A stretch of DNA of 64,000 nt, from contig NZ_CP070977.1 of assembly GCF_018417535.1 (NCBI RefSeq), positions 2,480,001 to 2,544,000 on the forward strand, read 5' to 3'. This document shows, one piece after another, positions 1 through 64,000 of this stretch. The notes under the pieces were generated by a model, which worked only from the letters and a program-made list of their open reading frames with translations, did no database searches and had not been told where the DNA came from. The translations under genes were made by a program, and so were the position numbers. The DNA comes from Burkholderia pyrrocinia. GTDB taxonomy: Bacteria > Pseudomonadota > Gammaproteobacteria > Burkholderiales > Burkholderiaceae. The stretch's first letter is position 1. Each line of letters begins with the position of its first letter.

Positions 1-937
1 CGAGCGTCAGCACGCCCGCGCGCCGGCGGTCCGCGCCGTACACGAGCCGCATCAGTTCGCTGCGGCCCGCGCCGACCAGCCCGAAGAAGCCGACGATCTC
101 GCCCGCGCGCACCGAGAAGCTCGCGGGTTCGCGCAGCGCAGCGCCGTCGACGCCTTCGGCGGAGAACCGCACGTCGCCGAGCGCGCGCGGCGCGTAATGG
201 TAGATATCCGAAATCTCGCGCCCGACCATCTCGGCGACCAGCCGTTCGCGCGGCACGTCGGTAAGCGACGCGTGCGACGCGACCTTGCGACCGTCGCGAA
301 AGATCGTGCATGCGTCGCACAGCCGGTAGATCTCGTCCATCCGGTGCGAGATGTAGATCAGTGCACGGCCCTGCGCGCGCAGGTCGTCGACGAGCTTGAA
401 CAGCACCTCGGTCTCGCGATGCGACAGCGAGCTCGTCGGTTCGTCGAGCGCGATCACGCGCGCGTTGCGCATCAGCGCCTTGCAGATCTCGACCATCTGC
501 CGCTGCGCGATCGACAGCCGCCCGAGCTTCGCGTCGGGATCGAGATCGACGCCCATCGCCGCGAGCCGCTCGCGCACGTAGCGTTTCGCCTCGCGCTTTT
601 TCACCCAGCCGAACGCGTTCGGCAGGCGGCCGAGCAGCAGGTTTTCCGCGACCGTCAGGTCGGGCACGTACTGCAGCTCCTGGTGAATCACCGCGATGCC
701 GGCCGCGATCGACGCCGCCGCACTCGCGAACTGCACGGGCTGGCCGTCGACCAGCACGCTGCCCGCATCGGGCTGGTATTCGCCGCCGAGAATCTTCAGC
801 AGCGTCGACTTGCCCGCGCCGTTCTCGCCCATCAGGCCATGCACCTCGCCCGCATGCACGTCGAACGAAATGCCGTCGAGTGCGCGCACGCCGGGAAATA
901 CCTTGCCGATATTGTCAAAACGCAGTGCCGCTGACAC
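1..937 (-). CDS. araG: Sugar ABC transporter ATP-binding protein AraG (3' part outside window)
   Basis: This is the cytoplasmic ATPase of an L-arabinose/D-galactose-type importer; about the first 312 of roughly 500 residues are present and the gene runs off the left edge. It starts at a GTG (935-937) preceded by GGGGAG. Domain 1 has a Walker [10 protein letters not shown] near residues 38-46, the signature LSIAQRQ near 141 and Walker [11 protein letters not shown] near 161-170. A second nucleotide-binding domain begins near residue 260 with the degenerate P-loop GLVGAGRSE, the arrangement of two-domain sugar ATPases (RbsA/AraG/MglA). It follows araF in the same direction. Calling it AraG rather than MglA or XylG rests on the neighbouring AraF. 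Confidence 0.9.
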
Positions 938-965
938 GTCGTCTCCCCACTTCCGGATCCATCGA

Positions 966-999
966 CCGCCGGCCGCCGCATCGCCGCGGCAGCCGGCGG
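966..999 (-). promoter_or_regulatory. araF-araG intercistronic hairpin
   Basis: Positions 966-979 and 986-999 form a 14-bp GC-rich stem (one U-G wobble in the minus-strand RNA) with a 6-nt loop. It lies between the araF stop and the araG start and has no following U-run, so it looks like an mRNA-stabilising or partial-attenuation stem rather than a full terminator. Such stems after binding-protein genes are a known way to keep the binding protein in excess over the ATPase. Confidence 0.6.
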
Positions 1000-1004
1000 G
1001 CCGT

Positions 1005-2000
1005 TTACTTCGACGCGAGCCCCATCTCCTCGCGCACCTTCGACACGTTGTCGCGCGTCGCGAGCATGCCCGTCGTCAGGGTCAGCGCCGGCGGTGCCTT
1101 GCCCTGCGTGATCCACGTGTACATCAGGTCCGAGGTTTCCTCGCCGTGGCGCTTCGGGCTGATGATCACGGTACCGTAGAAGCCCGTCGGCTGCGGCTTC
1201 TTGAACTCGCTCAACGCCGAGTCGGAACCGCCGATGCCGATGCCGATCATGTTGTCCGCCTTGAAGCCGCGTCCTTCCGCCGCGCGCACCGCGCCGAGCA
1301 CGGCCTCGTCGTTCAGGCCGTACGCGACCCAGTGCTTGAACTGCGGGTTCTTCGTGAGCGCGATGTTCGCCGCGTTGAACGCGTTCTCGGTGTCGGTCTT
1401 CGCCTGCGGCGCCGCGATCACGTTCGCCTTCGGAAAGCCCGCGGCCACCAGCGCGTCGGTCGCGCCGCTCGTGCGGTCGTGCGCGGTCGGCAACTGCTCG
1501 TAGGTGATGTCGATCGCGCCGACGTCCTTCATGTCCCAGCCGCGCTTCTTGATCTCGGCCGCGATGCCGTCGCCGACCTGCTTGCCGATGTTGTACGCGG
1601 AAATCCCCATGTGCGGCACCGCTTCGATCGGCTTGCCCGCGCCGTCGACGAGGCGGTCGTCGACCGTCATCATCTTCAGGTTGTGCGACTTCGCCTTCGC
1701 GACGATGCCCGGCCCGAGCTTCACGTCGGGCGTGCAGATGATGAAGCCCTGCGCCTTCTGCGCGGACAGGTTGTCGATCGCGCTCATCACCTTCTCGCCC
1801 GACGGTGCGCCGATCTTCACGAGCGTGAAGCCCTTCTGTTTCGCCGCCGTCTCGGCGAACTTCCACTCGTCCTGGAACCACGGCTCTTCCGGCTGCTTCA
1901 CCAGAAAGCCGATCTTGACCGGGTCGGCCGCGTGCGCAACCGGGCTCCCCATCACCACCGCGGCCGCGGCGGCCAGCGTTACGAACGTTCTGCGTTTCAT
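1005..2000 (-). CDS. araF: Periplasmic L-arabinose/galactose-binding protein AraF
   Basis: This 331-residue solute-binding protein captures sugar in the periplasm for the AraFGH importer. It has a signal peptide ending near residue 24 (VAHA|ADP), and the mature part is a type-1 periplasmic binding protein with the AraF pattern [18 protein letters not shown] at its start. The length fits the family (about 330). The start ATG is preceded by AAGGAG. It lies about 100 bp downstream of the SDR gene and about 70 bp upstream of araG. In known AraF proteins both L-arabinose and D-galactose bind; the adjacent KDPGal genes make galactose a likely substrate here, which is inference. Confidence 0.92.
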
Positions 2001-2102
2001 CTCCAGTGTCTCCTTGTCTTCATCGAACAGGATGCAGCCGCTTGTTGGTTTCGACGCAGCGTGCGCGCGGCCGTCGCACGTGCGGTCTTTCGAATCGTTG
2101 CG

Positions 2103-2885
2103 TCAATCGTGATACAGCGCCGCGCGCCCGCCATCGACGGTAATGCACGCGGCATTGATGAACGGCGCCTCGTCGGACGCCAGGAACACGGCCGTCATCG
2201 CGACCTCGTCGGGCCGGCCGATCCGCTTCATCGGCTGCAGCGCGAGCGTCTCGGCGCGCGCGGCGGCCGGATCGGGCTGCGCATCCCACCAGTCGCGCGT
2301 GAGCTGCGTCTCGATGTAACCCGGCGCGATCGCGTTCACGCGCACGTTGCGCGCCGCGTATTCGATGCCGAGCGCGCGCGTGAGGCCCAGCACGCCGTGC
2401 TTCGCGACCGGGTACGGAAAGCAGCCCGGGATGATCCGGAACGCGTGCGTCGACGCGATGTTCACGATGCTGCCGCGGCCGCGCGCGACCATTCCCTCAA
2501 GCGCCGCGCGGCAGCCGTGCCACACGCCGTCGAGATCGACCGCGAAGCAGCGGCGCCAGTCTTCGTCGGTCATCGTCAGCGGATCGGCGAACACGTTGAT
2601 GCCTGCGTTGTTCACGAGCACGTCGAGCGGGCCGAATGCCGCTTCGGTCTGCGCGAGCGCATCGCGCACCGCATCCTGACGCGCGACGTCCGCCTGCAGC
2701 GGCAGCACACGCGCGCCGTCGAGGTCGTGCGCAATCGCGGCGGCCGTGTGCTGCGCCTGCGGGAAGTCGAGATCGACGAGCGCGACGGCCGCGCCCTCGC
2801 GCGCAAACGCGCGGGCGATCGCGGCGCCGATTCCGCGGCCCGCGCCCGTCACCATCGCGACCTTGCCCGCGAGGCGGCCCATCAT
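2103..2885 (-). CDS. SDR-family sugar dehydrogenase (putative galactose/arabinose 1-dehydrogenase)
   Basis: This 260-residue classical short-chain dehydrogenase has the Rossmann motif TGAGRGIG at residues 13-20, NNAG at 92-95, Ser145 and the catalytic pair Tyr158-x3-Lys162. It overlaps the aldolase gene by ATGA (start 2883-2885, aldolase stop 2882-2884), so the two are translationally coupled; a second ATG at 2880-2882 is also possible. Sitting between a KDPGal aldolase and AraF, it is a good candidate for oxidising the aldose to the lactone, the first step of the De Ley-Doudoroff or Weimberg-type route. Family and catalytic residues are seen; substrate is inferred. Confidence 0.85.
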   Translation of the reverse strand: MMGRLAGKVAMVTGAGRGIGAAIARAFAREGAAVALVDLDFPQAQHTAAAIAHDLDGARVLPLQADVARQDAVRDALAQTEAAFGPLDVLVNNAGINVFADPLTMTDEDWRRCFAVDLDGVWHGCRAALEGMVARGRGSIVNIASTHAFRIIPGCFPYPVAKHGVLGLTRALGIEYAARNVRVNAIAPGYIETQLTRDWWDAQPDPAAARAETLALQPMKRIGRPDEVAMTAVFLASDEAPFINAACITVDGGRAALYHD

Positions 2886-3559
2886 GCGGCTCCGCCGCGC
2901 GCGACGCGCAATCCGGCCTGGAATGCGCGCGCGTTTGCCGCGGTCGCGTCGGCCGCCTGGCCGGGCCGGTACAGCGCCGAGCCGAGCCCGAAGCCGTTCG
3001 CGCCGGCCGCGAGGAACGGCTGCATGTTGTCGGGCGAAACCCCGCCGACCGGGATCAGCGGCACCGCACGGTCGATCACCGCGCGCCATGCCTTCACGAC
3101 CGTCACGCCGAGTTGCTCGGCCGGGAACATCTTCAGCACGTCGGCGCCGTTCGCGAGCGCCGAAAACGCTTCGGTCGGCGTCGCGACGCCCGGTGCGCTC
3201 GCGAGGCCGCGCTCGCGTGCGCGGCGGATCACGGCCGCGTCGCTGTGCGGCATCACGATCAGCGCGCCGCCCGCGTCCTGCACGCGATCGACATACTCGG
3301 CGCGCAGCACGGTGCCCGCGCCGACGATCGCGTCGTCGGGCAACGCGCGCCGCAGCGCCGCGATGCTGTCGAACGGATCCGGCGAATTGAGCGGCACCTC
3401 GACGATCCGGAAGCCGGCTTCGTACAGCGCATGGCCGTGGTCGGCCGCTTCGGCGGGCGCGATCCCGCGCAGGATCGCGATCAGCGGGCACGCGTCGAAC
3501 GCGCGCATCAGTGCGGCGTGGGGCGTGTACGGGGCGGGTAACGTAAGGTCGGACGGCAT
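2882..3559 (-). CDS. dgoA: 2-dehydro-3-deoxy-6-phosphogalactonate aldolase
   Basis: This class I aldolase of the KDPG/KDPGal family (225 residues) cleaves 2-dehydro-3-deoxy-6-phosphogalactonate to pyruvate and glyceraldehyde 3-phosphate. Visible are the family motif VEVPLNSP with the catalytic Glu near residue 54, the GAGTVL strand near 80-85 and the Schiff-base lysine in VLKMFPAEQ (Lys143). The VPLNSP form (rather than LPVTL-type sequences of KDPG aldolases) and the adjacent dgoK favour KDPGal. The start chosen is ATG at 3557-3559, preceded by GAGGAA; the longer frame reading upstream overlaps dgoK and is not needed. It is part of the IclR-dgoK-dgoA-SDR-araFG operon. Confidence 0.9.
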   Translation of the reverse strand: MPSDLTLPAPYTPHAALMRAFDACPLIAILRGIAPAEAADHGHALYEAGFRIVEVPLNSPDPFDSIAALRRALPDDAIVGAGTVLRAEYVDRVQDAGGALIVMPHSDAAVIRRARERGLASAPGVATPTEAFSALANGADVLKMFPAEQLGVTVVKAWRAVIDRAVPLIPVGGVSPDNMQPFLAAGANGFGLGSALYRPGQAADATAANARAFQAGLRVARGGAA

Positions 3560-3581
3560 CACGGGTTCCTCTGCAATCGGT

Positions 3582-4607
3582 TCATTGGTCGGCGAAGGCG
3601 GGCTCGCCGTCCGCGCGCACGAGCCCGGCGCGCGACGCGATCCGCCACAGGCCGCGCTCGGTTGCATGCGCGACAACCTGCGCATGCATGTGGCCGAATT
3701 CGTGGAGCGCATCGACGTAGCGCGCGCACAAACGGTCGTCGCCGATCAGCATCAGCGGCTGGTCCGCGAGCGCGATACCGCGCTCCGCCAGCATCGCGTC
3801 GAGCGCATTGAGTTCATGGCCGATCAGCAGGCCGGACAGATAGTCGCCCTGCGCATCGGGCGCGAGCCGGTCGGTCAGGCCGAGCGTGCGCGTGCTGAAG
3901 ATCGTCGCGAGCAGCCCCGTGCGCTGCGCGCCGCGCGCGACCGACACGCCGCGCACGAACGCCGCGCGATCGGGCGACGCGCCCGCGCGCATCGTGCGGC
4001 CGAGGATCGTGTGGTCGCGCAGCACCGCGAACAGCTCGCCCGTCATGAACGTCTGGAAGCGCTCGATCAGCCCGTCCTTCACCCACGCCCATTTCGCATG
4101 CGTACCCGGCAGGCCGATCAGTACCCCTGAACGATCGGTGCCAAGCACGGGATCGCTCGCGAGTGCGCCGAATATCTGCGTTTCTTCGCCGCGCATCACG
4201 TCGGGCAATTCGCCCGTCGCGATCACGCCCGGTACGATCGATACCGTCGCGCCGCGCGACGTCGTCACCGCGATGAGGCCCGCGACGAGCGCGTCGGCGC
4301 CGGCCGGCACCGCGACGTACGGCGCCTCGCGCCAGCCCTGCGCGCTGCCGACCATCCCGGCGGCGAGCACCGGCAGGCCGGGCGTGCGGTCGAGCCAGTC
4401 GCCGCAGGCTTCCTCGAACACCGCGTCGAACGCGCGCGCGCCGCCGCCCGGCACATGCATGACGCCCGCCGCGCGGCTGCGCGTGTCGACGAGCGCGCCG
4501 TGCGCGTCGTACAGATAGGCGCGCAGCGACGTCGTGCCCCAGTCGAGCGCGATCAGCGACGGGGGGGCGGAGCTGGCATCCGGAACGGTCCGGGTCGAAG
4601 TCGTCAT
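3582..4607 (-). CDS. dgoK: 2-dehydro-3-deoxygalactonokinase
   Basis: DgoK phosphorylates 2-dehydro-3-deoxygalactonate with ATP, feeding the adjacent aldolase. The 341-residue protein begins with an ASKHA-type phosphate loop LIALDWGTTSLRAYL near residues 18-32 and contains the DgoK-typical GLPGTHAKWAWV. Its start overlaps the stop of the IclR gene by ATGA (4604-4607), indicating coupled translation. The length fits the family (about 290-340). Pairing with dgoA supports galactonate catabolism. Confidence 0.92.
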   Translation of the reverse strand: MTTSTRTVPDASSAPPSLIALDWGTTSLRAYLYDAHGALVDTRSRAAGVMHVPGGGARAFDAVFEEACGDWLDRTPGLPVLAAGMVGSAQGWREAPYVAVPAGADALVAGLIAVTTSRGATVSIVPGVIATGELPDVMRGEETQIFGALASDPVLGTDRSGVLIGLPGTHAKWAWVKDGLIERFQTFMTGELFAVLRDHTILGRTMRAGASPDRAAFVRGVSVARGAQRTGLLATIFSTRTLGLTDRLAPDAQGDYLSGLLIGHELNALDAMLAERGIALADQPLMLIGDDRLCARYVDALHEFGHMHAQVVAHATERGLWRIASRAGLVRADGEPAFADQ

Positions 4608-5503
4608 CGTTTGATCCTGCGGGTACCCTGCGGCGGGCTCCAGCCCAGTTCCGCGGAAATGGCTCGCGCTTCGCGCTGCACGAGCGGAATCAGTTCGTCC
4701 ATCCGGTCATGCGGCATGTACGGAATCGTGCTCGCGACCGACACGGCCGCGACGACCGCGCCCGATGCGTCGCGGATCGGCGCGGCCACGCAGCGGATCG
4801 ACGCCTCGTTCTCCTCGAGGTCGAACGTATAGCCGCCGGCCGCGTAATGAGCCATGCGCTGCAGGAACGCGCTCGTCTCCGGCCGGTTGTCGGGCTTGAA
4901 ATTGACGCCGGCCAGCGCGCGCCGCGCGGCCTCGAACAGCGAGCGCCACAGGTCGGGATCGAGGTCGAGCATCATCGCCTTGCCGATGCCCGTCGATGCG
5001 AGCGGCATCCGGTGGCCGACGCGCGAGCGCATCTCGAGGCCGCGCGTGCCGGGAATCTTGTCGATGTACAGCACGTCGTCGCCGTCGCGCACGCCGAGGT
5101 GGATCGTGTCGAGCGTCGCTTCCGCGAGCGCTTCGAGATGCGGCCGCGCCACCGCGGTGAGCGGCATCTGCTCCAGCGCGATCGTGCCGAGCTCGATCAG
5201 CTTCGGGCCGAGCAGGTAGCCGCCCTGCACCTGGCGCAGGTAGCGCGCCTGCACGAGGCTGCTGACGAGGCGGTGCGTCGTGCTGCGCGTCGTGCCGAGC
5301 GCGGCGCCGATCGCGCGCATGTCGCGCGCGCCGTTCGCGATCGCCTCGAGGATCGCGAGGCCGCGCAGCAGCGTCTGCGTGCCGGCCTGCTGCGCGGCGA
5401 GATCGAGCGGCGTGCTGGTCGCGCCGATGCTGTCGGTTAGCGACGCATCGTCCGGCGTCGCGCGCCGGGCGTCGAGGGCAAGGGATACGGGCATCTTGGT
5501 CAT
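4604..5503 (-). CDS. IclR-family transcriptional regulator
   Basis: This 299-residue regulator has an N-terminal winged helix-turn-helix (roughly residues 40-100, with TRSTTHRLVSSL as recognition helix) and the IclR effector-binding domain (roughly 115-285, including STGIGKAMM). It is the first gene of the sugar operon and probably controls it in response to a pathway intermediate such as galactonate or KDGal; effector and sign of control are not visible. The N-terminal 35 residues are longer than usual; a start nine bases further in (MPVSLA) is an alternative. Confidence 0.88.
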   Translation of the reverse strand: MTKMPVSLALDARRATPDDASLTDSIGATSTPLDLAAQQAGTQTLLRGLAILEAIANGARDMRAIGAALGTTRSTTHRLVSSLVQARYLRQVQGGYLLGPKLIELGTIALEQMPLTAVARPHLEALAEATLDTIHLGVRDGDDVLYIDKIPGTRGLEMRSRVGHRMPLASTGIGKAMMLDLDPDLWRSLFEAARRALAGVNFKPDNRPETSAFLQRMAHYAAGGYTFDLEENEASIRCVAAPIRDASGAVVAAVSVASTIPYMPHDRMDELIPLVQREARAISAELGWSPPQGTRRIKR

Positions 5504-5685
5504 GGAACGGGCTTCTTCAACGGAATCGGTGAAGCCGCTCGCGCGGCGCCGGAACTGCGTCCGGCGTCGCGACGAGGCGGCGGTCGATGCACCGAGTAAA
5601 GCGCCCGGCGAACTTCATGGAAGGTGTCTCCGTGTGCGTCGGGCGCCGCGCGATGCGTGGGTCCGAAGCTGTCGATGTGCTTCGG

Positions 5686-5714
5686 ATTGTAGGAGCGCAC
5701 GCACTCGCCTCCAA
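5686..5714 (-). promoter_or_regulatory. Predicted sigma-70 promoter of the IclR-dgoKA-SDR-araFG operon
   Basis: On the minus strand TTGGAG (5709-5714) and TACAAT (5686-5691) are separated by exactly 17 bp. Transcription would start near 5679, giving a leader of about 175 nt to the IclR gene. Confidence 0.6.
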
Positions 5715-5793
5715 TATTTGAATGCGTTGCCCAGATAATGAGAATTCAGGCGAAAGCCGCCCTGTGCGCGATGCGACGGCCGCGCCATGTGCA

Positions 5794-5831
5794 CGGGGGC
5801 GGAACCCGCCGCGCAGCAGGTTCCGCCCCCG
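5794..5831. terminator. Inverted repeat, probable terminator of the EF-hand gene
   Basis: Positions 5794-5806 and 5819-5831 are a perfect 13-bp GC-rich inverted repeat with a 12-nt loop, lying 23 bp past the EF-hand gene stop. The T-rich flank (TTTGTT) is on the plus strand, so the U-tract on the minus-strand transcript is poor. Confidence 0.5.
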
Positions 5832-5853
5832 TTTGTTCACCCCGTGCCGCGGC

Positions 5854-6252
5854 TTACTGCTGGCTCGTGCTGCGTGCCTGCATGTAGCGCTGCACGTCGC
5901 CGAACGACACGCGGCCGCTGCCGCCCGAGTCGATCTGCCGGAAGTGGTTCGCGACATAGCCGAGCCCGGCCGCGCGCGCCTGCGCCTCGGTGATCGAACC
6001 CGTGCTCTGCGTATCGGCCGCGTCGAACTGCCGCGCGAGCTTGCGCACCACCTGCGCATGCAGCGCGGCGCCCGTCGTCTGCGTGCCGGCGGTCGGCTTG
6101 CGCGCGGCCGGCGGCACGTACGGATCGCCGAGCTGCGCCTGGCGCGCGCGCGCCGGTGCGACGGCGTCGCTCGCCTGCGCGAACGCGGATACGGATGTTG
6201 CGACGCCGGCGCAAGCGAGCGCCGCGGCAACGACGATGAAACGATTCTTCAT
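5854..6252 (-). CDS. Secreted EF-hand domain protein
   Basis: This 132-residue protein has a Sec signal peptide (about residues 1-26) followed by a flexible region and a pair of EF-hand loops: one around residues 77-89 (DAADTQSTGSITE) and one around 108-119 (DSGGSGRVSFGD). The second loop has glycines and serines at some usual acidic positions, so calcium affinity may be low. It is annotated from ATG 6250-6252, because the upstream in-frame extension lacks a signal peptide context. Its role is unknown; it lies 82 bp behind an S10 peptidase-like lipoprotein gene on the same strand. Confidence 0.8.
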   Translation of the reverse strand: MKNRFIVVAAALACAGVATSVSAFAQASDAVAPARARQAQLGDPYVPPAARKPTAGTQTTGAALHAQVVRKLARQFDAADTQSTGSITEAQARAAGLGYVANHFRQIDSGGSGRVSFGDVQRYMQARSTSQQ

Positions 6253-6334
6253 ATCAGGCTCCAGTCTGGAATGAGGTCGTCGACGGCCGGCGAGCGGCGC
6301 CACCGTGGGCGCCTGCCGCCGGCCCGGCGCAGCA

Positions 6335-7945
6335 TCAGTGCGCGGCCGCGTTGTAGAAGGTCACGAGGTCGGCTTTCTCCTGCGGACGCGACGTATCGTC
6401 GAGGTAGACCATGTGTCCGCCCTGATAGTCCTTGATCGTCAGGTTCGGTTGCGTCCCGAGCCGCGCGAGGTCGAGCTCGGTCTGGTAGAACGGCGTCGCG
6501 ATGTCGTGATACCCGTTCAGCGACAGCACCTTCAGCGACGGGTTCAGCGTCAGCGCCGCGGCCAGATCGGGGATCGTGTCGGGCATCGCGAGGCCGTCGT
6601 GCGTCCAGTCCCACGTGTTGATCGCATTGCTGCTCAACGAATAGGCCGACTGCGCGGTGTACTTCAGCTCGTTCGGCAGGTAGCTGCCGATCGTGTCGGT
6701 GAACGGCTTCGTGATGAACGAGCTCGACGGATCGCCGTCCGCCGCGAGCGGGCTCGACACGGGCACGTTCACGCGCGCATCGTAGCGGCCGATCAGCGTG
6801 CCCGGGATCAGCGACAGCTGGAAGCTGTTGTCGAAGAAGGTCGGGATCACGTTGAAGTTCGCGTTCCACAGCGCCTGCTTCGTGCCGGTCGAATTCGCCA
6901 TCGTCGTGACGAGACTCGGCGGCGGCGGCGTATGGCTCGCCAGGTACGCGTTCACGGCCGGCGCGTAGCTGCCGGCCGTCAGCAGGCGCATCTGGTCCGC
7001 ATACTGCGGCAGGCTCGACGGGTTCGGATTGTCGAGCTGGTAGTACGCGCCGACGGTGCCGTAGGACGGCACGAAGCCCGCGCAGCTCACCGGGCTCGAC
7101 CCGTTGTTCGAATTGCCGACATAGTCGCTCGCCATGTCGCAGTTCGTGTTGTAGTTCAGGATCGACGACTGCAGCACGATGCCGGCAAGCTTCACGCCGG
7201 CCGTCTCGAGCAGGTTCGCGAGCACGTCGGTGCGCGGCGTGCCGTACGACTCGCCGAACAGGTATTTCGGCGAATCGTTGCGCTGGTTCACGGCCAGGTA
7301 GCGCGTCACGAAATCGCGGAACGCGCCGCCGTCCTGGTCGACGCCCCAGAACGTCTGGTTCGTGTTCGGCGCGATCGCTTCGGAGAAGCCGGTGCCGATC
7401 GCATCGACGAACACGAGGTCGGTCGTGTCGAGCAGGCTTTCCTGGTTGTCGACGAACGGGAACGTCGACGCGTTCGCGTTCGGGTCGCCGGTCTGGATCC
7501 GCCGCGGGCCGAACGAGCCGAGGTGCAGCCACACCGATGCCGAGCCGGGGCCGCCGTTGTACAGGAACGTGACGGGCCGCTTCGCCGCGGGTTGGTTGTC
7601 GGCCGTGTAGGCAACATAGAAGAACGACGCTTCGGGCGCGCCCGTCTGCGGATTGCGCGCGACGAGGTGGCCGGCCGTGGCCGTGTAGCGGATCGTCTTG
7701 CCGTTCAGTGTGATCTGGTGATGCGTGACGGCGGCCTTTTCAACCGCGGCGGATGCGTCGAGCGACGCGTTCGCGCTCGACGAATAACTGTTCGGATCGT
7801 TGTACGCCCTGTCCACCTGACTGGCGGGATCGGCTGAGCTGTCGGCGCTCGCAGCAGCGGACGATGTCACGTCGTCGTTGCAGGCCGTCAGAATCAGCGA
7901 AGAAAAAACCACCCCCAACAACAGCTTCGCTTTGCTCGCTGGCAT
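6335..7945 (-). CDS. S10 serine carboxypeptidase-like lipoprotein
   Basis: This 536-residue protein carries a lipoprotein signal with lipobox LTAC (Cys22), a Ser/Ala/Asp-rich linker to about residue 70, and then an alpha/beta-hydrolase of peptidase family S10. The family pattern FLYNGGPGSAS (oxyanion region, about 127-137), FGESYGTPR with nucleophile Ser233, Asp481 in NGYHDIATPF and His511 in QGGHMVY complete the triad. Start ATG 7943-7945 follows GAAGGAAAG. S10 enzymes are best known from eukaryotes; Burkholderia and some other bacteria have lipoprotein versions. It likely acts at the cell envelope on acidic-side or oligopeptide substrates, which is inference. Confidence 0.85.
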   Translation of the reverse strand: MPASKAKLLLGVVFSSLILTACNDDVTSSAAASADSSADPASQVDRAYNDPNSYSSSANASLDASAAVEKAAVTHHQITLNGKTIRYTATAGHLVARNPQTGAPEASFFYVAYTADNQPAAKRPVTFLYNGGPGSASVWLHLGSFGPRRIQTGDPNANASTFPFVDNQESLLDTTDLVFVDAIGTGFSEAIAPNTNQTFWGVDQDGGAFRDFVTRYLAVNQRNDSPKYLFGESYGTPRTDVLANLLETAGVKLAGIVLQSSILNYNTNCDMASDYVGNSNNGSSPVSCAGFVPSYGTVGAYYQLDNPNPSSLPQYADQMRLLTAGSYAPAVNAYLASHTPPPPSLVTTMANSTGTKQALWNANFNVIPTFFDNSFQLSLIPGTLIGRYDARVNVPVSSPLAADGDPSSSFITKPFTDTIGSYLPNELKYTAQSAYSLSSNAINTWDWTHDGLAMPDTIPDLAAALTLNPSLKVLSLNGYHDIATPFYQTELDLARLGTQPNLTIKDYQGGHMVYLDDTSRPQEKADLVTFYNAAAH

Positions 7946-8371
7946 CGTTGCTTTCCTTCTCTCGGATGTTTTTTGTGTCGAGCAGCCGGATAAGCCGCCC
8001 CCCGCCTCGATTGCGGCCGATAAGCCGAGGCGCTGGCCAATATACGCGAGCCCGTCAGCTTTGAAAAATTTTGAAATATTTGGCCGGCGGCGGGTGCAGC
8101 GCACACCTTTCAGGAATGCTTCGATTCGCGAAACGTTGCATTTCACGTTGCTTTCAGCGTCTTTCGCGTTTACCCGGGAATACTAAAAGAGCGCGGATTT
8201 CGCGCCATATCGGCAAACAAAATCGTGCGGTCACCAGGATTGCTCAGCAAAGCGAAATAGACGAATTCGTCTAAAGGGTGTGGCCCGAAATGCGCGCGAC
8301 ACGAATGCGCTGCAGCGCACAAACGGCGCATAGGCGGCAGAACGGACAATGCGACGGCGCGGGCGTGCCGT
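7946..8371. other. 426-bp intergenic region between mtgA and the S10 gene
   Basis: It is clearly more AT-rich than its surroundings and contains the candidate S10 promoter. No coding frame with a convincing start or domain is seen. The part nearest mtgA (8270-8371) shows no clear terminator hairpin. Confidence 0.5.
8039..8067 (-). promoter_or_regulatory. Possible promoter of the S10 peptidase gene
   Basis: On the minus strand TTTTCA (8062-8067) and TATATT (8039-8044) are 17 bp apart, inside an AT-rich patch. The -35 is only 4/6, so confidence is modest. The leader would be about 90 nt. Confidence 0.4.
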
Positions 8372-9109
8372 TCACTCCGATTGCGGCAGCGCGGCCGCGC
8401 CCATCCGGCGGGCGATGATTGCCGCGCGCTGCGCCTGGTAGGCCGACCCGCGATGCGCGTCGAACCAGCGCGGCTTCGGCAGCATCACCGCGAGACGCGC
8501 CGACTGCCACGCGCCGAGCCGGCTCGCGGGAATCCTGTAGTAATAGCGCGCGGCCGCTTCGGCGCCGTACACGCCGCGGCCCCATTCGACGGAATTCAGG
8601 TAGATCTCGAAGATCCGCTCCTTGTCGAGCACCGTTTCGAGCATCCACGTGATGATGAGCTCCTGCCCCTTGCGGATGTAGCTCTTCTCGCGCGACAGGA
8701 ACAGGTTGCGCGCGAGTTGCTGCGTGATCGTCGAACCGCCCGCGACGATCCGGCCGCGTGCCTTGTTCTTCTCCCACGCCTGCAGGATCGCGTCGACGTC
8801 GTAGCCGTTGTTGGTCGCGAAGGTCGAGTCTTCGGATGCGATCAGCGCGCGCTTCAGGTTGCGCGAGATCTGGTCGTACGGCACCCACTGGTGCTGGATC
8901 TGCGCGGGCGGCGTGTCGCGCGACAGCCACCATGCGTCGGTGCGCATGAACGCGGTCGAGCCCGGGTTCACGAACGACCAAAGCGCGATCTGCGCGAGAT
9001 AGAACAGTTGCGTCGCGAGCCACGCGCCCGCGAACACCGCACCCGCGTAGACGATCCAGCGGGCCGGGCTCACCGTCCGCGTGCGCTGCGTGCCGCTTAC
9101 CGCCACCAC
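8372..9109 (-). CDS. mtgA: Monofunctional biosynthetic peptidoglycan transglycosylase MtgA
   Basis: MtgA polymerises lipid II glycan strands at the inner membrane. The 245-residue protein has one N-terminal membrane segment (about 18-40) and a GT51 domain with the catalytic Glu93 in [14 protein letters not shown] and the [12 protein letters not shown] motif at 124-135. The start is GTG; two adjacent GTG codons (9107-9109 and 9104-9106) are possible and the first is used. It follows aroE by 14 bp and ends the mpl-yqiA-rnb-aroE-mtgA chain. Confidence 0.93.
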
Positions 9110-9123
9110 GTGCCGCGCCCCGT

Positions 9124-9990
9124 TCAGCTCGCCGCGAGCGCCTGGCGCAGCGCGGCAAGCACCGGCGCGCCGTCCGGCCGCACGCCGCGCCAGATGAAGA
9201 ACGATTCGGCCGCCTGCTCGACCAGCATCCCGAGCCCGTCGGCCGTGCGCGCGCCGAGCGACGCCGCATGCTGCATGAACACGGTCGGCTGCGCGCCGTA
9301 CATCATGTCGTACGCCAGCGTAGCCGCGCCGAATGCGGCCGCGTCGCACGCCGGCAGCGCGGCGTCGAGGCTGCCGGCCGTCGCATTGACGATCACGTCG
9401 TACGGCTCCGCGCGCACCACGTCGGGGCCGCCGCCCGCGAGCGTGCAACCCGCATCGTGCGCAGCCTGCATGAACTGGCCGACGAGCGCCTCGGCCTTGC
9501 TTGCGGTGCGGTTCACGATCGTGATCGACAGCGGCGCGCGGTCGAGCAGCGGCAGCACGACACCGCGCGCGGCGCCGCCCGCGCCGAGCAGCAGGATGCG
9601 CGCGCCTGCGAGCGACACGCCGAGATTCGTTTCGATGTCGCGCACGAGGCCGACGCCATCGGTGTTGTCGCCGTAGATGCGGCCATCGGCATCGATGCGC
9701 AGCGTGTTCACCGCGCCCGCCGCCGCCGCGCGCGGCGACAGCGTGTCGGCGAGCGCATGGGCTTCCAGCTTGAACGGCACCGTCACGTTCGCGCCGCGAC
9801 CGCCCTCGGCGACGAACGCCCGCACCGCCGCTTCAAAGCCGTCGACCGGCGCGAGCCGGTGCGCGTACTCGATCGCCTCGCCCGTCTGCGCGGCGAACTG
9901 CGCGTGGATGAACGGCGACTTGCTGTGCGCCACCGGGTTGCCGAACACTACGTAGCGGTCGGCGCCGCTCGTCGACGCAACCGCGTTCAT
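9124..9990 (-). CDS. aroE: Shikimate dehydrogenase
   Basis: AroE reduces 3-dehydroshikimate to shikimate with NADPH. The 288-residue protein shows the substrate-site motif [16 protein letters not shown] near residues 17-32, the catalytic lysine in [11 protein letters not shown], the GDNTDGVG motif and the NADP-binding [11 protein letters not shown] followed by VNRTASKAE. The start overlaps the stop of the RNase II-family gene by ATGA (9987-9990). A second shikimate gene, aroQ, lies at 15.7 kb. Confidence 0.95.
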
Positions 9991-12074
9991 GATGCTTGCC
10001 CCTCTTCGCTGTCGTTGCCGCTCGCGGCTTCGCCGCCGGCACCTGCCGCCGCGCCGTCCGCTTCGGCCAGCGCTTCCGCCTCGGTTTGTGCCGTGGCGTC
10101 TTCCGCGTCGATCAGCGTGTCGTCGCCGCTTTCGGCGTCATCCTCTTCCTCGGCCGCATCGCCGCTCGTCACGGTCGGCGCGTCGAGCACGTTCAGCAAC
10201 CGCACCGACGCCTCGATCGTCAGCTCGTCGAGCGACATCACGTCGAGCAGCACGCGCGTGCCGCGCGCATGCACGCCGAGCCCCGGCACATGCAACAGCA
10301 GCGGGATTTCCTCGAGGCGCACCAGATCGCCCTTCACGATGCTCGCGACGACCTGCTTCTTCTGCTCCTGCGCGAGCCAGCGCAGGCACCAGAAATACTC
10401 CATCCGGCGCTGGTAGTCGGCGTAGGCCGTGTAGGTATCGTCGAAGCCCTGCACGACCGCGTACAGGTCGGCGTCCTTCGGCTTGAACGGCGCGGCGAGC
10501 TTTGCGGTGACGCCATGCTGCACGCACGCGAGCAGTTGCCACTGGTTCACGAGGTCGACGTAGCGGCGCAGCGGCGACGTGCTCCACGCGTACTGCGGCA
10601 CGCCGAGGCCTTCGTGCGGCGCGGCCGTCGTCTGCATCCGCGTGCGCTTCGGGCCCGGTGCGCCGAAGCCGCGCTGCGAGCGGTAGATGCCCGGCACCGT
10701 GTGGTCGTGCAGGAACGCGCCCCAGGTCGAGTTCGCGAGGATCGCGAGCTCGGACACGATCAGGTCGAGCGGCGAACCGCGACGACGCGGCGTGATCGAC
10801 ACGTGCTCGCCGTCGACGTAGAAGTTGTAGTCGGTGTTGCGCTGCACTTCGCGCTTCAGGCCGTAGCCCGCGCGCGCGAGCTGGCGCTTCTCGAACAGCG
10901 CCTGCGCGAGCGGCCACAGCACGGCGATGTCGTCCTTGTGCGGATAGTCGCCGGTGCCGGCCGCGAGCGTCTCTTCGTTGACGAGTTCGTCGAGCGTGTT
11001 GTGACGCAGGTTGTTCTTCACGAACACGAGTTCGGCGCGCGTCTCGTTCGCGACGATGTCCTGCGTTTCGCGGTTGACGATGATGTACAGCGACAGCGCC
11101 GGGCGGTAATCGCCCTCCTTCAGCGTGAACACGTCGACGACGTCGTCCGGCAGCATCGTGATCTTGTCGCCCGGCATGTAGACGGTCGACAGGCGCGCGC
11201 GCGCGATCGCGTCGACCGCGTCGCCGCGCACGATGCCGAGCGCCGGCGCCGCGATGTGCACGCCGATCCGCACGCGGCCGTCGGACAGGTGTTCGACCGA
11301 GAACGCGTCGTCGATTTCGGTCGTGGTGATGTCGTCGATCGAGAACGCCTCGACGTTCGCGCGCGGCAGGTCGTCCGGCAGCGCGCCGACCGTGACGGGC
11401 GGAAAGCCCGTGCCGTGCGGGAAGAATTCCGCGAGGAAGCGCGCCTCGTGCAGCGCACGCGGCGACGCGATGCCGCCGCAGTCGAGCATCAGCCGCGCCG
11501 GCGACACGCCGCGCGCGCCGGCCGCCGCTTCCATCGCCTTGTATTCGATCGCGTTCTTGTCCGGCCGCGTCAGCAGCCCGAGCACCTTGCCCGCGAACGC
11601 TTCCGGCAGCTTGCCGGCCTTCAGTTCCTCTTCATACTGGGCCTGGACGAGCGCCTGCTGGCGCTTGCGCTCGAGCGACGCGAGCGCCATCTTGAGCTGC
11701 TCTTCCGGCGCGCGCTGGTACTGGCCGCGCCCCTTGCGGCGGAAGTAGACCGGCGAGCCGTGCAGCCGCAGCACCAGCGCAGCGCGCTCGACCGGGCCGT
11801 ACGCCGCGCCGAAGTACTCCTCGGCCAGCGCCGTATACGCGAACTCGTCGGCCGGCGCGCACTCCCACAGGAAATCCAGGTCGATCTGCTGCGCGGCCGT
11901 GTCGGCCTCCTGCATCAGTTCGCCCGCGGCCGGCTTGTCGAATTCGATCAGCACGTCTTTCGCGCGCACCTTCGCGCGCCGCCCGCCGGGCAACTCGACC
12001 TGAAATGCGTCGCCCTGGCGCGACAGCACGCTGCCCGCCTTGAAACTGCCCGATTCCTCGAAGAAAACGTTCAC
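9987..12074 (-). CDS. RNase II/R-family exoribonuclease (RNB domain)
   Basis: This 695-residue protein has the RNB catalytic core starting near residue 240 with [15 protein letters not shown] (residues 245-259), whose aspartates bind the catalytic magnesium. RNB enzymes degrade RNA 3' to 5'. The N-terminal 200 residues differ from E. coli RNase II cold-shock domains, and the C-terminus carries a low-complexity acidic/Ala-rich tail from about residue 630, unlike the basic tail of RNase R. It could be called rnb-like; the gene symbol is withheld. Position between yqiA and aroE on the minus strand suggests co-transcription. Confidence 0.88.
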
Positions 12075-12154
12075 TCAGTACTCTCGTTCAGACTGCCGGG
12101 CGCCGCGTCGGCGGCGCCGCATGATGATGGGAATTCGATCGGCACACGGCCGGT

Positions 12155-12724
12155 TTATCGCGTTTTTCCGTCGCAAAACGCCAGAACGTCGTCGACATAG
12201 TCGGCAAATTCGCTGATCCCGTGATCGCTGCCTTCGATCACGCGCGTTTTCGCACCCGAGTAATGGGCCAGCATCTCGCGGTAGTCGAGCACTTCGTCGC
12301 CGGTCGCCGCGAACAGATAGTAGCGTTCGGCACGCGTAATCGCCGGCACGCGCAGCGCATCGAGCTCGTGCAGGTGACGGCGCTCGACGACGATCGTGCC
12401 GCCGCCGTGCCACAGCGGCTGTTCGCCCAGATGCTGCTCGAGATCGCGCTGCGGCACGATGGCCGGGTTCAGCAGCACGGCCTTCCAGCCGTGCTTTTCG
12501 GCCAGCCACGTGGCGTAATAGCCGCCGAGCGAGCTGCCGATGACGGTCACGTCGCGCGCACCGGCAACCTCGGCTTCCGCGACGGCGATCGCGTCGAGCG
12601 GCGACACGGACAACGACGGGCAACGCCACTCGTCCGTGCGGCCGAGTTCGGCCATGCGCGCGGCGAGCAGCCGCGACTTCTGCGATTCCGGCGACGACCG
12701 GAAACCGTGCAGATACAGGATCAC
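12155..12724 (-). CDS. YqiA/YcfP-type alpha/beta-hydrolase (putative esterase)
   Basis: This 189-residue protein is a small alpha/beta-hydrolase of the UPF0227 type: MILYLHGFRSSP at the N-terminus, nucleophile elbow GSSLGG with Ser65, and a C-terminal SDHGISEF with the catalytic His. It begins at a GTG (12722-12724) that overlaps the mpl stop as GTGA, so translation is coupled. E. coli YqiA has acyl-CoA/short-ester hydrolase activity; the substrate here is unknown. Confidence 0.85.
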   Translation of the reverse strand: MILYLHGFRSSPESQKSRLLAARMAELGRTDEWRCPSLSVSPLDAIAVAEAEVAGARDVTVIGSSLGGYYATWLAEKHGWKAVLLNPAIVPQRDLEQHLGEQPLWHGGGTIVVERRHLHELDALRVPAITRAERYYLFAATGDEVLDYREMLAHYSGAKTRVIEGSDHGISEFADYVDDVLAFCDGKTR

Positions 12725-14106
12725 GTGCGGCTCCCGAGCGCGTCGAGCAGCTTCTGATGCACGCCGCCGAAGCCGCCGTTGCTCATCACGAGCACGTGGT
12801 CGCCCGGGCGCGCGGCCCCGACGACGGCCTTCACCAGCAGGTGCAGATCGTCGAACGCGCGTGCTTTGTCGCCGAGCGGCGCGAGCGCCTCGCCGAGATT
12901 CCAGCCGAGCGCATCGCGCCCCGCCGGTGCACCGTAGCCGAACACGAGATCGGCATCGGCCAGGCTTGCCGGCAATTGCGACTTCATCACACCGAGCTTC
13001 ATCGTGTTCGAGCGCGGCTCGAGCACGGCGAGGATGCGGGCATGCTGACTACCGATGCGCGCACGAAGGCCGGCGATCGTGGTTTCGATCGCGGTCGGAT
13101 GGTGCGCGAAGTCGTCGTAGACGGTCACGCCGTCCACGCTGCCGCGCACTTCCATGCGGCGCTTCACGTTGCGGAACGATGCGAGGGAGGCTGCGGCCTG
13201 CGCGGGCGGCACGCCGACGTGACGCGCGGCGGCGATCGCCGCGAGCGCGTTCATCCGGTTGTGATCGCCCTGTACTTGCCACGCGACTTCGCCGACGCGT
13301 TCCGCGTGCGAATACACGGCGAAGCGCTCGTCGACCGGCACGCCATCCTCGGCCGGCAGTGCCTGCCAGCCGCCATCGACGCCGAACCGCTCGACCTCGC
13401 TCCAGCAGCCGCGCGCCAGCACGCGCTCGAGCGCGTCCGAGCGGCCGTTCGTGACGATCCGGCCGACACCGGGCACGGTGCGCACAAGGTGGTGGAATTG
13501 CGTTTCGATCGCGGCGAGATCCGGGAAGATGTCGGCGTGATCGAATTCAAGGTTGTTCAGCACCGCGGTGCGCGGCCGGTAGTGGACGAACTTCGAGCGC
13601 TTGTCGAAGAACGCCGTATCGTATTCGTCGGCTTCGATCACGAAGAAGCTCGAATCGGTGAGCCGCGCCGACACGCCGAAGTTCAGCGGCACGCCGCCGA
13701 TCAGGAAGCCCGGGTTCAGGCCAGCGTCTTCCAGCAGCCACGCGAGCATCGACGACGTGGTCGTCTTGCCGTGCGTGCCCGCGACCGCGAGCACCCATTT
13801 GCCGGCCAGGACATGCTCGCCGAGCCACTGAGGGCCCGACACGTACGGCAGGCCGCGATCGAGGATCGCCTCCATCAGCGGATTGCCGCGCGTGACGACG
13901 TTGCCGATCACGAACAGGTCCGGTTTCAGGTCGATCTGTTCGGCACCGTAGCCTTCGATCAGCGTGATGCCCTGCGCCTCGAGCTGCGTGCTCATCGGCG
14001 GATAGACGCCCGCGTCGCAACCCGTCACCGTGTGGCCCGCCTCGCGCGCGAGTACGGCGAGACCGCCCATGAAGGTGCCGCAGATGCCAAGAATGTGGAT
14101 GTGCAT
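12721..14106 (-). CDS. mpl: UDP-N-acetylmuramate:L-alanyl-gamma-D-glutamyl-meso-diaminopimelate ligase
   Basis: Mpl reattaches the recycled murein tripeptide to UDP-MurNAc, bypassing MurC-D-E. The 461-residue Mur ligase starts HIHILGICGTFMGGLA, has the P-loop [11 protein letters not shown] near residues 109-119, the central EADEYDTAFFDKRSKF stretch typical of Mpl rather than MurC, and YDDFAHHPTAIE in the C-terminal region. Length (about 450-460) fits. The start is ATG 14104-14106; upstream in-frame sequence lacks a plausible start. The murein-recycling amidase gene ampD occurs 15 kb away at 28.9 kb and MurC at 60.9 kb. Confidence 0.95.
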   Translation of the reverse strand: MHIHILGICGTFMGGLAVLAREAGHTVTGCDAGVYPPMSTQLEAQGITLIEGYGAEQIDLKPDLFVIGNVVTRGNPLMEAILDRGLPYVSGPQWLGEHVLAGKWVLAVAGTHGKTTTSSMLAWLLEDAGLNPGFLIGGVPLNFGVSARLTDSSFFVIEADEYDTAFFDKRSKFVHYRPRTAVLNNLEFDHADIFPDLAAIETQFHHLVRTVPGVGRIVTNGRSDALERVLARGCWSEVERFGVDGGWQALPAEDGVPVDERFAVYSHAERVGEVAWQVQGDHNRMNALAAIAAARHVGVPPAQAAASLASFRNVKRRMEVRGSVDGVTVYDDFAHHPTAIETTIAGLRARIGSQHARILAVLEPRSNTMKLGVMKSQLPASLADADLVFGYGAPAGRDALGWNLGEALAPLGDKARAFDDLHLLVKAVVGAARPGDHVLVMSNGGFGGVHQKLLDALGSRT

Positions 14107-14341
14107 AGATGAATGCTTTCGCGCCGCCGGGTGCCGTCGATTCGGAAAAGATGCGTCTGCGGCGCGCCGGACAGGCCGTGCGACCGGCGCTCGTGGCCGC
14201 GACACAAAGAGCAGTATTGTAACTGACGGCCAGCACTGCCCGGCGGCCCGAACGATGTGCGCGAACGGCGCCGGCACGCCGGGCGGCAGGCCGCCGCAGC
14301 CGCGCTCGGGCGCCGCGGCGATCGAGTATGATTGCCGGATC

Positions 14342-14986
14342 ATGTCTCGCAAACCTCTTGTCGACCCGCGGCGCGTCCGCGAGGAAATCGCCCAGTCCGC
14401 CGCCCGCCTGATCGCGGAGGACGGCATGGACTACGCCAGCGCGAAACGCAAGGCCGCGCGCCAGTTGCTGGGCGATTCGCGCGTTGCCGGCGAATGGCTG
14501 CCGGATAACGACCAGATCGAGGAAGAACTGCGCGAGTACCTCGCGCTGTTCCAGAGCGACACGCAGCCGGACGAACTGCGCCGCCTGCGCGAGATCGCAC
14601 TCGACTGGATGCGCCGGCTCGCCGAGTTCCGTCCGTATGTGACGGGCGCGGTGCTGAACGGCACCGCGAACGCGCATTCGGACATCCATTTGCAGGCATT
14701 TACCGACAACCCGAAGGATGTGGCGATCTACCTGCTGAACCAGAACGTCCAGTACGACGTATCCGAGACGCGGCACTTCGCGGGCCGCAGCGACGTCGAG
14801 ACGCTGAGCTTCCTGTGGCGCCCGCGGCGCGACGTGGACGCGATCGGCATCCACCTCGCGCTCTACGCGAGCGACGACCTGCGCGGCGCGGTCAAGGCCG
14901 ATGCGCGCGGCCGTGTCGCCCGGGCGGATGCCGCCGCGCTGCGCGCACTCGTCGAAGCAGGCAAAGCCCCTTCCGAACCGGAATGA
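14342..14986 (+). CDS. Conserved protein with degenerate nucleotidyltransferase-like motif
   Basis: This 214-residue protein is divergently oriented to mpl. Its N-terminus (1-95) is helical and charged; the middle holds TGAVLNGTANAHSDIHLQAF, which resembles the MNT/pol-beta nucleotidyltransferase signature but with His where the second acidic metal ligand is expected, followed by DNPKDVAIYLLNQNVQYDV. It may be an inactive or altered nucleotidyltransferase. From memory, relatives next to mpl are sometimes labelled as a UDP-N-acetylmuramate-alanine ligase; nothing here supports that. Start ATG 14342-14344. The next gene follows after 7 bp, so the two are likely co-transcribed. Confidence 0.75.
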   Translation: MSRKPLVDPRRVREEIAQSAARLIAEDGMDYASAKRKAARQLLGDSRVAGEWLPDNDQIEEELREYLALFQSDTQPDELRRLREIALDWMRRLAEFRPYVTGAVLNGTANAHSDIHLQAFTDNPKDVAIYLLNQNVQYDVSETRHFAGRSDVETLSFLWRPRRDVDAIGIHLALYASDDLRGAVKADARGRVARADAAALRALVEAGKAPSEPE

Positions 14987-14993
14987 TTCAACG

Positions 14994-15545
14994 ATGATGA
15001 TGAAACGCATGTTGGCGCTCGCGGTGATCGCGGCCGCCGCCGTTGCCGGCGGGATCGCCGCCGGCCATTGGTTCCGCGGCGCAGCCGATGATGGAGTCGC
15101 CGTCGCCGCGCCCGCCTCGAAGGGCAACCCGGTCGACCAGTTGTGGGCGTCGTCGCTGACAGGGATCGACGGCAAGCCGGCCACGCTGGCCGCCTTCAAG
15201 GGCCAGAAGGTCGTCGTCAATTTCTGGGCGTCGTGGTGCGGCCCGTGCGTCGAGGAGATGCCCGAACTCGTCGCGCTGTCGCATCAATACAAACAGAAAG
15301 GCATCCGTTTCATCGGCATCGGCGTCGATTCCGAACAGAACGTGAAGAACTTCCTGCAGAAAGTGAAGGTCGACTATCCGGTTTTCGTCAGCGGTTATGC
15401 GGGCGCCGATCTGGCCCGTAATTTTGGAAATACCGCGGGCGCGTTGCCGTTTACCGTCGTCATCGACGAAACCGGCAAGATTCGCGAGACAAAATTAGGA
15501 CAAATCCAACCGGCCGAACTGAAAAAGACCCTCGACGCGCTGTAA
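14994..15545 (+). CDS. TlpA/ResA-type thiol:disulfide oxidoreductase
   Basis: This 183-residue envelope thioredoxin-like protein has an N-terminal signal/anchor (about residues 3-24) and a redoxin domain with the active site WASWCGPC (Cys82, Cys85) and the cis-Pro region ALPFTVVID. It would act in the periplasm to reduce or isomerise disulfides, for instance in cytochrome c maturation. Three consecutive ATG codons (14994, 14997, 15000) can serve as start; the first is used. The cytochrome c assembly-like membrane protein at 29.8 kb is a possible functional partner, but they are not linked. Confidence 0.88.
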   Translation: MMMKRMLALAVIAAAAVAGGIAAGHWFRGAADDGVAVAAPASKGNPVDQLWASSLTGIDGKPATLAAFKGQKVVVNFWASWCGPCVEEMPELVALSHQYKQKGIRFIGIGVDSEQNVKNFLQKVKVDYPVFVSGYAGADLARNFGNTAGALPFTVVIDETGKIRETKLGQIQPAELKKTLDAL

Positions 15546-15679
15546 CCTGCCCGAACGGCGGCCCGCACGTTGGCGGCGATTTGCCCGTCGATCGCCGCAA
15601 TTTCGCGTGAATTCGCCGATACTTTGCATCCGCACCGGTAATTCTTGCAGATCCGGCGCGCTCGGCCGTTCGGCAAAAC

Positions 15680-15709
15680 TAGACAAATTTCTCTAAATAG
15701 CGCTAAAGT
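15680..15709 (+). promoter_or_regulatory. Possible promoter of aroQ-accB-accC
   Basis: TAGACA (15680-15685) and TAAAGT (15704-15709) are 18 bp apart in an AT-rich stretch directly upstream of aroQ. The -35 matches 5/6 and the -10 4/6. Confidence 0.45.
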
Positions 15710-15739
15710 TCGCGCAATTCCGCAGAAATAGAAGCGACC

Positions 15740-16192
15740 ATGACACGATTGCTGGTGCTGCACGGCCCGAACCTGAACCTTCTCGGCACCCGGGAACCGG
15801 AGGTGTACGGCCACGTCACGCTGGCGCAGATCGATCAGGCGCTTGCCGCGCGCGCCCGGGAAGCCGGCGCCGAACTGTCGTCGTTCCAGAGCAACCATGA
15901 AGGCGCGCTGGTCGACCGCATCCAGGCCGCGCGGGAGGAACAGACCGATTTCATCCTGATCAATCCGGCCGCGTATACGCACACGAGCGTCGCGATCCGG
16001 GACGCGATCGCCGGCGTTGGCATCCCGTTCGTCGAGGTTCACTTGTCGAACGTGCATCGCCGCGAAGCGTTCAGGCACCACTCCTACTTTTCCGACCAGG
16101 CCGAAGGCGTGATCTGCGGGCTCGGCTGGAAAGGTTATCTGTACGCGCTCGAGTACGCGCTCGACAAGCTGCAAGGCACGTCGCGCGGCTGA
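15740..16192 (+). CDS. aroQ: Type II 3-dehydroquinate dehydratase
   Basis: AroQ converts 3-dehydroquinate to 3-dehydroshikimate in the shikimate pathway, upstream of the AroE step found at 9.1 kb. The 150-residue protein has [17 protein letters not shown] near residues 8-24 with the catalytic Tyr23 and loop Arg18, [10 protein letters not shown] near 74-83, and [17 protein letters not shown] with the catalytic His. Length matches the dodecameric type II enzymes (about 145-150). It is followed by accB after 66 bp, a gene order common in proteobacteria. Confidence 0.96.
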
Positions 16193-16258
16193 TTTCGCGA
16201 TCTAGATTCAGCGCCGGCCCCTAACCGGCGCTTTCACGTATTGAAAGGGGAATTCCCG

Positions 16259-16729
16259 ATGGATCTTCGTAAGCTGAAAACTCTGATCGACCTCGTTTCC
16301 GAATCCGGCATCTCCGAGCTGGAAGTGACGGAAGGCGAAGGCAAGGTGCGCATCGTCAAGAACGCACCGCCGGTCTACGTGCAGCCGACGGCTGGGTATG
16401 CCCCGCAATTCAGCGCGCCCGCCCCGTCGGTCGCGCTGCCGGCCGAAGGTGCCGCTGCGCCGGCAGCCGGCGCCGCAGCACCGGCCGTCCCGCAAGGCCA
16501 CGTCGTGACGTCGCCGATGGTCGGCACGTTCTATCGCGCGCCGTCGCCGGGCGCGGACCCGTTCGTCCAGGTCGGCGACACGGTCAAGGAAGGCCAGACG
16601 ATCTGCATCATCGAAGCGATGAAGCTGCTCAACGAGATCGAGTCGGACAAGGCCGGCGTGATCAAGGAAATCCTCGTCGAGAACGGCCAGGCCGTCGAAT
16701 ACGGCCAGCCGCTTTTCGTGATCGGCTAA
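16259..16729 (+). CDS. accB: Biotin carboxyl carrier protein of acetyl-CoA carboxylase
   Basis: AccB carries the biotin that moves carboxylate between AccC and AccAD. The 156-residue protein has an N-terminal [18 protein letters not shown] helix, a Pro/Ala linker (about 38-80) and a biotinyl domain with EAMKL, the biotinylated residue being Lys122. Start ATG 16259-16261 follows GAAAGGGG; an in-frame TTG at 16241 is disregarded. accC follows after 85 bp. Confidence 0.97.
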
Positions 16730-16814
16730 GTCCGCTGCGCGGCTAAGCCAGCCGCGCGCCGCCGATGCTCGCCAGGCGCCGTTCGCGCGCCCCTCGAAGA
16801 GACGAATACTCGCT

Positions 16815-18182
16815 ATGTTTGAAAAAATCCTCATTGCCAACCGCGGTGAAATCGCGCTGCGCATCCAGCGCGCGTGCCGTGAGCTCGGCGTCAAGACGGT
16901 GGTCGTCTACTCGGAAGCCGACAAGGAAGCCAAGTACGTGCGCCTCGCGGACGAAGCCGTCTGTATCGGCCCGGCCCCGTCGAACCTGAGCTACCTGAAC
17001 ATGCCGGCGCTGATCAGCGCCGCGGAAGTCACCGATGCCGAGGCGATCCACCCCGGCTACGGCTTCCTGTCGGAGAACGCCGATTTCGCGGAACGCGTCG
17101 AGCAGTCGGGCTTCACGTTCATCGGCCCGCGCCCGGAAACGATCCGCATGATGGGTGACAAGGTCACCGCCAAGCAGACGATGATCAAGACCGGCGTGCC
17201 GTGCGTGCCGGGCTCGGAAGGCGCGTTGCCGGACGATCCGAAGGAGATCGTCAAGATTGCGCGCGCGATCGGCTATCCGGTCATCATCAAGGCGGCCGGC
17301 GGCGGTGGCGGGCGCGGGATGCGCGTCGTGCACACCGAGGCTGCGCTCGTCAACGCGGTCAACATGACCCGCGAGGAAGCCGGCCGTGCGTTCGGCAACC
17401 CGCAGGTGTACATGGAGAAGTTCCTCGAGAACCCGCGCCACATCGAGATCCAGGTGCTGTCCGACGCGTTCAAGAACGCGATCTGGCTCGGCGAGCGCGA
17501 CTGCTCGATGCAGCGCCGCCACCAGAAGGTGATCGAGGAAGCGCCGGCACCCGGCATTCCGCGCCGCCTGATCGACCGCATCGGCGACCGCTGCGCGGAC
17601 GCCTGCAAGAAGATGGGCTACCTCGGCGCGGGCACGTTCGAATTCCTGTACGAAAACGGCGAGTTCTACTTCATCGAAATGAACACGCGCGTGCAGGTCG
17701 AGCACCCGGTATCGGAGCTGATCACGGGCGTCGATATCGTGCAGGAACAGATCCGCATCGCGGCCGGCGAGAAGCTCGCGCTGCGCCAGCGCGACATCCA
17801 GTTCCGCGGGCATGCGATCGAATGCCGGATCAACGCCGAAGATCCGTTCAAGTTCACGCCGTCGCCGGGCCGGATCACGTCGTGGCATACGCCGGGCGGC
17901 CCCGGCGTGCGCGTCGACTCGCACGCCTACAATGGCTATTTCGTGCCGCCGAACTATGATTCGATGATCGGCAAGCTGATCACCTACGGCGCGACCCGCG
18001 AGCAGGCGATCAGCCGGATGCGCATCGCGCTGTCGGAAATGGTCGTCGAAGGCATCCAGACCAACATCCCGCTGCACCGCGAGCTGATGATCGACTCGAA
18101 GTTCGTCGAAGGCGGCACCAGCATCCACTACCTCGAAAACCGGCTCGCGCAGAAGCAGCAGGTCGCACCGGAAGAAGCGTAA
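16815..18182 (+). CDS. accC: Biotin carboxylase subunit of acetyl-CoA carboxylase
   Basis: AccC carboxylates biotin on AccB using ATP and bicarbonate. The 455-residue ATP-grasp protein begins [20 protein letters not shown], contains the glycine-rich ATP loop [11 protein letters not shown] near 160-170, the HIEIQVL strand, [15 protein letters not shown] and the catalytic [12 protein letters not shown]. Length matches E. coli AccC (449). It is in the aroQ-accB-accC-prmA run, with prmA starting 2 bp after the stop. Confidence 0.97.
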
Positions 18183-18184
18183 GC

Positions 18185-19087
18185 ATGAGCTATCGCGAAC
18201 TCGTCGTCGAACTGGCCCGCGAGCATGCGGAGGCACTGTCCGACGCGCTGCTCGACCTCGGCGCGCTGTCGGTGTCCGTCGAGGACGCCGACGCCGACAC
18301 GCCCGACGAACAGCCGCTCTTCGGCGAGCCCGGCCTCGTGCCCGATCGCACCGCGTGGCAGCACTCGCGCGTGGTCGCGCTGCTGTCGCCCGACCATGAG
18401 CCGGCCGTGCTGCTCGCGGCCGCCGCGAACGAGATCGGCCTCGCCGGGACGCCGACGTTCGACGTCCGCGAAGTCGAGGAACAGGACTGGGTGCGGCTCA
18501 CGCAATCGCAGTTCGAGCCGATCCCGATCGGCGAGCGGATCTGGGTCGTGCCGTCGTGGCACGACGCGCCCGATCCCGACGCGCTCGTCCTCGAACTCGA
18601 CCCCGGCCTCGCGTTCGGCACCGGCAGCCACCCGACCACGCGCCTTTGCATGGAATGGCTCGAACAGTCGGTGAAGCCCGGCCAGTCGGTGCTCGACTAC
18701 GGCTGCGGCTCCGGCATTCTCGCGATCCTCGCGAAGAAATGCGGGGCGAACCCCGTCATCGGCATCGACATCGATCCGCAAGCGGTCGAATCGGCACGGC
18801 AGAACAGCGAACGCAACCGTGCGGAAGTCACGTACGGGCTGCCCGATGCATGCCCGGACGGCGAATTCGACATCGTGGTCGCGAACATCCTGTCGAACCC
18901 GCTGAAGCTGATGGCATCGATGCTGGCGTCGAAGGTCAAACCGGGCGGGCGCATCGCGCTGTCGGGCGTGCTCGCGCGCCAGGCGGACGAAGTCGCGGCC
19001 GTCTATGCGCGCTACATCGACATCTCGATCTGGCGCGAACACGAAGGTTGGGTATGCCTCGCCGGAACCCGGCGGGAAAGCCATTAG
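18185..19087 (+). CDS. prmA: Ribosomal protein L11 methyltransferase
   Basis: PrmA trimethylates ribosomal protein L11 with S-adenosylmethionine. The 300-residue protein has an N-terminal substrate-recognition domain (about 1-110) and a class I methyltransferase domain with [15 protein letters not shown], the SAM motif [13 protein letters not shown] near 165 and VANILSNPL. It starts 2 bp after accC, so the two are co-transcribed. Confidence 0.95.
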
Positions 19088-19132
19088 AATAGCGCTGTCC
19101 TTCACTCTGGCCAGCAGGCCGCCCGGCTCGAC

Positions 19133-20479
19133 ATGCTTCTTGCAACGCGCTGCCCTCATTGCGACACCGTCTTCCGGCTGCAGCAGGAACAGCTCTCGCT
19201 GCATGAAGGGCTCGTGCGCTGCGGGCATTGCCACGAAGTCTTCAATGCGTCCGAATCGCTCGTTCCCGAGCACGCGCCGCAGCCCGGACCGGCCTTGACC
19301 GAAACGGCTGCCGCGCCGGACGGCGGCGACGCGCACCATCAGGCGCCGCCTGCACGGTTGTTCACCGCCGGCACACCGGCCGAGTCGCCGTCCGACGCCG
19401 ATTACAAGCCGGAAGGCTGGGACATGTGGGCGCCGTGGCTCGACGCCGGCGTCGATCCATCGCTGCAGCACAGCGTGCAGACCGTGCGCACCGAGCCGCT
19501 GGTGCCGCTCGCGCTCCCGTCCACCGACGCCGGCGTCGTGCACCTGTCGGGTACGCCCGCACCGTTCCCGTCCCCGACCGAGTTCGACGCATCCGCCGAC
19601 GCCGCGCACCCGGCCGAATCGCATTCGACGCAGACGGAACAGGAAACCGAAGCATCGCCCGCGCCTGTCGTGTCGCCCGTCGAGCGCGACCCGCGTGAAC
19701 CCCGCTTCGTCGCCCATATTCCGTCGGAAGCAGAAGCCGCTACCAAAGACTCCGAGCCGGCAGGCAACGCGCACTTCGCGGTGCCCGACGACGAGCGCGC
19801 TCCGCGCGAACCGCGTTTTGCATTCGCACCGGCGCCGGCCGTGACCGAAACCGGATCCGAACCCGACGCCGTAACCCGGCACGACAAAACACCTGCCGCG
19901 GCCACCGACACGCCCGCCGCGCCGTTCCCGGCCGCGCTGACCGACGACGATCGCCCGCACTTCGCCGTGACGCGCGAGACGCGCGCGCCGCAGCAGCGCG
20001 GGTTGCTCGGCGGCTTTTTCGGCGGCCTCGTCGCCGCGGCGCTGGCCGTGCTGCTCGTCGCGCAACTCGCGTGGTGGCAGCGCGAGACGCTGATGATCTA
20101 CTGGCCCGTGACGCAGGGCTGGTTCCGTCAGGCCTGCGCGCCGCTCGGCTGCACGGTCGCGCCGCCGCGCGCGATCGACGGCCTGCGGCTCGACGCGACC
20201 GACCTGCGCCAGCTCGACGGCCCGCGTGTGCTCGAGCTGAAGGTGCCGCTGACGAACCGCTACCGCGTCGCGCTCGCGTACCCGTCGCTCGAGCTGACGC
20301 TGCTCGACGACACCAATCACGTGACCGTGCGCCGCGTGCTCGCGCCGCGCGACTACGTGCGCCCGGGCACGCCGATCACCGCCGGGCTGCCGCCCGGCAC
20401 GACGCAGACGATGGTCGTCCGCCTCGAAACGAACGGCAAGCCCGCCTCGAATTTCCGCGTCCAGATCTTCTATCCGTGA
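19133..20479 (+). CDS. Zinc-ribbon and DUF3426 membrane protein
   Basis: This 448-residue protein has an N-terminal MJ0042-type zinc finger with cysteines 7, 10, 30 and 33 ([18 protein letters not shown]), a long Pro/Ala/Glu-rich low-complexity linker (about 50-280), one membrane segment near 291-313 and a C-terminal DUF3426 domain. The topology suggests a cytoplasmic zinc ribbon tethered to the inner membrane with a periplasmic domain. Function is unknown. It sits 45 bp after prmA, a neighbour relation I recall from other beta- and gammaproteobacteria. Confidence 0.85.
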
Positions 20480-20552
20480 CGCGCCGCGGCGCGCGCATGC
20501 GCGCCCGTCTCAACCCGCGCGCCCGAGCGGCGCGCTATTTCGGAGCACGAAC

Positions 20553-21056
20553 ATGAGCAAAGTTACGCTGGGTGGCAACCCGATCGATCTCGCCGGCACG
20601 TTCCCGGCCGTCGGCGCGCAAGCGGCCGATTTCAAGCTGGTCGGCAAGGACCTCGCCGACCTGTCGCTCGCCAGCTTCGCCGGCAAGCGCAAGGTGCTGA
20701 ACATCGTGCCGAGCCTCGACACGCCGACCTGCGCGACGTCGACCCGCAAGTTCAACGAAGCCGCGTCGTCGCTCGACAACACGGTCGTGGTCGTCGTGTC
20801 CGCCGACCTGCCGTTCGCTGCCACGCGCTTCTGCACGACCGAAGGCCTCGCGAACGTCGTGACGGCTTCGACGTTCCGCACCGGCCGCGCATTCGCGAAC
20901 GCATACGGCGTCGACGTGACGAGCGGCCCGCTGAACGGCCTGACCGCACGTGCCGTCGTCGTGCTCGACGCGCAGGACAAGGTGATCCACGCGGAACTGG
21001 TCGGCGAAATCAAGGACGAGCCGAACTACGACGCCGCGCTCGCCGCACTGAAGTAA
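20553..21056 (+). CDS. tpx: Thiol peroxidase
   Basis: Tpx is an atypical two-Cys peroxiredoxin reducing alkyl and hydrogen peroxides with thioredoxin. The 167-residue protein has the peroxidatic Cys60 in [13 protein letters not shown] and the resolving Cys94 in FCTTEGL, at the family-typical spacing. The Tpx-style N-terminus [12 protein letters not shown] and length agree. A second, different peroxiredoxin is encoded at 55.9 kb. Confidence 0.96.
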
Positions 21057-21141
21057 GCTTTCTCCCGCTTTCCCCTGCCGCGCCGCGCCCTTCGCGCGGC
21101 GCTGTCGCGCAGGGTCCCTCATTTCTACAGGAACGCACACC

Positions 21142-22080
21142 TTGGCTACGCTGATTTGCGGCTCGATCGCCTACGACTCCATCATGACCTTCGAAGGGCG
21201 GTTCCGCGAGCACATCCTGCCCGACCAGGTGCACCTCATCAACCTGAGCTTCCTCGTGCCGACGATGCGCCGCGAATTCGGCGGCTGCGCGGGCAACATC
21301 GCGTACGCGCTGCACCTGCTCGGCGGCGATGCGCGCATGATGGGGACGATGGGCGCGCTCGACGCGCAGCCGTATCTCGACCGGCTCGACCAGCTCGGCC
21401 TGCGCCGCGACCACGTTCGCGTGTTGCCCGATACGTACACGGCGCAAGCGATGATCACGACCGATCTCGACAACAACCAGATCACTGCGTTCCACCCCGG
21501 CGCGATGATGCAGTCGCACCTGAACCATGCCGGCGACACGCCGGACATCAAGCTCGCGATCGTCGGCCCCGACGGCTTCGACGGGATGGTGCAGCACGTG
21601 GAAGAGCTCGCCAAGGCCGGTGTGCCGTTCGTGTTCGATCCGGGCCAGGGCCTGCCGCTGTTCGACGGTGCGACGCTGCGCCGCAGCATTGAACTTGCGA
21701 CCTATGTCGCGGTCAACGACTACGAGGCCAAGCTGGTGAGCGACAAAACGGGATGGTCCGAAGACGAAATCGCCAGCCGGGTCGACGCCCTCGTCATTAC
21801 GCGTGGCGAGCACGGCGCGACCATCCGCCACAAGCAGGGCACGGAGCAGATTCCGGTCGTGCCGGCCGAGCGCATCGCCGATCCGACCGGCTGCGGCGAT
21901 GCCTTCCGGGGCGGCCTGCTGTACGGCATCGAGAATGGCCTCGACTGGGCAACCACGGGCCGCCTCGCGAGCCTGATGGGCTCGATCAAGATCGCCCACC
22001 AGGGGCCCCAGACTTACGTACTGACGCGCGCTGAAATCGACGCGCGCTTCGAGGCTGCATTCGGTTACAGTCTCAAATGA
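21142..22080 (+). CDS. PfkB-family nucleoside (adenosine-type) kinase
   Basis: This 312-residue ribokinase-superfamily kinase has FGGCAGNIAYAL near residues 46-57 and the catalytic signature DPTGCGDAFRGG with general-base Asp253. It closely resembles, from memory, the broad-specificity nucleoside kinase of Burkholderia thailandensis and the Cupriavidus protein named CbhK, so ATP-dependent phosphorylation of adenosine/inosine-type nucleosides is the likely reaction. Start is TTG at 21142 with AGGAAC nine bases upstream. The lipoprotein gene follows 19 bp downstream. Confidence 0.88.
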   Translation: MATLICGSIAYDSIMTFEGRFREHILPDQVHLINLSFLVPTMRREFGGCAGNIAYALHLLGGDARMMGTMGALDAQPYLDRLDQLGLRRDHVRVLPDTYTAQAMITTDLDNNQITAFHPGAMMQSHLNHAGDTPDIKLAIVGPDGFDGMVQHVEELAKAGVPFVFDPGQGLPLFDGATLRRSIELATYVAVNDYEAKLVSDKTGWSEDEIASRVDALVITRGEHGATIRHKQGTEQIPVVPAERIADPTGCGDAFRGGLLYGIENGLDWATTGRLASLMGSIKIAHQGPQTYVLTRAEIDARFEAAFGYSLK

Positions 22081-22099
22081 ATATTGTGGGAGAGCAAAG

Positions 22100-22573
22100 A
22101 TGTTGACGAAAAAAACCCTCACGCTCGCGGCCATGCTGACGGCTACACTGACCCTCGCCGGCTGCTTCACGGCACCCGGTTCGGCAGATGTCTATAGCGT
22201 CGGCCAGGCGCAACGCGAACAAACGGTCCGCATGGGCGTGGTCGAAAGCGTCCGTGCGGTGCGCATCCAGTCCGACGGCGGCGGCAGCGCGATCGGCACG
22301 CTCGGCGGCGGCGCCCTCGGCGCGGTCGCAGGCAGCGCGATCGGCGGCGGCAAGGGATCGATCCTGACGGCGATCGCCGGCGGTCTCGTCGGCGCGGTCG
22401 CGGGCAACGCGGTCGGCGAAAACCTCAGCACGGCGAACGGTGTCGAAATCACCGTGCGCCTCGACAACGGCGACCTGCGTTCGATCACGCAGGCAGCAAG
22501 CGGCGAAGCGTTCCGCGCCGGCGAGCGTGTGCGACTGCTGTCGAGCGGCGGCGTCACGCGCGTCACGCACTAA
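22100..22573 (+). CDS. Glycine-zipper outer-membrane lipoprotein (SlyB/17-kDa type)
   Basis: This 157-residue protein has a lipobox LAGC (Cys22) and a glycine-zipper segment (about residues 60-108) with alternating Gly/Ala pairs such as GGGALGAVAGSAIGGG, followed by a small beta-rich C-terminal region. It matches the Rickettsia 17-kDa antigen/SlyB family, associated with outer-membrane stability. It probably shares the transcript of the kinase gene and is followed by a strong terminator at 22610-22642. Confidence 0.88.
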   Translation: MLTKKTLTLAAMLTATLTLAGCFTAPGSADVYSVGQAQREQTVRMGVVESVRAVRIQSDGGGSAIGTLGGGALGAVAGSAIGGGKGSILTAIAGGLVGAVAGNAVGENLSTANGVEITVRLDNGDLRSITQAASGEAFRAGERVRLLSSGGVTRVTH

Positions 22574-22609
22574 CCAGGTACCTCAGCACGCGGCGCAAGC
22601 CGCGGTCGA

Positions 22610-22642
22610 ACGCATGTGCGAAGCTGCACATGCGTTTTTTTT
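22610..22642 (+). terminator. Rho-independent terminator after the glycine-zipper gene
   Basis: Perfect 10-bp stem (22610-22619 with 22626-22635), 6-nt loop, and an eight-T run at 22635-22642. Confidence 0.85.
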
Positions 22643-22691
22643 CGTCCGTACTCGCCGCGGCCGGCACATGGGCGAATACGGACGAAAAAAA
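22636..22691. repeat. 21-bp near-perfect inverted repeat linking two convergent terminators
   Basis: The arms 22636-22656 and 22671-22691 are complementary at 20 of 21 positions and include the T-run of the plus-strand terminator and the A-run of the minus-strand one. The loop is 14 nt. The arms may arise from duplication of a terminator tail. Confidence 0.65.
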
Positions 22692-22718
22692 TCCCGCCAC
22701 CTGAGCCAGATGGCGGGA
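22684..22718 (-). terminator. Rho-independent terminator of the histone H1-like gene
   Basis: On the minus strand an 8-bp GC stem (22711-22718 with 22692-22699) is followed by a seven-base U-tract (22685-22691). The histone-like gene ends about 70 bp upstream in transcription order. Confidence 0.8.
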
Positions 22719-22722
22719 CTGA

Positions 22723-22740
22723 TTGAGTAGCGCTACTCAA
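22723..22740. repeat. Perfect 18-bp palindrome
   Basis: TTGAGTAGCGCTACTCAA is an exact palindrome between the histone-like stop and its terminator. It could be a protein-binding site or an extra stem in the 3' UTR; no family is recognised. Confidence 0.6.
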
Positions 22741-22786
22741 CCCACGGACACCACGTGAGTGCCCGGGTGGTACTGGTCAGCCGCGA

Positions 22787-23449
22787 TTACGGACGGCTGC
22801 CGGTCGGGAACGGCCATGCCGCTGCCGGATTGAGCGCGGTCTTCACGCCCGATGCCGGCGCAACCGATGCGGTCGACGCGGTCGTTGCCGGCGCAGCCTT
22901 CTTCACGACAGCCTTCTTCGGAGCAGCAGCCTTCTTCGCCGGAGCCGGAGCAGCAGCTTTCTTCGCCGGGGCAGCAGCCTTCTTCGCAGGGGCAGCCTTC
23001 TTGGCGGGCGCAGCCTTCTTCGCAGCAGCCTTCTTCGCAGGCGCAGCCTTCTTCGCAGCAGCCTTCTTGGCAGGCGCGGCCTTCTTCGCAGCAGCCTTCT
23101 TCGCCGGTGCGGCCTTCTTCGCAGCAACCTTCTTCACTGCGACTTTCTTCGCTGCAACCTTCTTCGCAGCGGCCTTCTTGGCCGGCGCTGCCTTCTTCGC
23201 AGCAACCTTCTTCACTGCGACCTTCTTGGCTGCAACCTTCTTCGTTGCGACCTTCTTTGCCGCGACCTTCTTCGCAGCGGCCTTCTTGGCCGGTGCTGCC
23301 TTCTTCGCGGCAACCTTCTTCACCGCGACCTTCTTCGCAGCAACCTTCTTCACCGCAGCGGCCTTCTTCGCCGGAGCAGCAGCCTTCTTCGCAACGGTCT
23401 TCTTGGCAGCAACCTTCTTAGCAGCCGGTTTCTTCTTGGCGGTAGCCAT
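22787..23449 (-). CDS. Histone H1-like Lys/Ala-rich DNA-binding protein (HctB-type)
   Basis: This 220-residue protein is almost entirely Lys, Ala, Pro and Val, built of degenerate 5-6 residue units such as AAKKV and APAKK from about residue 5 to 185, with a short non-repetitive C-terminus. Composition matches histone H1-like nucleoid proteins (HctB/AlgP type) that bind DNA through many lysines. Start ATG 23447-23449 has AAGGAGAAC upstream. Repeat number is likely variable between strains because the DNA itself is repetitive. Confidence 0.88.
   Translation of the reverse strand: MATAKKKPAAKKVAAKKTVAKKAAAPAKKAAAVKKVAAKKVAVKKVAAKKAAPAKKAAAKKVAAKKVATKKVAAKKVAVKKVAAKKAAPAKKAAAKKVAAKKVAVKKVAAKKAAPAKKAAAKKAAPAKKAAAKKAAPAKKAAAKKAAPAKKAAPAKKAAAPAKKAAAPAPAKKAAAPKKAVVKKAAPATTASTASVAPASGVKTALNPAAAWPFPTGSRP
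22894..23437. repeat. Degenerate tandem repeats encoding Lys/Ala-rich units
   Basis: Short GCC/CTT-rich units recur dozens of times within the histone H1-like gene (for example copies of TTCTTCGCAGCAGCC and TTCTTCACTGCGAC). The array is coding in the minus frame and prone to slippage. Confidence 0.75.
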
Positions 23450-23886
23450 GTTGTTCTCCTTCAGGTTCAGATGAGAGTCAGTTCAAACTACACCCTTCGT
23501 CAAAACCCGCTTCCCGCGGACGCTGTTCAGGACGTGCGCTTCGAAGCGGGCTATTCATCGGCGTACGCGGATACCACGCGCTTACGCTAATGAATACGGT
23601 ATGGCGCGCGTGACCACCCGGCCTCGCGCGCCAAATCAAGTCGGTAGCCGGCGCACCTCGCGCCGCTACCCCTAATCGCTTGATCAAGCGGACCGCCACA
23701 CGGCCGTCCGCTTTATCCGGAGGGAAGTTTGCCCATCCCACTGAAGGGTTCGCAAAGTGCCGGTCGTATCGTTGGGCCGTTAAGGCACCGGGCATGCTTT
23801 GCATCAGGCGTTCTTGCTCCTAAACCTTGGGCCGGGACCGAGAGGCCGCCGGCTGCTCCATCATGTAACGGGTTCGCTGCTGCGGG
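23450..23886. other. 437-bp non-coding region with successive hairpins between nrdB and the histone-like gene
   Basis: Inverted repeats are seen at 23506-23513/23543-23550 (8 bp), 23552-23558/23590-23596 (7 bp), 23603-23610/23625-23632 (8 bp), 23643-23654/23660-23670 (11 bp with one bulge), and 23686-23697/23702-23713 (11 of 12 bp), plus a palindrome CGCTTGATCAAGCG at 23677-23690. On the minus strand the first pair reads GAAGCGGGTTTT, terminator-like. This could be an nrdB 3' UTR, the histone-gene leader, or a structured small RNA. No convincing protein frame is present. Confidence 0.5.
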
Positions 23887-25098
23887 TTATTCCCAGGACA
23901 GCGCGCCCCCCGTCTGATACTCGATCACACGCGTCTCGAAGAAGTTGCGTTCCTTCTTCAGGTCGATCATCTCGCTCATCCACGGGAACGGGTTTTCCTC
24001 GTTCGGGTACAGCGGATCGAGGCCGATCTGCTGGCAACGGCGGTTGCTGATGAAGCGCAGATAGCTCTTGAACATCGACGCGTTCAAACCCAGCACGCCG
24101 CGCGGCATCGTGTCCTCGGCGTAGCGGTATTCGAGTTCGACAGCCTGCTTGAACAGCTCGCGGATCTCGGCGCGGAATTCCACGGTCCAGAGATGCGGGT
24201 TCTCGAGCTTGATCTGGTTGATCAGGTCGATGCCGAAGTTGCAGTGCATCGACTCGTCGCGCAGGATGTACTGATATTGCTCTGCAGCACCCGTCATCTT
24301 GTTCTGGCGGCCGAGCGCGAGGATCTGCGTGAACCCGACATAGAAGAACAGGCCTTCCATGATGCAGGCGAACACGATCAGCGACTTCAGCAGCTTCTGA
24401 TCCGCTTCGAGCGTGCCGGTCTTGAAGGCCGGGTCCGTCAGCGTGTGGATGAACGGAATCAGGAATTCGTCCTTCGCGCGGATCGACGTGACCTCGTGGT
24501 ACGCGTTGAAGATCTCGCCTTCGTCGAGACCGAGCGATTCGACAATGTATTGGTACGCGTGCGTGTGGATCGCCTCTTCGAACGCCTGGCGCAGCAGGAA
24601 CTGCCGGCACTCGGGCGCCGTGATGTGGCGGTACGTGCCGAGCACGATGTTGTTCGCCGCGAGCGAATCGGCCGTCACGAAGAAGCCGAGGTTGCGCTTC
24701 ACGATGCGGCGCTCGTCCTCGGTCAGACCGTTCGGGTCCTTCCACAGAGCGATGTCGCGGGACATGTTGATTTCCTGCGGCATCCAGTGGTTCGCGCAAC
24801 CGGCCAGATACTTTTCCCACGCCCACTTGTACTTGAACGGCACCAGCTGATTGACGTCAGTCTGGCCGTTGATGATGCGCTTGTCGGCGACATTGACCCG
24901 CGCTTCCGAACCGCCGGCGGGAACTGCCGATGCTTGCGGCGGCACCGCAAGATCGCCTTCGAAAATGTCGCGGACCTGATGGGCGGCAGGCGACGCAGCC
25001 TGCATTCCGACAGCCACTCCTGCGGGGGCGCGCATCGCATTGTGCTGCGCTCCGCTCGCGGGAGTTACGGCAGTCTTCTCGTCATCCCAGTTGAGCAT
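23887..25098 (-). CDS. nrdB: Class Ia ribonucleotide reductase beta subunit
   Basis: NrdB houses the di-iron centre and tyrosyl radical needed by NrdA. The 403-residue protein contains ferritin-like helices with iron ligands in [27 protein letters not shown] and [11 protein letters not shown]. The first about 75 residues are a longer, low-complexity N-terminus than in E. coli NrdB (376). Start ATG 25096-25098. It lies 363 bp downstream of nrdA on the same strand. Confidence 0.95.
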
Positions 25099-25461
25099 AA
25101 ATTCTCACCATCAATTTAGAACGGTTTGTACCATCTTTTCCTGAGCGATAAAAGGGTTCGCTCACGAAAAATCCTTTTTTCGATTCGCGTTGCGACCTCG
25201 ATACAACACTTTGAGCAACGCATCGTCGTTCATGCAGCGCGCGACGTGTGTCGCGCGTGTATCGCGAGGTGCGCTCGACGCATCGAACGCTGATCGAAAC
25301 GCGACGTCGTCGGGGATGTTTCGATCGCTTGTCACTGCCTGCAACGCAGGTGCCGCGTTACAGATTCCTTATCATTTTTTTAGTTGAGAGCGGCGCACAC
25401 TTCAACCTCGATCGGTCATCGTGTGCGCCGCCCGGCACATCTTCAGGTCAGGCGCGCTGCG
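25099..25461. other. 363-bp nrdA-nrdB intergenic region
   Basis: It holds an 11-bp perfect inverted repeat close to the nrdA stop and an AT-rich stretch near nrdB. A separate nrdB promoter is plausible but no clean -35/-10 pair is seen. No reading frame is convincing. Confidence 0.45.
25390..25431 (-). terminator. Inverted repeat after nrdA, possible attenuator or terminator
   Basis: Arms 25390-25400 and 25421-25431 are perfectly complementary (11 bp) with a 20-nt loop, 30 bp past the nrdA stop. There is no U-run directly after the stem, so it may only attenuate read-through into nrdB. Confidence 0.4.
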
Positions 25462-28455
25462 TTACTGGCACGCTTCGCATTCGTCGAAGCCCGGATCGCC
25501 CGGACGCATCGTGCACACCGGACCGTCGGCCTCGACCGGCGCGAGTGCCGGCGCTGCGCTGATCGCACCCGACGACGCATCGCCGCCCGCCGCACCGAAG
25601 CCGCCTGCAGCGCCTTGCGCGCCGCCGCTGCTCGAACCGCCACCCGTCGGCACTGCGTTCAGCGCGCCGTGTGCGACCGTCGACTTCTCGACGTGCGTCG
25701 CCGCCATCGTGCGGAGGTAGTAGGTCGTCTTCAGGCCGCGCAGCCATGCGAGCTTGTAGACCTCGTCGAGCTTCTTGCCCGACGCGCCGCCCATGTAGAT
25801 GTTCAGCGACTGCGCCTGGTCGATCCACTTCTGGCGACGCGATGCCGCTTCGACCAGCCACGTCGGATCGACTTCGAACGCGGTCGCGTAGATCGCGCGC
25901 AGGTCGGCCGGGATGCGGTCGATGCGCGACAGCATGCCGTCGAAGTACTTCAGGTCGGCGACCATCACCTCGTCCCACAGGCCGCGATCCTTCAGGTCGC
26001 GAACGAGGTACTCGTTCACCACCGTGAATTCGCCCGACAGGTTCGACTTCACGTACAGGTTCTGGAAGGTCGGCTCGATGCATGCCGACACGCCGATGAT
26101 GTTCGAGATCGTCGCCGTCGGCGCGATCGCGACGCAGTTCGAGTTGCGCATGCCGTGCGCGGCGATCCGCGAACGCAGCGTCGTCCAGTCGAGCGACTCG
26201 GACGTGTCGACCTCGACGTAGCCGCCACGCGCTTCGGCCAGCAGCTTCAGCGTGTCCTGCGGGAGGATGCCGCGATCCCACAGCGAGCCGCGGTAGCTCG
26301 AGTAGCGGCCGCGCTCCTCGGCCAGCTCGGTCGACGCGTGGTACGCGTAGTAGCAGACCGCTTCCATCGAACGGTCGGCGAACTCGACCGCCGCTTCCGA
26401 CGCGTACGGCGTGCGCAGCAGGTGCAGGCAGTCCTGGAAGCCCATGATGCCCATGCCGACCGGACGGTGCTTCAGGTTCGAGTTACGCGCCTTCGGCACC
26501 GCGTAGTAGTTGATGTCGATCACGTTGTCGAGCATGCGCATCGCGACGCTGATCGTGCGCTTCAGCTTGTCGTGGTCGAGCGCGTAGCTGCCGTCGGCCT
26601 GCTTCACCAGGTGGGCGACGAGGTTCACCGAGCCGAGGTTGCACACCGCGATTTCGGTGTCGCTCGTGTTCAGCGTGATTTCCGTGCACAGGTTCGACGA
26701 GTGGACGACGCCGACGTGCTGCTGCGGCGAGCGCACGTTGCACGGATCCTTGAACGTGATCCACGGGTGGCCCGTCTCGAACAGCATGCCGAGCATCTTG
26801 CGCCAGAGTTGCGCCGCCGGGATCTTCTTGAACAGCTTGATCTCGCCGCGCGCGACCTTCTCTTCGTAAACCGTGTAAGCCTTCTCGAAATCGGCGCCGA
26901 ACTTGTCGTGCAGGTCCGGGCAGGTCGACGGCGAGAACAGCGTCCAGTCGGTGCCTTCCATCACGCGCTTCATGAACAGGTCGGGAATCCAGTTCGCCGT
27001 GTTCATGTCGTGCGTACGGCGGCGATCGTCGCCCGTGTTCTTGCGCAGCTCGAGGAATTCCTCGATGTCGAGGTGCCAGGATTCGAGGTACGCGCAGACC
27101 GCGCCCTTGCGCTTGCCGCCCTGGTTGACCGCGACGGCCGTGTCGTTCACGACCTTCAGGAACGGCACCACGCCTTGCGACTTGCCGTTCGTGCCCTTGA
27201 TATGCGAGCCGAGTGCGCGCACACGGGTCCAGTCGTTGCCGAGACCACCGGCGAACTTCGACAGCAGCGCGTTTTCCTTCAGCGCTTCATAGATGCCGTC
27301 GAGATCGTCCGCGACCGTCGTCAGGTAGCACGACGACAGTTGCGAGCGGTGGGTGCCCGAGTTGAACAGCGTCGGCGTCGAGCTCATGAAGTCGAAGCTC
27401 GACAGCACGTTGTAGAACTCGATCGCGCGCGTTTCGCGGTCGATCTCGTTCAGCGACAGGCCCATCGCGACGCGCATGAAGAATGCCTGCGGCATTTCGA
27501 TGCGGGTGCCGTCGACGTGCAGGAAGTAACGGTCGTACAGCGTCTGCAGGCCGAGGTAGCCGAACTGCATGTCGCGGTTCGCGTCGAGCGCTGCGCCGAG
27601 GCGCGCCAGGTCGAACTGCAGCAGCTTGTCGTCGAGCAGGCCGGCGTCGACGCCGCGCTTCAGGAACTGCGGGAAGTATTCCGCGTAACGGGCCGACATC
27701 TCGGCCTGCAGGACTTCCTCGCCGAGGATCTCGCGGCGGATCGTGTGCAGCAGGATGCGGGCCGTGACCTGGCTGTATGCCGGGTCCTTCTCGATCATCG
27801 TGCGCGCAGCGAGGATCGCCGAGTCGTAGACCTGGCTCATCGGCACGCCGTCGTACAGGTTCTTCACCGTCTCCGCGACGATCGGCTCAGGGTTAACCGC
27901 AGCGCCGAGGCCATCGCACGACGACACGATCAGCGCGCGCAGCGCGTTCAGGTCGAGCGGACGCGACACGCCGTTGTCGACGACGTTGATGCCGGTGCTC
28001 GACTCGCCGCCTGCCGCCGCTGCTTCCTCGCCCGCATGCTGGCGCTCGAGGTGACGCTTCTCGCGATACAGCACGTACGCACGCGCGACGTTGTGCTCGC
28101 CGCCGCGCATCAGCGCGAGTTCGACCTGGTCCTGGATGTCTTCGATATGGAACGTACCGCCGTTCGGGCGGCTGCGCACGAGCGCGCGCACGACGTTGTG
28201 CGTCAGTTGTTCGACCTGCTCGCGCACGCGCGCCGATGCCGCGCCCTGCCCGCCGTTGACGGCCAGGAAAGCCTTGGTCACCGCGATCGCGATCTTCGAA
28301 GGCTCGAACGACACTACGCTGCCGTTGCGGCGGATCACCTTGTAGTCGGCGAACGTGGCCTGCGGCGCGAGCGCCTGCGCGCCCTGTTCGGTCCCGCCGA
28401 GCGGACGGCTCGAGGCGCTCTCGTACTGGGACGTCGCGTTGTCGGTGGTTTGCAT
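25462..28455 (-). CDS. nrdA: Class Ia ribonucleotide reductase alpha subunit
   Basis: NrdA reduces ribonucleoside diphosphates. The 997-residue protein is much longer than E. coli NrdA (761). It has an N-terminal ATP-cone (about residues 28-125, KVIRRNGSVVSFEPSKI) and a second cone-like segment (about 150-220) as in Pseudomonas aeruginosa NrdA. Catalytic residues are visible: SQLSSCYL (Cys225 equivalent), NLCTEI (Cys439/Glu441 equivalents), AVCNLGS (Cys462 equivalent), TTYYLRTMA (Tyr730/731 equivalents) and the C-terminal ECEACQ redox tail. Start ATG 28453-28455 has AGGAG upstream; the long in-frame extension is untranslated leader. Two NrdR boxes control the promoter. Confidence 0.96.
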   Translation of the reverse strand: MQTTDNATSQYESASSRPLGGTEQGAQALAPQATFADYKVIRRNGSVVSFEPSKIAIAVTKAFLAVNGGQGAASARVREQVEQLTHNVVRALVRSRPNGGTFHIEDIQDQVELALMRGGEHNVARAYVLYREKRHLERQHAGEEAAAAGGESSTGINVVDNGVSRPLDLNALRALIVSSCDGLGAAVNPEPIVAETVKNLYDGVPMSQVYDSAILAARTMIEKDPAYSQVTARILLHTIRREILGEEVLQAEMSARYAEYFPQFLKRGVDAGLLDDKLLQFDLARLGAALDANRDMQFGYLGLQTLYDRYFLHVDGTRIEMPQAFFMRVAMGLSLNEIDRETRAIEFYNVLSSFDFMSSTPTLFNSGTHRSQLSSCYLTTVADDLDGIYEALKENALLSKFAGGLGNDWTRVRALGSHIKGTNGKSQGVVPFLKVVNDTAVAVNQGGKRKGAVCAYLESWHLDIEEFLELRKNTGDDRRRTHDMNTANWIPDLFMKRVMEGTDWTLFSPSTCPDLHDKFGADFEKAYTVYEEKVARGEIKLFKKIPAAQLWRKMLGMLFETGHPWITFKDPCNVRSPQQHVGVVHSSNLCTEITLNTSDTEIAVCNLGSVNLVAHLVKQADGSYALDHDKLKRTISVAMRMLDNVIDINYYAVPKARNSNLKHRPVGMGIMGFQDCLHLLRTPYASEAAVEFADRSMEAVCYYAYHASTELAEERGRYSSYRGSLWDRGILPQDTLKLLAEARGGYVEVDTSESLDWTTLRSRIAAHGMRNSNCVAIAPTATISNIIGVSACIEPTFQNLYVKSNLSGEFTVVNEYLVRDLKDRGLWDEVMVADLKYFDGMLSRIDRIPADLRAIYATAFEVDPTWLVEAASRRQKWIDQAQSLNIYMGGASGKKLDEVYKLAWLRGLKTTYYLRTMAATHVEKSTVAHGALNAVPTGGGSSSGGAQGAAGGFGAAGGDASSGAISAAPALAPVEADGPVCTMRPGDPGFDECEACQ

Positions 28456-28743
28456 GTGCAAAGCTCCTGGTGTTGGATGGTGCGGAGAGAACCGCGGATT
28501 AAAACGAACGCTGCGCAATGCGGTGCGCGAGCGGTAAGAGGCGAGCGATGCGCCGGGGAAGCCGGTTCGGTCGATGCGCGACAACCGAGCCGGTCGTGTG
28601 CTTCGTCATGTGTACCCTGCCCCGTCGAAGTTCGCTGCGCTGATCGCGACGCCCGGACCGCCCGGCCTGACGCGCCGCCCTGAGAACCCTGTCCGCCGGC
28701 GTTGCCCGCCGGCCGGTGCCGCTCGGGTTTCCCCCTGCGACAC

Positions 28744-28759
28744 ACACTATATCTAGTGC
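28744..28759. promoter_or_regulatory. NrdR box 1 upstream of nrdA
   Basis: ACACTATATCTAGTGC fits the NrdR consensus (acaCwAtATaTwGtgt). Its centre is 32 bp (three helical turns) from box 2, the usual spacing of paired NrdR boxes. Confidence 0.8.
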
Positions 28760-28775
28760 AGAACTGCTCAACTGG

Positions 28776-28791
28776 CACCAAGTATAGTGGA
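28776..28791. promoter_or_regulatory. NrdR box 2 overlapping the nrdA -10
   Basis: On the minus strand TCCACTATACTTGGTG matches the NrdR consensus and contains the -10 TATACT, so NrdR binding would block RNA polymerase when dATP is abundant. Confidence 0.8.
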
Positions 28792-28809
28792 CATTCGGGC
28801 GACGTCCAA
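28781..28809 (-). promoter_or_regulatory. nrdA promoter
   Basis: TTGGAC (28804-28809) and TATACT (28781-28786) on the minus strand are exactly 17 bp apart. Transcription would start near 28774, giving an unusually long leader of about 320 nt before the nrdA ATG. Confidence 0.75.
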
Positions 28810-28907
28810 ACGGATAATTTGCGCCGAAGGTCTTGACATCGCTCACGCGCCGACACGACAAGGCATTGGTCGGAGAAAAAACTTTCTCCGGTCAAAAAAC
28901 CCCGCGA

Positions 28908-29498
28908 TCAGTGCTGACGGAAAGGAAAGTATCCGGCGGAAAAACCGGCATCGCTCGCGAAGCGTTGCCAATCGAAATGCGGACCCGGGTCGGTCTTGCG
29001 GCCCGGCGCGACGTCCGAATGCCCCGCGAATGCGTCGACCGGATAACGCGCGGCAAGCGCACGGGAGAGCGCGGCGAGCATCGCGTACTGCGCGTCGGCG
29101 AACGGCACGTCGTCCGCGCCTTCGAGCTCGATACCGATCGAGAAGTCGTTGCAGCGCGGCCGGCCGAAGAACTCGGACGAGCCCGCGTGCCACGCGCGCT
29201 CGTCGCACGACACGAACTGCACGAGTTCGCCGCTGCGGCGGATCAGGAAGTGCGCGGATACGCGCACGCCGCGCAAGTGGCTCTGGTAATAGGGGTGCGC
29301 TTCGCAGTCGAGGCGATTCAGGAACAGCGCCTCGATCGCGTTGCCGCCGAATTCGCCGGGCGGCAGGCTGATGTTGTGGACGACCACGAGCGTCGGCACC
29401 GCACCCGCGGGCCGCACCTCGAAGTTCGGCGACGGCGCATGGCGCGCTTCGCGCACCCAGCCGTTCGCGTCGACCGACAACGGCGGCGCGTCGCTCAT
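28908..29498 (-). CDS. ampD: 1,6-anhydro-N-acetylmuramyl-L-alanine amidase AmpD
   Basis: AmpD is the cytoplasmic zinc amidase that removes the stem peptide from anhydro-muropeptides during murein recycling; its loss raises AmpR-dependent beta-lactamase in other bacteria. The 196-residue protein has zinc ligands His41 (VVVHNISLPPGEFGG), His160 and Asp170 (GHSDVAPGRKTDPGPHFDW) and the AmpD-specific CNDFSIGIELEG. Start ATG 29496-29498 overlaps the stop of the upstream PP0621-type gene by ATGA. Confidence 0.95.
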   Translation of the reverse strand: MSDAPPLSVDANGWVREARHAPSPNFEVRPAGAVPTLVVVHNISLPPGEFGGNAIEALFLNRLDCEAHPYYQSHLRGVRVSAHFLIRRSGELVQFVSCDERAWHAGSSEFFGRPRCNDFSIGIELEGADDVPFADAQYAMLAALSRALAARYPVDAFAGHSDVAPGRKTDPGPHFDWQRFASDAGFSAGYFPFRQH

Positions 29499-29791
29499 CG
29501 TGCGTCGTGACCGCTCGCGCGCGCGGCGTGGCGCTGTGCGTGCTCGGCGCTGCAGAAGTATTCGCCGCCCGCGGCGACGGCGTCGCCCTTCGGTGCATGC
29601 ACGCCGCATTCGGCGCAGCGCACCATCGGTTCGGGCAGCGACCGCGTGTCGCCGTTCGGGCGCGCAGCACCGCCGTCGTCACCCGCGCCGCGGCCGGTGC
29701 GCGCCTGCGCGTGCTCCTGGGCCTGGCGCAGCTTGCGCGCAAGCCACGAGCCGGCGAAGAAGAGAAGAATCAGGAGAAGAATCTGTCGCAT
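29495..29791 (-). CDS. PP0621-type small membrane protein with zinc-finger-like tail
   Basis: This 98-residue protein has an N-terminal membrane segment (MRQILLLILLFFAGSWLA), a polar linker and a C-terminal Cys/His cluster CAECGVHAPKGDAVAAG followed by YFCSAEHAQRH that could bind zinc. It is commonly found just upstream of ampD in beta-proteobacteria, from memory. It overlaps ampD by 4 bp. Function unknown. Confidence 0.8.
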   Translation of the reverse strand: MRQILLLILLFFAGSWLARKLRQAQEHAQARTGRGAGDDGGAARPNGDTRSLPEPMVRCAECGVHAPKGDAVAAGGEYFCSAEHAQRHAARASGHDAR

Positions 29792-29804
29792 CGGAAACCT
29801 GCGG

Positions 29805-30698
29805 TCAAACCACGGAACGGTGCAGCAGCACCTCGAAAACAAACCGGCTGCCGACATACGCGAGCAGCAGCGCGGCGAACGACACGAGCACCCAGCGCGC
29901 GGCACCGCGCCCGCGCCATCCCGACGTCTTGCGGGCAACCAGCAGGCCGCCGAACATCAGCCACGACAGGATCGCGAACACGGTCTTGTGGTCGAGCCGC
30001 AGCGCGCGCGCGTCGACCTGCTCGCTGAACAGGATGCCCGACGCGAGCGTCAGCGTGAGCAGCACGAAGCCGGCGCCGATCAGGCGGAACAGCAGCTTCT
30101 CGAGCGTGAGCAGCGGCGGCAGCGTTTCGAGCCAGCTCGCGATCCAGCCCGTCGAGCCGTCGCGCCCGCCGCTGCGCAGCGACTGCAGGCGCCGCTCGAC
30201 CATCAGCATCAGGACCGCGTGCAGCGCCGCGATCGCGAACAGGCCATACGCGATGTTCGCGATCAGGAAGTGCAGCTTGAACAGCGGCGCTGCGGCATAA
30301 GGAAGCACCCGCACGCCGCCGAACACGAGCGGCAGCAGCGACGCGCCGCACGCGAGCGGCAGCACCAGCAGGCGCAGGCTGTCGAGCGGGAAGAAAAAGC
30401 TCTCGATCCAGTAGATGCCGGCGCCGAGCCAGAACATCGCGGACAGCGCGAACGCGAAGCCGAACACCATCGCGTCGTTCGGAAAAATCGTCGTGTGGAG
30501 CAGCACGCCGTGCGCGACCAGCGCGGCGAACAGCAGCGCGCGGCCGGCCCCGCTCATCCCGGACGCGGCGGACGCGGGAACCGGCACGGCCGGCACGCTC
30601 GCGACGAGCGGCGTCGCGCCCTGACGGTGCGCACGCCAGCCTGCGACGGCGAGGCCGCCGTACAGGAATGCGGTGAGGGCATACAGTACAATATCCAT
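29805..30698 (-). CDS. CcsA/YpjD-like cytochrome c assembly family membrane protein
   Basis: This 297-residue inner-membrane protein has about eight hydrophobic segments and family histidines in LVAHGVLLHT, LFKLHFLIANIAYG and LRLDHKTVFAILSW, consistent with the heme-handling CcsA/CcmC/YpjD superfamily. The strict WWxWD motif of CcmC/CcsA is not evident, which favours the YpjD/HemX branch. It is divergent from ffh, with only 89 bp between the starts, an arrangement (ypjD-ffh) also seen in E. coli. Confidence 0.82.
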   Translation of the reverse strand: MDIVLYALTAFLYGGLAVAGWRAHRQGATPLVASVPAVPVPASAASGMSGAGRALLFAALVAHGVLLHTTIFPNDAMVFGFAFALSAMFWLGAGIYWIESFFFPLDSLRLLVLPLACGASLLPLVFGGVRVLPYAAAPLFKLHFLIANIAYGLFAIAALHAVLMLMVERRLQSLRSGGRDGSTGWIASWLETLPPLLTLEKLLFRLIGAGFVLLTLTLASGILFSEQVDARALRLDHKTVFAILSWLMFGGLLVARKTSGWRGRGAARWVLVSFAALLLAYVGSRFVFEVLLHRSVV

Positions 30699-30787
30699 GT
30701 TCGAAGTTTACACTAGGCCCCCTTCCCGCGACGGCTCCCTTTGTTCGGTTCCGCCGCGCCTTCGGGCCCCACTGTCCATCGCTCCCC

Positions 30788-32155
30788 ATGCTCGACAATC
30801 TCACTCAACGGATGGCGCGCGTCGTCAAGACGCTGCGCGGCGAGGCCCGGCTCACCGAGGCGAACACGCAGGAGATGCTCCGCGAGGTGCGTCTCGCGCT
30901 GCTGGAGGCCGACGTCTCGCTGCCGGTCGTCCGCGAATTCATCGCCAAGGTCAAGGAAAAGGCGCTCGGCGAAGAAGTGATCAGCAGCCTGTCGCCGGGT
31001 CAGGCGCTCGTCGGCGTGGTCCAGAAGGAACTGACCGCCGTGATCGGCGGCGACTACGAAGGCAAGGCCGCCGAGCTGAACCTCGCGGTCACGCCGCCCG
31101 CCGTGATCCTGATGGCCGGCCTGCAGGGTGCGGGCAAGACCACGACCGTCGGCAAGCTCGCGAAGCTGCTGCGCGAGAAGTACAAGAAGAAGGTACTGAC
31201 CGTGTCGTGCGACGTGTATCGCCCGGCCGCCATCATGCAGTTGAAAACGGTGAGCGAACAGGTCGGCGCCGACTTCTTCCCGTCGACGCCCGACCAGAAG
31301 CCCGTCGACATCGCGCTTGCAGCCGTCGACTGGGCGAAGCGCCACTACCATGACGTGCTGATCGTCGATACGGCCGGCCGCCTCGGCATCGACGAGGCGA
31401 TGATGCAGGAAATCGCCGCGCTGCACAGCACGCTGAAGCCGGCCGAAACGCTGTTCGTCGTCGACGCGATGCTCGGCCAGGATGCGGTCAACACCGCGAA
31501 GGCGTTCAACGATACGCTGCCGCTCACGGGCGTCGTGCTGACCAAGCTCGACGGCGATTCGCGCGGCGGCGCCGCGCTGTCGGTGCGCCACATCACGGGC
31601 AAGCCGATCAAGTTCGTCGGTGTCGCCGAGAAGCTCGACGGCCTCGAGGTGTTCCACCCCGACCGGATGGCAAACCGGATCCTCGGCATGGGCGACATCC
31701 TCGCGCTCGTCGAGGAAGCGCAGCGCGGCGTCGACGTGCAGGCCGCGCAGAAGCTCGCCGACAAGGTCAAGAAAGGCGGCGACTTCGACCTGAACGACTT
31801 CCGCGCGCAGATCTCGCAGATGAAGAACATGGGCGGCCTGTCGTCGCTGATGGACAAGCTGCCCGCGCAATTCCAGCAGGCGGCGGCCGGCGCCGATATG
31901 GGCCAGGCCGAAAAGCAGATCCGCCGGATGGAAGGGATCATCAGCTCGATGACGCCAGCCGAGCGCGCGAAACCCGAAATCATCAAGGCGACGCGCAAGC
32001 GCCGCATTGCGGCCGGCGCGGGCGTGCCGGTGCAGGAAGTCAACCGGATGCTGAACCAGTACGACCAGATGCGTACGATGATGAAGAAGCTGAAGGGCGG
32101 CAACATGCAGAAGATGATGCGCGGCCTGAAGGGCATGATGCCCGGCATGCGCTGA
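30788..32155 (+). CDS. ffh: Signal recognition particle protein Ffh
   Basis: Ffh binds signal sequences and 4.5S RNA and targets ribosomes to FtsY and SecYEG. The 455-residue protein has the helical N domain (1-95), a G domain with GLQGAGKTTT (111-120), DVYRPAA, DTAGR, and TKLDGDSRGG, and a methionine-rich M domain (about 330-455) ending KMMRGLKGMMPGMR. Length agrees with E. coli Ffh (453). Confidence 0.97.
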   Translation: MLDNLTQRMARVVKTLRGEARLTEANTQEMLREVRLALLEADVSLPVVREFIAKVKEKALGEEVISSLSPGQALVGVVQKELTAVIGGDYEGKAAELNLAVTPPAVILMAGLQGAGKTTTVGKLAKLLREKYKKKVLTVSCDVYRPAAIMQLKTVSEQVGADFFPSTPDQKPVDIALAAVDWAKRHYHDVLIVDTAGRLGIDEAMMQEIAALHSTLKPAETLFVVDAMLGQDAVNTAKAFNDTLPLTGVVLTKLDGDSRGGAALSVRHITGKPIKFVGVAEKLDGLEVFHPDRMANRILGMGDILALVEEAQRGVDVQAAQKLADKVKKGGDFDLNDFRAQISQMKNMGGLSSLMDKLPAQFQQAAAGADMGQAEKQIRRMEGIISSMTPAERAKPEIIKATRKRRIAAGAGVPVQEVNRMLNQYDQMRTMMKKLKGGNMQKMMRGLKGMMPGMR

Positions 32156-32160
32156 TTCCG

Positions 32161-32185
32161 CCCGTCGGCCGGCGCGCGGGTTTTT
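32161..32185 (+). terminator. Weak possible terminator after ffh
   Basis: A short GC stem (32161-32164 with 32177-32180) precedes a five-T run. The stem is weak and read-through into hpt is likely. Confidence 0.3.
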
Positions 32186-32249
32186 GCTGTAGCGCGCGCC
32201 GTCCGTTCTGCTTCATTCTTGTTTGTATACCGACTGCCCGCCAGAACAC

Positions 32250-32801
32250 ATGAACCGCGAAGAAGCCCTCCACATTTTCGACCACTCCGAAGAGATCGTC
32301 TCGGCCGACGCCGTCAACGCGTCGATCGCCCGGATGGCCGACGCGATCCGCGCCGAGATCGGCGATGCGTTCCCGCTCGTTCTCTCGGTGATGGGTGGCG
32401 CCGCGGTGTTTACCGGGATGCTGCTGCCGCATCTCGATTTCCCGCTCGAATTCGACTACATCCACCTGACCCGCTACCGCAACACGACGCAGGGCAGCCC
32501 GGAGATGCACTGGCGCGTCGCGCCGCGCGAATCGGTGAAGGACCGGATCGTGCTCGTGCTCGACGATATCCTCGACGAAGGCGAGACGATGGCCGCGATC
32601 CGCGACCGCATCCTCGACATGGGCGCGCAGCGTTTCATGTCGGCCGTGCTGTGCGAGAAGACGCTCGCGAAGGCCAAACCGCTGCACCCCGACTTCTGCG
32701 GCTTCCCGGTGCCGGACCGTTACGTGTTCGGCTGCGGGATGGATGCGAAGGGCTACTGGCGCAACCTGCCGACGATCCGCGCGCTGACCACGAACGTCTG
32801 A
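32250..32801 (+). CDS. hpt: Hypoxanthine-guanine phosphoribosyltransferase
   Basis: Hpt salvages hypoxanthine and guanine with PRPP. The 183-residue protein has the PRPP-binding loop VLVLDDILDEGETM at residues 101-114 and the N-terminal HGPRT-type sequence SVMGGAAVFTGMLLP. The start ATG at 32250 is preferred over an in-frame upstream codon. A strong bidirectional terminator follows. Confidence 0.88.
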   Translation: MNREEALHIFDHSEEIVSADAVNASIARMADAIRAEIGDAFPLVLSVMGGAAVFTGMLLPHLDFPLEFDYIHLTRYRNTTQGSPEMHWRVAPRESVKDRIVLVLDDILDEGETMAAIRDRILDMGAQRFMSAVLCEKTLAKAKPLHPDFCGFPVPDRYVFGCGMDAKGYWRNLPTIRALTTNV

Positions 32802-32830
32802 TCGCCGCCCTGCCTGCTATATAAATAGAA

Positions 32831-32866
32831 AGCGGCGCTCCGGTTTCCCGGAGCGCCGCTTTTTTT
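32831..32866. terminator. Bidirectional terminator between hpt and marC
   Basis: Perfect 13-bp stem (32831-32843 with 32848-32860) and a 4-nt loop, with a seven-T run downstream on plus. It serves the convergent hpt and MarC genes; the minus-strand A/T flank is weaker. Confidence 0.85.
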
Positions 32867-32885
32867 CGTGTGCGCGCCGCCCGAC

Positions 32886-33488
32886 CTACAACTGGTGCAC
32901 GAACGCGCGGATGCCGGCCAGCAGCATCTCGACCGAAATCGCAACGAGCACGAGGCCCATCAGCCGCTCGAACGCCGCGACCGTCCGCTCGCCGAGCCAC
33001 TGCTGGATCCGCTCGGCCAATACCAGCGTGATCGCACAGACGAGCATCGTGACCGTCAGCGCGCCGACCCACTCGAGCATCTTGCCTGGCGCCTGCGACG
33101 TCAGCAGCATCACCGTCGCGAGCGCCGACGGCCCGGCGAGAGCCGGAATCGCGAGCGGCACGATGAACGGTTCGCCACCCGCGCGCGGATCGCTGCCGAG
33201 CGCGCCGTCCGGATGCGGGAAGATCATCCGCAGCGCGATCAGGAACAGCACGATCCCGCCGCCGAGCCGCAACGACAGGTCGGTGAGGTTCATCATCCGC
33301 AGGAAGCGGTCGCCGACCACCATGAAGAACAGCAGGATCACGAAGGCGATTCCCACTTCACGCAGGATCAGCTTCACGCGCCGCTCGCGCGGCACATCCC
33401 GCATCGCCGAAATGAACAGCGGGATGTTGCCGAGCGGATCGGTGATCAGCACGAGGAGCACGGTGGCCGACAGGAACGTGTATTCCAT
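32886..33488 (-). CDS. MarC-family integral membrane protein
   Basis: This 200-residue inner-membrane protein has about six hydrophobic segments and the MarC/YhgN pattern LITDPLGNIPLFISAMR at the N-terminus and LAIPALAGPSALATVML in the second half. Members were once linked to multiple antibiotic resistance, but their function is not established. It follows proS by 21 bp on the same strand. Confidence 0.87.
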   Translation of the reverse strand: MEYTFLSATVLLVLITDPLGNIPLFISAMRDVPRERRVKLILREVGIAFVILLFFMVVGDRFLRMMNLTDLSLRLGGGIVLFLIALRMIFPHPDGALGSDPRAGGEPFIVPLAIPALAGPSALATVMLLTSQAPGKMLEWVGALTVTMLVCAITLVLAERIQQWLGERTVAAFERLMGLVLVAISVEMLLAGIRAFVHQL

Positions 33489-33509
33489 CGTGTCCCCCGG
33501 TCGCCGCGC

Positions 33510-35246
33510 TTAGTGCGCGAGCGCGGCGCGGATCTTCTCCGCGACCGTCGCCGCAGCCGCGTCGGCCGGCAGCAGCGTCGCTTCGGCGTCGCGGCGGCCC
33601 TGGTACTCGATCTTGCCTTCCTTCAGGCCGCGCTCGCCGATCACGAGGCGATGCGGCACGCCGATCAGTTCCCAGTCGGCGAACATCACGCCCGGGCGCT
33701 CGCCGCGATCGTCGAGGATCACGTCGATGCCGGCCGCGGCGAGTTCCGCGTACAGCGTGTCGGCGGTCTCGCGCACCATCTCGCTGCGGTCATAGCCCAT
33801 CGGGCACAGCACGACCTCGAACGGCGCGATCGACTCGGGCCAGATGATGCCGCGGTCGTCGAAGTTCTGTTCGATCGCCGCGCCGAGAATGCGCGTGACG
33901 CCGACGCCGTAGCAGCCCATCAGCATCGGCTGCGGCTTGCCCGATTCGTCGAGGAACGTCGCGCCCATCGCTTCCGAGTACTTGGTGCCGAGCTGGAACA
34001 CGTGGCCGACCTCGATGCCGCGGCAGATGTCGATCACGCCCTTGCCGTCCGGCGACGGATCGCCCTTCTGCACGTCGCGCACGTCGGCGACGTCCGGCTC
34101 CGGCAGGTCGCGGCCCCAGTTCACGCCCGCGATGTGATAGTCGACCTCGTTCGCGCCGACGACGAAGTCGCTCATGTTCGCGACCGTGCGATCCGCGATC
34201 ACCTTCACGGGCTTTTTCGTGCCGACCGGGCCGAGATAGCCCGGCGGCGTGCCGAACCACTCGACGATTTCCTGCTCGGTCGCGAAGCGGTGATTCTTCA
34301 GGCCCGGCAGCTTCGACACCTTGATCTCGTTCAGGTCGTGGTCGCCGCGCAGCATCACGAGCCAGATGGTCGGCTCGGCGCCTTCGTTGTCGGTCGCGAG
34401 CACGATCGACTTGATCGTGCGCTCGAGCGGGATGGCCAGCAGTTCGGCGACGGCCTCGCACTTCGCCTTGCCGGGCGTCGCGACCTTTTCCATCGCTTCG
34501 GCTGGCGCCGCGCGCTCGGGCGTCAGCGGCAGCGCTTCGGCCGCCTCGATGTTCGCCGCGAACTCGGACGTCGGGCAGTAGGCGATCGCGTCCTCGCCGG
34601 TGTCGGCGATCACGTGGAACTCGTGCGAGAAGTTGCCGCCGATCGAGCCGCTGTCGGCCGCGACCGCACGGAATTCGAGGCCGAGGCGCGTGAAGATGCG
34701 CACGTACGCGTCGTACATCTTGCGATACGACTCGTTCAGGCCCGCCGCATCCTTGTCGAACGAATATGCGTCCTTCATGATGAATTCGCGGCCGCGCATC
34801 ACGCCGAAGCGCGGACGAATCTCGTCGCGGAACTTCGTCTGGATCTGGTAGAAGTTCACCGGCATCTGCCGGTAGCTCTTGATCTGGTTGCGCGCGATGT
34901 CGGTGACGACTTCCTCGTGCGTCGGCCCGATCACGAAGTCGTTGTCCTTGCGGTCCTTGAAGCGCAGCAGTTCGGGGCCGTACTGCTCCCAGCGGCCCGA
35001 TTCCTGCCACAGTTCGGCCGGCTGCACGGCCGGCATCAGCAGCTCGATGGCGCCCGCCCGGTTCATTTCCTCGCGCACGATCGCCTCGACCTTGCGAATC
35101 GAACGCAGGCCGACCGGCAGGTAGTTATAGATGCCGCCGGCGACGCGACGGATCATGCCGGCGCGTACCATCAGCTTGTGGCTGACGATCTCTGCGTCGG
35201 CGGGTGCTTCTTTCAGGGTGCCGATAAAGAAACGGGAAGCTTTCAT
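33510..35246 (-). CDS. proS: Prolyl-tRNA synthetase (bacterial type)
   Basis: ProRS charges tRNA-Pro. The 578-residue protein starts [22 protein letters not shown], has class II motifs ([15 protein letters not shown] for motif 2, and [13 protein letters not shown] for motif 3) and an internal editing domain (about 230-400) that removes mischarged alanine, as in E. coli-type ProS (572). A tRNA-Pro gene lies at 41.3 kb. Confidence 0.96.
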
Positions 35247-35464
35247 GCGGACGGTTCCAAAAACGGCGCCCCCAGGCGGGGCGCCCGAAAAAGTTTCAAG
35301 GTGAAAAAGCTGCGCGCGACGAACGACGATGGCGCAGATGACTTAGCAGACTAATCAGGGACAATTCAGCCGGTGTGCCCCGCGCGGATTCGCTCCGTCA
35401 CGGTGCGCAGCGCCCGTTATCTGTTTATAATCAAAGCAATTTTAAAGGATTCGAAGGTGGTTGT

Positions 35465-36112
35465 ATGCTGGATCGTGAAGGCTTTCGCCCGAACGTCGGC
35501 ATCATCCTCTTGAACGCGCGCAACGAGGTGTTTTGGGGCAAGCGGCTCCGCGAGCACTCCTGGCAGTTTCCTCAAGGTGGGATCAAGTACGGCGAGACCC
35601 CCATGCAGGCGATGTACCGGGAACTGCACGAGGAAACGGGCCTGCATCCGGAACACGTCAAGATAATCGGCCGCACTCGCGACTGGTTGCGTTACGAGGT
35701 GCCTGACAAGTTCATCAAACGCGAAGTACGCGGTCATTACCGCGGCCAGAAGCAGATCTGGTTCCTGCTGCGGATGGTCGGACGCGATTGCGACATTTGC
35801 TTGCGCGCGACCGATCACCCGGAGTTCGATGCGTGGCGCTGGAACGAGTACTGGGTACCGCTCGATGCGGTGATCGAGTTCAAGCGGGATGTCTATCAGT
35901 TGGCGCTGACGGAACTGTCGCGCTTCCTGCGCCGCCCGGCGCAGCGAGCCGAAAAGCCGCGCGGGCCGCGTCTGTCGCGCTATCCGCGCGTCATTGGCGT
36001 ACAGGCCCAGCAGACGCTGACGATTGTCGACACATCGGTAGTCTGTTCGGAGATCGAAGTGGAAGCGAGTACGCTCGACGAGATGCCGCCCCACGTGATC
36101 GTCGGCAAATGA
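35465..36112 (+). CDS. rppH: RNA pyrophosphohydrolase
   Basis: RppH removes pyrophosphate from the 5' end of mRNA, starting decay. The 215-residue Nudix protein begins [17 protein letters not shown], has [12 protein letters not shown] and a Nudix box at residues 38-60 ending RELHEETGL. It is longer than E. coli RppH (176) because of a C-terminal extension of about 45 residues of unknown role. ATG 35465-35467 is preferred over upstream in-frame codons. A TATAAT at 35426-35431 may be its -10. Confidence 0.93.
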
Positions 36113-36131
36113 CGAGTCGGACTGCATGACC

Positions 36132-36162
36132 GGGCGCGACCTTGGTGTCGCGCCCTTTTTTT
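36132..36162 (+). terminator. Rho-independent terminator after rppH
   Basis: Perfect 9-bp stem (36132-36140 with 36147-36155), 6-nt loop and seven Ts. It lies directly before the ribosome site of the CNP1-like gene, so that gene either depends on read-through or has its own promoter. Confidence 0.85.
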
Positions 36163-36176
36163 ACGAGGAATGCATA

Positions 36177-36734
36177 TTGAAAGCGATTGCTCTCGCGCTC
36201 GCATCGATTGCCGCGGCGGCCACGCTGGCCGGTTGCGCGAATTCGAAGACGCCGACCAACAAGGATGACAGCGAGTTCGTGTATCTGCTGGACCGCCAGG
36301 GCACCTGGAAGGAAAACGCGGTCGACTCGCTGCCGCCGCTGCCGCAGACGGGCGACCTACTGCCGTTCAACGTATCGCAGAACACGCCGCTCAAGTTCTT
36401 CGTCGACGCCAAGTCGCTCGCGGTCGGCACCGATGGCGTCGTGCGCTACGCCGTCGTCATCACGAGCCCGGCCGGTGCACGCAACGTGAACTACGAGGGC
36501 ATCCGCTGCGACACCTACGAATGGCGGCAGTATGCCGGCCTGAATTCGGAACACGACGGCTGGGACCGCACGGTCGAGAACGACTGGCGGCGCATCGAGA
36601 ACGGCGAACTGAATGCGTACCACTCGTCGCTCTATCAGGACTACTTCTGCGCGAACAAGATGCCGCAGGGCTCGACCCGGCAGATCCTGGAGAACATCCG
36701 GTTTCACCGCACCGCGATGAGCCAGTTGCGCTGA
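36177..36734 (+). CDS. CNP1-like family lipoprotein
   Basis: This 185-residue protein starts at TTG (36177-36179) with GAGGAA seven bases upstream and carries a lipoprotein signal with lipobox LAGC (Cys20). The rest matches the CNP1-like family pattern (YLLDRQGTWKE, VNYEGIRCDTYEWRQYA, YFCANKMPQGS), a small uncharacterised neisserial/burkholderial envelope family, by memory. It is placed after rppH and before convergent proB. Confidence 0.8.
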   Translation: MKAIALALASIAAAATLAGCANSKTPTNKDDSEFVYLLDRQGTWKENAVDSLPPLPQTGDLLPFNVSQNTPLKFFVDAKSLAVGTDGVVRYAVVITSPAGARNVNYEGIRCDTYEWRQYAGLNSEHDGWDRTVENDWRRIENGELNAYHSSLYQDYFCANKMPQGSTRQILENIRFHRTAMSQLR

Positions 36735-36775
36735 CGGTACGCGGTACGGGCCGCCTGTCCCGTCCCGCACCATGG

Positions 36776-36802
36776 AAAAAGCCCGCGTCACGCGGGCTTT
36801 TT
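36776..36802. terminator. Bidirectional terminator between the CNP1-like gene and proB
   Basis: A 7-bp GC stem (36781-36787 with 36791-36797) is flanked by five As and five Ts, so it functions for both convergent genes. Confidence 0.85.
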
Positions 36803-36830
36803 ATTTGACTACCGGAACCGGAACGGGCGA

Positions 36831-37949
36831 TCACACCAGCACGAGGTTGTCGCGGTGGATCAGTTCGGGCTCCAGCATGTAGCCGAGCACATTCTCGATC
36901 TCGCCGCTCGGCTTGCGCTGAATCAGCTTCGTTTCCGCGCTGCTGTAGTTCGTGAGCCCGCGCGCCACTTCGCGCCCGTCGGGGCCGACACACGCGATCA
37001 CCTCGCCGCGCGCGAACGCGCCCTGCACGTCGGTCACGCCGATCGGCAGCAGGCTCTTGCCGCCGGCCGTCAGTTTCTCGACCGCGCCCGCATCGATCAC
37101 GACATGGCCACGCACCTGCAGGTGGTCGGCCATCCATTGCTTGCGCGCCGCCATCCGCGCGGTACGCGCGATCAGTTGCGTGCCGATCGCCTCGCCGGCC
37201 GCCAGGCGCACGAGCACGTCAGGCTCGCGGCCGCTCGCGATCACGGTGTTCGCGCCGCTGTGCGCCGCACGCTTCGCCGCGAGGATCTTCGTCAGCATCC
37301 CGCCGCGGCCGAGGCTCGAGCCCGCACCGCCCGCCATCGCCTCGAGTTCCGGCGCGCCCGCGTTGGCCTCGGCAACGAGCGTCGCGTTCGGGTCCTTGCG
37401 CGGATCGGCCGTGAACAGCCCGGTCTGGTCGGTCAGGATGATCAGCGCATCGCCTTCGATCAGGTTCGCGACGAGCGCACCGAGCGTGTCGTTGTCGCCG
37501 AACTTGATTTCGTCGGTAACGACCGTGTCGTTCTCGTTGATGATCGGTACGACACCGAGCCGCAGCAACGTGAGCAGCGTCGAACGCGCATTCAGGTAAC
37601 GCTCGCGGTCCGCCAGGTCGGCGTGCGTGAGCAGGATCTGCGCGGTGCGGATGTCGTGTTCGGTAAAGCGGCTCTCATAGACCTGCGCGAGCCCCATCTG
37701 GCCGACTGCGGCGGCGGCCTGCAACTCGTCGATTTCCCGCGGTCGCTTGCTCCAGCCGAGCCGCTGCATCCCTTCGGCAATCGCGCCCGAACTGACGAGC
37801 ACGACTTCCTTGCCCTGAGCGCGCAGCGCGGCGATCTGGGCGGCCCAGCGGCCGATTGCAGCATGATCGAGCCCTTTGCCGTCGTTGGTCACGAGGCTGG
37901 AGCCCACCTTCACCACCAATCGCTTCGAATCCGCGATGATCGAACGCAT
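36831..37949 (-). CDS. proB: Glutamate 5-kinase
   Basis: ProB phosphorylates glutamate in the first step of proline synthesis and is feedback-inhibited by proline. The 372-residue protein has an amino-acid kinase domain ([44 protein letters not shown]) and a C-terminal PUA domain (about 280-372). Length equals the E. coli form (367). It follows obgE on the minus strand with 90 bp between. Confidence 0.96.
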
Positions 37950-38039
37950 CCTGCACTGTCTCCTGTATCTGACGCCTGCCCGGCCGGGCGCGATTGAACG
38001 CCGACGCCGGGCGGCACGCCCGGCGGGTTCCGGAACCGC

Positions 38040-39155
<1,116 letters not shown>

Positions 39156-39278
39156 TCACTCCGCCCAGTATTTCCGCTATTGTGCCGCGCGCCGGCGCGC
39201 TTGAACAATCTGCCGTTCGGCCGATCGTACGCCGGTTGCGCGACGGCCGCCGGCGCGCACATGCGCCCGGCGACCCAA

Positions 39279-39311
39279 TAAAAAAGGCCCCGCGAAGACT
39301 GCGGGGCCTTT
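39279..39311 (-). terminator. Terminator after rpmA
   Basis: On the minus strand an 11-bp stem (39301-39311 with 39283-39293) is followed by a U-tract (A-run 39279-39285 on plus). It would end most rplU-rpmA transcription before obgE. Confidence 0.85.
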
Positions 39312-39342
39312 CGGCTACGAAGCCCTTGGTGCCTAAATAAAC

Positions 39343-39606
39343 TTAGGCAGCCGCCGGGACGACGATGACCAGATGCTTCTTGTCCGCGCCTTTCGTCGCG
39401 AACTTCACGTGACCGTCGATCAGCGCGAACAGGGTGTGATCCTTGCCCATGCCGACGTTCTCGCCTGCGTGCATGCGCGTACCGCGCTGACGCACGATGA
39501 TGCCGCCGGCATTGATTGCCTGGCCGCCGTACACTTTCACGCCGAGACGTTTCGACTCGGAGTCGCGGCCGTTCCGGGAAGAGCCGCCTGCCTTTTTGTG
39601 TGCCAT
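39343..39606 (-). CDS. rpmA: 50S ribosomal protein L27
   Basis: L27 lies at the peptidyl transferase centre. The 87-residue protein begins [20 protein letters not shown] and contains GVKVYGGQ and IIVRQRGT, all invariant-type L27 sequence. It follows rplU by 24 bp. No N-terminal extension needing cleavage is present. Confidence 0.98.
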
Positions 39607-39630
39607 CTGATTGCTCCTTTACCGAGGCGC

Positions 39631-39942
39631 TTACGCGTTGATCGCGTCGATGCGCAGCTCAGTGTAGTTCTGGCGGTGGCCGCCGTGCTTTTGGTAGTGC
39701 TTCCGGCGACGCATCTTGAAGATGGTGACCTTGGCATGACGACCGTGCGACACAACGGTGGCCTTGACGGAAGCCCCACTGACCAGCGGCGTACCGAACT
39801 TAATCGATTCGCCTTCGCCCACTGCGAGAACCTGGTCGAGCGTGATTTCAGCGTCAATGTCAGCCGGTATCTGTTCTACTTTGAGTTTTTCGCCAACGGC
39901 AACCTTGTACTGCTTGCCGCCGGTTTTTATGACCGCGTACAT
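39631..39942 (-). CDS. rplU: 50S ribosomal protein L21
   Basis: L21 binds 23S rRNA. The 103-residue protein starts [15 protein letters not shown] and contains [20 protein letters not shown], as in E. coli L21 (103). Start ATG 39940-39942; the upstream in-frame extension is leader. Its promoter at 39998-40026 is close to consensus. Confidence 0.98.
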
Positions 39943-39997
39943 TGAGAACCTCACTCTGGATCCAAATTTTCCGCACACCACGCGCGGAAAACACGTG

Positions 39998-40026
39998 ATT
40001 ATACATGGGGTTAGCACCGAAGTCAA
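39998..40026 (-). promoter_or_regulatory. rplU-rpmA promoter
   Basis: On the minus strand TTGACT (40021-40026) and TATAAT (39998-40003) are separated by 17 bp, the best consensus match in the window, as expected for ribosomal genes. Confidence 0.8.
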
Positions 40027-40120
40027 AACCGATCGACGATTGCCGCACGCCGGCCTCGGCCGGACGGCCTAAATCGCTGCTGCGGCGCGTCCGACAGACC
40101 GGGATATCTCGGATTCGACT

Positions 40121-40126
40121 TATAAT
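40121..40126 (+). promoter_or_regulatory. Possible -10 of the ispB promoter
   Basis: TATAAT lies 27 bp upstream of the ispB ATG, divergent from the rplU promoter. No good -35 is seen, so an activator or extended -10 may be involved, or the ATG may be close to the 5' end. Confidence 0.4.
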
Positions 40127-40152
40127 CCGCGGCATCACCCAATTCCATCATC

Positions 40153-41148
40153 ATGTCGTCGTCCACCGCCTCCCCCACCCTCAGCGCCGCCCACCTGCTC
40201 GCTCCGATCACCAGCGACATGGAGCAGGTGAATCGCGTTATCCGGCAAAGCCTCGCGTCCGACGTGCTGCTGATCAACCAGATCGCCGAGTACATCATCG
40301 GCGCGGGCGGCAAGCGGCTGCGTCCGGCGTTGCTGCTGCTCGTCGCCGGCGCGCTCGGCGAAACGTCGCACCAGCGGCACGTACTGGCCGCGGTCGTCGA
40401 GTTCATCCACACGGCCACGCTGCTGCACGACGACGTCGTCGACGAATCCGAGCTGCGCCGTGGCCGCCAGACCGCCAATGCGCTGTTCGGCAACGCGGCG
40501 AGCGTGCTGGTAGGCGATTACCTCTATTCGCGCTCGTTCGAGATGATGGTCGGCGTCGGCAAGATGCGCGTGATGGAGATCCTGTCCGAAGCAACGACGA
40601 TCATTTCCGAAGGCGAGGTGCTGCAGCTCCTCAACATGCACGATGCGGACGTCGACGAAACGCGCTACATGCAGGTGATCCGCTACAAGACGGCCAAGCT
40701 GTTCGAGGCGTCTGCGCGCCTGGGCGCGGTGCTCGCGGGCGCCGATGCGCCGACCGAGTCCGCCGCCGCCGAATACGGCCGCCGGATCGGCACCGCGTTT
40801 CAGATCATGGACGACTGGCTCGACTACGCGGGCGCCGTCGAAGCGATGGGCAAGAATGCCGGCGACGACCTGCGCGAAGGCAAGCCGACGCTGCCGCTCA
40901 TCTACCTGATCGAACGCGGTACGCCCGAGCAGTCGGCGCTTGCACGCGAGGCGATCGAACAGGGCGGCACCGATCGCTTCGACACGATTTTCGAAGCGAT
41001 CACGCGCTCGGGCGCGCTGGATCACACGCTCGAATGCGCACGCCAGGAAGCGCAGGCGGCCGCGGCAGCGATCGCCGCGTTCCCCGATTCGATCTACAAG
41101 GAGAGCCTGCTCGCGCTGTGCTCGTACTCGACGTCGCGGCAGTCGTAA
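40153..41148 (+). CDS. ispB: Octaprenyl/polyprenyl diphosphate synthase
   Basis: IspB makes the ubiquinone side chain by condensing isopentenyl diphosphate onto farnesyl diphosphate. The 331-residue all-alpha prenyltransferase has the first Asp-rich motif LHDDVVDES (91-99), the second DDWLD at 220-224, and GKRLRPAL near 53-60. Divergence from rplU is the usual order. The exact chain length of the product cannot be read from the sequence; octaprenyl is expected for Burkholderia (Q-8). Confidence 0.93.
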   Translation: MSSSTASPTLSAAHLLAPITSDMEQVNRVIRQSLASDVLLINQIAEYIIGAGGKRLRPALLLLVAGALGETSHQRHVLAAVVEFIHTATLLHDDVVDESELRRGRQTANALFGNAASVLVGDYLYSRSFEMMVGVGKMRVMEILSEATTIISEGEVLQLLNMHDADVDETRYMQVIRYKTAKLFEASARLGAVLAGADAPTESAAAEYGRRIGTAFQIMDDWLDYAGAVEAMGKNAGDDLREGKPTLPLIYLIERGTPEQSALAREAIEQGGTDRFDTIFEAITRSGALDHTLECARQEAQAAAAAIAAFPDSIYKESLLALCSYSTSRQS

Positions 41149-41328
41149 ATGCATTGCGTGCGTCGCCGCCACTGCTGCGACGACGCACGTTCGACACGGC
41201 GCGATCACCTGTCCCAAAAAATTTCTTCGCCAAAGTATTCCATTTTCGAAGAAACGTCGTTATAGTTATGTTCTTGCTCGACGACGCAGCGGTCTTGAAG
41301 AAGACTGCGAAATCGGAAGAGTCCAAAT

Positions 41329-41405
41329 CGGGGTGTAGCTTAGCCTGGTAGAGCGCTACGTTCGGGACGTAGAGGCCGGAGGTTCGAATCCTCTCACCCC
41401 GACCA
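41329..41405 (+). tRNA. tRNA-Pro (anticodon CGG)
   Basis: This 77-nt sequence folds as a cloverleaf: acceptor CGGGGTG pairs with CACCCCG (41395-41401), the anticodon stem CTACG/CGTAG encloses the loop TTCGGGA with anticodon CGG, the T arm has GGTTCGAATCC, and CCA is encoded at 41403-41405. It decodes CCG proline codons, abundant in this genome. A terminator follows at 41416-41445. Confidence 0.95.
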
Positions 41406-41415
41406 GATTTGTAAA

Positions 41416-41445
41416 AAACCGTGCACTGCGTGCACGGTTTTTTTT
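41416..41445 (+). terminator. Terminator after tRNA-Pro
   Basis: 10-bp stem (41416-41425 with 41431-41440) containing ACCGTGCA, a 5-nt loop and an eight-T run. Confidence 0.85.
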
Positions 41446-41547
41446 CGTCCGGCCGCCGCGGGCCCATCGTGTCGCGCCCGACACATCGCGGTCGCCGGCC
41501 TCTGCTATATTCCCTCCATCCCTGTCCTTCACTGCCCTTTCCGACGC

Positions 41548-42840
41548 GTGGACCAAATTCCCTTATGGGCGCAAATCGGCGCCGTCTTCCTGCTTCTCCT
41601 CTGTTCCAGCTTCTTTTCCATTTCCGAGACTGCGATGATGGCGCTCAATCGCCATCGGCTGAAGCATCTCGCCGGCCAGGGTGCGCTCGGCGCGAAAACG
41701 ACGCAGGGGCTTCTCACGCGGACTGACCTGCTGCTCAGCGTGATCCTGATCGGCAACAACCTGTTCAACACGATCATCCCGGTCCTCACGACGTCGCTCG
41801 CGCTTCATACGTTCGGCCGCAACAACCTCGCGCTGTCGATCGCGACCGGCATCGTCGCGTTCCTGATCATCGTGTTCGCGGAAATCGCGCCGAAGATCGT
41901 CGGCGCGACCTTCCCCGAACGCATCGCCCTGCCTGCGAGCCTCGTGATCGCACCGCTGATGCGCGTGTTCAAGCCGGTCGTCTGGTTCGTCAACGCGCTC
42001 GCGAACGGCGTACTGTGGGTGCTGCGCATCAACACGAAGAAGGGCCGCGACCAGCGGATGTCAGCCGACGAGTTGCGGGCCATCGTGCTCGAGTCGAGCA
42101 GTTTCATGCCGACCAAGCACCGCAGCATCCTGCTCAACCTGTTCGACCTCGAGAACATCACGGTCGACGACGTGATGGTGCCCCGCCGCCAGATCGAGTC
42201 GCTCAACTTCTACGCACCGCTCGACGACGTCCTGCACGAGCTCGAAACCTGCTATCACAACCGGCTCGTCGTCTACGAAGGCGACATCGACAAGGTGCTC
42301 GGCGTGCTGCACGTGCGCAAGACGCTCACCGCGCTGCACAACCAGGAGTTCGATCGCGAAATGCTGCGCTCGCTGCTCGCCGAGCCGTACTACGTGCCGT
42401 CGGGCACGCCGGTGGTTCAGCAGCTCCAGTTTTTCCAGGAGACCCGGCAGCGTACCGCGCTCGTCGTCAACGAGTACGGCGAGCTCGAAGGGCTCGTCAC
42501 GCCCGAAGACATCATCGAGGAGCTGATCGGCGAATTCACGACCTCGATGCCGCGCAGCGAACGCGCGGGCGGCTGGGACGAGAACGGCGAATGCATCGTC
42601 TCGGCCAGCATGCCGCTGCGCGAACTGAACCGCTGGCTGCTCCTGAAGCTGCCGACCGACGGGCCGAAGACGCTGAACGGGTTGATTCTAGAAATCCTCG
42701 AGGAAATTCCGGAAGACGACGTGTGCCTGAAAATCGGCGACGTGATGCTCGAGGTGATGCGCAGCGACGACCAGGCCGTGCGCACCGTCAAGCTCTTCAA
42801 GCCGCGCGGCACGCGCACCGCACGCGCCGCCCTGCGCTAG
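41548..42840 (+). CDS. CorC/HlyC-type CNNM transporter (DUF21, CBS, CorC_HlyC domains)
   Basis: This 430-residue inner-membrane protein has an N-terminal DUF21/CNNM domain with about four membrane segments (1-145), a CBS-domain pair (about 200-330, NRLVVYEGDIDKVLGVLHV) and a C-terminal CorC_HlyC domain (about 345-425). Such proteins are linked to magnesium or cobalt efflux; the older hemolysin label is misleading. The start is GTG at 41548. Its TAG stop (42838-42840) lies on the left boundary of the putative MITE. Confidence 0.88.
   Translation: MDQIPLWAQIGAVFLLLLCSSFFSISETAMMALNRHRLKHLAGQGALGAKTTQGLLTRTDLLLSVILIGNNLFNTIIPVLTTSLALHTFGRNNLALSIATGIVAFLIIVFAEIAPKIVGATFPERIALPASLVIAPLMRVFKPVVWFVNALANGVLWVLRINTKKGRDQRMSADELRAIVLESSSFMPTKHRSILLNLFDLENITVDDVMVPRRQIESLNFYAPLDDVLHELETCYHNRLVVYEGDIDKVLGVLHVRKTLTALHNQEFDREMLRSLLAEPYYVPSGTPVVQQLQFFQETRQRTALVVNEYGELEGLVTPEDIIEELIGEFTTSMPRSERAGGWDENGECIVSASMPLRELNRWLLLKLPTDGPKTLNGLILEILEEIPEDDVCLKIGDVMLEVMRSDDQAVRTVKLFKPRGTRTARAALR
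42837..42839. repeat. Left copy of putative target-site duplication (CTA)
   Basis: CTA, repeated at 43152-43154. The first two bases of the CorC/HlyC stop codon TAG lie in it. Three bases alone are weak evidence. Confidence 0.4.
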
Positions 42841-43151
42841 GCCTGTTCCCGCCAATAACGGGCTTGCGCTGGCCCCCAGAAGGGCCGAGCGCAAGGAATG
42901 CGACGACCAACGGGAGTCCCTGTGGGACGAAGCGAATACTCGACGCGTATTCGCGAGGAGCATGACGCGGCGATCGGCCCTTCTGGTGGTCAGCCCGACG
43001 AATGAACTTTTCCAAAACAGGGGAACGCGCGTTGCCGGCCGTATTGCGGCGTCGCGCGTCGCTTGTTCGGCTCGGCCAAACGGCGCTCCTCACTCGTTGC
43101 ACTCCGACCGGCAAGCCACGTTCGCAAGCCCGTTATTGGCGGGAACAGGCC
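42840..43151. mobile_element. Putative MITE with 29-bp terminal inverted repeats
   Basis: Positions 42840-42868 and 43123-43151 are perfect 29-bp inverted repeats starting GGCCTGTTCCCGCC. They are flanked by CTA on both sides (42837-42839 and 43152-43154), or CTAG if the shared G is counted, as a target duplication would be. The 312-bp interior has no transposase, but further inverted repeats (42876-42888 with 42974-42986, 13 bp perfect; 42932-42938 with 42948-42954) and imperfect extension of the ends. It sits between the CorC/HlyC stop and pilB. Transposition in trans by an insertion-sequence transposase is inferred. Confidence 0.6.
42876..42986. repeat. Internal 13-bp inverted repeat in the putative MITE
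   Basis: CCAGAAGGGCCGA at 42876-42888 pairs perfectly with its complement at 42974-42986, enclosing a smaller hairpin 42932-42938/42948-42954. Confidence 0.65.
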
Positions 43152-43238
43152 CTAGCCGAACGGCCGACTGCCGGAGCCGCCCGCGACGCGCGACCATCTG
43201 CGGGTCACGTTCAACAGGCGGCCGACGCGCCGGCTCAC

Positions 43239-44516
43239 ATGCATTTCCCTCCCCCCGGGGCACCGCTGCGCACGCAGCCGACGCCCGCCCGCTCCGATGC
43301 GTCGCCCGCCGCCGCACCCCACGCGCTCGACGCGGCCCAGCTCGACGATGCCCCGGCCGTGCGGCTGCTGACCGACACGCTTCACGCGGCACGCGTGCGC
43401 GACGCATCCGACATCCATGTCGAACCGTTCGAAGCCGGCTGGCGCATCCGCCTGCGCATCGACGGCGTGCTGCACGAACATGCGCGGCCGCCCCTGCACC
43501 TGCGCGACGCGCTCGTCACACGGATCAAGGTCCTCGCGCGCATGGACATCGCCGAGCGGCGCCTCCCGCAGGACGGCAGGCTGCGCATCGCGATCGACGG
43601 CGGCACGCGCGGCGACTACCGCGTCAGTTCGCTACCCACACTGTTCGGCGAAAAGCTCGTGCTGCGGCGCCTCGAAACGCTGCCGCCCGATCTCACGCTC
43701 GCCCGCCTCGGTTTCGACGCGCAGCAGGCGGCCGCGATGGAGGCGGCGATACGCGCACCGCACGGCCTCGTGCTCGTCACGGGCCCGACCGGCAGCGGCA
43801 AGACGCTGTCGCTCTACTGCGCGCTGCAGATGCTCGATCGCGACGCGCACAACGTCTGCACGGTCGAGGATCCCGCCGAGATCCAGCTCGACGGGATCAG
43901 CCAGGTCGGTGTCGCCGAAAAGGCGGGGCTCACGTTCGCGACGGCACTGCGCGCGCTGCTGCGGCAGGATCCGGACATCATCATGGTCGGCGAGATTCGC
44001 GATGCGGAGACGGCCGACGTCGCGATCAAGGCCGCGCAGACCGGCCATCTCGTGCTGTCGACGCTGCACACGAACGACGCGCCGGCCGCCGTCGCGCGGC
44101 TGCTCGACATCGGCGTCGCGCCGTACAACCTCGCGGCCGCGCTGCACCTCGTCACCGCTCAGCGTCTCGTCCGGCGCCTGTGCGTCGCGTGCCGCGTGCA
44201 CTCGGACGCACCGGCGCACGTGCTGCGGGAAGCCGGCTGCGACGCGGCGGCCCTGGCAGCCGGATGGCGGCCGTTCGTCGCGCGCGGCTGTTCCGCGTGT
44301 CACGGTATCGGCTATCGCGGCCGTATCGGCCTGCATCAGACGATGCCGGTATCGCGCGCGCTGGCGGAACGCATCGTCGCGCGGGCGAGCGTCGGCGAAC
44401 TCGCGCAATGCGCGGCGGCCGAAGGCGTGCGCAATCTGCGCGACGCGGCCTTCGCGCGCGTCCGGGACGGCACGACGAGCATCGCGGAAGCCGTCGCCGC
44501 GACACCGGCGTCGTGA
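43239..44516 (+). CDS. pilB: Type IV pilus assembly ATPase PilB (GspE family, short form)
   Basis: PilB-type ATPases power pilin polymerisation. From ATG 43239 the protein is 425 residues: a RIRLRIDGVLHE/IKVLARMDIAERRLPQDGR N2-like part, Walker A TGPTGSGKT near 181-188, DPAEIQLDGI, Walker B/Asp box LRQDPDIIMVGEIRD, AQTGHLVLSTLHTND, and a zinc tetracysteine (CVACR and CSACHG). The usual N-terminal MshEN domain of PilB (about 560 residues in total) is absent. An upstream in-frame start at 43002 gives 504 residues, but those extra residues read through the putative MITE, so 43239 is preferred; neither start has a good ribosome site. Confidence 0.8.
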   Translation: MHFPPPGAPLRTQPTPARSDASPAAAPHALDAAQLDDAPAVRLLTDTLHAARVRDASDIHVEPFEAGWRIRLRIDGVLHEHARPPLHLRDALVTRIKVLARMDIAERRLPQDGRLRIAIDGGTRGDYRVSSLPTLFGEKLVLRRLETLPPDLTLARLGFDAQQAAAMEAAIRAPHGLVLVTGPTGSGKTLSLYCALQMLDRDAHNVCTVEDPAEIQLDGISQVGVAEKAGLTFATALRALLRQDPDIIMVGEIRDAETADVAIKAAQTGHLVLSTLHTNDAPAAVARLLDIGVAPYNLAAALHLVTAQRLVRRLCVACRVHSDAPAHVLREAGCDAAALAAGWRPFVARGCSACHGIGYRGRIGLHQTMPVSRALAERIVARASVGELAQCAAAEGVRNLRDAAFARVRDGTTSIAEAVAATPAS

Positions 44517-44518
44517 GC

Positions 44519-45724
44519 ATGCGCACGACGCCGCGCGAAACCCGCTTCGCATGGCGCGGCCGCCGCCGCGACGGCACGCCGCGTCGCGGGACCGTCATCG
44601 CCTTCGACGCAGCGGCTGCGCGCGCCGCGCTCGCGCGCGACGGCATCGCGGTACTGTCGCTCGACGTCCGCGGGCCGGCCCGGCCGCCGACGGCCGGCGC
44701 ACGGGACATCACGCGCTTCACGCGCCAGCTCGCGAGCCTGCTGCAGGCCGGCCTGCCGCTCGCGCCGTCGCTCGAGATGCTCGCGCGTACGCGTACACGC
44801 GACGGCGTGCCGCGCATCGCCGCGGGTCTCGCCCGCGAGATCGTCGGCGGGCAACGCTTCGCCGATGCGCTCGCACGCTATCCAGCGCAGTTCGGTACGC
44901 TGTATCGCCAGTTGATCGAGGTCGGCGAAGCATCCGGCTCGCTCGGCATCGTGCTGACACGGGTCGCGGAACACCGCGAGCGCGCCGACGCGCAGTGGCG
45001 CAAGCTGCGTGCCGCGCTCGCGTATCCGGCAGCCGTCATCCTGTTCGCGCTCGCGATCTCGGCTGCGTTGATGGTGTGGGTCGTGCCGACGTTCCGGCAG
45101 ATCTTCGACGGTTTCGGCACCGCACTGCCGGCGCCGACCCGCGCACTGCTCGCGCTGTCCTCGGCGCTGTCGGCGTGGGGCGGTGTGCTCGTGGCCGGTG
45201 CCACGGCAACGGGGCTTGCCGCCCATCACGCGCTTCGGCGGTCGGCGCCGCTGCGCCATGCCGTCGCGCGGCGCCTGCTGCGTGCCCCGCTCGCAGGCAG
45301 CGCGCTTGCGCGGTTCGCGGCCGCACGCTGGTGCCGCTCGCTTGCGACGCTGCTCGGCGCCGGCGTCCCGCTCGCCGACGCCTTCGCCACGCTCGAGCGC
45401 ACGGCCGGCCATCCGGTGTTCGAGCAGGCCACCGCGCACATCGCGGCACGCGTGCTGCACGGCGCGCGTCTCGCCGACGCGATGCAGTCGGTCGGCTGCT
45501 TCCCGGACGACGTCGTGCAACCGATCGCCGTCGCCGAGGAGACCGGTGCGCTCGACACGATGCTCGCCGACCTCGCCGCGCTGTGCGAACGCCAGCTCGA
45601 CACGCGTCTCGAGACGCTCGCGGCACTCGGGGAACCGCTGATCGTGATCGTACTGGGCGCACTCGTCGGCGGCCTCGTGATCGCGATGTACCTGCCCATC
45701 CTTCAGCTCGGCAACGTGGTGTAG
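44519..45724 (+). CDS. pilC: Type IV pilus/type II secretion inner-membrane platform protein PilC
   Basis: PilC is the polytopic platform protein that PilB acts on. The 401-residue protein has the T2SF pattern twice: FTRQLASLLQAGLPLAPSLE near the N-terminus and RSLATLLGAGVPLADAF in the second half, with about three to four membrane segments (LILFALAISAALMVW, final LIVIVLGALVGGLVIAMYLP). A GTG at 44513-44515 overlaps the pilB stop (GTGA) and is an alternative start giving two more residues. Confidence 0.88.
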   Translation: MRTTPRETRFAWRGRRRDGTPRRGTVIAFDAAAARAALARDGIAVLSLDVRGPARPPTAGARDITRFTRQLASLLQAGLPLAPSLEMLARTRTRDGVPRIAAGLAREIVGGQRFADALARYPAQFGTLYRQLIEVGEASGSLGIVLTRVAEHRERADAQWRKLRAALAYPAAVILFALAISAALMVWVVPTFRQIFDGFGTALPAPTRALLALSSALSAWGGVLVAGATATGLAAHHALRRSAPLRHAVARRLLRAPLAGSALARFAAARWCRSLATLLGAGVPLADAFATLERTAGHPVFEQATAHIAARVLHGARLADAMQSVGCFPDDVVQPIAVAEETGALDTMLADLAALCERQLDTRLETLAALGEPLIVIVLGALVGGLVIAMYLPILQLGNVV

Positions 45725-45769
45725 CATCGCAACCGATTCTGTCGCCTTTTAGCCCGAACCTTGAGCCTC

Positions 45770-46681
45770 ATGACGCCCGCGCCCCTGTACGCCGTTCCCG
45801 ATTCGCCCGAGAGCACGCTGCTCGCGCTGGCGATGCTGCCGCCCGCGTTGCAGTATGCGTTCGCGGTCGTCATCGGCCTTTGCATCGGCAGCTTCCTGAA
45901 CGTGGTCGTGCACCGTCTGCCGGTGATGATGCAGCGCGCATGGCAGGCCGAGATCGCCGAAGCGACCGGCAACGCCAGCACCGCCCCCGACGACGGTTAT
46001 CCGCCGCGCTACGATCTGTGGCGCCCGCGCAGCGCATGCCCGCATTGCGGCCATGTGCTGCGCGCGTGGGAAAACATCCCGCTCGTCAGCTACCTGATAC
46101 TGCGCGGACGCTGCCGCCGCTGCGGCCACGCGATCGGCATCCGTTATCCGCTCGTCGAGCTCGCGTGCGCGCTGCTCGCCGCCGGCTCGCTCGCCGCGTT
46201 CGGCCCGACCGTCGCCGCGCTTGCCGCCTTCGCGCTGTGCGCCGCGCTGCTTGCGATGAGCGCGATCGATATCCGCACCGGTTACCTGCCCGATTCGATG
46301 ACGCTGCCGCTCCTCTGGGCCGGGCTCGTGCTGAACCTCGGCGGCACGTTCACGTCGCTGCGCTCGGCCGTGATCGGCGCAATGGCCGGTTACCTGTTCC
46401 TGTGGTCGGTCTACTGGCTGTTCAAATGGTTGCGCGGCATCGAGGGCATCGGCTTCGGCGATCTGAAGCTGCTCGCCGCGCTCGGCGCGTGGATGGGCTG
46501 GGCCGCACTGCCGCAGGTCGTGCTGTTCGCCGCGGTGACGGGCGCAATCGTCGGGCTCGTCGCGACCTGGCGCGGCCGCATGCGCTTCGAGGAGCCGATT
46601 CCGTTCGGCCCGTTCCTCGCGGCGGGCGGCGTCGCGACGCTGTTTTTCGGCACCCCTTTTTATGCGGCGCTCGGAGGCTGA
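45770..46681 (+). CDS. pilD: Prepilin leader peptidase/N-methyltransferase PilD
   Basis: PilD cleaves the leader of type IV prepilins and pseudopilins and methylates the new N-terminus. The 303-residue polytopic protein has the cytoplasmic zinc tetracysteine CPHCGH and CRRCGH (Cys90, 93, 115, 118) and the two catalytic aspartates, Asp167 in [11 protein letters not shown] and Asp231 in GIGFGDLKL. Start ATG 45770 is preferred to TTG 45761. No prepilin gene is present here, so PilD probably serves pilins and a type II secretion system encoded elsewhere. Confidence 0.93.
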
Positions 46682-46682
46682 C

Positions 46683-47291
46683 ATGTTCGCAGTAGGACTC
46701 ACCGGCGGCATCGGCAGCGGCAAGACGACCGTCGCCGACCTGTTCGGCGCCCGCGGCGCATCGCTCGTCGATACCGACCTGATCGCCCACCGCATCACCG
46801 CGCCGGGCGGCCTCGCGATGCCTGCGATCGAACAGGCATTCGGCCGCGGCTTCGTTGCTGCCGACGGCGCGCTCGACCGCGCGAAGATGCGCGCGCTGAT
46901 CTTCAGCGACGACGACGCGCGCCGGCGCCTCGAGGCAATCACGCACCCGCTGATCCGCGCGGAAACCGATCGCGAGGCGCGCGAAGCGCAGGGCCCGTAT
47001 GTGATGTTCGTCGTGCCGCTGCTCGTCGAGTCGGGCAACTGGAAGGCGCGCAGCAATCGCGTGCTCGTCGTCGACTGCCCGGTCGAAATGCAGATCGCGC
47101 GCGTGATGCAGCGCAACGGGTTCACGCGCGCGCAGGTCGAGGCAATCATCGCAAGACAGGCAACGCGCGAAGCCCGTCTCGCGGCGGCCGACGACGTGAT
47201 CGTCAACGACGCGACGACGCCCGATGCGCTCGCCGCGCAGGTCGATGCACTGCACCAACGCTATCTCGGGTTCGCGGCCGCCGCGCACTGA
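46683..47291 (+). CDS. coaE: Dephospho-CoA kinase
   Basis: CoaE adds the 3'-phosphate in the last step of coenzyme A synthesis. The 202-residue P-loop kinase starts [16 protein letters not shown], with the P-loop at residues 8-16, followed by [11 protein letters not shown]. Start ATG 46683 follows the pilD stop by 1 bp with GGAGG inside the pilD end, so translation is probably coupled. The order pilD-coaE-zapD-yacG is conserved in proteobacteria. Confidence 0.95.
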
Positions 47292-47349
47292 GCCGCGTGC
47301 GTAATCGTGATGGCGTACGAAATTGGTGCGTTGCTAGGGTAGAGCGTGA

Positions 47350-48156
<807 letters not shown>

Positions 48157-48184
48157 CGGCCGCGTGCCGGATCGACGCTTTCGT

Positions 48185-48385
48185 ATGACTACCGTTGTGA
48201 AATGCCCGTCGTGCGGCGCCCAAGTGCGCTGGACATCTGAAAATCAGTTCCGCCCGTTCTGTTCGGCACGCTGCAAGCAGCTCGACCTCGGCGCCTGGGC
48301 TGCGGAAAAGTACCGGATCGGCGGTACGTCCGACGAAGGCCCTTCGTCGGAAGAAGACGGCACGGACGACCGCCGCGACAGCTAA
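48185..48385 (+). CDS. yacG: DNA gyrase inhibitor YacG
   Basis: YacG is a small zinc protein that can bind GyrB. The 66-residue protein has four zinc cysteines (7, 10, 26, 30) in [12 protein letters not shown] and [16 protein letters not shown]. Start ATG 48185 is preferred to an upstream codon. It lies 28 bp after zapD. Confidence 0.93.
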
Positions 48386-48445
48386 GCGGCGCGCGGCACC
48401 GCCCGCCGGCGATATGGCCCGCCTTTCACGCAGGCCGCCGCGGCA

Positions 48446-48889
48446 TCAGTGCGACGCCGCTTCCTTCTCGAGCAGTTCGAGCACCGGCAGCGCTGCCGGC
48501 AGCAGCGGCGCGACGTCGACCGGCAGTTGCTGCCACACGAACGCCTGCCCTTCCTTGCTGTGCGGCTCGCCCGTCCAGCCCGTCACCTTGCAGAAATAGA
48601 GCCGCACGTACGCGTGCGGATAATCGTGCTCGAGCGTGTGCCAGCGATGGCTGGCCGTGACGACGATGCCGAGTTCCTCGTGCAGTTCGCGCGCCAGCGC
48701 GTCCTCGACGCTCTCGCCGGCCTCCAGCTTGCCGCCCGGAAACTCCCAGTAGCCTTCATACGGCTTGCCCTGCAGCCGCTGCGCGAGCAGGTAGCGGCCG
48801 TCCGGCTGCACCATCACGCCAACCGCGACTTCCGTCACCTTGCGGCCATCCGGCGCCCGTACTGCGCCCTGTGCGAGATTCGCGCTCAT
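48446..48889 (-). CDS. MutT-type Nudix hydrolase
   Basis: This 147-residue Nudix protein begins with a short leader then VTEVAVGVMVQPDGRYLLAQR, and has the Nudix box GGKLEAGESVEDALAREL (residues 52-69) continuing to HEELGI. It resembles MutT, which hydrolyses 8-oxo-dGTP; the EFPGGKLE context supports that, but the substrate is not proven. Its start overlaps the ATPase stop as ATGA (48886-48889). Confidence 0.85.
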   Translation of the reverse strand: MSANLAQGAVRAPDGRKVTEVAVGVMVQPDGRYLLAQRLQGKPYEGYWEFPGGKLEAGESVEDALARELHEELGIVVTASHRWHTLEHDYPHAYVRLYFCKVTGWTGEPHSKEGQAFVWQQLPVDVAPLLPAALPVLELLEKEAASH

Positions 48890-49755
48890 GCCTGCTCCTT
48901 GCGGCCCGACCAGTCGCGCGCGAACTGCCACGCGACGCGTCCCGACCGCGAGCCGCGCTCGAGCGCCCATACGAGCGCGTCGCCGCGCGCGGACTCGATC
49001 TCCGCATCCGCGCAGCCGAAATGACGCAGCCAGTGCGCGACGATGCCGAGGTAGTCGTCCTGCTTGAACGGATAGAAGCTGACCCACAGGCCGAAGCGCT
49101 CCGACAGCGAGATCTTCTCCTCGACGACTTCGCCGGGGTGAATCTCGCCATCCGGAAGATGCTTGTACGACTCGTTGTCGCTCATGTACTCAGGCAGCAG
49201 ATGGCGGCGGTTCGACGTCGCGTAGATCAGCACGTTGTCCGACTGCGCGGCGATCGAGCCGTCGAGCGCGACCTTCAGCGCCTTGTAGCCCGATTCGCCT
49301 TCCTCGAACGACAGGTCGTCGCAAAACACGATGAACCGCTCGGGACGCTGCGAGATCAGCTCGACGATGTCGCCGAGATCGTGCAGGTCGTCCTTGTCGA
49401 CTTCGATCAGGCGCAGCCCGTCCTTCGCATATGCGTTCAGGCACGCCTTGATCAGCGACGACTTGCCGGTGCCGCGCGCGCCGGTCAGCAGCACGTTGTT
49501 GGCCGGCTTCTGCTGCACGAACTGCCGCGTGTTCTGTTCGATCAGCCCTTTCTGGCGATCGATGTTGTGCAGGTCGCCGAGCGTGATCGACGACACTGCC
49601 GGCACCGGCTGCAGGTAGCCGCGCCCCTGGCGCTTGCGCCAGCGGAACGCGTGCGCGGCGTTCCAGTCGACGGCCGCCGGCGCAGGCGGCAACACCCCCT
49701 CGAGACGGCCGAGCAGCGCTTCCGCGCGCGTCAGAAACTGTTCAAGCTTGTCCAT
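48886..49755 (-). CDS. DUF815-family P-loop ATPase
   Basis: This 289-residue AAA-like ATPase has Walker A TGARGTGKSS (91-100), Walker B RFIVFCDDLSFEEGE near 140-153, and a sensor-like IYATSNRRHLLPEYM. DUF815 members are widespread and mostly uncharacterised. It lies between argJ and the MutT-type gene and is coupled with the latter, a conserved neighbourhood near secA in beta-proteobacteria. Confidence 0.82.
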   Translation of the reverse strand: MDKLEQFLTRAEALLGRLEGVLPPAPAAVDWNAAHAFRWRKRQGRGYLQPVPAVSSITLGDLHNIDRQKGLIEQNTRQFVQQKPANNVLLTGARGTGKSSLIKACLNAYAKDGLRLIEVDKDDLHDLGDIVELISQRPERFIVFCDDLSFEEGESGYKALKVALDGSIAAQSDNVLIYATSNRRHLLPEYMSDNESYKHLPDGEIHPGEVVEEKISLSERFGLWVSFYPFKQDDYLGIVAHWLRHFGCADAEIESARGDALVWALERGSRSGRVAWQFARDWSGRKEQA

Positions 49756-49774
49756 GTCGTTCGAGCGCTCCCGA

Positions 49775-51016
49775 TCAGGAGCGGTAATCCGCGTTGATGC
49801 TCACGTAATCGTGCGACAGGTCGCACGTCCACACGGTGGCCTGCGCGTCGCCGCGGCCGAGCAGCACGCGGATCGTGATTTCGCTCTGCTTCATCACGCG
49901 CTGGCCGTCCTCTTCCTGGTAGGCCGGGTTGCGGCCGCCCGCCTTCGCGACGAGCACGTCGTCGAGATAGAGGTCGATCTTGCCGACGTCGAGGTCCGCG
50001 ACGCCCGCATAGCCGATCGCCGCGAGAATCCGGCCGAGGTTGGGGTCGGATGCGTAGAAGGCCGTCTTCACCAGCGGCGAATGGCCGATCGCGTACGCGA
50101 TCTGGCGGCATTCCGCGACGCTCTTGCCGCCTTCGACCTGCACCGTCATGAATTTCGTCGCGCCTTCGCCGTCGCGCACGATCAGTTGCGACAGCACCTG
50201 CGCGACTTCCGTCACCGCGTCGCGCAGCGCTGCATAGGCCGGCGAATCGGTCGACGTGATCGCGGGCAGCGTGCTCTTGCCCGACGCGATCAGGATGAAC
50301 GAATCGTTCGTCGACGTGTCGCCGTCGATCGTGATGCAGTTGAACGAGCGGTCGGCGACTTCCCTCACGAGCGTGTCGAGCACCGGCTGCGCGACGTTCG
50401 CGTCGAACGCGAGGAAGCCGAGCATCGTCGCCATGTTCGGCTTGATCATGCCGGCGCCCTTGCTGATGCCCGTCAGCGTGACCGTGTGGCCGTCGATCGT
50501 GACTTGGCGCGACGCGGCCTTCGGCAGCGTGTCGGTCGTCATGATCGCCTGCGCGGCGTCAAACCAGCTCCCGGCCTTGCGGTTCTCGAGCGCTGCCGGC
50601 AGGCCGGCCTTCAGGCGGTCGATCGGCAGCGGCTCGAGGATCACGCCGGTCGAGAACGGCAGCACCTGCGCCGGCTCGATACCCGCGAGGCGTGCGAGTT
50701 CCGTGCAGGTCTCGCGGGCGTTCACGAGGCCCGGCTCGCCGGTGCCCGCGTTCGCATTGCCCGTATTCACGACCAGTGCACGGATGCCCGCGCCGCCCGC
50801 GCGCACCTTCGCCAGATGCTCGCGGCAGACGGTGACCGGCGCGGCGCAAAAGCGGTTTTCGGTGAACACGCCCGCGACCGTCGCCCCTTCGTCGACGGAG
50901 ATCACCAGCACGTCCTTGCGATTCGGCTTGCGGATGTTCGCTTCCGCCCAGCCGAGCGTGACGCCGGCGACGGGATGCAGTTGGGCGGGATCGATCGACG
51001 GAAAATTGACAGCCAT
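49775..51016 (-). CDS. argJ: Glutamate N-acetyltransferase/ornithine acetyltransferase ArgJ
   Basis: ArgJ moves acetyl from acetylornithine to glutamate (and may use acetyl-CoA), closing the acetyl cycle of arginine synthesis. The 413-residue precursor contains the self-cleavage site [16 protein letters not shown], cut before nucleophile Thr197 to make alpha and beta chains. NTGNANAGTG near 84-93 is a family hallmark. Whether it is mono- or bifunctional cannot be read here. Confidence 0.95.
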
Positions 51017-51160
51017 GGGGCACACCTGCCGGATGGAAAATGCCGGCACGCGCCGGCATCGATTGGAAGAACCGGCGGCCGCACGCGCGGGCCGCCGCAA
51101 CTCACATCACTCACTCGAAGCTGCGAACGAAGCGGCACGCGTGATGCGCGCCGCCGTCGA

Positions 51161-53959
<2,799 letters not shown>

Positions 53960-54215
53960 CGGATCGGATCCTGCGTCGCAGCACCGGCGCCCGGCGCGTA
54001 TTGCGCGCCCCGACGCCCGAGCCTCGGCGGCTTAGCGAATTAGTGGACTCAAACGGTGAATTTTAGCACGCGGGAACGCGTGCGCCCGTGTCTCGGCCGG
54101 ACGGCCATTGCGCGCCGACAGCCGGGCGGACGGGGCGAAAGCCGCCCGTGGGCAGGCTGGCGCGGGTACAATCGGCGTCAACGTCCGCGCGCGTGCGCGC
54201 CCGAAGAATGCCTCG

Positions 54216-54695
54216 ATGAACCGATTTTCCAAGCGTTTCGGCCCGCTCGCCGCGTATCGCCCGCAACCCGTGTCCGAAGTGCTCTGCCGCACCGACGCGT
54301 TCACGGCGCTGCGCGCCGGCGTCGAGCAGATCGCGTCGCTGCAGCGCGATCTGTCCGCGCTCCTGCCCGACTATCTTGCGAATCATGTCGAACCGGGCTT
54401 CATCAAGGACGGCACCCTGACCCTCTTTGCCGCACACAATGCGCTGGCTGCGCGGCTGCGGCAGGTCGAGCCGCGGCTGCTCGGCGATCTCCAGAAGCGC
54501 GGCTGGCCCGTCGCGACGCTGCGCGTGCGCGTGCGCCCGAAGGACGCACCGGAGCCGCCGCATGTGAAGCAGGCGCGGATGACCTCGGTCGGCGCCGCCG
54601 CATTGCGCGACCTCGCCGATCATCTCGAACCGTCGCCGCTACAGGCCGCGCTCGCGCGGATGGCGGCCCGGCACGGCGCGAAATCGCCGCGCTGA
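54216..54695 (+). CDS. DUF721 (DciA-like) protein
   Basis: This 159-residue protein is of the DUF721/DciA family; DciA proteins act with the replicative helicase DnaB in bacteria lacking DnaC. Visible are the central VEPGFIKDGTLTLFAAHNALAARL and the KQARMTSVGAAALRDLA tail. The position divergent from secA and next to lpxC is recurrent in the family. Start ATG 54216-54218. Role in helicase loading is inferred. Confidence 0.8.
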   Translation: MNRFSKRFGPLAAYRPQPVSEVLCRTDAFTALRAGVEQIASLQRDLSALLPDYLANHVEPGFIKDGTLTLFAAHNALAARLRQVEPRLLGDLQKRGWPVATLRVRVRPKDAPEPPHVKQARMTSVGAAALRDLADHLEPSPLQAALARMAARHGAKSPR

Positions 54696-54716
54696 GCGCG
54701 CCGCGGCGGCGTCCGG

Positions 54717-54754
54717 CCAACAAAAAAGCGGCCCGCAGGCCGCTTTTTTGTTGG
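54717..54754. terminator. Bidirectional terminator between the DUF721 gene and lpxC
   Basis: Perfect 17-bp inverted repeat (54717-54733 with 54738-54754) with loop CGCA, including six As on one side and six Ts on the other. It ends both convergent genes. Confidence 0.9.
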
Positions 54755-54771
54755 CTGGTGCCGAACGCCGG

Positions 54772-55689
54772 TCAGGCGAAGGCCGTCTGCGCGTCGAACG
54801 CGAAGCCGCTCGGCGCGGCCTGCGGATCGTCGAACGTGACGATCTCGTAGGCGTCTTCGTGCGCGAGCAGCTCGCGCAGCAGCGCGTTGTTCAGCCCGTG
54901 CCCCGACTTGTACGCGGTGTACGACGCCAGCAGCGGATGGCCGACCACGTACAGGTCGCCGATCGCGTCGAGCATCTTGTGCTTCACGAACTCGTCGTCG
55001 TAGCGCAGCCCGTCGTTGTTCAGGATCCGGTACTCGTCGAGCACGATCGCGTTGTCCATGCTGCCGCCGCGCGCCAGGCCCAGCTCGCGCAGCATCTCGG
55101 CTTCGTGCGCGAAGCCGAACGTGCGCGCACGCGCGATCTCACGCACGTACGACGTATTCGCGAAATCAACCTCGAGCTCCTGGCCGGTCTTGTCGACGGC
55201 CGGGTGGCGGAAGTCGATCGAGAACTTCAGCTTGAAGCCGAAATACGGATCGAGACGCGCGAACTTGTCGCCGTCGCGGATTTCAACCGGCTTCGTCACC
55301 TTGATGAAGCGCTTCGGCGCGTTCTGCTCCTCGATGCCGGCGGACTGGATCAGGAACACGAAGGTCGCCGCGCTGCCGTCCATGATCGGGATTTCCTCGG
55401 CCGTCACGTCGACATAGAGGTTGTCGATGCCGAGGCCGGCGCACGCCGACATCAGGTGCTCGACCGTCGACACGCGCGCGCCATCCTTCTGCAGCACCGA
55501 CGCGAGCCGCGTGTCGCCGATCGACATCGCCGATGCGGGAATGTCGACGGGCGTCGGCAGGTCAATGCGCGAGAAGACGATGCCCGTGCCCGGCGCGGCC
55601 GGACGGAGCGTCAGTTCGATCTTGCGGCCCGAGTGGAGACCGATACCCACGGTCTTCACGATCGATTTGATGGTGCGCTGCTTCAGCAT
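54772..55689 (-). CDS. lpxC: UDP-3-O-acyl-N-acetylglucosamine deacetylase
   Basis: LpxC is the committed zinc enzyme of lipid A synthesis and the target of FtsH turnover. The 305-residue protein starts [21 protein letters not shown], with zinc ligands His78 (STVEHLMSA), His237 and Asp241 (HKMLDAIGD) and the catalytic His264 (SGHGLNN). Start ATG 55687-55689. It is downstream of the dcw cluster with a peroxiredoxin gene between. Confidence 0.97.
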
Positions 55690-55744
55690 GGTGTTCTTCG
55701 TCTTGATTGAAGATATCAATCAGGAGTTATATTCGATAGACGAG

Positions 55745-55750
55745 ATTATA
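55745..55750 (-). promoter_or_regulatory. Possible -10 of an lpxC promoter
   Basis: TATAAT on the minus strand (55745-55750) lies in an AT-rich gap 56 bp upstream of lpxC. No good -35 is seen at 16-18 bp. Confidence 0.4.
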
Positions 55751-55929
55751 GCGTAATTCCCTATTCAACGCTGTTTGAAACTGCGTATCAATCTGTTTCG
55801 ACAGTTTACCCGCGCCGATACGGGACGGGCCAATGCCCGGAACGGAGGCGTTTCCGGTCATCGGCCCGTGTTACAACTGCCCTGAGGCCGGTGAGCAGCG
55901 TTGCCGGCAGGCAACGGCGCACCGCACGA

Positions 55930-56436
55930 TCAGGACGTCAACGTCGCGAGAACACTCGCCGCATCGCTCACTTCGAATTTGCCCGGCGCCTCGACGGCCA
56001 GCGTCTTGACCACACCGCCGTCAATCACCATCGCGTAGCGCAGGGAACGAATTCCCATGCCACGCGCGGACAAATCCTGCGTCAGCCCCAGCGCATGAGT
56101 GAAAGCCGCGCTGCCGTCCGCCATCATGCGCACCTTGCCCGCGGTGTGCAGATCACGTCCCCATGCGCCCATCACGAATGCGTCATTGACGGACACGCAC
56201 CAGATCTCGTCGATACCCGCCGAGCGCAGTTGCTCAGCGTGTTCGACGTAGCCCGGCACATGCTGCGCCGAGCAGGTCGGCGTGAAAGCGCCCGGCAATC
56301 CGAAGATCACCACCCGCTTTCCCGCGACCTGGTCGCGCACGCTGAAGGCATTCGGCCCCAGCGTGCAGCCTTCGCGCGCGTCGTCGATGAACTCGAACAA
56401 CTGCGCGTCGGGCAGCGCGTCGCCCACTTGAATCAT
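55930..56436 (-). CDS. Prx5/AhpC-TSA type peroxiredoxin
   Basis: This 168-residue peroxiredoxin begins MIQVGDALPDAQLFEF, with the peroxidatic Cys55 in GAFTPTCSAQHVPGY, the Prx5-type signature. A second Cys (residue 24) may resolve the disulfide, or glutathione/thioredoxin may. It is inserted between lpxC and ftsZ, an unusual place in the dcw cluster compared with E. coli. Stop at 55930. Confidence 0.9.
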   Translation of the reverse strand: MIQVGDALPDAQLFEFIDDAREGCTLGPNAFSVRDQVAGKRVVIFGLPGAFTPTCSAQHVPGYVEHAEQLRSAGIDEIWCVSVNDAFVMGAWGRDLHTAGKVRMMADGSAAFTHALGLTQDLSARGMGIRSLRYAMVIDGGVVKTLAVEAPGKFEVSDAASVLATLTS

Positions 56437-56624
56437 GGCTGGTCCCTCATAGCGATACGGTTTTTCAGCGTGTTGCGGACAGCACGGCCCATCCCGCCCC
56501 GCCGAAGCGAAGAGGGCACGTTTCCCGGCCCGGCGTCGCATCCGACGCGGCCTGTCGTGGTCCGCAGCATCCGTCACGCCGGCGATACCGCGGCGATTCC
56601 GCCGCGGCTTCGCCTGTGTTTGCG

Positions 56625-57821
56625 TCAGTCAGCCTGCTTGCGCAGGAAAGCCGGGATGTCGTACGTGTCGACCCCCTTCTCCTGCAGCGCCTGCACGTGC
56701 GATGCCGCGGTTTCGCGCGAGTTGCGCCACACCGCCGGCGTATCGAGCGCGCCGTAGTCGGCCGTGCTGACGTGATGCGGCTGCGCATAGCCATGCGACA
56801 CCGCGCTGACCGGCTGGTTGTCCGTACCCGTGCGCAGCAGCGTCATCGGAGCCGATTGCTGCTTCTTCGCCGCACGGCCCAGACCCGTCGCCACGACCGT
56901 CACGCGCAACGCGTCGCCCATCGCGTCGTCGTACACCGCACCGAAGATCACCGTGGCATCTTCCGCCGCGTAGCTCTTGATCGTGTTCATCACTTCGCGC
57001 GTTTCCGACAGGCGCAGCGAACGGCTCGACGTGATGTTGACCAGCACGCCGCGCGCACCCGACAGATCGACGCCTTCGAGCAGCGGGCTCGCCACGGCCT
57101 GTTCCGCCGCGAGGCGTGCGCGATCGACGCCGGCGACCGTCGCCGTGCCCATCATCGCCTTGCCCTGCTCGCCCATCACCGTCTTCACGTCTTCGAAGTC
57201 GACGTTCACGAGGCCATCGACGTTGATGATTTCAGCGATGCCTGCGACTGCGTTGTTCAACACGTCGTCCGCGCACTGGAAGCACTTGTCCATCTCGGCG
57301 TCGTCGCCCATCACGTCGAACAGCTTGTCGTTCAGCACGACGATCAGCGAGTCGACGTGATCCTCCAGTTGCTGCGAACCTGCTTCGGCGACGCGCATGC
57401 GCTTGCCGCCTTCGAACTCGAACGGCTTGCTGACGACACCGACCGTCAGGATGCCCATCTCCTTCGCGATCTGCGCGACCACCGGCGCCGCGCCCGTGCC
57501 CGTACCGCCGCCCATGCCGGCCGTGATGAACACCATGTGCGCGCCGCGCAGTGCGTCGGCGATGCGCTCACGCGCTTCTTCCGCTGCCGCACGGCCCATT
57601 TCCGGCTTCGCACCGGCGCCGAGGCCCGTGTTGCCAAGCTGGATCACCGACGATGCACGCGAACGCGACAGCGCCTGGGCGTCCGTGTTCATCACGATGA
57701 AGTCGACGCCCTGCACGCCGCGGTTGATCATGTGCTGGACGGCATTGCCGCCAGCGCCGCCAACGCCGACCACCTTGATGATGGTGCCGTTGGTCTCGGT
57801 TTCCAGCATTTCGAATTCCAT
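56625..57821 (-). CDS. ftsZ: Cell division GTPase FtsZ
   Basis: FtsZ is the tubulin homologue that forms the Z ring. The 398-residue protein has the GTP motif GGGTGTG at residues 104-110, NTDAQAL near 45-51 and a C-terminal peptide YDIPAFLRKQAD that binds FtsA and other partners. ZapD, its regulator, is encoded at 47.4 kb. It follows ftsA by 111 bp. Confidence 0.98.
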   Translation of the reverse strand: MEFEMLETETNGTIIKVVGVGGAGGNAVQHMINRGVQGVDFIVMNTDAQALSRSRASSVIQLGNTGLGAGAKPEMGRAAAEEARERIADALRGAHMVFITAGMGGGTGTGAAPVVAQIAKEMGILTVGVVSKPFEFEGGKRMRVAEAGSQQLEDHVDSLIVVLNDKLFDVMGDDAEMDKCFQCADDVLNNAVAGIAEIINVDGLVNVDFEDVKTVMGEQGKAMMGTATVAGVDRARLAAEQAVASPLLEGVDLSGARGVLVNITSSRSLRLSETREVMNTIKSYAAEDATVIFGAVYDDAMGDALRVTVVATGLGRAAKKQQSAPMTLLRTGTDNQPVSAVSHGYAQPHHVSTADYGALDTPAVWRNSRETAASHVQALQEKGVDTYDIPAFLRKQAD

Positions 57822-57932
57822 GTTGCCTCCGTCAAGAGAAAGACTGCTAATCGGCCGTTATTCGGCAGGAGATCGGGCAACCCCCTGTCGCGCGCCAGCC
57901 GCCGGCACCAGCGCGAATTTCGATTCGGTTCG

Positions 57933-59165
57933 TCAAAAGTTGCTCAGGAACCATTCCTTCATCCGCGAGAACACCTGCCCCGCGTTGCCGGACTGCACGG
58001 CGACCTTGCGGCCGCGCATGCGCTGAGCACTGCCTTCGACGAGCAGCCCCATCGCCGTCGAGTAGCGCGGATTGCGCACGACGTCGGAGAGGCCGCCTGC
58101 ATACTCCGGCGCGCCGATGCGCACCGGTTTCAGGAAAATGTCTTCGCCGAGCTCGACCATGCCCGGCATCATCGCGGCACCGCCGGTAATGACCACGCCG
58201 GAGCTCAGCAGTTCTTCATAACCCGACTCGCGCACGACCTGCTGCACGAGCGAGAACAGTTCCTCGACGCGCGGCTCGATCACGGCCGCGAGCGCCTGGC
58301 GCGACAGCGTGCGCGGGCCGCGTTCGCCGAGGCCCGGCACTTCGACCATCTCGTCCGGATCGGCGAGCGCCTGCTTCGCGATCCCGTAGCCGACCTTGAT
58401 GTCTTCCGCATCCGGCGTCGGCGTGCGCAGCGCCATCGCGATGTCGCTCGTGATCTGGTCGCCGGCGATCGGAATCACCGCGGTGTGGCGGATCGCGCCT
58501 TCGGCGAAGATCGCGATGTCCGTCGTGCCGCCGCCGACGTCGACCAGCACCACGCCGAGATCCTTCTCGTCTTCCGTCAGCACGGCCAGCGACGACGCGA
58601 GCGGCTGCAGGATCAGGTCGTTCACTTCCAGCCCGCAGCGGCGCACGCACTTGACGATGTTCTGCGCGGCGCTCACCGCGCCCGTCACGATGTGCACCTT
58701 CACCTCGAGGCGGATGCCGCTCATCCCGATCGGCTCGCGCACGTCTTCCTGGCCGTCGATGATGAATTCCTGCGTGAGGATGTGCAGCACCTGCTGGTCG
58801 GTCGGGATGTTGATCGCCTTCGCGGTCTCGATCACCCGTGCGACGTCGGTCTGCGTGACTTCCTTGTCCTTGATCGCGACCATCCCGCTCGAGTTGAAGC
58901 TGCGGATGTGGCTGCCCGCGATCCCCGTGAACACGTTGGTGATCTTGCAGTCGGCCATCAGCTCGGCTTCCTCGAGCGCGCGCTGGATCGACTGCACGGT
59001 GGCCTCGATGTTGACCACCACACCTTTCTTCAGACCCTTCGACTCGCTCTGGCCGAGACCGATCACCTCGTAGTGACCCTCGCCCTTCAGCTCCGCGACG
59101 ATGGCCACCACCTTCGACGTGCCGATGTCGAGGGAAACCAGCAGATCCTTGTAGTCTTTGCTCAT
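57933..59165 (-). CDS. ftsA: Cell division protein FtsA
   Basis: FtsA is the actin-like membrane anchor of FtsZ. The 410-residue protein begins KDYKDLLVSLDIGTSKVVAI (phosphate 1), contains LGVVLVDVGGGTTDIAIF (phosphate 2) and ends with an amphipathic helix (MKEWFLSNF). It has the SHS2 1C domain between. It is downstream of ftsQ by 26 bp. Confidence 0.97.
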   Translation of the reverse strand: MSKDYKDLLVSLDIGTSKVVAIVAELKGEGHYEVIGLGQSESKGLKKGVVVNIEATVQSIQRALEEAELMADCKITNVFTGIAGSHIRSFNSSGMVAIKDKEVTQTDVARVIETAKAINIPTDQQVLHILTQEFIIDGQEDVREPIGMSGIRLEVKVHIVTGAVSAAQNIVKCVRRCGLEVNDLILQPLASSLAVLTEDEKDLGVVLVDVGGGTTDIAIFAEGAIRHTAVIPIAGDQITSDIAMALRTPTPDAEDIKVGYGIAKQALADPDEMVEVPGLGERGPRTLSRQALAAVIEPRVEELFSLVQQVVRESGYEELLSSGVVITGGAAMMPGMVELGEDIFLKPVRIGAPEYAGGLSDVVRNPRYSTAMGLLVEGSAQRMRGRKVAVQSGNAGQVFSRMKEWFLSNF

Positions 59166-59191
59166 AAAGTGCTCTTGCGTGTGATCTCTCG

Positions 59192-59944
59192 TTACTTCTT
59201 GCGCTTGTCGGTATCGGTCAGGAACCGCATGCCTGCCGCGCGAATCGCGAATCCGTTCGGATAGCGCAGGTCCGCGTACTCGATGTCGTTGCCCCAGCGC
59301 TCCGTGACGACCGGCCAGGCTGCGACGAGGCGCTGGCTCCGGTCATGCAGCGATTCGCTGTTGCGCTCCTTGCCCAGCTCGACCTGCATGCCGTTCGACA
59401 GCTTCACCGTCCACGCGTACCGCGCCGACAGCGTCACTTCTTCCGGCGCCGCCTTCAGCGGCGCAAACCATTTCCCGAAGTCGCGATACCGCGTGACGAC
59501 TTCCTTCGCACTGCCCTCCGGGCCGTCGAACGCCGGCAACGCCTGATCCAGCTCGCCCTGGTTCGCGGTGAACAGCTCGCCGTCGACGCTCACGAGCTGG
59601 TCGCTGCCCCAGGTCCCGAGCGGTTTGTACTCCTCGAGCGTGACAGCCAGCGCATTCGGCCACACCCGGCGCACGCTCGCGTGCCGCACCCACGGCATCT
59701 GCTCGAACGCGGCACGCGCCGTATCGAGATCGACCGTGAAGAAATTGCCCTTCAGCCGGCCGACCACGCCCGCGCGCACCGTCGGCGAATTGATGTGCTC
59801 GGTGTCGCCGTCGATCCGGATTTCCCGCAGCGCGAACGTCGGGCGCTGGATCAGCCAGTAGCAGCCGGCCGCCGCCAACACGAGCAGCAGCAGCGCGTAC
59901 AGCGCGCTGGCGGCAAGGTTGAGTTGGCGAACGTTGTTCCACAT
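59192..59944 (-). CDS. ftsQ: Cell division protein FtsQ
   Basis: FtsQ is a bitopic divisome protein joining FtsB and FtsL. The 250-residue protein has one membrane segment (LALLLLVLAAAGCYW region, about residues 12-31), then a POTRA domain (FALREIRIDGD) and the FtsQ beta domain. It precedes ftsA and follows ddl by 19 bp. Confidence 0.93.
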   Translation of the reverse strand: MWNNVRQLNLAASALYALLLLVLAAAGCYWLIQRPTFALREIRIDGDTEHINSPTVRAGVVGRLKGNFFTVDLDTARAAFEQMPWVRHASVRRVWPNALAVTLEEYKPLGTWGSDQLVSVDGELFTANQGELDQALPAFDGPEGSAKEVVTRYRDFGKWFAPLKAAPEEVTLSARYAWTVKLSNGMQVELGKERNSESLHDRSQRLVAAWPVVTERWGNDIEYADLRYPNGFAIRAAGMRFLTDTDKRKK

Positions 59945-59963
59945 ACGTCGTTCCGTTCCTGCG

Positions 59964-60905
59964 TCAGTCGTTGAGCGTGAGCGACAGCACCTTCACGACC
60001 AGCTCCGAATAGCTGATGCCGACCGCACGCGCGGCCTTCGGCGGCAGCGAGTGGTCGGTCATCCCGGGGGCCGTGTTCACTTCCAGGAAATACGCATTGC
60101 CGGCCGCGTCGAGCATGAAATCCGCGCGGCCCCAGTCGGTGCAGCCGAGCACGTCGAACGCGCGGCGCGCGATGCGCTTCAGTTCCGCTTCCTGCTCGGC
60201 CGGCAGGCCGCACGGAATCAGGTATTGCGTATCGTCGGCGACGTATTTCGCGTGATAGTCGTAGAACTCGCCCGCCGGCACGATCTTGATCAGCGGCAGG
60301 TCGAGATCGCCGGCGATGCATGCGGTGTATTCGCCGCCGCCTTCGATGCTCTTCTCGACGATCACGATCTTGTCGTGCGTCGCGGCTTCCGACAGTGCGG
60401 CCGGCAACGCGTCGGCCGTCTTCACCTTCAGCACCGCGACGCTCGAACCTTCGCTCGCCGGCTTCACGAACAGCGGCAGGCCGAGCTTCGCGACGATGTC
60501 GGTCGCGCGCGCCGCGAGGTCGTCGCCGCGCATCACCGTCTCGAACGGCGGCGTCGGCACGCCCGTCTGCTGCCACACGAGCTTCGTGCGGAACTTGTCG
60601 AGGCCGAGCGCCGACCCGAGCACGCCGCTGCCCGTGTAGCGGATCCCGTAGAAATCGAGCGCGCCCTGGATCTGGCCGTTCTCGCCGTAGCCGCCGTGCA
60701 GCGCGATGAACGCGCGCTCGAAGCCCTCGTCCTTGAGCGCCGCCAGCGGACGCTCGGCCGGGTCGAACGGATGGGCGTCAATGCCCGCATCGCGCAGGCC
60801 CTGCAGCACGAGCCGGCCCGAGGTGAGCGACACCTCGCGCTCGGCGGATTCGCCGCCGAACAACACCGCCACCTTGCCGAAACGTTTCGGATCGATCCCG
60901 CTCAT
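59964..60905 (-). CDS. ddl: D-alanine-D-alanine ligase
   Basis: Ddl makes the D-Ala-D-Ala dipeptide of peptidoglycan. The 313-residue ATP-grasp protein has [19 protein letters not shown] near 12-30, [28 protein letters not shown] and [14 protein letters not shown]. The 1-bp gap after murC indicates coupled translation. The dcw-linked copy corresponds to ddlB of E. coli. Confidence 0.96.
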
Positions 60906-60906
60906 G

Positions 60907-62300
<1,394 letters not shown>

Positions 62301-62304
<4 letters not shown>

Positions 62305-63404
62305 TGCAATGTTTCCAGGTTCGCGCCGGCCGCCTTCGCGCACACGCGCGCGACTTCGTCGGTGGCCTCGGGCTTCGCCAGCGAGCGCGAACGTTCCGCC
62401 ATGCTCGCGAGCGATGCCCGCGACTGGCCGCGCAGCCAGTCGGCGAGCAGTTCCGCCGACAGGTCGCGTTGTTGCACCAGCACCGCCGCGCCCGCATCGG
62501 CGAGGAACGCGGCGTTGGTCGTCTGGTGATCGTCGACCGCGTACGGGAACGGCACGAACAGCGCCGCCACGCCCACCGCCGCGATCTCCGACACCGTCAT
62601 CGCGCCCGACCGGCAGATCACGAGATCCGCCGCCGCATACGCGGCCGCCATGTCGTCGATGAACGGCACGAGCCGCACGTCTTCGCCGGCCGCGAAACCG
62701 GCCGCTTCGTAATTCGCCTTCAGCGCGTCGATATGCTTCGCGCCGGCCTGGTGCACGACGCGCGGGCGTTCGCCCGGCGCCAGCATCGCCAGCGCGCGCG
62801 GCACGACTTCGTTCAGCGCGGCCGCGCCGAGGCTGCCGCCGACGACCAGCACGTTCAGCGGGCCGCCGCGCGATGCATAGCGTGCTTTGGGCGCTTCCGT
62901 GCGCGCAAGTTCCGCGCGAATCGGGTTGCCCGTCCATTCCGCGTGCGGCAGTGCGCCCGGGAACGCGACGAGCACGCGTTTCGCGAATTTCGCGAGCACC
63001 TTGTTCGTCAGGCCTGCGATCGAATTCTGTTCGTGCAGCACGAGCGGACGCCCCGACAGCGCGGCCATCACGCCCGCCGGGAACGTGATGTAGCCGCCCA
63101 TCCCGAGCACGACGTCCGGTCGCACGCGGCGCAGCGCGCCGAGGCTCTGCCAGCACGCGCGCAGCAGGTTGAACGGCAGCGTCAGCTTGGTCTTCAGGCC
63201 CTTGCCGCGCAGCCCGCCGAACCGCACGTATTCCATCGGAATGCCGTGCTTCGGCACGAGCGTCGCTTCCATCCCGGCCGGATTGCCGAGCCATACGACG
63301 CGCCAGCCCGCCGCTTCCATCCGGTGCGCGACCGCGAGCCCCGGGAACACGTGGCCCCCGGTGCCGCCTGCCATCACCATCAGCGTGCGTCGCGAGGAGG
63401 TCAT
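62301..63404 (-). CDS. murG: Undecaprenyldiphospho-muramoylpentapeptide beta-N-acetylglucosaminyltransferase
   Basis: MurG transfers GlcNAc to lipid I, making lipid II at the inner face of the membrane. The 367-residue GT28 protein has [14 protein letters not shown] near residues 13-26, [11 protein letters not shown] and the donor-site SGAMTVSE. Both ends overlap neighbours by 4 bp (ftsW ATGA at 63401-63404, murC at 62301-62304). Confidence 0.96.
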
Positions 63405-64000
63405 ATCTTCCCTCCGCGCATCAGCACCCGGTTCTCGTAGTCGACCCGCAGCAGCACCGCGAGCGCGACGCAATTCAGCAGAATGCCGGAACCGCCGTAG
63501 CTCACCAGCGGCAGCGTCAGGCCCTTGGTCGGCAGCAGCCCGAGGTTCACGCCCATGTTGATGAACGCCTGCGCGCCGAACCAGATACCGATGCCCTTCG
63601 CCGTCAGCCCCGCGAACGTGCGGTCGAGCGCAAGCGCCTGGCGACCGATCTCGAACGCGCGGCGCACGATCCAGTAGAACAGCAGGATCACGACCATCAC
63701 GCCGACGAAACCGAGTTCCTCGCCGATCACCGCGAGGATGAAGTCGGTATGCGCTTCGGGCAGGTAGTTGAGCTTCTCGACGCTGCCGCCGAGGCCGACG
63801 CCGAACCACTCGCCGCGGCCGAACGCGATCAGCGAGTGCGTGAGCTGGTAGGCCTTGCCCTGCGCGTAGCGCTCGTCCCACGGATCGAGATACGCGAAGA
63901 TCCGCTCGCGACGCCACGGCGACAGCCACACGAGCATCGTGAACGTGCCGACCGCCGTCGCGACGAGGCCGCCGAACAGCTTGCCGTTCACACCGCCGAG
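63401..64000 (-). CDS. ftsW: Peptidoglycan glycosyltransferase/division protein FtsW (5' part outside window)
   Basis: FtsW is the SEDS glycosyltransferase of septal peptidoglycan synthesis. About 199 C-terminal residues are present; the gene begins beyond the right edge. Visible are [70 protein letters not shown], all FtsW/RodA hallmarks. The end overlaps murG by 4 bp. Confidence 0.95.

Follow-up and report, generated by a model that had tools for sequence, protein, structure and literature searches.

A MITE family of Burkholderia and related genera with a likely IS5-family partner, represented by a copy in the stop codon of a putative CorC/HlyC gene

In the window analysed here, a stretch of 64,000 nucleotides from the Burkholderia pyrrocinia contig NZ_CP070977.1, a 313-bp repeat element lies between a putative CorC/HlyC gene and a putative pilB gene, both named after the initial annotation. 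The features of the locus are as follows, in window coordinates and with the basis of each assignment in brackets.

41548–42840, forward strand: putative CorC/HlyC gene, with the insertion in its stop codon (open-reading-frame list)
42838–42839, no strand: left copy of the duplicated 2-bp target TA, which also forms positions one and two of the CorC TAG stop (empty sites in relatives)
42840–43152, forward strand: whole element, subfamily A, 313 bp (repeat search, family comparison, empty sites)
42840–42868, forward strand: left terminal inverted repeat (family end GGGCCTG..., here one G short)
42868–42892, forward strand: hairpin 1, 5′ arm (88% complementary to the 3′ arm)
42907–42930, forward strand: 24-bp stretch in the hairpin 1 loop, absent from the genome's other three A copies (by eye)
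42970–42994, forward strand: hairpin 1, 3′ arm (inverted-repeat search)
43023–43038, forward strand: hairpin 2, 5′ arm (family alignment; 13 of 16 positions pair with the 3′ arm here, by eye)
43108–43123, forward strand: hairpin 2, 3′ arm (family alignment, mapped by eye)
43123–43152, forward strand: right terminal inverted repeat (repeat search, family ends)
43153–43154, no strand: right TA of the target duplication (sequence, relatives' sites)
43239–44516, forward strand: putative pilB gene (ATG common to many relatives without the element)

The initial annotation had described a MITE-like element of 312 bp with perfect 29-bp ends and further stems inside. Both sets of stems were recovered by an inverted-repeat search, which paired 42840–42868 with 43123–43151 (29 nt, 100% complementary, 254 nt apart) and 42868–42892 with 42970–42994 (25 nt, 88% complementary). 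The extent needed a small correction, as comparison with the family kept the left boundary and moved the right one by a single base to 43152, giving 313 bp. Family ends mostly read GGG[CT]CTGTT; relative to these, the left end of this copy is one G short, and its right end, extended to 43152, reads GGCCC. The element is flanked by TA on both sides (42838–42839 and 43153–43154). Its left edge, said to touch the CorC stop codon, indeed overlaps it, the TAG being 42838–42840, and the short gap before pilB, previously put at about 85 bp, measures 86 bp between the right TA and the ATG at 43239. A longer pilB frame opens at 43002, within the element, and the ATG at 43239 is the one common to many element-free relatives. 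The interior of the element is crossed by open frames, including those that begin at 42962 and 43002. We infer that this interior is non-coding, because the lengths within the family (283, 287, 310 and 314) differ by numbers that are not multiples of three. Folded as single-stranded RNA, positions 42837–43155 reached −182.5 kcal/mol, and none of 100 dinucleotide shuffles folded as well (z −9.3).

The DNA around the CorC end was located in all 65 genus genomes, and the site was read in each of them. A full element was present in one only, that of B. pyrrocinia; two others carried end-only remnants between the same TAs (37 bp in G003 and 31 bp in G021), and the remaining 62 had no recognisable element there. 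Among these 62, 43 fit the pattern of an uninterrupted site and 19 do not, some being off by 1–2 bases. Empty sites run straight on, typically as CGC-TAG-CCGAACGG, and the difference between a filled and an empty site is the element plus one TA. Empty sites in relatives had been proposed as a check in the initial annotation, and they were thus found, together with a clean TA duplication. This comparison shows that insertion took place at the TA within the CorC stop and duplicated that TA. Because the ends of the element begin with G after the TA, as GGG in the family, TA and the first G of the element together rebuild TAG, so that CorC keeps its stop.

The element belongs to a dispersed family, and the further copies with matching ends that had been suggested as another check were encountered both in the B. 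pyrrocinia genome and across the genus. The former holds ten full-length copies, four of subfamily A (L001–L004) and six of subfamily B (L005–L009 and L020, L006 having decayed ends), and lone ends besides. In an end-pattern search of 61 genus genomes, A ends were found in 51 and B ends in 40, with matching A or B ends in 53 when both tables were united. Among the matches listed for named genomes, full copies occurred in Burkholderia, Paraburkholderia and Trinickia; one full copy was seen by eye in a Caballeronia plasmid record, and a match in a Cupriavidus necator plasmid covered no more than one end together with part of a hairpin. A search of phage sequences for the element returned no match. 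No description of this family was recognised in the literature searched, which includes few subscription journals, and the excerpts of PMC4603805, PMC5760752 and PMC3189936 consulted make no mention of this repeat family.

From the collected loci, 154 copies were extracted, of which 140 were full (280–341 bp). TA stands on both sides of 81 of the 140; we read its absence from one or both sides of the other 59 as decay. Copy lengths step by about 27 bp, and in the copies listed these steps are explained by a mini-repeat that sits in the hairpin 2 loop at either one or two positions. This 27-bp mini-repeat was seen at two element points, both in hairpin 2 loops (e.g. in L007 and L020). Its 23-base core occurs at 12 places in the B. 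pyrrocinia genome with up to three mismatches, two of them inside elements and others elsewhere in the genome (L432–L434 and L436–L442); several core sites sit in another repeated intergenic block. Lone ends were recorded at 34 loci, six of which were read, and looked remnant-like within 1.5 kb. Such end-only remnants would be left by later deletions. Remnants of about 31–37 bp recur (L113, L010, L293 and L294), and L113 and L010 have a GGCCC terminus, as a deletion between short repeats would produce.

Use of stop codons as targets was assessed at the flanks of the copies. A first test based on open frames alone gave no clear excess of stop codons at 123 TA flanks, with 39, 37 and 36 flanks in the three frames at 100 codons and 30, 22 and 21 at 190 codons. 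A codon-position filter was chosen after this cruder test, and under its settings 20 of 77, 14 of 53 and 14 of 48 frames ended at the junction. Grouping of 117 copies with flanks of 600 bp gave 88 independent sites. At the strictest setting, 48 coding frames had their end no more than 250 bp from such a site, 14 exactly at the junction and 34 elsewhere; as the filter followed the first test, this excess is provisional. The element side facing the gene was split 11 versus 3, which is too weak for a claim.

Subfamilies A and B share a common plan, consisting of a 29-bp terminal stem, hairpin 1, a spacer and hairpin 2. Identity between the A and B consensus sequences is highest in the loops (0.78 and 0.88, the latter in hairpin 2). 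The stem of hairpin 1 comes next with 0.74, then the terminal stem with 0.64 and the spacer with 0.52, and the stem of hairpin 2 is lowest with 0.44. Among the copies of one subfamily, variation is greatest in the spacer (0.30 in A and 0.21 in B). The loops show 0.144 and 0.149 in A and 0.082 and 0.082 in B, and the stems 0.072, 0.116 and 0.174 in A and 0.105, 0.030 and 0.021 in B. Overall, loop variation is not below that of the stems, and the loops are thus not plainly more constrained.

A candidate mobiliser was sought by searching for transposases of the IS630 type (PF13358) and of the IS5 type (PF13340) in 31 genomes each, followed by scanning of 50 transposase loci (20 IS630-type and 30 IS5-type) to locate the outer motif and any inverted ends. 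Only one of the 50 loci, L365, had the outer end of the element on both sides of the transposase. There, 826 bp with the ends GGGTCTGTTCACATTC / GGGTCTGTTTACATTC lie at a TA inside CTAG around an IS5-type gene, the open part of which spans 188 aa and matches NCBIfam NF033580 (transpos_IS5_3) at 4e-54. Compared with subfamily B, the ends of this insertion sequence agree in 14 of 14 outer bases on one side and in 13 of 14 on the other, which supplies an insertion sequence with matching ends, as the initial annotation had suggested looking for, and with the TA/CTAG target. Ends like those of L365 recur in further copies of the insertion sequence. Relatives with 76–93% identity, annotated as IS5 family transposase, were found on plasmids of Burkholderia multivorans, B. 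aenigmatica, Pandoraea faecigallinarum and Paraburkholderia phymatum; for comparison within the IS5 family, we take the relevant group to be IS427-like. Of the other 29 IS5-type loci, eight were bounded by other ends with duplications of 3 bp, and in the remainder no convincing ends were seen. Two IS5-type (DUF4096) frames of about 150 and 136 aa lie roughly 27 kb apart on opposite strands (G000:C1:1351509 and 1379034), and, by eye, this pair recurs in many of the 31 genomes among the matches listed, as if vertically inherited.

The 826-bp IS5-family insertion sequence is the likely mobiliser of the element. Since the two share only 13–14 bp and have unrelated interiors, the element did not arise from this insertion sequence by deletion. 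At the threshold of E 0.001, 24 of 65 genomes matched the insertion sequence, several by short or weak pieces only, and the B. pyrrocinia genome gave no match. Against a role for IS5, genome G048 has the insertion sequence and no copy that fits the A or B end patterns. Longer, autonomous versions of the element itself were rejected: by the end patterns, the B. pyrrocinia genome has no pair more than about 310 bp apart, and four copy-rich genomes have none beyond about 320 bp by the exact outer motif.

Several properties bear on the classification of the element. It is short (313 bp) and has no transposase gene, it possesses terminal inverted repeats, it occurs in several dispersed copies, it has a TA target duplication with an empty site in relatives (uninterrupted in 43 of 65 genomes), and, in subfamily B, its ends match those of the candidate 826-bp insertion sequence as the autonomous element. 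At 313 bp it is too short to encode an IS5-type transposase, which only the proposed partner has. We consider it highly probable that it is a MITE, i.e. a non-autonomous, gene-less DNA transposon moved in trans by an IS5-family transposase, this judgement applying to the full explanation with arm copying, as described below, included. The transposase of the insertion sequence of about 826 bp, whose outer end and CTAG/TA target coincide with those of the element, would have moved the element in trans. The copies in the B. pyrrocinia genome are probably stranded, since this genome appears to lack the insertion sequence.

Changes in the stems were classed against the commonest Watson–Crick pair in 49 A and 62 B sequences. 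Counted as distinct changes, 92 were two-sided and preserved Watson–Crick pairing, 4 were two-sided of other kinds, and the one-sided ones comprised 25 to G-T, 23 to A-C and 23 transversions. When counted by sequence, one-sided changes to G-T numbered 55 versus 30 to A-C; 27 of these 55 cells fell at one subfamily B pair, without which the counts were 28 versus 30. The A terminal stem alone gave 10 distinct G-T types versus 4 A-C types. At 12 orthologous sites, the terminal stem had undergone 13 two-sided and 12 one-sided changes. Furthermore, the interior was reversed between the same flanks at three orthologous sites, one of them among the 12 (L159/L234; L093, L174, L186/L259; L241, L248/L267). 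The orthology test omitted six grouped copies on flank similarity, namely L234, L259 and L267, which are inverted; L255, which is at the threshold; L158, which is unrelated; and L175, which was lost through its misoriented partner L097, the pair L175/L097 not being counted as inverted.

These counts suggest copying of DNA from arm to arm rather than selection on RNA. With less certainty than its transposition, the element may fold on itself, whereupon DNA polymerase would copy one arm from the other by template switching and the arms would stay matched; such switching would now and then invert the interior. The consulted parts of PMC8604942 describe template switching between arms that homogenises the arms and inverts spacers, and those of PMC8794818 describe template switching that maintains hairpins. 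That the family is self-repairing foldback DNA, with arms copied from each other and drifting as pairs and with an interior that flips, all without selection on RNA, is a tentative and somewhat doubtful reading, which is weakened by the G-T count by sequences and by the loop diversity. Alternatively, the differences between orthologous copies may have come about through repeated insertion into a site or through conversion by a further copy. Absence of a wobble preference would also be expected if a DNA hairpin were under selection.

It is unlikely that the element is mainly a structured RNA, such as a regulatory RNA, a terminator or an RNase III processing site, selected at gene ends. The strong fold (z −9.3) and the covariation of the stems agree with that idea, as does the hairpin 2 loop, which is 0.88 identical between the A and B consensus sequences against 0.44 for its stem, but within the subfamilies loop variation is, overall, at least as high as that of the stems. 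An RNA helix under selection would be expected to show more G-T, and there is at most a weak sign of this here: the preponderance of G-T over A-C by sequences (55 versus 30) has no counterpart among distinct types (25 versus 23) and owes 27 of its 55 cases to one pair. At E ≤ 1, Rfam gave a single weak match (15.1 bits, the gathering score being 42), which falls beyond the element at 42637–42648, and a simple scan of 42600–43400 returned no terminator-like or promoter-like site. Moreover, the element is missing from the CorC site in 62 of 65 genomes, and at one site its interior was found in either direction.

Movement by an IS630-family transposase, which also uses TA, is very improbable. The element shares the TA duplication inside CTAG with IS630-like elements of the genus (L349 and L357), but the ends of the latter read GTGTTC[CT]GTCCCA[AG]AA, unlike GGG[CT]CTGTT; DDE_3 was found in 11 of 31 genomes, and the exact outer motif never flanked a transposase in the 20 loci scanned, a scan that may miss decayed ends. 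At L349 (1086–1374 and 1375–2528), an IS630-like element with the ends GTGTTCCGTCCCA[AG]AA abuts a B copy, with a TA in common.

The IS110-family transposase inside two copies from G025 hardly comes into consideration as the element's own engine. These copies of 1425 bp have intact ends and each carry a 318-aa IS110 transposase, but a third copy of the insertion sequence (L134), with identical CT-flanked ends, is surrounded by DNA other than the element, which contradicts this role; the point in the hairpin 2 loop is the same in both elements, as a later insertion would give, and a relative at E 1e-60 is found in only 9 of 65 genomes. The two IS621-like IS110 insertions span about 1227–2363 in L116 and about 1067–2203 in L117, with CT dinucleotides on either side, and the PDB matches of the transposase are ISCro4 (9.1e-38) and IS621 (1.2e-34).

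As a MITE with a likely IS5-family partner, the element can be compared with several known systems. Correia/NEMIS, ERIC and RUP elements of other hosts are TA-flanked, intergenic and strongly folding, and are likened to it by their description, not by sequence. REP elements with IS110/IS621-like insertions are known, and two copies of the present family similarly have an IS621-like element inserted in a hairpin loop. REPs are short single palindromes of 20–40 bp (PMC3733652, in the part consulted), in which they differ from the element. MITEPsy1 of Pseudomonas syringae is given in the consulted part of PMC3189936 as family 'IS5?', with 100 bp and 18-bp ends. Like MITEPsy1, the element is short and gene-less, with inverted-repeat ends, several copies and a possible link to IS5; unlike it, full copies measure 280–341 bp and have two long inner hairpins. 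With the 826-bp insertion sequence, the element has in common the outer bases and the TA duplication inside CTAG, but the insertion sequence carries a transposase, the shared end is short and the interior is unrelated.

The element is thus a member of a MITE family with a likely IS5-family partner. For a repeat with full copies in Burkholderia, Paraburkholderia, Trinickia and, by eye, Caballeronia, the analysis supplies a family together with its outer end, its target and a candidate mobiliser. The apparent start of the pilB frame is shifted into the element, which constitutes a trap for gene annotation. Ends that rebuild TAG would let a transposon take stop codons as harmless landing sites. 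The paired arm changes resemble the covariation of an RNA, the wobble signature being weak at most, and this is relevant to functional RNA calls based on covariation. If copying between arms is true, the family would be a natural record of bacterial template switching and a warning that covariation by itself is no proof of a functional RNA.
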